Part shown: piece by piece, positions 1 through 24,701 of the stretch | Layout of the letters: each line of letters starts with the position of its first letter | Position numbering within the stretch: the stretch's first letter is position 1 | Virus record (IMG/VR): IMGVR_UViG_3300043425_000060 | Location: 1-24,701 of that record | Strand: one strand, 5' to 3' | Length of the DNA: 24,701 nucleotides | From: a virus | Position numbers and translations under genes: made by a program | The notes under the pieces: model-generated | Database searches by the model: none | What the model saw: the letters and a program-made list of their open reading frames with translations, nothing else | What the model was told of the DNA's origin: nothing

Positions 1-1
1 T

Positions 2-70
2 GAACTTACGGGTGAAACTCGTATTGGTCGAACAGGTAAGTCTCAACGTGTTATGCGAGTGAAAGTTTAA
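2..70 (+). CDS. C-terminal end of an unidentified gene (5' truncated)
   Basis: The window opens inside a reading frame that stays open from base 2 to a TAA at 68-70, giving the last 22 residues of a protein. The tail is basic, rich in Arg, Lys, Gly and Thr, and ends in RVMRVKV. The next gene starts 1 base after this stop, which is the same tight packing seen throughout the window and supports a real gene end. Too little is present to name it. Its position upstream of gene 43 is where T4 relatives carry clamp-loader or regA genes, but nothing visible supports any of those. Confidence 0.6.
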   Translation, partial: ELTGETRIGRTGKSQRVMRVKV

Positions 71-71
71 T

Positions 72-311
72 ATGCAAAATATTCATTTTCCTTCAGTAGC
101 CAAATCAATTGCGATTACTAAGAAATTGGTAAGAGCACTTAAGTATGATTTACACATTCGTGAGTATGATGGTTTGGTTGAAGTGATTGGTTTGATTGAT
201 GACCCAACTCTAAGTTTAGAAAGTTTTGCTGGTCGTGAGACTTTGTTTCCTAAGCGTTGGGTTACTCTAGATGTTATGAGTCAGAAAGAAGTCGAGGCAT
301 TTAATGGCTGA
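72..311 (+). CDS. Small hypothetical protein, 79 aa
   Basis: I do not recognise this 79-residue protein. It begins 1 base after the preceding stop and its last 8 bases overlap the start of the next gene, so it behaves as a member of the replication-gene operon. It has a basic N-terminal third (TKKLVRALKYDLHIR), then a more acidic middle, with no signal peptide, transmembrane stretch or cysteine motif. The short alternating pattern suggests a small alpha/beta domain. It is probably a cytoplasmic accessory protein expressed early with the polymerase, which is an inference from position only. Confidence 0.65.
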   Translation: MQNIHFPSVAKSIAITKKLVRALKYDLHIREYDGLVEVIGLIDDPTLSLESFAGRETLFPKRWVTLDVMSQKEVEAFNG

Positions 312-618
312 GATTAAACTGATTACATTCAAATCACATCACACAATCATTGGAAAAGTAGACATTCATAAAGAAGAGGGTTATGTTTCAGTTAAACAAC
401 CTGTTCAAGTGATTGTTGTACCACCAAAGTCTGCAAATGACCAAGGCGGTATTGCTTTTTCACCTTATATTGAGTTCTCACAAGAATTCACTTCAGGTTT
501 TAAAATTAGTGCAGAAGACATTCTATTGATTTCTACACCAGTAGTCGAACTTGAAAATCAATATAATCAGGTGTTTGGTTCAGGCATTCAAATTGCTTCA
601 ACTTTGCCTGGAGTGTGA
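304..618 (+). CDS. Conserved marine T4-like phage protein, possibly a small beta-barrel (Lsm/SH3-like)
   Basis: This 104-residue protein is the type commonly found near replication genes in marine T4-like phages. I recognise the opening (KLITFKSHHTIIGKVD), the central VKQPVQVIVVPP and the ending (ELENQYNQVFGSGIQIAS) from memory, not from a search. The predicted alternation of beta strands, with a Gly after the second strand and a V-x-V-x-x-P segment, resembles an Sm/Lsm-like small barrel, so an RNA- or DNA-binding accessory role is possible but unproven. It overlaps the preceding gene by 8 bases and ends 12 bases before DNA polymerase. No membrane segment is present. Confidence 0.75.
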   Translation: MAEIKLITFKSHHTIIGKVDIHKEEGYVSVKQPVQVIVVPPKSANDQGGIAFSPYIEFSQEFTSGFKISAEDILLISTPVVELENQYNQVFGSGIQIASTLPGV

Positions 619-630
619 TATAATACAAGA

Positions 631-3180
631 ATGAGTAAATCTTATTATACAAATGTTACTGCCGTAGGTAACAACATTCTGTATAGAGGAGTTAAAGACG
701 GTAGGCGTACTAAGTTGAAAATTACTTATGCGCCTACTTTTTATCTTCCTACTAACAGAGAAACACAATTCAAATCACTTAATGGTGACTATCTAGAGCC
801 TCGTAGGTTTGATAACATGCGAGATGCCAGAGACTTCATTCGTCGGTACGATGAGGTTCAAAACTTTAAAATCTATGGTAACAATCGATACGAGTATGCC
901 TACATCGCTGATGAAAACAAAGGCATGATTGATTGGGACTTCGAACACGTTTCTATTGCTGTAATTGATATTGAGGTTGGTTCTGAGAATGGATTCCCTG
1001 ACCCATACAAAGCAGAGCAACCGATAACTGCTATTGCTATCAAGTATATTGGTGGCAAGATGGTTGTATTTGGCTGTGGTGACTATCAATTAAAAGCTGA
1101 TGAGATATACATTAAATGTGCTGATGAGTATCAGCTATGTAAAAAGTTTTTAAGATTGTGGCAAGACCAATGTCCTGATGTTATATCAGGTTGGAACATC
1201 AAGTTCTTCGATATTCCATATTTGTACAATCGATTCTTAAAATTGCTTGGTGAAGAAGAAGTCAAGAAGCTATCACCATGGAACATTGTTAATGTTAGAC
1301 GAACTAATGCTAACAATGGTCAAGAGTTAGATGCTTATTATCCTATCGGTGTTGCGGTGCTCGATTACATCGAATTATATAAATGGTATTCACCTAGCGG
1401 TAAATCACAAGAATCATATTCATTAAATAACATTGCTCACGTCGAATTAGGTGAAAGCAAGATTTCATATGACGAGTATGATAACTTACACCAACTATAC
1501 AAACTAAACTTTCAAAAGTTTATTGAGTATAACATCCATGACGTTGAATTGATTCTACGCTTAGATGATAAACTTAAACTGTTTGAATTAGCACTAACAC
1601 TAGCATACGATACTAAGACTAACTTTGAAGATGTCTTTGCTCAAACTCGTATGTGGGATGCACTGACATACAATCATTTATTAGAACGTAACATTATTGT
1701 TCCACCTAAAGGTAACAAAACTAAAGATAGTATGTTCGAAGGTGCTTATGTTAAAGAGCCTCAAGTTGGTGTGCATGAATGGGTAGCAAGCTTTGACTTA
1801 AACTCATTGTACCCACATCTATTGATGCAATACAACATCTCACCTGAGACTTTGTTAGAACCTTCTGATTATACACAAGAAATTCGTAATCTTATTTCTG
1901 ATGGAATATCATTAGAGAAACTTCTTAATAAAGAAGTAGATACATCACAATTAAAAGATGTAACTTTAACTCCTAACGGACAATTCTTCACTACAACTAA
2001 ACAAGGTTTCTTGCCTCGTATGATGGAAGAGATGTATGAAGACCGTAAGAAGTTTAAAGGCATGATGATTCAAGCTAAGAAAGACTATGAAAAAGAGACT
2101 GACAAATCTAAGTTGTTTGAGATTGAAAAACGGATTGCTAGATATAACAATCTACAGTTAGCTAAAAAGCTTTCATTGAATTCTGCATATGGTGCACTTG
2201 GTTCACAGTACTTTAGATTCTATGACCTACGTATGGCTTCGGCTGTTACTTCAGCAGGTCAATTGAGTATTAAATGGATTGAAGCTAAGTTGAATGCTTA
2301 CATGAACAGCTTACTAAAGACTGATGCTGATTATGTAATTGCTTCAGATACTGATTCTATTTACTTGCGCTTATCTGAGTTAGTAAACAGTGTGTATGGT
2401 GTTGATGGTAAAGTAACGGCATCTACTTTAAAAGTTATTGATTTTATGGATAGAGTTTGTGAACACAAGATTCAACCATATATCGATACTAGCTATAAAG
2501 AGTTAGCTGAATATGTTCATGCGTATGCTCAAAAGATGCAAATGAAACGTGAAGCACTATCAAACAAAGGTATCTGGACTGCTAAGAAGCGATACATCCT
2601 AAACGTATTTAATAATGAAGGTGTTCAATACAACGAACCTGATTTAAAAGTGATGGGTTTAGAGATGGTCAAGTCTTCAACACCTTCAGTCGTTCGAGAT
2701 AAGATGAAAGAGTCTATTCGAATTATGATTTCAGGAACAGAAGAAGATATGCAAAAGTTCATATCAGACTTTAGAGAGTTCTTCAGAGGTTTACCTGCCG
2801 AAGACATTTCGTTTCCTAGAGGTATCAACGGTTTGACAAAGTACTCTAATTCATCTACACTGTATAATAGCGGTACACCAATACACGTCAAGGGTGCTAT
2901 TTTATATAATCATTACTTACGTGAATTGAAGTTAACGAATAAGTATCCGTTAATTCAAGAAGGTGAAAAGATTAAGTTTACATATCTAAAAGTTCCTAAT
3001 CCTTTTAGAGATACTGTTATTTCTTTTCCAGCAAGGTTGCCTAAAGAATTTAATATTCAAGCGTATATCGATTATGATACTCAGTTTGATAAGACATTCT
3101 TAGAGCCTATTAAGATTATTCTTAATTGCATGGGATGGACTACAGAAAAAGTATTTACATTAGAAAGTTTCTTCCAATAA
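631..3180 (+). CDS. 43: DNA polymerase, family B (T4 gp43 type)
   Basis: This is the replicative DNA polymerase with 3'-5' proofreading exonuclease, 849 residues against about 900 for T4 gp43. Exonuclease motifs are Exo I DIEVGS at about 113-118, Exo II NIKFFD at about 189-194 and Exo III YNIHD at about 300-304. Polymerase motif A is DLNSLYP at about 389-395, motif B is KKLSLNSAYG at about 512-521 and motif C is DTDS at about 573-576, with KKRY at about 652-655. All metal-binding aspartates are present, so it should be active. The C-terminus ends TLESFFQ, which resembles the short hydrophobic tail that binds the sliding clamp in this family. The start has a poor ribosome binding site; the nearest purines are AAGA immediately upstream. 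uvsX follows after 9 bases. Confidence 0.98.
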   Translation: MSKSYYTNVTAVGNNILYRGVKDGRRTKLKITYAPTFYLPTNRETQFKSLNGDYLEPRRFDNMRDARDFIRRYDEVQNFKIYGNNRYEYAYIADENKGMIDWDFEHVSIAVIDIEVGSENGFPDPYKAEQPITAIAIKYIGGKMVVFGCGDYQLKADEIYIKCADEYQLCKKFLRLWQDQCPDVISGWNIKFFDIPYLYNRFLKLLGEEEVKKLSPWNIVNVRRTNANNGQELDAYYPIGVAVLDYIELYKWYSPSGKSQESYSLNNIAHVELGESKISYDEYDNLHQLYKLNFQKFIEYNIHDVELILRLDDKLKLFELALTLAYDTKTNFEDVFAQTRMWDALTYNHLLERNIIVPPKGNKTKDSMFEGAYVKEPQVGVHEWVASFDLNSLYPHLLMQYNISPETLLEPSDYTQEIRNLISDGISLEKLLNKEVDTSQLKDVTLTPNGQFFTTTKQGFLPRMMEEMYEDRKKFKGMMIQAKKDYEKETDKSKLFEIEKRIARYNNLQLAKKLSLNSAYGALGSQYFRFYDLRMASAVTSAGQLSIKWIEAKLNAYMNSLLKTDADYVIASDTDSIYLRLSELVNSVYGVDGKVTASTLKVIDFMDRVCEHKIQPYIDTSYKELAEYVHAYAQKMQMKREALSNKGIWTAKKRYILNVFNNEGVQYNEPDLKVMGLEMVKSSTPSVVRDKMKESIRIMISGTEEDMQKFISDFREFFRGLPAEDISFPRGINGLTKYSNSSTLYNSGTPIHVKGAILYNHYLRELKLTNKYPLIQEGEKIKFTYLKVPNPFRDTVISFPARLPKEFNIQAYIDYDTQFDKTFLEPIKIILNCMGWTTEKVFTLESFFQ

Positions 3181-3189
3181 GGAGTTATT

Positions 3190-4251
3190 ATGAGTTTGAT
3201 GGACAAATTAAAAAAGAACAGTACAATTAAAGAGTCAGCGATTCTTTCAAAGTCGACACTGTTCAATGAAAAAGATATGGTCGAGACTGAAGTGCCTATG
3301 GTCAACGTAGCACTGTCAGGTCGTATTGATGGTGGTCTAACACCTGGTCTTACAATGTGGGCAGGTCCTAGTAAACATTTTAAATCAGCATTTAGTCTAT
3401 TGATGGCTAAGTCATACATGGATAAGTATCCTGAAGCTGTGATGATGTTCTATGATTCTGAGTTCGGCACACCTAAGAAGTACTTCGAGACATTCAATAT
3501 TGATATGGACCGAGTGTTGCATACACCATTAACTGATATTGAACAATTGAAGTTTGATATCATGAATCAACTTAAAGAGATTGCTAGAGGCGATAAAGTA
3601 ATTATTGTTGTTGACTCTATTGGTAACTTGGCTTCTAAGAAAGAAGTTGAAGATGCGATTGAAGGTAAATCAGTAGCTGATATGTCACGTGCTAAACAAG
3701 TTAAGAGTTTGTTCCGTATGGTAACACCACACTTAACACTTAAAGACATTCCAATGGTGGTTGTTAATCACACATACAAAACTATGGAAATGTATGCTAA
3801 AGATGTAGTTGGTGGCGGTACTGGTTCATACTACTCAGCAGACAATATCTTTATTCTAGGTCGTCAACAAGAAAAAGATACCTCAGGTATTACAGGATAT
3901 AACTTTGTAATCAACGTTGAGAAATCACGATATGTACGTGAGAAATCTAAGATTCTTATTACAGTAGACTTTGAAACAGGTATTCAAAAATATTCAGGCT
4001 TGCTTGATGTTGCTATCGAAGGTAACTTTGTACAGAAACCATCACCTGGCTGGTATTCTAAGGTTGATTTAGAGACTGGTGAAGTTGGTGATAAAGTTCG
4101 TTTTGATAAGACTCAAACATCCGACTTCTGGAATGATTTGTTAGCAAACGAAAAGTTTAAAGAATATGTAAGGAAGAAATATGAAATCGCTTATGGAAGC
4201 ATTATGGGAGACAATACGCCATTGGTTGAGATTGAAGAAGAAGTCGATTAA
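3190..4251 (+). CDS. uvsX: Recombinase UvsX (RecA/Rad51-like)
   Basis: This is the T4-type strand-exchange recombinase. It forms filaments on single-stranded DNA for recombination-dependent replication and repair. It has 353 residues against 391 in T4. The Walker A motif is GPSKHFKS at about 59-66, nearly identical to T4 UvsX, the catalytic Glu lies in DSEFG at about 89-93, and Walker B is VIIVVDSIGNL at about 137-147. A Gly-rich loop, VVGGGTGSYY, matches the DNA-binding loop region. The start is preceded by a good AAGGAG. It follows gene 43 closely and is followed by an overlapping small gene and the helicase, which is the recombination-replication grouping expected in this phage type. The UvsY mediator is not visible in the window. 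Confidence 0.97.
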   Translation: MSLMDKLKKNSTIKESAILSKSTLFNEKDMVETEVPMVNVALSGRIDGGLTPGLTMWAGPSKHFKSAFSLLMAKSYMDKYPEAVMMFYDSEFGTPKKYFETFNIDMDRVLHTPLTDIEQLKFDIMNQLKEIARGDKVIIVVDSIGNLASKKEVEDAIEGKSVADMSRAKQVKSLFRMVTPHLTLKDIPMVVVNHTYKTMEMYAKDVVGGGTGSYYSADNIFILGRQQEKDTSGITGYNFVINVEKSRYVREKSKILITVDFETGIQKYSGLLDVAIEGNFVQKPSPGWYSKVDLETGEVGDKVRFDKTQTSDFWNDLLANEKFKEYVRKKYEIAYGSIMGDNTPLVEIEEEVD

Positions 4252-4555
4252 AGAAGGTGTTGATTTTAGACTACATGATATAGAAGACTCCGACCTTACC
4301 GCTATTGAACTGATTAGCGGTAAGTTCAAAGGTGTTATATATTACTATAATGGTGCTAAGATTGTAGAAGAAGGAACTATGGCCAGACTTCAGTTTGGCT
4401 ATAACATTTACAACAAAGCGAATTTTGATGTTGAATTTTTGACAAACTCACAAGAATTCAATACACTGATGGGCGATATACTTACCCAACTTATATTAAA
4501 AGATGAAGTTTATGGACAGACTAGAACTATCGATACTGAAGAATTTGATTTATAA
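4181..4555 (+). CDS. Conserved small protein between uvsX and helicase, start uncertain
   Basis: This protein of up to 124 residues is of a type I recall between uvsX and the helicase gene in marine T4-like phages; I cannot assign a function. Key features are KEGVDF near the N-terminus, a beta-rich middle with GVIYYYNGAKIVEEG, then an aromatic stretch and the ending LMGDILTQLI. It overlaps the end of uvsX and the start of the helicase. The ATG at 4181 has AGGAAG about 6 bases upstream, but this forces a 71-base overlap with uvsX. An ATG at 4193 or TTG codons at 4226 and 4232 are alternatives, and homologues as I remember them begin close to KEGVDF, which favours a later start. Cotranslation with uvsX is likely. 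Confidence 0.8.
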   Translation: MKSLMEALWETIRHWLRLKKKSIKEGVDFRLHDIEDSDLTAIELISGKFKGVIYYYNGAKIVEEGTMARLQFGYNIYNKANFDVEFLTNSQEFNTLMGDILTQLILKDEVYGQTRTIDTEEFDL

Positions 4556-5906
4556 TGACGAATTCACACGCAAAGCATTACCATTCTTAAACGAAGAATA
4601 TTTTGCTGATACTTCAGAAAAGATTATATTTAAAACAACTAAAGACTTCATTGGTAAGTATGAATCGCTTCCTACTAATGAAGCTTTAATCATTACAATT
4701 TTAGAGTCAACCAATTACACTGAATTAGAAGTTCGTTCATGTGTTGATACTCTAAAACAAATTGAACAGAATAGAAATGAAAAGACTGATATAAACTGGT
4801 TAGTCGAACAGACTGAAAAGTTTTGTCAAGATAAAGCTGTCTATAATGCGATTATGGATTCTGTTCATATCTTAGACGACAAATCAGGTAAGACATCTAA
4901 AGGTGAGATACCTAAACTATTATCTGATGCACTTGCTGTCTCATTCGATAGTAACGTTGGTCACGATTACATGGATGACTTTAGTTCTCGTTATGACTTC
5001 TACCATAAAGTAGAATCTCGAGTTAAGTTTGACTTAGATTTATTCAATAAGATTACTAAAGGTGGTATCCCTAACAAAACATTAAACATTCTGTTAGCTG
5101 GTACTGGTGTTGGTAAGTCTATGTTCATGTGTCATATGAGTGCCGCATGTATCGCTCAAGGTCTAAACGTGTTGTATATCACCATGGAAATGGCTGAAGA
5201 ACGTATTGCTGAACGTATTGATGCTAACTTATTGAATATTAGTTTAGCTGATATTGAAAGTATATCTAAACAAGATTACGAACGTCGATTCAAAGCATTA
5301 CAAAACAAAACTCAAGGTAAGCTTATCATTAAAGAATACCCAACAGCAGGTGCTTCAGTGTTACACTTTAGAGCATTGATGACTGAGTTGAGTTTAAAGA
5401 AATCATTCAAACCTGATATTGTGTTTATTGATTACTTGAATATATGTGCCTCATCTAGAATGAAGCAAGGCGGTTCAATCAATTCATATACTTACATTAA
5501 GAGTATCGCAGAAGAGTTGCGTGGTTTCGCAGTTGAGTATGATGTACCTGTGTTCTCAGCAACACAAACAACTCGTAGCGGTTTCAGTAATACTGATGTA
5601 GGTCTTGAAGATACTTCAGAATCGTTTGGTTTACCTGCTACCGCAGACTTTATGTTTGCACTAATTAGTACTGAAGAGTTAGAGCAACTAAATCAGATTA
5701 TGGTAAAACAATTAAAGAATCGATATAACGACCCTAGCTATTACAAGAAATTTGTGGTTGGTGTTGATAGGTCGAAGATGCGTCTATATGATGCAGAACA
5801 ATCTGCTCAAACTGATATCAGTGATTCAGGACAAGATAAACCTGTCAATTCATTTGGTAATAGAGAAAGCAAATTTAAAAACTTTTCAGGTGACATTAAA
5901 GTATAG
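4512..5906 (+). CDS. 41: Replicative DNA helicase, DnaB-like (T4 gp41 type)
   Basis: This is the hexameric 5'-3' replicative helicase that pairs with the gp61 primase encoded at 22285. From the ATG at 4512 it has 464 residues, about the size of T4 gp41. Walker A is AGTGVGKS at about 196-203, the MEMAEE segment follows at about 226-231, and Walker B is DIVFIDYLN ending near 310. The stretches SFDSNVGHDYMDDF, ITKGG and GLPATADFM closely match T4 gp41. An in-frame ATG at 4503 would add three residues; 4512 is preferred because the alignment with T4 begins there. It overlaps the upstream small gene by 44 bases. The Ser/Gln/Asp-rich C-terminal tail is likely disordered. Confidence 0.96.
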   Translation: MDRLELSILKNLIYNDEFTRKALPFLNEEYFADTSEKIIFKTTKDFIGKYESLPTNEALIITILESTNYTELEVRSCVDTLKQIEQNRNEKTDINWLVEQTEKFCQDKAVYNAIMDSVHILDDKSGKTSKGEIPKLLSDALAVSFDSNVGHDYMDDFSSRYDFYHKVESRVKFDLDLFNKITKGGIPNKTLNILLAGTGVGKSMFMCHMSAACIAQGLNVLYITMEMAEERIAERIDANLLNISLADIESISKQDYERRFKALQNKTQGKLIIKEYPTAGASVLHFRALMTELSLKKSFKPDIVFIDYLNICASSRMKQGGSINSYTYIKSIAEELRGFAVEYDVPVFSATQTTRSGFSNTDVGLEDTSESFGLPATADFMFALISTEELEQLNQIMVKQLKNRYNDPSYYKKFVVGVDRSKMRLYDAEQSAQTDISDSGQDKPVNSFGNRESKFKNFSGDIKV

Positions 5907-5917
5907 GAGAAATACAG

Positions 5918-6112
5918 ATGGCAAAATCACAATATAAAGACATCGTAAAAGGTGTTGATAGCGTATCAATTAACATTTTAGATAATGGTTATAATCTAGA
6001 ATTTACGGGTTACAATTCAAAAGGTGATTGGGTAACAAGTAAAATTATTGTTCCTTCAGTTGAAGAATTGTGTAATCATATCAAAGAAGTAACGCAAATT
6101 CCTCACGATTAG
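5918..6112 (+). CDS. Small hypothetical protein, 64 aa
   Basis: This 64-residue protein closes the early replication operon. An AGGAG about 10 bases upstream supports the start. The sequence reads as a small alpha/beta domain: ILDNGYNLEFTGY and GDWVTSKIIVP form likely strands, followed by a helix, VEELCNHIKEV. I recall similar small proteins downstream of helicase genes in marine T4-like phages, without known function. It is acidic and soluble with a single Cys. Immediately after its stop comes a T4-late-type promoter box and a hairpin, so this gene probably marks the end of an early/middle transcript. Confidence 0.8.
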   Translation: MAKSQYKDIVKGVDSVSINILDNGYNLEFTGYNSKGDWVTSKIIVPSVEELCNHIKEVTQIPHD

Positions 6113-6123
6113 ATAATAGAACA

Positions 6124-6131
6124 TATAAATA
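6124..6131 (+). promoter_or_regulatory. T4-type late promoter box TATAAATA
   Basis: The sequence TATAAATA matches the -10-like element used by the T4 late sigma factor gp55. It lies in the 24-base gap after the last early gene and before a run of structural-type genes, exactly where an early-to-late switch is expected. A start site about 6-8 bases downstream would fall on or next to the ATG at 6137, implying a leaderless or nearly leaderless message. Confidence 0.7.
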
Positions 6132-6136
6132 GTTCT

Positions 6137-6796
6137 ATGCATAATTTTAAAGAATACAAAGAGCACTCTAGCGGAGTGCTTCTTTCAGAGGCTAAGCAAA
6201 TCGATAATCCTAGAATGTATCTTATAGAAGAAGTTATATTCAACAAAGGCTTTATTGGTGCTAAACAAACTTTACGTGTGTTAAATTCTATGAAAGACCG
6301 TCTTTCAGGAACAGAATTGGTGACTCGTGAAGATACCTTAGCTTTATCTGAAAATATCTTAAAAGCAACCAGATTACTATCTGATATTAGTGCATTGACA
6401 TTAAATAGAATATCAGCATCCGAAATAATCAAGAATCACTTCAAAACATTCACAAAGTTAAAACGAAACAAACTAAATGATGCGGATAACAAAAATCTGT
6501 TCATGAAGTATATTGAGCAGTCGTTGAATGCACATATATTGCAATCAAAGCGTGTTGACACTAGACGTAAACGCCAGATTGAGAAAACTGAAATCTTAAG
6601 ATTCTATAGAAATATATCTAAAGAGATTACTGTCATATTTGAATTTGTATCATTGGTTCTTGAAGCTAAGAATCAGATATTAGATAAACTTAAAAACGTC
6701 AAAGATGAAGACGCTGAAGTAAAAATTGAAGAAGGTTTTGTTCAATTTCAATTACAAAACAAATCATCTATCGTACTGTTATACACCGAGGACTAA
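6137..6796 (+). CDS. Late-type protein of unknown function with capsid-targeting-like N-terminus
   Basis: This 219-residue protein has no assigned function. Its N-terminus, NFKEYKEHSSGVLLSEA, resembles the T4 capsid-targeting sequence of internal head proteins, and LSE|A fits the gp21 protease consensus [LI]xE. The ends resemble, from memory, the flanks of a larger marine phage family (DUF6267) whose middle carries a KxDG-like motif; here that middle is absent. The body is helical and basic (LKRNK, TRRKRQ), with a C-terminal FEFVSLVLEAKNQILDKLK helix. The ATG sits 5 bases after a late promoter box, with no ribosome binding site. A strong hairpin lies in the first codons. If the message needs a leader, the next in-frame ATG is at 6215. 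Confidence 0.75.
   Translation: MHNFKEYKEHSSGVLLSEAKQIDNPRMYLIEEVIFNKGFIGAKQTLRVLNSMKDRLSGTELVTREDTLALSENILKATRLLSDISALTLNRISASEIIKNHFKTFTKLKRNKLNDADNKNLFMKYIEQSLNAHILQSKRVDTRRKRQIEKTEILRFYRNISKEITVIFEFVSLVLEAKNQILDKLKNVKDEDAEVKIEEGFVQFQLQNKSSIVLLYTED
6158..6185 (+). terminator. Hairpin at the early/late boundary, possible terminator or leader structure
   Basis: AGCACTC at 6162-6168 pairs perfectly with GAGTGCT at 6174-6180 around a 5-base loop (TAGCG). AAAG at 6158-6161 can extend the stem with CTTT at 6182-6185 across one bulged T, giving about 11 pairs. It follows the early operon and could end transcripts from upstream, but the downstream T run is short and lies within the stem. It also lies within the first codons of the late gene at 6137, so it may instead control that gene's translation or message stability. 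Confidence 0.5.
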
Positions 6797-6798
6797 AA

Positions 6799-7080
6799 AT
6801 GAGCGAAAAGAAATTTGACATATCAGCAGTGATTGCTCAGTATGGTGATGATGATTTTGGTTTTACCGCAATAGATGAGGATGAGTATCAATCAGTTATT
6901 GCAGAAAAAGATGAGACAGTTGAAGAATACAAACAACGTTTAAATCAAGTTGAAAAACTTATTCTTCCGTTTCTAACTAGATTATTACAAACAGCAAATC
7001 AACCGGTCATTAAATGGCCAAATCGTGGTCCTGTTATTGAAGAGCAAATTCAAAAGATACTCAATTTAACTAGAGACTAA
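6799..7080 (+). CDS. Conserved marine T4-like phage protein, 93 aa
   Basis: This acidic 93-residue protein is of a type I recall from marine T4-like phages, with a DDFGFTAIDEDE opening, a helical middle (EYKQRLNQVEKLILPFLTRLL) and a conserved KWPNRGPVIEEQI ending. Function is unknown. A GAGG about 8 bases upstream supports the start, and the gene sits 2 bases after the previous stop and 1 base before the next start. Its place in a late-promoter transcript suggests a virion or assembly role, which is an inference. It has no signal, membrane segment or cysteine. Confidence 0.8.
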   Translation: MSEKKFDISAVIAQYGDDDFGFTAIDEDEYQSVIAEKDETVEEYKQRLNQVEKLILPFLTRLLQTANQPVIKWPNRGPVIEEQIQKILNLTRD

Positions 7081-7081
7081 T

Positions 7082-7609
7082 ATGAAATTCAAAGACTTCC
7101 TAAGAGAAAAACAAGAATTTGTTTCAAAAGCAGGTGCTGGTGAAGAAGGTTCAGATAAGTTAGTTAAGACTTATAAGAATGCTACACCAGGACAAAACAT
7201 CAAAGAAGATGCTACTGAATGTCATCTATATACTTATCAAGAAGTAAAAGACCTTGAGAAGTTTGCGGATAGACTACTAAACAAATATGGTGTTGATATT
7301 GAGTTCACTAAACACTTTGGTGAGCGCATGAGTGACACTAGAAACAAACCTTGTATCAAGTTGGCCGAGTTGCAACAACTATTCAAGCGTATTGAAGCAA
7401 GCAAAGCAGAAAAGATTCGTAAACAAAAAGACGGTGAATATGTTATCGTCGATTTACAAAAAGATTTAAACTTGCCTGTAGTTATCGAATATAAACGAGG
7501 AACAGGATTTGAAGTGCGAGTGAAAACAATCATGCGTAAGAAAAACTTTATGACTACAAACTCAAAAGTAACTGTGGAGTCTTTTAAAAGTCATATAAGT
7601 AATATGTAA
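7082..7609 (+). CDS. Conserved late-type phage protein with capsid-targeting-like N-terminus, 175 aa
   Basis: This 175-residue protein opens with MKFKDFLRE, which resembles the capsid-targeting N-terminus of T4 internal head proteins (F-x-[DE]-[FY]-[LI]). A polar linker containing KLVKTYKNATPGQ follows, a phrase I recall in other marine phage virion candidates. The folded part (about 60-165) contains EFTKHFGERMSDTRN, then a helix LAELQQLFKRI and a strand-rich basic end with RVKTIMRKKNFMT. I recall relatives in marine T4-like phages, all hypothetical. It ends 19 bases before the sugar cassette. A virion or internal head role is plausible but not shown. Confidence 0.8.
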   Translation: MKFKDFLREKQEFVSKAGAGEEGSDKLVKTYKNATPGQNIKEDATECHLYTYQEVKDLEKFADRLLNKYGVDIEFTKHFGERMSDTRNKPCIKLAELQQLFKRIEASKAEKIRKQKDGEYVIVDLQKDLNLPVVIEYKRGTGFEVRVKTIMRKKNFMTTNSKVTVESFKSHISNM

Positions 7610-7628
7610 TATAATTTTTGGAGTTATT

Positions 7629-8474
7629 ATGGATAAAGATTTGATTATAGGATGCACCACTAACTACAAGTGGGACACAATTAAATATTGGGTAAACTCT
7701 ATCAATCAGAGTGGTTTTGCTGGTGATAAAGTTTTGATTATGATGAATGCTGACAAATACACTATGGATAAAGTGATTGAAGCAGGCTTCACAATCATTG
7801 GTTTCAATCAAGATGAACAAGGCAACCTTGTTTATGATTCACAATTGATGGTTCATGTCGAACGATTCTTACACATTTTCAATCATCTAAACAAAATCGA
7901 TTACCGTTATGTCATTACGACAGACGTTAAAGATGTTGTATTTCAAAGCAATCCTGTTGAATGGCTTGAGTTCATGCTTGACCCATTGAATCCTATGCAA
8001 TTAGTTTTTGCTAGTGAAAGTATCAAATATAAAGATGAACCTTGGGGTAATCAGAATCTATTAGAAACTTATGGTGAGTATATCTATAATTACTATAAAG
8101 ATAATACGATTTACAATGTAGGAGTATTAGCTGGTCGTGGTTATGCTATGAGAGACTTAGCTATGAATATCTTCCTTGCGTGTTTGAATAAACCTATTCC
8201 TATTACAGACCAATCAACGTTTAATGTGATTACGTCGATGGAGCCTTACAAGTCAACGAGTTACTATATGAATTCTGAAGATGGTTGGGCATGTCAATTA
8301 GGTACGACAGCAGACCCTTCTAAGATTGACGAATTTAGAGATAAATTGTTAGAATCTAGTCCTATCATTGATGGTGATATTGTTAAGACAAGCACAGGAC
8401 ATCCTTTTGTGATTGTTCACCAGTATGACCGAGTGCCAGAATGGCGCAAACTAATTGAGGCAAAATATGGCTAG
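7629..8474 (+). CDS. Putative glycosyltransferase (GT-A-like), first gene of sugar cassette
   Basis: This 281-residue protein looks like a GT-A-fold glycosyltransferase. It starts with the strand DLIIGCTTNYKW, followed by alternating helices and strands, and carries an acidic VITTDVKDVVF segment at about 95-105 that can serve as the metal/nucleotide-binding DxD-like motif. A second conserved-looking element, PITDQSTFN, fits the acceptor side. I cannot name the donor or acceptor. A good GGAG lies about 6 bases upstream. There is no signal peptide or membrane segment, so it should act in the cytoplasm. Its end overlaps the next glycosyltransferase by 8 bases, supporting one operon. Confidence 0.75.
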   Translation: MDKDLIIGCTTNYKWDTIKYWVNSINQSGFAGDKVLIMMNADKYTMDKVIEAGFTIIGFNQDEQGNLVYDSQLMVHVERFLHIFNHLNKIDYRYVITTDVKDVVFQSNPVEWLEFMLDPLNPMQLVFASESIKYKDEPWGNQNLLETYGEYIYNYYKDNTIYNVGVLAGRGYAMRDLAMNIFLACLNKPIPITDQSTFNVITSMEPYKSTSYYMNSEDGWACQLGTTADPSKIDEFRDKLLESSPIIDGDIVKTSTGHPFVIVHQYDRVPEWRKLIEAKYG

Positions 8475-9432
8475 AATTTTATATGTGGTGCATCGCTACG
8501 CACCATTTCCTGGTGGTTCTGAAAACTATGTTCGAGATATGGCTGAAGAGACTCTATCAAGAGGACATGAAGTTTGTGTCTTTACTGGTGAGCATCAAGG
8601 TGATTGGAATGGTGTTCGAGTAACTGATTTAATTAGTGTTCTAAATGAAAAGTGGGATTTGATTGTAATTCATGGTGGTGATGTTGGAGTACAAGATTTT
8701 GTATTACGTCATGCTTCAGCGATTCAATCGCCTATTCTGTTTATGTTGATTGTTCCTTCTGAAAGTCAAACATATCTAAATGCTATTAGAGAATGTGATT
8801 ATATAGGTTGCTCAACAAAAGAAGACTGGAACTATGTAATTGATAAAGGTGTTGTTACTAAGTCTAAAGAGATTAGACATGGTATTGACCCTAAAATCTC
8901 AACAGGACTTCCTGGCTTTAGAGAGAAATACGGAATCAAAACTCAATACATGTTCTTATCATGTGGCGGATATTGGCCTAATAAAGCTATGAAAGAACTT
9001 GTTGATACATTTAATAGACTTGGTCGTGATGATGTCACTTTAGTATTAACTGGTTATGATAACAGACATAATATTAAACCTGAAGAATCAGAATTCGTTA
9101 AACCATTGATGGTTGAGAATCGTGATGATGTCATGTCTGCTATTATGGAATCTGATTTGTATATCATGCATTCACATAAAGAAGGCTTCGGTCTTGTACT
9201 ACTTGAAGCTATGTTAAACAAAACACCTTGGACTTCAAGAAACATTGCAGGTGCTAAACTCTTAAAAGACTTTGGCTTCACATACGAACACGATGAAGAC
9301 TTGTTACAATATATGAAAGAATTCTTAGATGCTGGTTATGTAACAGACGAGAAGATTGATAATGCTTATGAGTTTGTAACATTAAATCACACAATTAAAA
9401 ATACAGTTGACGATATCTTAAAATTACTATGA
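8467..9432 (+). CDS. Glycosyltransferase, GT4-like (GT-B fold)
   Basis: This protein transfers a sugar from an activated donor, by family. It has the GT-B opening ILYVVHRYAPFPGGSENYV, where the Gly-Gly-Ser/Glu loop binds the acceptor side, and the GT4 donor-site motif HKEGFGLVLLEAM at about 237-249 with both E residues of the E-x7-E signature. An IRHGID element and the FLSCGGYWPNKAMKEL start of the second Rossmann domain also fit. The ATG at 8467 is chosen because it aligns with the first strand and has GAGG upstream; an in-frame start at 8455 would add four residues. It overlaps the upstream gene by 8 bases and the downstream gene by 4. Substrates are unknown. Confidence 0.9.
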   Translation: MARILYVVHRYAPFPGGSENYVRDMAEETLSRGHEVCVFTGEHQGDWNGVRVTDLISVLNEKWDLIVIHGGDVGVQDFVLRHASAIQSPILFMLIVPSESQTYLNAIRECDYIGCSTKEDWNYVIDKGVVTKSKEIRHGIDPKISTGLPGFREKYGIKTQYMFLSCGGYWPNKAMKELVDTFNRLGRDDVTLVLTGYDNRHNIKPEESEFVKPLMVENRDDVMSAIMESDLYIMHSHKEGFGLVLLEAMLNKTPWTSRNIAGAKLLKDFGFTYEHDEDLLQYMKEFLDAGYVTDEKIDNAYEFVTLNHTIKNTVDDILKLL

Positions 9433-10052
9433 ATTTTACCTTTGCTATAACAACAGATTATTCCAATATGGAACAAATCTATGAAGTCATTGCTTCGATT
9501 AGAGAATTGAATGTACCTAAGTATGAAATACTACTGATTGGTGACAAACACTTCTATGATGACCCTGATGTTAGATATATACACTTCGATGATACTGAAC
9601 GTAAAGGTTGGGTAACTCGTAAGAAAAATATTCTATGCCAAGAAGCGCAGTATGAGAATATTGTATTGATGCATGACTACTATGTTTTTGATAAAGACTG
9701 GTACAAATCATATCTTGAGTTTGGTGATGATTGGGATGTCTGTTCTAATGCTCAGTTATTGATGAATGGTAAAAGACACTTTACTGATTGGGTAACTTGG
9801 GATTGTCCTTTGTACCCTAGATATACAGCATTACCTTATGATGAATGGGCATTAACTAATTACATGTATCAGTCAGGTGGTTATATGCTAGTCAAGAAAC
9901 ATGTGATGATGACTGAACCATTTAATGAAAATCTAACTTGGGGTCAAGCTGATGATGTGGAATGGTCTCTAAGAATTCGTACTAAATATAAAATGAAATG
10001 TAATGGCAAAGCCATTGTGAGACATAATAAAAGGCATCGTGATTGTGAATAA
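9429..10052 (+). CDS. Glycosyltransferase, GT2-like (GT-A fold), short
   Basis: This 207-residue protein is a compact GT-A glycosyltransferase. It begins with a FTFAITTDYSN strand and has a KGWVTRKKNILCQEA helix typical of GT2 enzymes. A metal-site-like MHDYY lies at about 81-85 and a catalytic-base-like WGQADDVEWSLRI at about 171-183, where the acidic pair replaces the usual E-D. The first ATG overlaps the preceding stop as ATGA, so translation is coupled. No membrane segment is present. The acceptor is unknown. Its C-terminus is basic and overlaps the GTG start of the next gene. Confidence 0.82.
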   Translation: MNFTFAITTDYSNMEQIYEVIASIRELNVPKYEILLIGDKHFYDDPDVRYIHFDDTERKGWVTRKKNILCQEAQYENIVLMHDYYVFDKDWYKSYLEFGDDWDVCSNAQLLMNGKRHFTDWVTWDCPLYPRYTALPYDEWALTNYMYQSGGYMLVKKHVMMTEPFNENLTWGQADDVEWSLRIRTKYKMKCNGKAIVRHNKRHRDCE

Positions 10053-11418
10053 ACTTGTTATATTTGATTTAGATGGTGTATTAATCGACTCTCGAGAATT
10101 ACACTATGAAGCATTAAATGAAGCATTAAATGAAATTGGTGAGCAATATGTTATTAGTCGTGATGAACACTTAAGTTTATATGATGGACTAAGCACAACC
10201 AAAAAATTAAAAATGTTGACCGAAAGAAAAGGTCTTCCTGTTGAATCTCATGATTTGGTTTGGAAAAACAAGCAAAACTCAACTATTAGTTTAGTTTCCG
10301 AACTAAAAATAAACCACACAGCAAGTTATATCTTTGGCCACCTGAAAATGCGTGGTTGGAAGATTGCAGTAGCCTCAAACAGTATTCGAGAGACTGTTCG
10401 TGTTGCACTGCATTCTATTGGTGTTTTAGGTTATGTTGATTACGTAGTCAGTAATGAAGACGTTAAACATACTAAACCACATCCTGAAATGTATTGGAGA
10501 TGCATGATTGCACTTAATGCATTACCTGAAAACACAATTATTGTAGAAGACAGTCATATTGGTCGAGAAGGTGCTATCAAGTCTGGCGGTAATCTTTATC
10601 CAGTTAAGAACGCAGACGATTTAAATGGCAACAGATTTTTACAATACGTTGATGATTTTGAATTGACAAATAAAAATATTAATGTACCATGGAGAAATGA
10701 AAAGATGAATGTATTAATTCCTATGGCTGGTGCTGGCTCTAGATTCGCACAAGCAGGATACACTTTCCCTAAACCTTTGATTGAAGTCAACGGTAAACCT
10801 ATGATTCAAGTTGTAGTTGAAAACTTGAATGTAGAAGCACACTTCATTTACTTGGTACAAAAAGAGCACTATGAGAAATATAATCTTAAACAGTTGCTCA
10901 ATCTAATTACACCTGGTTGCGACATCATTCAAGTTGATGGTGTTACTGATGGTGCCGCAAGAACTACATTGTTAGCAAAAGAATTGATTGATAACGGTGA
11001 GCCTTTATTGATGGCTAACTCAGACCAATATGTTGAATGGAATTCTAATGAAGTGTTGTATGCATTTACTGCCGATGAAGTTGATGGTGGTATCGTAACA
11101 TTCAAAGCAACTCATCCTAAGTGGTCATTCGCTAAGATTGGTGATGATGGTTTCATTTCTGAAGTTGCTGAGAAGAATCCTATTTCTGATAATGCAACAG
11201 TGGGAATCTATTACTGGAAGAAAGGTTCAGACTATGTTAAGTATGCTGAACAAATGATTTCAAAAGACATTCGCACTAATGGTGAATTCTACACATGTCC
11301 TTCATTCAATGAAGCGATTGCTGATGGTAAGAAGATTAGAAACAAATCAATTGAAAAGATGTGGGGTTTAGGTACACCTGAAGACTTACATTATTATTTG
11401 GAGAATCATAGAGTATGA
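10039..11418 (+). CDS. HAD phosphatase fused to sugar-phosphate nucleotidyltransferase
   Basis: This 459-residue protein joins two enzymes. Residues about 1-205 form a HAD hydrolase with DLDGVLIDS (nucleophile D10, D12), VASNS at about 111-115, HTKPHPEMY (Lys at about 146) and VEDSHIG (Asp at about 171), so it likely removes phosphate from a sugar phosphate. Residues 223-459 form a nucleotidyltransferase with MAGAGSRF at about 229-236, FPKPLIEVNGKPMI and a metal-site-like NSDQY at about 328-332, likely making an NDP-sugar. The start is GTG at 10039 or 10045. An internal GGAG about 10 bases before the ATG at 10705 could also produce the nucleotidyltransferase alone. The pair would supply the donor for the neighbouring transferases, which is an inference. 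Confidence 0.9.
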   Translation: MIVNKLVIFDLDGVLIDSRELHYEALNEALNEIGEQYVISRDEHLSLYDGLSTTKKLKMLTERKGLPVESHDLVWKNKQNSTISLVSELKINHTASYIFGHLKMRGWKIAVASNSIRETVRVALHSIGVLGYVDYVVSNEDVKHTKPHPEMYWRCMIALNALPENTIIVEDSHIGREGAIKSGGNLYPVKNADDLNGNRFLQYVDDFELTNKNINVPWRNEKMNVLIPMAGAGSRFAQAGYTFPKPLIEVNGKPMIQVVVENLNVEAHFIYLVQKEHYEKYNLKQLLNLITPGCDIIQVDGVTDGAARTTLLAKELIDNGEPLLMANSDQYVEWNSNEVLYAFTADEVDGGIVTFKATHPKWSFAKIGDDGFISEVAEKNPISDNATVGIYYWKKGSDYVKYAEQMISKDIRTNGEFYTCPSFNEAIADGKKIRNKSIEKMWGLGTPEDLHYYLENHRV

Positions 11419-12155
11419 AAGTAGCCGTTATTTTAACTGGTCATATGCGTAGTTGGGGAAAAGTATTTCCTAACTTTAAAGAAAAAGTACTTGACAAATA
11501 TAATCCTGATGTTTTTATTCACACATGGTCAGACGAAGGTTGGTGGACTCCTGGTGATAAAGTAACTGAAACAGGTGTATTTGATGATAGTCCTGAGATT
11601 AATGTAGGTGCAATCATTCAAGCATATCAACCAAAAGATATTCGACTTGAAGATTGGAACAAAAGAATAATTGATGATGTTCCTTCATTTAACGAACACT
11701 TTGAACAAAGAGGATATGAATATCCTAACTTTGCACATAAACCTAGAAACATTTTAAGTATGTTTTATAAGTTGAGTGAAGGTGTTTCTCTTATGAATAA
11801 CTATGCGGCTAAGAATGGTCAGCAATATGATTTAGTTATTCGTATGAGACCTGATATGATTATTGATGATTTACCTGATTTTGAATTGAACAAGTTCTAC
11901 ACACTTGCTCATAAGAATCATCTTGGTCAAGGTACAGGTGACATGATTCAAGTAGGTAGTGTATTGCAAATGAATCTATTTGCTTTATTACCACAAAATA
12001 TAAACCTTCTATATAATCATACACAGTTATTATGTCCTCATGTATTATCTGAAACATGGATTAATGCATTACATTTAAACTGGGAAGAATTCTCAATCAA
12101 TAAAACTATTATGCATACACCAAAAGGTCCGTATGTGGAAATGACAAATGAATAA
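11415..12155 (+). CDS. Putative polysaccharide-biosynthesis glycosyltransferase-like protein
   Basis: This 246-residue protein has the hallmarks of a poorly characterised glycosyltransferase-like family found in surface polysaccharide clusters: an opening KVAVILTGHMRSW, then YNPDVFIHTW at about 29-38, and RMRPDMII near the middle, where the acidic RPD may serve as the metal site. It overlaps its neighbours by 4 and 8 bases. There is no signal peptide or transmembrane stretch. I place it with the sugar cassette by motifs and context. The donor, acceptor and even the transferase activity are unproven. Confidence 0.75.
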   Translation: MKVAVILTGHMRSWGKVFPNFKEKVLDKYNPDVFIHTWSDEGWWTPGDKVTETGVFDDSPEINVGAIIQAYQPKDIRLEDWNKRIIDDVPSFNEHFEQRGYEYPNFAHKPRNILSMFYKLSEGVSLMNNYAAKNGQQYDLVIRMRPDMIIDDLPDFELNKFYTLAHKNHLGQGTGDMIQVGSVLQMNLFALLPQNINLLYNHTQLLCPHVLSETWINALHLNWEEFSINKTIMHTPKGPYVEMTNE

Positions 12156-12828
12156 TTTCGAAAAGATTGTTACGCTAACAGACGGCCCTGTTCAGTATGA
12201 GATGACTGGTACTAATAATATTAAGATGGTACAGCATCCATATCCATACTCAATTAAAAAAGAAGAGTTTGAATTCTTAACTAAACTGATTGCAGATAAT
12301 AACCTTAAAAATGGATATGAGTGTGCAACAGCTTTTGGTGTAAGTTCACTTGCTATTGGGCTAGGCTTTAAACAAACTGGTGGTAAATGTGTGACTATGG
12401 ATGCATACATTGAAGAAAAGTGTAAGAATCCAGGTAAGTATAAAGACTTCGCTCGTGAAGTTTATGATAAAGCTGATGGTTTTAAATCAGTCAATTATTT
12501 AATTGAAAAATTTGATTTGAAAGACACATTGTATCCTGAAATTGGTTGGAGTCCTGATGATACAGAAACTGCCGTTAGAAAACACATCAAAGAACCTTTA
12601 GATTTTGTGTTCATTGATGCAGGACACTTTCCTGAACAAATGATTAAAGATATTGATGCATTCTTACCATTATTAGGTGAAAAGTATATTTTAGCATTTC
12701 ATGATGTATATGCATGGAGTTTTTCTGAAGCTGTGCATGAACACTTATTCAATAAAATAGGCAAGCGAGTTGAGATTAAAGTTCCTCATCCTGCTGGTGA
12801 AAATTTAGCGATTGTTTGGAATCTATAA
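12148..12828 (+). CDS. SAM-dependent methyltransferase, class I (Methyltransf_24-like)
   Basis: This 226-residue protein is a class I methyltransferase. The SAM-binding region reads GYECATAFGVSSLAIGL at about 56-72, where GxxxG is replaced by a looser A-x-G loop, followed by an acidic residue after strand 2 in CVTMDAY. The DFVFIDAGHFPEQMIKDI stretch matches the strand-4 region of sugar and small-molecule O-methyltransferases in polysaccharide clusters. It could cap or modify the glycan made by the cassette, which is an inference from position. The stop overlaps the next start as TAATG, implying coupled translation. Confidence 0.82.
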   Translation: MNNFEKIVTLTDGPVQYEMTGTNNIKMVQHPYPYSIKKEEFEFLTKLIADNNLKNGYECATAFGVSSLAIGLGFKQTGGKCVTMDAYIEEKCKNPGKYKDFAREVYDKADGFKSVNYLIEKFDLKDTLYPEIGWSPDDTETAVRKHIKEPLDFVFIDAGHFPEQMIKDIDAFLPLLGEKYILAFHDVYAWSFSEAVHEHLFNKIGKRVEIKVPHPAGENLAIVWNL

Positions 12829-13280
12829 TGATACTAATAGCACATAGAGGTAATTTATCTGGTCCTAATCCAACACAAGAAAATAAACCTGAATACATTC
12901 AACAAGCACTTGATGAAGGTTATTCAGTTGAAATTGATTTAAGAATGAAAGATGATGTTTTATTTTTAGGTCATGATTATGCTCAGTATGAAGTTGATGA
13001 AGAGTTTTTAGACAAATATAGTGGAAGACTTTGGGTACATTGTAAAGATGCTAAAGCTTTCACTAGAGCATTACAACTAAATCTAAATTGTTTTTGGCAC
13101 AATACAGACGACTATACTATGACTAGTTATGGATATGTCTGGTGTTTTCCAAGTAAAGAACCTGTAGGCAAAATGAGTGTTACTGTGTTACCTGAACTAT
13201 ATGCTGATGTATCAGAAATAGATAAAGAAAAAGTGTTTGCAGTGTGTTCAGACTACGTTTCAAAGATAAAAAACATATAA
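12828..13280 (+). CDS. Short GDPD/PI-PLC-like phosphodiesterase
   Basis: This 150-residue protein resembles the front half of glycerophosphodiester phosphodiesterases. It has IAHRG at 4-8, then VEIDLRMKDD and FLGHD, supplying the His, Glu, Asp and His expected at the metal/catalytic site. Full GDPD enzymes are about 230-300 residues, but I recall a short stand-alone family of this length in surface-sugar clusters of marine bacteria and phages, including the FWHNTDDYT and YVWCFPSKE segments. The ATG at 12828 shares its A with the upstream stop codon. The reaction is unknown; cleavage of a phosphodiester in a glycan or lipid is one possibility. Its stop overlaps a late promoter. Confidence 0.78.
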   Translation: MILIAHRGNLSGPNPTQENKPEYIQQALDEGYSVEIDLRMKDDVLFLGHDYAQYEVDEEFLDKYSGRLWVHCKDAKAFTRALQLNLNCFWHNTDDYTMTSYGYVWCFPSKEPVGKMSVTVLPELYADVSEIDKEKVFAVCSDYVSKIKNI

Positions 13281-13283
13281 ATA
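13276..13283 (+). promoter_or_regulatory. T4-type late promoter box TATAAATA
   Basis: TATAAATA overlaps the stop codon of the phosphodiesterase gene. A start about 6-8 bases further would give a leader of roughly 23 bases before the ATG at 13314, containing a GAGG. This is the classical T4 late layout and separates the sugar cassette from the virion genes. Confidence 0.8.
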
Positions 13284-13313
13284 CAGTATATTCTGCTATA
13301 GAGGCCGAGGACA

Positions 13314-15137
13314 ATGAAGAAAAAAACAATCAAAGAATTTATTCAAATGCCTATTGATGTTCTGTTCGAACAAATCATTCAAGAAGGTGTTCACGACAAA
13401 GCAATTTTCAAAGCAGTATTCTTAGCTGGTGGTCCTGGTTCTGGTAAAGACTATGTGTTAGACAACACATTGGCAGGTCACGGTTTAACAGAAATCAATT
13501 CAGATAAAGCATTAGAGTACTTGATGGACCGAGAAGGTCTTGATAAACGTATGCCTAAGTCTGAAGAGGATGCACGTAATCTCATTCGTGGTAAAGCAAA
13601 AAACGTTACTGAGTTACGTCAAAGATTAGCACTTCAAGGTCGTAATGGTCTTATCATTAACGGCACAGGTGATGACCCTGAAAAAATCAAAAAGATTAAA
13701 GAACGTTTAGAAGAACTAGGTTATGAATCATCTATGGTGATGGTTAATACTGCCGATGAAGTTTCTAAGCAACGTAATATCGAACGTGGTCAACGTGGCG
13801 GCCGTACAGTTCCTGAAGAAATTAGAAAAGAGAAATGGGATTCAGTACAAGCGGCTAGACCAGAATTAGCAAAACTATTTGGTGATGGTTATAGAGAGTT
13901 TGATAACTCCGAAGATTTAAGACAAGCACCACCAGAGGTTGCTCAACAGAAAAAAGATGAGATGTTAGACATCTATAAAGGTGTTAAAGAGTTTGTAGCT
14001 AAACCTCCTAAACACGAAAATGCTCAAGCATGGATTGCTCAAGAATTACAATCAAAAGACGCACTTAAAGTTAGAAAAGCTGATGTTGGTCGTTTACCAG
14101 CAGACCATGCTGATGAAAAAGGTATGTCTAGTCAAGCTAAACAAATGGGCTTGCAATATCTAGGTTATGGTCGATATGGTAAGAATCATAAAGTTACACA
14201 TCGTGTTGTTAATGGTAAACTAGTAGAAGTGCCTAAAGCACCAGTTGCTCAACCTAGAAATGTTCCTATTACAGGTTCATCTATGTCTGCTAAGAATGTT
14301 AACACATCTAGCAAAGCTAAAGTACCATTAAAAGCAAAAAATGTATTATCTACATTAAAAACAAAAGAAGTTCAAAAAGAAGATATCAATTCTACATTCG
14401 GTCAGTTGTTCAGTGAAAGTTATGAGTTTTCAGATTCTGGTGCTCGTAATCTATTGACGTTAGGTACCGAGATGTCAAACAATGATTCTATTGCAGAATC
14501 TAATTTAGAGTTGACATCTAAACAGATGGAAAATATGAAGTTACTTAAAGATAGTCACGGCAAAGTGAGAATCTTTATGATGCGTCGTTCGGCCACGGAA
14601 CACGCAAATCAAAAAGGTGGTGTTGTTTATAAAGCACCTCGTGGTTATGTTATTAAATTAATGGAGAATGTAAATGAAGAATTTATTGATAAAGATAGTG
14701 GATTGGCTGTTTGGAGTGACGAAGTACGACAAGATGGCAAGAGAACTTTCGGAAGCTTACGTGAAAGCACAGGAAGAAATCGAGAAGAAAGCGGTAGAGG
14801 AATTCTTAGCGAGGGAATCAACGAATGTGCAAGCGACACCAGTTGCGGTTGCTCCGACACAAAAACCAAAAAGTCGCTCAAACAGACGAAGAAAGAATTA
14901 CAGCAAAAGTCAGAAAGTAGCATCAACGAAATAGATGCTGGAACAGAATCAGGTATATCTTTATCTGGATGCGGTGAAAATCCATCAAGAGGTTCTTTAA
15001 GCACTAGAGCAAAGAAGAAACCTTTTGATGAGATGACTGGTGATGAAACCACATATAGTATTGGTGCTCAAAAAGAAGACGAATTAAAGAAACAAGGTAT
15101 TAGTTTATCATCATTCAAATCTAAGAAAGTAGTCTAG
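13314..15137 (+). CDS. P-loop kinase-like (zeta-toxin-like) late phage protein
   Basis: This 607-residue late protein has an N-terminal P-loop domain with AVFLAGGPGSGKDYVLDN (Walker A at about 39-46), a following NSDKALEYL and an arginine-rich RNIERGQRGGRTVPEE lid. It resembles zeta-toxin-type or polynucleotide kinases, but the substrate is unknown. The N-terminus (IKEFIQMPIDVLFEQIIQEG) contains IQE|G at 22-25, fitting a gp21-type prohead protease site. The middle (about 240-450) is linker-rich. The end, FDEMTGDETT to SLSSFKSKK, is of a type I recall in marine phages. Codons about 455-540 overlap a second gene in the +1 frame and have odd codon use and composition there. A virion-packaged enzyme is a plausible inference. 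Confidence 0.85.
   Translation: MKKKTIKEFIQMPIDVLFEQIIQEGVHDKAIFKAVFLAGGPGSGKDYVLDNTLAGHGLTEINSDKALEYLMDREGLDKRMPKSEEDARNLIRGKAKNVTELRQRLALQGRNGLIINGTGDDPEKIKKIKERLEELGYESSMVMVNTADEVSKQRNIERGQRGGRTVPEEIRKEKWDSVQAARPELAKLFGDGYREFDNSEDLRQAPPEVAQQKKDEMLDIYKGVKEFVAKPPKHENAQAWIAQELQSKDALKVRKADVGRLPADHADEKGMSSQAKQMGLQYLGYGRYGKNHKVTHRVVNGKLVEVPKAPVAQPRNVPITGSSMSAKNVNTSSKAKVPLKAKNVLSTLKTKEVQKEDINSTFGQLFSESYEFSDSGARNLLTLGTEMSNNDSIAESNLELTSKQMENMKLLKDSHGKVRIFMMRRSATEHANQKGGVVYKAPRGYVIKLMENVNEEFIDKDSGLAVWSDEVRQDGKRTFGSLRESTGRNREESGRGILSEGINECASDTSCGCSDTKTKKSLKQTKKELQQKSESSINEIDAGTESGISLSGCGENPSRGSLSTRAKKKPFDEMTGDETTYSIGAQKEDELKKQGISLSSFKSKKVV
14674..14934 (+). CDS. Overprinted small gene nested in the kinase-like gene, 86 aa
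   Basis: An 86-residue frame lies wholly inside the kinase-like gene, shifted by +1. GGAGA lies 7 bases before its ATG, a better site than many neighbours have. The product looks designed: a hydrophobic/amphipathic N-terminus (MKNLLIKIVDWLFGV), a charged helix likely to coil (ARELSEAYVKAQEEIEKKAVEEFL), a Pro/Ala/Val/Gln linker and a basic tail (SRSNRRRKNYSKSQK). In the same stretch the host frame is Ser/Gly/Arg/Thr/Cys-rich with codons (agc, gga, acc, tcc, ctc) rare elsewhere, as expected where two frames are constrained. I do not recognise a family. It may bind membrane and nucleic acid, which is an inference. Confidence 0.65.
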   Translation: MKNLLIKIVDWLFGVTKYDKMARELSEAYVKAQEEIEKKAVEEFLARESTNVQATPVAVAPTQKPKSRSNRRRKNYSKSQKVASTK

Positions 15138-15138
15138 C

Positions 15139-15585
15139 ATGAAAAGATTTAAAGATTTAAAAGAAAGCTTAAAGAAAGCTTGTTGGAAAGGCTATGAAGC
15201 AATAGGAACAAAAACCAAGAACGGTAAAGAAGTTCCTAACTGTGTTCCTGTAAAAGAAGAAAATGATGAATATTGTGATGCTTGTGATAGATTAAAAAAA
15301 GATTGTATTTGCGATGAGCAAGTCAAAGAAGACTGGCAAAAAGTAAACAAGGCTGACAACACCGATGGTATGAGCCAAAAAGCAGTCAATGCGTATCGAC
15401 GTGAGAATCCAGGTTCTAAACTGAAAACAGCAGTGACTGAAAAGAATCCTTCAGGTAAACGTGCTTCACGTAGAAAATCATTCTGTGCTCGTATGAGTGG
15501 AATGAAGAGTGCTCATGCAAGTGCTGAGACTAAACGTGACCCCGATAGTCCAATCAATAAAGCATTACGTCGTTGGAGATGCTAA
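15139..15585 (+). CDS. DUF6321-type phage protein with a CWKGYE module and a four-Cys knuckle
   Basis: This 148-residue basic protein has three parts. Residues 1-13 (MKRFKDLKESLKK) resemble a capsid-targeting N-terminus. Residues 15-37 are a CWKGYEAIGTK...NCVPV module that recurs in the protein encoded at 18121. Residues 46-58 (CDACDRLKKDCIC) offer four Cys that could bind zinc. The C-terminal part, from DNTDGMSQKAVNAYRREN to INKALRRWRC, matches the DUF6321 family as I remember it, with KRASRRKSFCARMSGM in the middle. Basic charge and late position fit a DNA-associated internal head protein, but function is unknown. It starts 1 base after the preceding stop. Confidence 0.85.
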   Translation: MKRFKDLKESLKKACWKGYEAIGTKTKNGKEVPNCVPVKEENDEYCDACDRLKKDCICDEQVKEDWQKVNKADNTDGMSQKAVNAYRRENPGSKLKTAVTEKNPSGKRASRRKSFCARMSGMKSAHASAETKRDPDSPINKALRRWRC

Positions 15586-16881
15586 TTGACTCAATTTAGT
15601 AAACAAACCAACGAATTTCTAAACAACAACAAGACCATTTATGAAGTGGTCATGTTGGCTGACAAGTATGGAAATATTGCTGGTGGTACTGGCGGTACTT
15701 CTGTAGATGCTTTTGGTCGTTTACGAGTATCTCAACCATATACATTATTTGATTCCTCACATCGATATCGAGATAATAATCTTTGGGCAACTTCAAATAC
15801 AGCAAACACAACCGTTGTATTTTCTCAAAATGAAGGACTAGTTAATCTTAACATAGATACTACGGCTAATTCTGAAATCATTAGAGAAACGACTAAAGTA
15901 TTTTCATATCAACCAGGTAAATCTTTGTTGATATACACAACATTTGTATTTGCACCAGCACAAACTAATTTAAGACAAAGAATTGGTTATTATGGTGCAA
16001 ACAATGGTATGTACTTAGAGCAAACTGATTCAACTATCAATTTTGTTGAGCGAAGTATAGTTACAGGTAGTGTAACTGAAATTAGAGTTCCTCAATCTGA
16101 TTGGTCTGTTGATACAATGGATGGCACAGGTCCATCAGGTAAAATTCTCGATTTAACTAAAGCACAGATTATGTGGATGGATATTGAATGGTTAGGATTA
16201 GGTACTGTCCGTATGGGTTTCATTATTGATGGTGAATTTGTGTTATGTCACAGATTCAATCACGCAAACTTAGTACAAACAACGTACATTACGACAGCCT
16301 CATTACCATTAAGACAAGAAATTAAAAATACTGGAATAACAACAAGTAATAGCACTATGAAACAAATTTGCTCTTCAGTTATATCTGAAGGTGGATATGA
16401 ATTAAATGGTTTACAACAAGCTGTTTCAACACCAGTAAATGCTCCTATAGATTTAACTGTTGACAATACTTTTTATAACTTAATTTCTTTAAGACTAAAA
16501 TCTGACAAATTAGATGCTATCGCAATATTGACAGCACTTTCTTTATTGGGACAAACTAATAACGCAGTTTACAATTGGCAAGTTAGAGCGTCTGCAACAA
16601 CTACTGGCGGTACTTGGACAAGTGCTGGAGTAGATTCTGCTATTGAATATAAGTTAGATTCTGCAACTGTTAGTGGCGGTAGAATTCTAGCTTCTGGATT
16701 CTTACAATCAACAACACAAAGTAGTGTTCCCGTAAGCATTCTAAAAGAAGCACTATTCAAATTTCAACTAGAAAGAGATAGTTTAGCTGGAACTTCTTAT
16801 GAATTGACGCTATGCTGTTCAACTAATACTGCTGGCGCTGATATATTTGCAGGAATAGACTGGGAAGAAATCTCAAGATAA
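15586..16881 (+). CDS. Putative virion structural (fibre/appendage-like) protein, TTG start
   Basis: This 431-residue protein is of a type I recall as a structural protein in marine phages: an N-terminal AFGRLRVSQPYTLFDSSHRY motif followed by beta-rich sequence with many Thr, Asn, Ser and Gly, typical of fibre or appendage proteins. The body contains a lectin-like run of strands (LLIYTTFVFAP, IMWMDIEWLGLG), and the C-terminal part has ASATTTGGTWTSAGVD. The TTG at 15586 follows the upstream stop directly and has GGAG about 8 bases before it; the next in-frame ATG at 15651 would remove well-formed sequence. Neighbours are late virion candidates. Exact location in the virion cannot be told. Confidence 0.75.
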   Translation: MTQFSKQTNEFLNNNKTIYEVVMLADKYGNIAGGTGGTSVDAFGRLRVSQPYTLFDSSHRYRDNNLWATSNTANTTVVFSQNEGLVNLNIDTTANSEIIRETTKVFSYQPGKSLLIYTTFVFAPAQTNLRQRIGYYGANNGMYLEQTDSTINFVERSIVTGSVTEIRVPQSDWSVDTMDGTGPSGKILDLTKAQIMWMDIEWLGLGTVRMGFIIDGEFVLCHRFNHANLVQTTYITTASLPLRQEIKNTGITTSNSTMKQICSSVISEGGYELNGLQQAVSTPVNAPIDLTVDNTFYNLISLRLKSDKLDAIAILTALSLLGQTNNAVYNWQVRASATTTGGTWTSAGVDSAIEYKLDSATVSGGRILASGFLQSTTQSSVPVSILKEALFKFQLERDSLAGTSYELTLCCSTNTAGADIFAGIDWEEISR

Positions 16882-16905
16882 TAGTAAAATCAAAGTAATA
16901 AGTTA

Positions 16906-16913
16906 AATAAATA
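16906..16913 (+). promoter_or_regulatory. Probable T4-type late promoter box AATAAATA
   Basis: AATAAATA differs by one base from TATAAATA and lies in one of the two longest gaps in the window (65 bases), about 33 bases before the next ATG. An AAGGAA ribosome site follows at the usual distance. The same variant occurs at 19187 in an equivalent position, which supports both. Confidence 0.55.
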
Positions 16914-16946
16914 GAATAACAACGTAACAATAATAAGGAAAAAGAA

Positions 16947-18128
16947 ATGTTTACAGATAAACTTACTTTAGCTATCGCAGAGGCCGCTAAGAAGTGTATG
17001 GATGAAGAGTTGAAAGGTAATCAACATAAGATTGATGCTAATAAAAACGGCAAAATCGATGCTGATGATTTTAAAAAACTTCGCAATAAAAAAGAAGTTA
17101 GCGAAGAATTAAAAGGTAATCAACACAAAATCGATGCTAATAAGAATGGCAAGATTGATGCTCAAGACTTTAAACTTCTACGCAAAGAAGATACTGTAAA
17201 CGAAGAAGAAGGACAACACGGATATGTTGCTTTCTCACATGATGGTAAACGACATGAGTTACATGCCAATTCATCATACGAAGCTAAACAAAAAGCTGTA
17301 AAACATTTCAATCCACCTAAATCTAAACAACATTTAGTTACTGTTCATCTTGCACAAAAAGATGGTAAAGATGTAGTTCATAGAGCAGTCGAATCTGTAC
17401 AAGAAGCGGCTATTGATGATTTACGTGACCGTCAAGCGGCTAAACGTGAAGCTAATCCTTATGATTCTAAAGATAAGAAAGAACCAGTTGCACGTAAAGT
17501 TCAAGGTTCTCAATATGGTGGTTCTAAACAAAAACAAGAAAAAGAAGTTGAAGTTAACGAAGCTAAAATGTCTGACGAAGATATGCAACAACGTGAGAAA
17601 ATCGTTAATGGTATGAAAAAGAATCTTAAAGGTTTCAAAGCACGTTATGGCGATGATGCTAAAAAAGTAATGTACGCTACTGCTACTAAACAAGCAATGA
17701 AAGAAGAAGAGCAGTTAGATGAATTATCTAAAGACACTTTAGGTTCATACGTTAAGAAAGCTACAGCAGACAAAGATGATTCTATCAAAAGATATAATAC
17801 TAATGATAGAGATGCTCAAGGAAATAAAGTAAGAGACCAAGACAGAAGTCCTGCAAGAAAAGCTATTGATAATTTGTTAGACAAACGTTCCAATAAACGT
17901 ATTGCTGGTTTAAAAGTTGCAAACGCAAAACTTGCTAAAGAAGAAGCTGATAACGACCAATTCAAAGCTGAATTAGAAGACAACAAAGCTAAAGCCGCAG
18001 GTACTAAGAAACAACCTGATGTACATAAAGCGGCAGTTCAATCAGTTAAACAAGAATCATTTAGCGAAAAACTTTCTACACTTAAAGAAAGTGTTCGTTC
18101 ATTCTTAAAAGGTAAGAACAATGGCTAA
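16947..18128 (+). CDS. Mosaic late protein with dockerin/EF-hand-like tandem repeats
   Basis: This 393-residue hydrophilic protein is a string of short modules I recall scattered among marine T4-like phage proteins. Residues 21-46 and 54-79 are tandem copies of a calcium-loop motif, KIDANKNGKIDA-x-DF, with EF-hand/dockerin spacing. Residues about 88-145 are a GYVAFSHDG module. Residues about 206-252 are KMSDEDMQQREKIVNGMKKN to YATATKQ. Residues about 255-280 are EQLDELSKDTLGSYVKK. Module borders carry V-x-E or L-x-E (VSE, VNE, VQE, VNE, LDE), often followed by Ala, like prohead protease sites; IAE|A lies at 10-13. AAGGAA supports the start. It overlaps the next gene by 8 bases. Function is unknown; an internal head polyprotein is my inference. 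Confidence 0.8.
   Translation: MFTDKLTLAIAEAAKKCMDEELKGNQHKIDANKNGKIDADDFKKLRNKKEVSEELKGNQHKIDANKNGKIDAQDFKLLRKEDTVNEEEGQHGYVAFSHDGKRHELHANSSYEAKQKAVKHFNPPKSKQHLVTVHLAQKDGKDVVHRAVESVQEAAIDDLRDRQAAKREANPYDSKDKKEPVARKVQGSQYGGSKQKQEKEVEVNEAKMSDEDMQQREKIVNGMKKNLKGFKARYGDDAKKVMYATATKQAMKEEEQLDELSKDTLGSYVKKATADKDDSIKRYNTNDRDAQGNKVRDQDRSPARKAIDNLLDKRSNKRIAGLKVANAKLAKEEADNDQFKAELEDNKAKAAGTKKQPDVHKAAVQSVKQESFSEKLSTLKESVRSFLKGKNNG
17004..17183 (+). repeat. Tandem direct repeat encoding two calcium-loop modules
   Basis: Two copies of about 81 bases lie at 17004-17084 and 17103-17183, offset by 99 bases, inside one reading frame. They encode nearly identical residues but differ mainly at third codon positions (for example aacggcaaaatcgat against aatggcaagattgat). 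Protein-level selection on an old duplication, not recent slippage, is the simplest reading. Confidence 0.85.
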
Positions 18129-19191
18129 AAAGTTTTCAGACGTATTCAGTAGCATTAAATATGCTAAGATGCAACCAAAACATGATAAAGGTCATGTTGG
18201 TGGTTCTACTGATGATGAAGAACATGGTGCAGTGAGTGAATTAGAATTTGGTCAACAAGTTGCTCATGCCAAGAAACGCTCTATGACTGAGAGTGAAGCA
18301 GTTAAACGCACTCAAACAAACTTGAAGAACATTGAAGCTTCTAAGACTGGTTATTCTGCTGATGATGAAGAATATAGAAAACACATCGAAAGAATGAAAA
18401 AGTCACGTGATGAATATTTGAGAAACAATCCAAATACCATTTATAAACGTAACGAAGAAGTAGAATTTACTCAAGAACAGATTGAAGAAGCGATTGACCA
18501 CGTTATCACTGCTAGACAGATTATCGGTCATGCTAAAAAGACACCTGGTGGTAGTCATGAATATATGAAGTTTCTAAAATCACTTAGAGATAAGTTTGGT
18601 AAAGAGTATTCAACTAATGTACATCAAACAGCTTCTAAACTTGCTACAGAAGAAGTTGAACAGATTGATGAAGTTTCACTAGACACAGCACGTGAAGTGC
18701 ATAAAGCACGTTTCAGTAACTGGGAAAAAGCTAAGAAGTCTGGTGATAAAGAAGCTATTCAAAAGACTCAAGGTAAAATGGTAAAATCTTTCGCTCACGT
18801 TAAAGCAAAAGACAGTAAAGAATTAAAGAAAACTACTGACAAATTACCTAAGTCACCAGAAGAAATTAATAAGATGCATAGTGACCGTTATGAATATAAC
18901 AAAAAGAAGGGATATTCAAACGAGTCTGTAGAAGTTAATGAAGCTGAGAAAATGAAGGGTGAAGACCCTTGTTGGAAAGGCTATGAAATGGTTGGAACTA
19001 AAAAGAAAAATGGTAAAGAAGTTCCTAACTGTGTACCTGTAAACGAATCACGTCAAGCAGATATCGTTAAAGATACAGTAAAAAAAGCAAAACAAAAGAA
19101 AAAAGATTTAAACAATGATAAAGATGTATCAGGGAAAGTAGAGAAATTTGAATCTGACCCTCAATTGACAGACACATTACAAAAACAATAA
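18121..19191 (+). CDS. Mosaic late protein sharing modules with its neighbours
   Basis: This 356-residue charged protein has no recognised fold. It shares two modules with nearby genes: EQIDEVSLDTAREVHKARF at about 180-198 parallels EQLDELSKDTLGSYVKKA in the previous protein, and CWKGYEMVGTK...NCVPV at about 284-307 parallels residues 15-38 of the protein at 15139. V-x-E, I-x-E or L-x-E sites flank modules (VSE, IEE, IDE, VNE|A, VNE|S). The rest is helical and rich in Lys and Glu with low hydrophobicity, including GHAKKTPGGSHEYMKFLKSL. It overlaps the upstream gene by 8 bases. It is probably packaged with or near DNA, which is an inference. Confidence 0.8.
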   Translation: MAKKFSDVFSSIKYAKMQPKHDKGHVGGSTDDEEHGAVSELEFGQQVAHAKKRSMTESEAVKRTQTNLKNIEASKTGYSADDEEYRKHIERMKKSRDEYLRNNPNTIYKRNEEVEFTQEQIEEAIDHVITARQIIGHAKKTPGGSHEYMKFLKSLRDKFGKEYSTNVHQTASKLATEEVEQIDEVSLDTAREVHKARFSNWEKAKKSGDKEAIQKTQGKMVKSFAHVKAKDSKELKKTTDKLPKSPEEINKMHSDRYEYNKKKGYSNESVEVNEAEKMKGEDPCWKGYEMVGTKKKNGKEVPNCVPVNESRQADIVKDTVKKAKQKKKDLNNDKDVSGKVEKFESDPQLTDTLQKQ

Positions 19192-19194
19192 ATA
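19187..19194 (+). promoter_or_regulatory. Probable T4-type late promoter box AATAAATA
   Basis: AATAAATA overlaps the end of the mosaic gene, whose stop TAA is at 19189-19191, and precedes the ATG at 19218 by 23 bases, with AGGAG between. Position and spacing parallel the perfect box at 13276, including overlap with the upstream stop codon. Confidence 0.6.
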
Positions 19195-19217
19195 GAGTAT
19201 AACTTAGGAGAAACAAA

Positions 19218-19556
19218 ATGTCTTTATGGTCAACTACAGATGCTAACACTGGTGCACCAAAATTTGCAGTAGCAGGTGGTCTAGGTCTAGCACAAAACGG
19301 TGATGCATTATATGCTAACACAACAGTTGGTGCCTTTAAATCAGGTATCGCAGTTGGTGTATTTGGTGTAGATGCTGTCGAAGCTAACTTGCCAGCTAAC
19401 AAAGCTAACAAACCAGCACATACTGGTTGGGTATTGCGTAAAGTTGGTTCAGGTGGTCGTGCAGGTCGTGTTCAAACTGAAGTATTAGTTGCTGGTGGTA
19501 TGGGTGCCGACAACACAATTTCAGCTAATGATAACGTTGTATACGCTAACACATAA
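19218..19556 (+). CDS. Conserved small virion-type protein, 112 aa
   Basis: This 112-residue Gly/Ala-rich protein is of a type I recall as abundant in marine T4-like phages. It opens MSLWSTTDANTGAPKFAV, has a middle GIAVGVFGVDAVEA, and ends with HTGWVLRKVGSGGRAGRVQTEVLVA. It is low in charge and likely beta-rich, consistent with a small structural or decoration protein. It has its own late promoter candidate and a strong AGGAG, which suggests high expression. Its stop and the next start overlap by one base as TAATG. Exact function is unknown. Confidence 0.82.
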   Translation: MSLWSTTDANTGAPKFAVAGGLGLAQNGDALYANTTVGAFKSGIAVGVFGVDAVEANLPANKANKPAHTGWVLRKVGSGGRAGRVQTEVLVAGGMGADNTISANDNVVYANT

Positions 19557-20032
19557 TGAGTTTTAAAAACTTTTTAAAAGAATTCTATAATATTGAAACG
19601 AGTCAGGCTTTCAAAGCACATGAGCCTGACGACTCTCAATCATCTAGTATTCTTAATAATGAGGTGATTTCTAAAATCAACGTTCAGTTATCAACTGAGT
19701 TGAATGAAAGAACATTATCACCACAAACTGGAATTCAAAAGATTCGTAAAGTATTACATTCTTTTGCATTAGACTTTCCTGTATCATATGATATTGATTC
19801 AGAAGGTGACGAAGTTGTTTTTGAAACTAACCAGTTTGGTAAAGCATATGGACCAACACCAACTTCTACAGATATGACTCATGAAGAAGATGATGTTGCT
19901 TATGTTTACGTTCTATACTATCTTACTGATGAAGGCTACTATGAATTTTATGCTGAAGTATCAAAAGAATATTCTAGAATGGAAGAATTACTAAACGATG
20001 GTTTAGAGGACGAAGACGAAAACGAAGAATAA
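19556..20032 (+). CDS. Conserved hypothetical late protein with capsid-targeting-like N-terminus, 158 aa
   Basis: This 158-residue acidic protein starts MSFKNFLKEF, again like the T4 capsid-targeting N-terminus with LKE as a possible protease site. The middle (SPQTGIQKIRKVLHSFALD, FPVSYDIDSEGDEVVFE, FGKAYGPTP) and YVLYYLTDEGYYEFYAEV match a conserved marine T4-like phage protein from memory. The C-terminus is a highly acidic tail (EDEDENEE). There is no signal or membrane stretch. Coupled translation with the previous gene suggests a shared assembly role, not proven. Confidence 0.8.
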   Translation: MSFKNFLKEFYNIETSQAFKAHEPDDSQSSSILNNEVISKINVQLSTELNERTLSPQTGIQKIRKVLHSFALDFPVSYDIDSEGDEVVFETNQFGKAYGPTPTSTDMTHEEDDVAYVYVLYYLTDEGYYEFYAEVSKEYSRMEELLNDGLEDEDENEE

Positions 20033-20424
20033 TGCAATTTGATAATTTGACTAGTGATAATTTTTTACTATATGCAATGAAAGTTTATGATAAACCTAAT
20101 TGTATTATGAGTGAGTTTAAAGAAGATATGAAGAGATTTAACTATCTAAAAAGATTGTTTTATCGATATCGTAAAGATGGTGAAGTCAAAGACAGATTAA
20201 TTATTAATCATTTAATAGTATTATCTAATGTTTTCGGTGTAGAAGTATCAACAAGATTGTTATTTTTTAAGATGTCGAAAGATGATTATTCGACACTAAA
20301 AACATATCTTTTATTTTTAAGTCATATGCCTGAAGTGGTTAAAGGTATTAAAGGACAAGATATTATATCTTCAAATATTCCTTTAGACATGAATGTTGTA
20401 TTAGAATTAAGAAAAATAAAATGA
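20032..20424 (+). CDS. DUF7207-type small phage protein, 130 aa
   Basis: This 130-residue mostly helical protein resembles, from memory, a conserved phage family (DUF7207), with EEFKEDMKRF-like, RFNYLKRLFYRYRKDGEVKDRL and NHLIVLSNVFGVE segments. It has no known function. It overlaps the preceding stop by one base and the next start by four (ATGA), so it is translated in step with them. It is basic, with a single Cys and no membrane stretch. Its shape resembles small assembly chaperones or scaffold-type proteins, but that is only a guess. Confidence 0.8.
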   Translation: MQFDNLTSDNFLLYAMKVYDKPNCIMSEFKEDMKRFNYLKRLFYRYRKDGEVKDRLIINHLIVLSNVFGVEVSTRLLFFKMSKDDYSTLKTYLLFLSHMPEVVKGIKGQDIISSNIPLDMNVVLELRKIK

Positions 20425-20750
20425 CAGACAAAAAGTATATAGAAGAAGATGGTGTAGTTCCAACTAATAATGTTGGTGGCGGTGCTATTGCTGGTGTTGG
20501 CGTTGGACCTAATGGTGAACCTGGTGTTAAAAAGTTTGCAGGTAATAGAGTGTTCAAAGTGCCGACTAAGAATTTTGTTATGGCTAAGATGTTGAAACGT
20601 AAGTATCAAAGATTCGAAAGCTATCTTGGTGATGATAGTATCACCGAAGAGATAAGAGAATACGCAAACAAAAACTATGGTGCTGGTATTGTGATTGAAG
20701 ATGAACAAACTGGTGCTATGACCTTTTTAAGATATGGTAAAGGAAAATAA
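20421..20750 (+). CDS. Conserved marine phage protein, Gly-rich N-terminus, 109 aa
   Basis: This 109-residue protein has a Gly-rich N-terminus (NNVGGGAIAGVGVGPNGEPGVKK at about 12-34, shown by its key glycines), a basic middle (MLKRKYQRFESYL) and a conserved-looking ending, IREYANKNYGAGIVIEDEQTGAM then RYGK. I recall this architecture in several marine T4-like phages, always hypothetical. The Gly-rich arm is likely flexible, and the folded part is small. It begins with ATGA overlap on the previous gene and ends 2 bases before the lysis cassette. Confidence 0.8.
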   Translation: MTDKKYIEEDGVVPTNNVGGGAIAGVGVGPNGEPGVKKFAGNRVFKVPTKNFVMAKMLKRKYQRFESYLGDDSITEEIREYANKNYGAGIVIEDEQTGAMTFLRYGKGK

Positions 20751-20752
20751 AC

Positions 20753-21199
20753 ATGTGGCTTTTGTCATGGCTTCCTGATTGGATATTTCATTTAATTACA
20801 TTCTTAGGTTTACTAGGAATCATAGCAAGTATCATATTAGATTACATTCCTTTTGTAGGAAAATACAAACTACCTCTTCAAGTAGTAGCAGTACTACTGT
20901 TGACTTTTGGTGTGTGGTTTGAAGGTGGTATGAGTAACGAAGCCATTTGGCAAGAAAGAGTAACTAAACTTCAAGCTGAGATTGCTCAGAAAGAAGTACA
21001 GTCAGCTAAAGCTAACGTAGAGATTCAGACTAAATTAATTGAAAAGATTAAGGTAGTCAAAGAAGTAGAATATAAGATTAAAGAAGTAATCAAAGAACAC
21101 GAAACTATTATTGATGCAGAGTGTAAAGTTGTTCCTGAAGTGATTGATATTTTAAATGCTTCAGCAACAAATCAACTTTATGTGGAGAATAACAAATGA
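20753..21199 (+). CDS. Inner-membrane spanin (Rz-like), two N-terminal membrane segments
   Basis: This 148-residue protein fits an i-spanin, the inner-membrane partner that fuses membranes in the last step of Gram-negative host lysis. It has hydrophobic segments at about 11-29 and 41-56 and a long coiled coil at about 65-120. A conserved-looking end, DAECKVVPEVIDILNASA, resembles the Rz C-terminal region. Two hydrophobic segments instead of the usual one are unusual for lambda Rz, but I recall this form in marine phages. The stop overlaps the start of an outer-membrane lipoprotein gene, the usual two-component arrangement. It implies a host with an outer membrane. Confidence 0.82.
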   Translation: MWLLSWLPDWIFHLITFLGLLGIIASIILDYIPFVGKYKLPLQVVAVLLLTFGVWFEGGMSNEAIWQERVTKLQAEIAQKEVQSAKANVEIQTKLIEKIKVVKEVEYKIKEVIKEHETIIDAECKVVPEVIDILNASATNQLYVENNK

Positions 21200-21456
21200 A
21201 AACATTAATGTTATTACCTGTATTGATGTTAGTTGGATGTTCAGTATTAGTTCCTGTGAAGCAAAAGTTTCCTGATGCTCCGCCTGAATTACTTACTAGT
21301 TGTAATGAACTTAAATTATTAGAAAGAAACACAACGAAGTTATCTGTGGTCGTTGAATCTGTGGTTGAAAATTATGCCTCATATCATGAGTGTCGAATTA
21401 GACTTGAGACGTGGAAAGAATGGTATGAAACTCAAAAATCTATTTTTGACAAATAA
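21196..21456 (+). CDS. Outer-membrane spanin lipoprotein (Rz1-like)
   Basis: This 86-residue protein starts with a lipoprotein signal, MKTLMLLPVLMLVGCS, with lipobox L-V-G-C at 12-15 and Ser after Cys, which favours the outer membrane. The mature part opens with a Pro-containing VPVKQKFPDAPPELLTSC stretch and then a helical region. It is longer than lambda Rz1 and does not sit inside the i-spanin gene but overlaps it by 4 bases. Together with the upstream gene it should bridge the periplasm and fuse the membranes after cell-wall breakdown. Two further Cys could form disulfides. Confidence 0.85.
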   Translation: MKTLMLLPVLMLVGCSVLVPVKQKFPDAPPELLTSCNELKLLERNTTKLSVVVESVVENYASYHECRIRLETWKEWYETQKSIFDK

Positions 21457-21477
21457 TTATAACTATAAAGGATTCAT

Positions 21478-21780
21478 ATGGCTTCAAAATCAGAAAAGTC
21501 TTTACAAGACTGGATGACCACAAAATGGCGTCCAATGATGGCTATCGTATACATGGCAATTAACGTATGTGATTTCATCATATTCCCTATTCTATGGACA
21601 CTAGTTCAGTTTTGGGAATCACAAGCGGCAAATGACGCATTCCGTCAATGGGAACCAATGTCACTACAATACGGTGGTTTAGTTCACATTGCTTTTGGTG
21701 CAATTCTTGGTATCACAGCATGGACTCGTGGTCAAGAGAAAGTTGAAAGCATCAAATCTGGTAACGCAACAGAAGAGTAA
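21478..21780 (+). CDS. Holin-like membrane protein, 100 aa
   Basis: This 100-residue protein has a long hydrophobic region at about 19-44 (MAIVYMAINVCDFIIFPILW) and a second at about 66-82 (GLVHIAFGAILGITAW), with charged ends. It resembles the holin family with up to three membrane segments (PF11351 type) from memory, and the position next to spanins supports a role in timing lysis by forming inner-membrane pores. AAAGGA precedes the ATG. Whether the first region crosses the membrane once or as a hairpin cannot be decided by eye. Confidence 0.78.
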   Translation: MASKSEKSLQDWMTTKWRPMMAIVYMAINVCDFIIFPILWTLVQFWESQAANDAFRQWEPMSLQYGGLVHIAFGAILGITAWTRGQEKVESIKSGNATEE

Positions 21781-21782
21781 TT

Positions 21783-22220
21783 ATGGCAGACGAGATTGAA
21801 GTAAAACTAGCTATGCTTGAGAGAGACTTTGTTGGCCTCAAAGACGTAGTTGAAAAACTTGAACACAGCATAGATAAGCTGACTTCAATCTCTTCCTGTA
21901 TGGAAAGAATTGTTGCCGTACATGAAAACGTCAATGAAAATCAAAAAGAAGTAAACGATGTACTGTTTGACAAACTCGAACAGGAAAGAGAAAATAATCG
22001 ACGTGAACATCACGAGTTATCTGATAAGCTATTAGAAGTAAGTAAATCACTAAAAGAAGATATTAGTGAATTGAAAAAAGCAGACTCAGATAGAATTCAA
22101 AAATTAGAAGAAAAAGTATCAACAATCGAAAAATGGCGATGGATGGTTATCGGTGGCGGTGCTGTCGTTGGTGCTTCATTCTCAGTAGTATTTAAGTTTA
22201 TATCTAAACTACTAGAATAA
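21783..22220 (+). CDS. Coiled-coil protein with C-terminal membrane anchor, lysis-cassette partner
   Basis: This 145-residue protein is almost entirely a charged coiled coil (about 5-118, including LEQERENNRREHHELSDKLL), ending in a membrane segment at about 119-137 (WMVIGGGAVVGASFSVVF) and a short tail. The layout resembles XhlA-type hemolysin-like proteins that work with holins. It starts 2 bases after the holin stop, suggesting cotranslation. It could be a lysis regulator or a tail-assembly membrane protein; the former is favoured by context. The gene ends the lysis block before a promoter-containing gap. Confidence 0.75.
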   Translation: MADEIEVKLAMLERDFVGLKDVVEKLEHSIDKLTSISSCMERIVAVHENVNENQKEVNDVLFDKLEQERENNRREHHELSDKLLEVSKSLKEDISELKKADSDRIQKLEEKVSTIEKWRWMVIGGGAVVGASFSVVFKFISKLLE

Positions 22221-22223
22221 CTA

Positions 22224-22253
22224 TTGCACAAACCATAAAGTTTACTATATAAT
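22224..22253 (+). promoter_or_regulatory. Sigma70-like promoter candidate upstream of primase
   Basis: TTGCAC at 22224-22229 and a perfect TATAAT at 22248-22253 are separated by 18 bases in one of the two longest gaps in the window. The -35 matches consensus at only three positions. A start near 22260 would give a leader of about 25 bases for the primase gene. It separates late lysis genes from replication and nucleotide genes, where a host-polymerase early or middle promoter is expected. Confidence 0.5.
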
Positions 22254-22284
22254 ACTGAATAGTTAACGTTTATGTGAGTGTTAT

Positions 22285-23313
22285 ATGTCATTATTGATTG
22301 ATTTAAAATATACGAATCTTATATCTCCCCGATTTGAAAAATTCGTTAAAAAAGAACAGTATCTATTCAACTGTAGATGTCCTCTCTGCGGTGATTCAAA
22401 AACAAATAAATCTAAGATGCGAGGTTATATCTATCGCAAAGGTAATGATTTATTCTATCGTTGTCATAACTGTAGTGCAGGATTATCTTTAGGTAATCTA
22501 ATTAAGTCAATTAGTCCTGACATATATAAACAATACACACTTGAACGTTACAGTTCAGGTAAGACTAATAATTTTAGTAGTAACAATATTATTAAAATAG
22601 AACCACCTAAATTTGACAAAGTGATTAAAATGAAGACATTCGAACATGCTGAATGGTGTGATAAACTTCCAGAGCAACACTTTTGTGTTGAGTATCTAAC
22701 AAAGCGAAAGATTCCTAAGAAGTATTGGAATAAGCTTTTGTTCACAAAAAACTATAAAGAATTTATAAACGCATTAATTCCAGACAATGAAAAGACATTG
22801 TATGAAGATGCACGTTTGGTTATTCCTTTTTATAATGAATATGATGAGTTGATTGCTGTAACAGGAAGAGCATTAGAATCTGGTGATAAAACTATCAGAT
22901 ATATAACATTACGTACAGTAGAATCGGATAAGAAATTAATTTACGGAATGGATAGACTAGACCTAACTAAACCTGTTAGAATCGTTGAAGGTCAATTTGA
23001 CAGTCTATTCTTAGAGAATGCGGTTGCTTCATGTGATGCTAATCTAGTACACACAGCAAAAGAAATCTCTAGTGCAGACAAAGTTCTTATCTTTGATAAT
23101 GAGCCTAGAAATAAAGAAATCGTTAATCTGATGCAGACTGCTATCAATAAAGGTAACAAAGTTGTTATCTGGCCTGATACTGTTAAAGGTAAAGATATTA
23201 ATGAAATGGTGATGGATAGATTATCAAAAGCCGAGATTGAAAGAATTATAAGTAGTAATACATTTAGTGGACTACAAGCACAAACGAAATTTGTTTATTG
23301 GAAGAAAGTATGA
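22285..23313 (+). CDS. 61: DNA primase (T4 gp61 type)
   Basis: This 342-residue protein is the primase that makes RNA primers for lagging strands with the gp41-type helicase; T4 gp61 is the same length. It has a zinc-binding region with CPLC at 32-35 and CHNC at 60-63, and a TOPRIM-like core with IVEGQFDSLF at about 233-242 (catalytic Glu 235) and IFDNEP at about 269-274, where Asn replaces the second Asp of the usual D-x-D. The start has only a weak GTGAG upstream. Its stop overlaps the thyX start. It lies 16 kb from the helicase gene in this window, with the structural block between. Confidence 0.93.
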   Translation: MSLLIDLKYTNLISPRFEKFVKKEQYLFNCRCPLCGDSKTNKSKMRGYIYRKGNDLFYRCHNCSAGLSLGNLIKSISPDIYKQYTLERYSSGKTNNFSSNNIIKIEPPKFDKVIKMKTFEHAEWCDKLPEQHFCVEYLTKRKIPKKYWNKLLFTKNYKEFINALIPDNEKTLYEDARLVIPFYNEYDELIAVTGRALESGDKTIRYITLRTVESDKKLIYGMDRLDLTKPVRIVEGQFDSLFLENAVASCDANLVHTAKEISSADKVLIFDNEPRNKEIVNLMQTAINKGNKVVIWPDTVKGKDINEMVMDRLSKAEIERIISSNTFSGLQAQTKFVYWKKV

Positions 23314-23978
23314 AAGTTAAATTAGTAAGCTATAGTAAACCAAGCGATGAGATGGTTCAGAATGGACTTGAAGATGTTCAAGATTTAATTGCATTCTGTG
23401 CTCGAGTTTCTAACCCATCAAATCAACTTAATATGGAAACAGCAGATAAGTTGATTAAGTATTTGATTAAACACAAACATTGGAGTCCATTAGAAATGGC
23501 TTCAGCTTGTTTAGAGATTGAAACAACTCGTGATATTGCTAGACAAATTCTACGACATCGTTCATTTTCTTTCCAAGAATTTAGTCAACGTTATGCAGAC
23601 CCAACAAAAGATTTGGCATTCGTAACTCGTGAAGCACGTTTACAAGATAATATTAATCGTCAGAATTCTGTGGAGACTGATAATGAAGCATTGAAAGATG
23701 CTTGGATTGCGGCTCAAACTGAAGTTATTAATGCGGCAGAAAATGCTTATAAATGGGCTGTAGAAAATGGTATTGCAAAAGAACAAGCACGTGCTGTTTT
23801 ACCTGAAGGTTTAACAGTATCTCGCATGTACATGAATGGAACTCTTAGAAGCTGGATTCACTTCATTGAGATTCGTTCAGGTAATGGCACTCAAAAAGAA
23901 CATATGGAAGTAGCAAGAGCGTGTGCTGAAGCAATTGCTGAAATCTTCCCTATGGCAAAAGAATTTGTACAAGAATAA
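23310..23978 (+). CDS. thyX: Flavin-dependent thymidylate synthase ThyX
   Basis: This enzyme makes dTMP from dUMP using FAD, methylenetetrahydrofolate and NADPH. The family motif RHRxxSxxExSxRY is seen as RHRSFSFQEFSQRY at 82-95, with the conserved SRMYMNGTLRSWIHF region in the C-terminal part. Its length of 222 residues is normal. The ATG at 23310 is chosen because it overlaps the primase stop as ATGA and aligns with family starts; an in-frame TTG at 23298 would add four residues. T4 itself uses the unrelated Td (ThyA type). The gene lies next to ribonucleotide reductase, forming a nucleotide-supply operon. Confidence 0.97.
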   Translation: MKVKLVSYSKPSDEMVQNGLEDVQDLIAFCARVSNPSNQLNMETADKLIKYLIKHKHWSPLEMASACLEIETTRDIARQILRHRSFSFQEFSQRYADPTKDLAFVTREARLQDNINRQNSVETDNEALKDAWIAAQTEVINAAENAYKWAVENGIAKEQARAVLPEGLTVSRMYMNGTLRSWIHFIEIRSGNGTQKEHMEVARACAEAIAEIFPMAKEFVQE

Positions 23979-23992
23979 TTATAGAGGATATT

Positions 23993-24701
23993 ATGAACAA
24001 CGTTCATGGAATTAATATTGACCTTTCACGAGATTCGTTATTTGATGAATTGGGGTTAATTCGTTTAAAAGAAAGTTATATGAGAGATGAAGAGACTTCA
24101 CCTCAAGAAAGGTTTGCATATGTTTCTAAACACTTTAGTTCAAATGAAGCACACGCTCAAAGACTATATGAGTATTCTAGTAAGCATTGGCTTAGCTATG
24201 CCACTCCTATTCTTAGTTTTGGTCGCTCAAAGCGTGGTTTGCCTATCTCATGTTTCCTCAACTATATTGAAGACACTGCGGAAGGTTTAGTAGACAATCT
24301 ATCAGAAACTAACTGGCTGTCTATGATGGGAGGCGGTGTTGGTATTGGTTTCGGTATTCGTTCGGCTGATGCTATCTCTACAGGTGTTATGCCTCACTTG
24401 AAGATTTATGATGCTTCTTCACTAGCTTATCGTCAAGGTAAGACTCGTCGTGGTTCATATGCCGCATATCTAGATGTTAGTCATCCTGATATTACTCAGT
24501 TCATCGAGATGCGTAAAGCAACTGGTGACCAAAACATGAAAGCTTTGAATCTACATCATGGTGTAAACATTTCTGATAAGTTTATGGAAATCATCGAAAG
24601 ATGTATGCTAGATAAAGATGCTGATGATTCTTGGGAATTGATTGACCCACACAGTCATGAGGTGCGTGAAGTTGTATCAGCTAAACATCTATGGCAACAA
24701 A
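23993..24701 (+). CDS. nrdA: Ribonucleoside-diphosphate reductase large subunit, N-terminal part (3' truncated)
   Basis: The first 236 residues of an aerobic class I ribonucleotide reductase alpha subunit are present; the gene runs off the window. TPILSFG at about 71-77 and GLPISCFLNYIED hold the expected first catalytic Cys at about 87. GGGVGIGFGIRSAD and KTRRGSYAAYLDVSHPDI follow, as in the family. It reduces ribonucleotides to deoxyribonucleotides with a radical-bearing beta subunit, which is not in this window. The start at 23993 has GAGG about 5 bases upstream and follows thyX by 14 bases. The catalytic region begins about 65 residues in, so there is no room for the N-terminal ATP-cone regulatory domain of E. 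coli NrdA. Confidence 0.95.
   Translation, partial: MNNVHGINIDLSRDSLFDELGLIRLKESYMRDEETSPQERFAYVSKHFSSNEAHAQRLYEYSSKHWLSYATPILSFGRSKRGLPISCFLNYIEDTAEGLVDNLSETNWLSMMGGGVGIGFGIRSADAISTGVMPHLKIYDASSLAYRQGKTRRGSYAAYLDVSHPDITQFIEMRKATGDQNMKALNLHHGVNISDKFMEIIERCMLDKDADDSWELIDPHSHEVREVVSAKHLWQQ

Follow-up and report, generated by a model that had tools for sequence, protein, structure and literature searches.

The question raised by this locus is whether a single stretch of phage DNA is used as coding sequence in two reading frames at once. The window, meaning the whole stretch of DNA that was analysed, is a 24.7-kb viral fragment (24,701 nucleotides), and within it a small open reading frame lies wholly inside a longer one. 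The outer gene is a continuous 607-codon ORF on the plus strand (13314..15137; 607 aa) with homologues in IMG/VR, and the nested gene, on the same strand, occupies its +1 frame from ATG to TAG (14674..14934; 86 aa, MKNLLIKIVDWLFGVTKYDKMARELSEAYVKAQEEIEKKAVEEFLARESTNVQATPVAVAPTQKPKSRSNRRRKNYSKSQKVASTK), with a Shine-Dalgarno sequence, GGAGA (14663..14667, plus strand), six bases before the ATG. The original prediction had proposed an 86-codon gene with its own GGAGA site inside a 607-codon gene, and the coordinates, the ATG, the TAG and the GGAGA were all confirmed.

The window carries genes for a DNA polymerase, a UvsX-like recombinase, a DnaB-like helicase and a primase, and its DNA polymerase is at most 49% identical to that of any named phage, with Prochlorococcus phages coming first. 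The source locus is assigned to T4-like phages distantly related to marine cyanophages. Gene order was kept in the six loci examined, where the genes, named by sequence resemblance only in the relatives, run from mostly sugar- or methyltransferase-type genes through the outer gene to a DUF6321-type gene, usually followed by a virion structural protein, an EF-hand-like protein and a CWPGYK-type protein. A run of glycosyltransferase-, HAD/nucleotidyltransferase- and methyltransferase-like genes lies upstream of the outer gene in the window (7629-12828), and sugar- or methyltransferase-type genes seem to sit upstream in the relatives too. The DUF6321 neighbour also occurs in AG-341-P01, AG-345-O18 and Synechococcus phage DSL-LC02, with no nested homologue in the stretches read. 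Short modules recur in the neighbouring proteins of the window (15139-15585, 16947-18128 and 18121-19191), namely CWKGYE..GTKxKNGKEVPNCVP and the EF-hand-like repeats ELKGNQHKIDxNKNGKID, and SITGDTxEEV and LLTLGKxM modules recur in neighbouring proteins of the relatives; these recurrences suggest a shuffling of small domains among neighbouring proteins. Starts resembling MKxFxxFxxE are found in neighbours in the window (15139-15585, 19556-20032) and in the relatives' loci, as if these genes formed a head-packaged, capsid-targeted cluster, and adjacent i-spanin-like and o-spanin-like genes with PHROG Rz-like matches lie at 20753-21456.

Relatives were collected by scanning IMG/VR with the outer protein and also with its C-terminal block. 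Counting only distinct outer C-termini gave 98 homologues, whose C-terminal block is approximately 45-67% identical to that of the window. A +1-frame ORF is present at the same place in 95 of the 98, ending in each just 5' of a conserved ESIDKG/INEID motif, with a length of 55 to 102 aa (median 73) across the 65 loci measured. The layout of the product is shared among these relatives, with a MLKFLKNLFKKK-like or MKYIHLIILRLKQFMDRI-like start, a Pro/Glu/Val- or Pro/Glu/Gln-rich linker and a KSPSPKSGPKKKK-like tail. A hidden Markov model made without the window sequence ranked the window's nested ORF first (E=1e-5 to 3e-6) among 162 window ORFs of at least 40 codons, delimited stop to stop, the next best having E-values of 0.4-0.9. 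The nested start and stop, whose retention in relatives had been proposed as a check, are therefore kept in 95 of 98 distinct homologues. An intact outer gene with a nested frame full of stops, the pattern named beforehand as telling against the prediction, was not seen, and the three homologues without a nested ORF miss the whole segment. Beyond this group, none of 50,697 phage records was hit by tblastn with either the nested protein or the outer C-terminal block, and only the kinase domain and small fragments matched named phages. A scan of GTDB genomes with the outer C-terminal block gave no relatives, and a nested-profile scan of IMG/VR recovered the window copy only, because the conserved stretches are too degenerate. 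A literature search, with most subscription journals outside its scope, found no report of the nested gene.

The outer codons around the nested start carry a mark of its initiation site. The Glu codon overlying the nested Shine-Dalgarno sequence is GAG in 83 of 84 nested-bearing loci, compared with 21% elsewhere in these genes (p=5e-55, a value overstated in that related sequences are not independent), and is GAA in L171, a homologue without the nested gene. The Shine-Dalgarno core is present in all 84 of the nested-bearing loci, with the first ATG 5-9 nt later in 67 of them. By these sequence measures the nested start region is under constraint, and the nested gene is presumably translated from the mRNA of the outer gene via its own ribosome-binding site, start and stop.

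The outer protein is composed of a capsid-targeting-like N-terminus, an AAA_33/Zeta-like P-loop kinase domain, a modular linker and a conserved C-terminal block. The kinase domain (residues 33-181; 13410..13856, plus strand) was identified by Pfam matches to PF06414 (E=5e-14) and PF13671 (E=3e-9), and in other homologues it is preceded by a cytidylyltransferase-like domain (L013, by Pfam; L160, by a weak NCBIfam match). The marine T4-like phages HTVC008M and Melnitz have a homologous Zeta/AAA_33 kinase domain with 38-40% identity; the match extends only to query residue 244-248, far short of the overlap region and the C-terminal block. Directly 5' of the overlap, alignment and AlphaFold (pLDDT mostly 81-96) delimit a small folded module (14523..14660, plus strand), closed by a Y-V-I-K-L motif whose codons run into the nested Shine-Dalgarno site. 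Across the overlap itself (14673..14934, plus strand) the outer frame is a Ser/Gly/Arg/Cys-rich linker that is predicted to be largely disordered, with pLDDT below 50 for the residues covering most of it, although the AlphaFold models are of modest confidence (32 and 47 sequences, pTM 0.27). The linker is followed by the C-terminal block (INEIDAG...TGDETTYSIGAQKEDELKKQGISL; 14929..15134, plus strand), which the alignment shows to be conserved, as the original prediction had supposed; a Foldseek comparison of the outer C-terminal model with the PDB gave no significant match. The capsid targeting sequence of T4 is an N-terminal MKxxxxFxxE motif. By a permissive regular expression, MKFRDFLREQ-like or MKFRDFLxE-like starts are found in 88 of 92 complete outer homologues; the window's own N-terminus, MKKKTIKEFIQ, is a weaker match to the motif, and its regular-expression match falls at an internal Met. 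From this N-terminal motif and the neighbouring genes, we infer that the outer protein is of virion type and packaged in the head.

The three exceptional homologues bear on the origin of the segment. L147 and L170 read ...YFVKLKTKKTI(N/S)EIDYG... and L171 reads ...YVIKLKESIDKG..., in each case with the outer gene intact and everything from nested start to nested stop missing. In these three homologues, from two lineages, the segment and the nested ORF are absent together and the outer gene is still read in frame, so that the segment behaves as a removable unit; the nested product is evidently not essential in every lineage. In a quick tree made from the other alignment columns the absences form two distinct lineages, each placed within a group that carries the nested gene, although support for one of these placements is only 87%. 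Two losses of an old gene are the simplest reading of this tree, which is favoured over recent birth. A separate small gene may instead have been inserted into the outer gene and captured in frame, an account of origin that is compatible with dual coding and is entertained here tentatively. In favour of a captured insertion, presence and absence of the segment coincide with the nested gene from Shine-Dalgarno site to stop, every homologue that has the outer segment also has the nested ORF, and the outer segment is of low complexity and predicted to be disordered. Against it, no stand-alone nested copy was found in any of the fetched loci, the absences appear on the tree as two losses from a clade that otherwise bears the nested gene, and codon usage gives no sign of which frame is older. 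The nested gene may thus have originated either by overprinting, that is de novo birth, or by captured insertion. It is conceivable, if doubtful, that the nested gene is a portable unit, stop-free in two frames from Shine-Dalgarno site to stop, whose clean gain and loss is accommodated by the disordered hinge of another gene, which it leaves unbroken.

The nested product belongs to a protein family absent from the libraries searched, with profile searches of Pfam, PHROGs, NCBIfam, PADLOC and the PDB returning no family for it, and the earlier statement that it is of no known family stands. Residues 2-48 (14677..14817, plus strand) are predicted to form a long helix with an amphipathic or hydrophobic start (pLDDT 76-88 over residues 1-40), and residues 62-86 (14857..14931, plus strand) a basic Lys/Arg/Ser tail with a net charge of +10 that is predicted to be disordered. 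The model as a whole has a mean pLDDT of 69 and a pTM of 0.27, with low confidence in the tail. A structured product had been anticipated, and the relatives do share an amphipathic or hydrophobic N-terminus, a Pro-rich linker and a basic tail, with the model giving an N-terminal helix. The mean best 19-residue hydropathy of the nested products is 0.54, and in the hydropathy scan most members had no segment long enough for a clear transmembrane helix. On the strength of composition and a helix modelled with modest confidence, a small late accessory role is tentatively suggested, in which the helix would contact a membrane surface or the outer protein and the tail would contact nucleic acid; an accessory role at the membrane periphery or in association with nucleic acid is the most parsimonious guess, although a guess with less than even prospects. 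It is very improbable that the product is instead an antitoxin or regulator of the outer Zeta-like kinase, comparable to epsilon for zeta. Nesting inside a gene with a Zeta_toxin/AAA_33 domain would tie the stoichiometry of such a pair, but the small partner does not always accompany the kinase: L147, L170 and L171 are without the nested gene and L171 nevertheless keeps its kinase domain, L021 carries the nested gene but gives no Pfam kinase match, and the kinase relatives in HTVC008M and Melnitz end before the overlap region. An epsilon/zeta pair was rejected on these grounds. An embedded o-spanin of the Rz1 type was also rejected, given that the nested products contain approximately 0.1% Cys with no PHROG spanin match, that the outer gene is of kinase type and that the window's spanins lie elsewhere, as was a T4-type capsid-targeted protein, given nested N-termini of the MLKFLKNLF or MKYIHLIILRLKQF kind with no MKxxxxFxxE.

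Selection in the two frames was measured across 26 disjoint sequence pairs differing by 3-34% at the nucleotide level, with dual-frame rates obtained by a counting method and a bootstrap over pairs rather than by a full likelihood model. The window is not among these pairs, since its nearest relatives are too divergent for synonymous changes to be counted pairwise, and so inherits the result by homology. At outer third positions the difference is 13.4% in the overlap, compared with 23.5% upstream of it and 25.5% downstream. Differences at outer first positions, which are the nested wobble positions, go up from about 9-10% to 13.5% in the overlap. Where the outer codons are identical in amino acid, synonymous differences are 19.6% upstream, 9.8% in the overlap and 23.4% downstream, and synonymous change is lowered in the overlap in 23 of the 26 pairs (Wilcoxon p=4.6e-5). 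The boundaries of this effect are sharp: synonymous change is 18.8% over the ten codons that precede the nested start and 1.4% over the ten that follow it, and at the nested stop it climbs from 13.5% to 32.7%. The synonymous constraint and per-frame rates that had been proposed as checks both came out on the side of the nested gene: outer synonymous change halves exactly between nested start and stop, and nested dNN/dNS in the overlap is 0.60 (CI 0.47-0.73), as against 1.17 and 1.13 for the +1 frame in the flanks and 1.38 for the +2 frame in the overlap. Outer dNN/dSN in the overlap is 0.62 (0.46-0.79). Within the overlap, control lies with the nested frame over its first 15 codons, where outer dNN/dSN is 1.49, not below 1, and is shared by both frames over its last 25.

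Resampling and codon usage give a second view of the same overlap. When codons were resampled under a fixed outer protein, 2% of trials kept the window's nested frame free of stops. When the nested protein was the one held constant, the outer frame of the window survived in 0 of 3000 trials, and at no locus did it survive in more than 0.6%. The outer frame is thus open beyond chance, which indicates that it is maintained too. Outer codon use in the overlap is atypical across the relatives (ACC 0.66 vs 0.10, CTC 0.50 vs 0.05, GGA 0.57 vs 0.12, GCC 0.55 vs 0.12) and the outer residues there are enriched in Ser, Thr and Arg, which bears out the odd codons and skewed residues described in the window. 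These sequence comparisons make it highly probable that both frames are coding and that each is kept by selection, i.e. that dual coding is conserved.

Attributing the synonymous constraint to an RNA element or an antisense ORF, and not to a nested protein, is still harder to sustain than an antitoxin role. A 135-codon antisense ORF does cover the overlap in the window (14645-15052, minus strand), and in 52 of 95 loci one of the antisense frames runs for 80 codons or more without a stop. However, by the geometry of the frames this antisense frame and the outer frame have their wobble position in common, so that the antisense frame cannot reduce change at outer wobble sites. In L038, a close relative of the window, it extends for just 29 codons, and the constraint separates nested synonymous from nested nonsynonymous sites, as the dNN/dNS of 0.60 records; indels keep the +1 frame, and the Shine-Dalgarno core is kept before the ATG. 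The antisense reading was rejected on the wobble geometry, the short frame in L038 and the nested-frame rates, and the antisense ORF is probably a by-product, because its wobble base is shared with the outer frame. Least probable of all is a +1 ORF that is open solely from the composition of the outer gene. For a given outer protein, a stop-free +1 frame of this length is no great rarity at a single locus (0.25% to 82%, median approximately 8%). But 95 of 98 homologues keep the Shine-Dalgarno site, start, stop and layout, and this conservation, the synonymous constraint with exact boundaries, the +1-specific purifying selection and the codon bias at the Shine-Dalgarno site led to the rejection of a chance open frame.

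Under conserved dual coding, the same bases would encode two proteins that selection keeps. The outer would be a multidomain protein, with its kinase and its conserved C-terminal block, that is probably packaged in the head, and a disordered hinge would join these two conserved parts, with the nested gene occupying the +1 frame of the hinge. The nested product would begin with an amphipathic helix, resting on the outer protein or at the surface of a membrane, and continue through a flexible linker rich in Pro to a Lys-rich tail that would bind nucleic acid.

Small genes embedded in larger ones are familiar from phiX174, with E in D and B in A, and the principle of overprinting is common to the nested gene described here. 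Unlike phiX174, with its small ssDNA genome and strong size limits, the genomes here are large, with several related contigs of 160-170 kb, and packing economy is accordingly a weak reason for the overlap. The lambda Rz/Rz1 spanins are a complete small +1 gene inside a longer gene with both products used, and embedded phage genes are often missed by gene callers (PMC6139136). The nested gene resembles Rz1 within Rz in its +1 dual coding, but is not a member of the spanin family: o-spanins are outer-membrane lipoproteins, whereas the nested product is without a lipobox or signal and has almost no Cys, the outer gene is of kinase type with a removable linker as its overlap, and the window has its separate Rz-like pair at 20753-21456. 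T4 internal head proteins bear a capsid targeting sequence (PMC3012670), which the MKFRDFLxE-like N-termini of the outer proteins resemble, and the basic nested tail recalls the lysine-DNA contacts of these proteins; unlike them, the nested product has no such N-terminus.

What is new is an unlisted protein family, its location in a hinge, predicted to be disordered, between the domains of a larger protein, and a segment that is either wholly present or wholly absent. Few genes that lie completely within another, are well supported and have been conserved across a wide divergence are documented in large DNA phages, and the combination of 26 usable pairs, near-exact boundaries and natural versions with and without the segment makes the origin and persistence of overlaps testable. 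L147, L170 and L171 are natural comparison genomes for the role of the nested product, and the locus suggests that more such genes may be hidden in disordered linkers.
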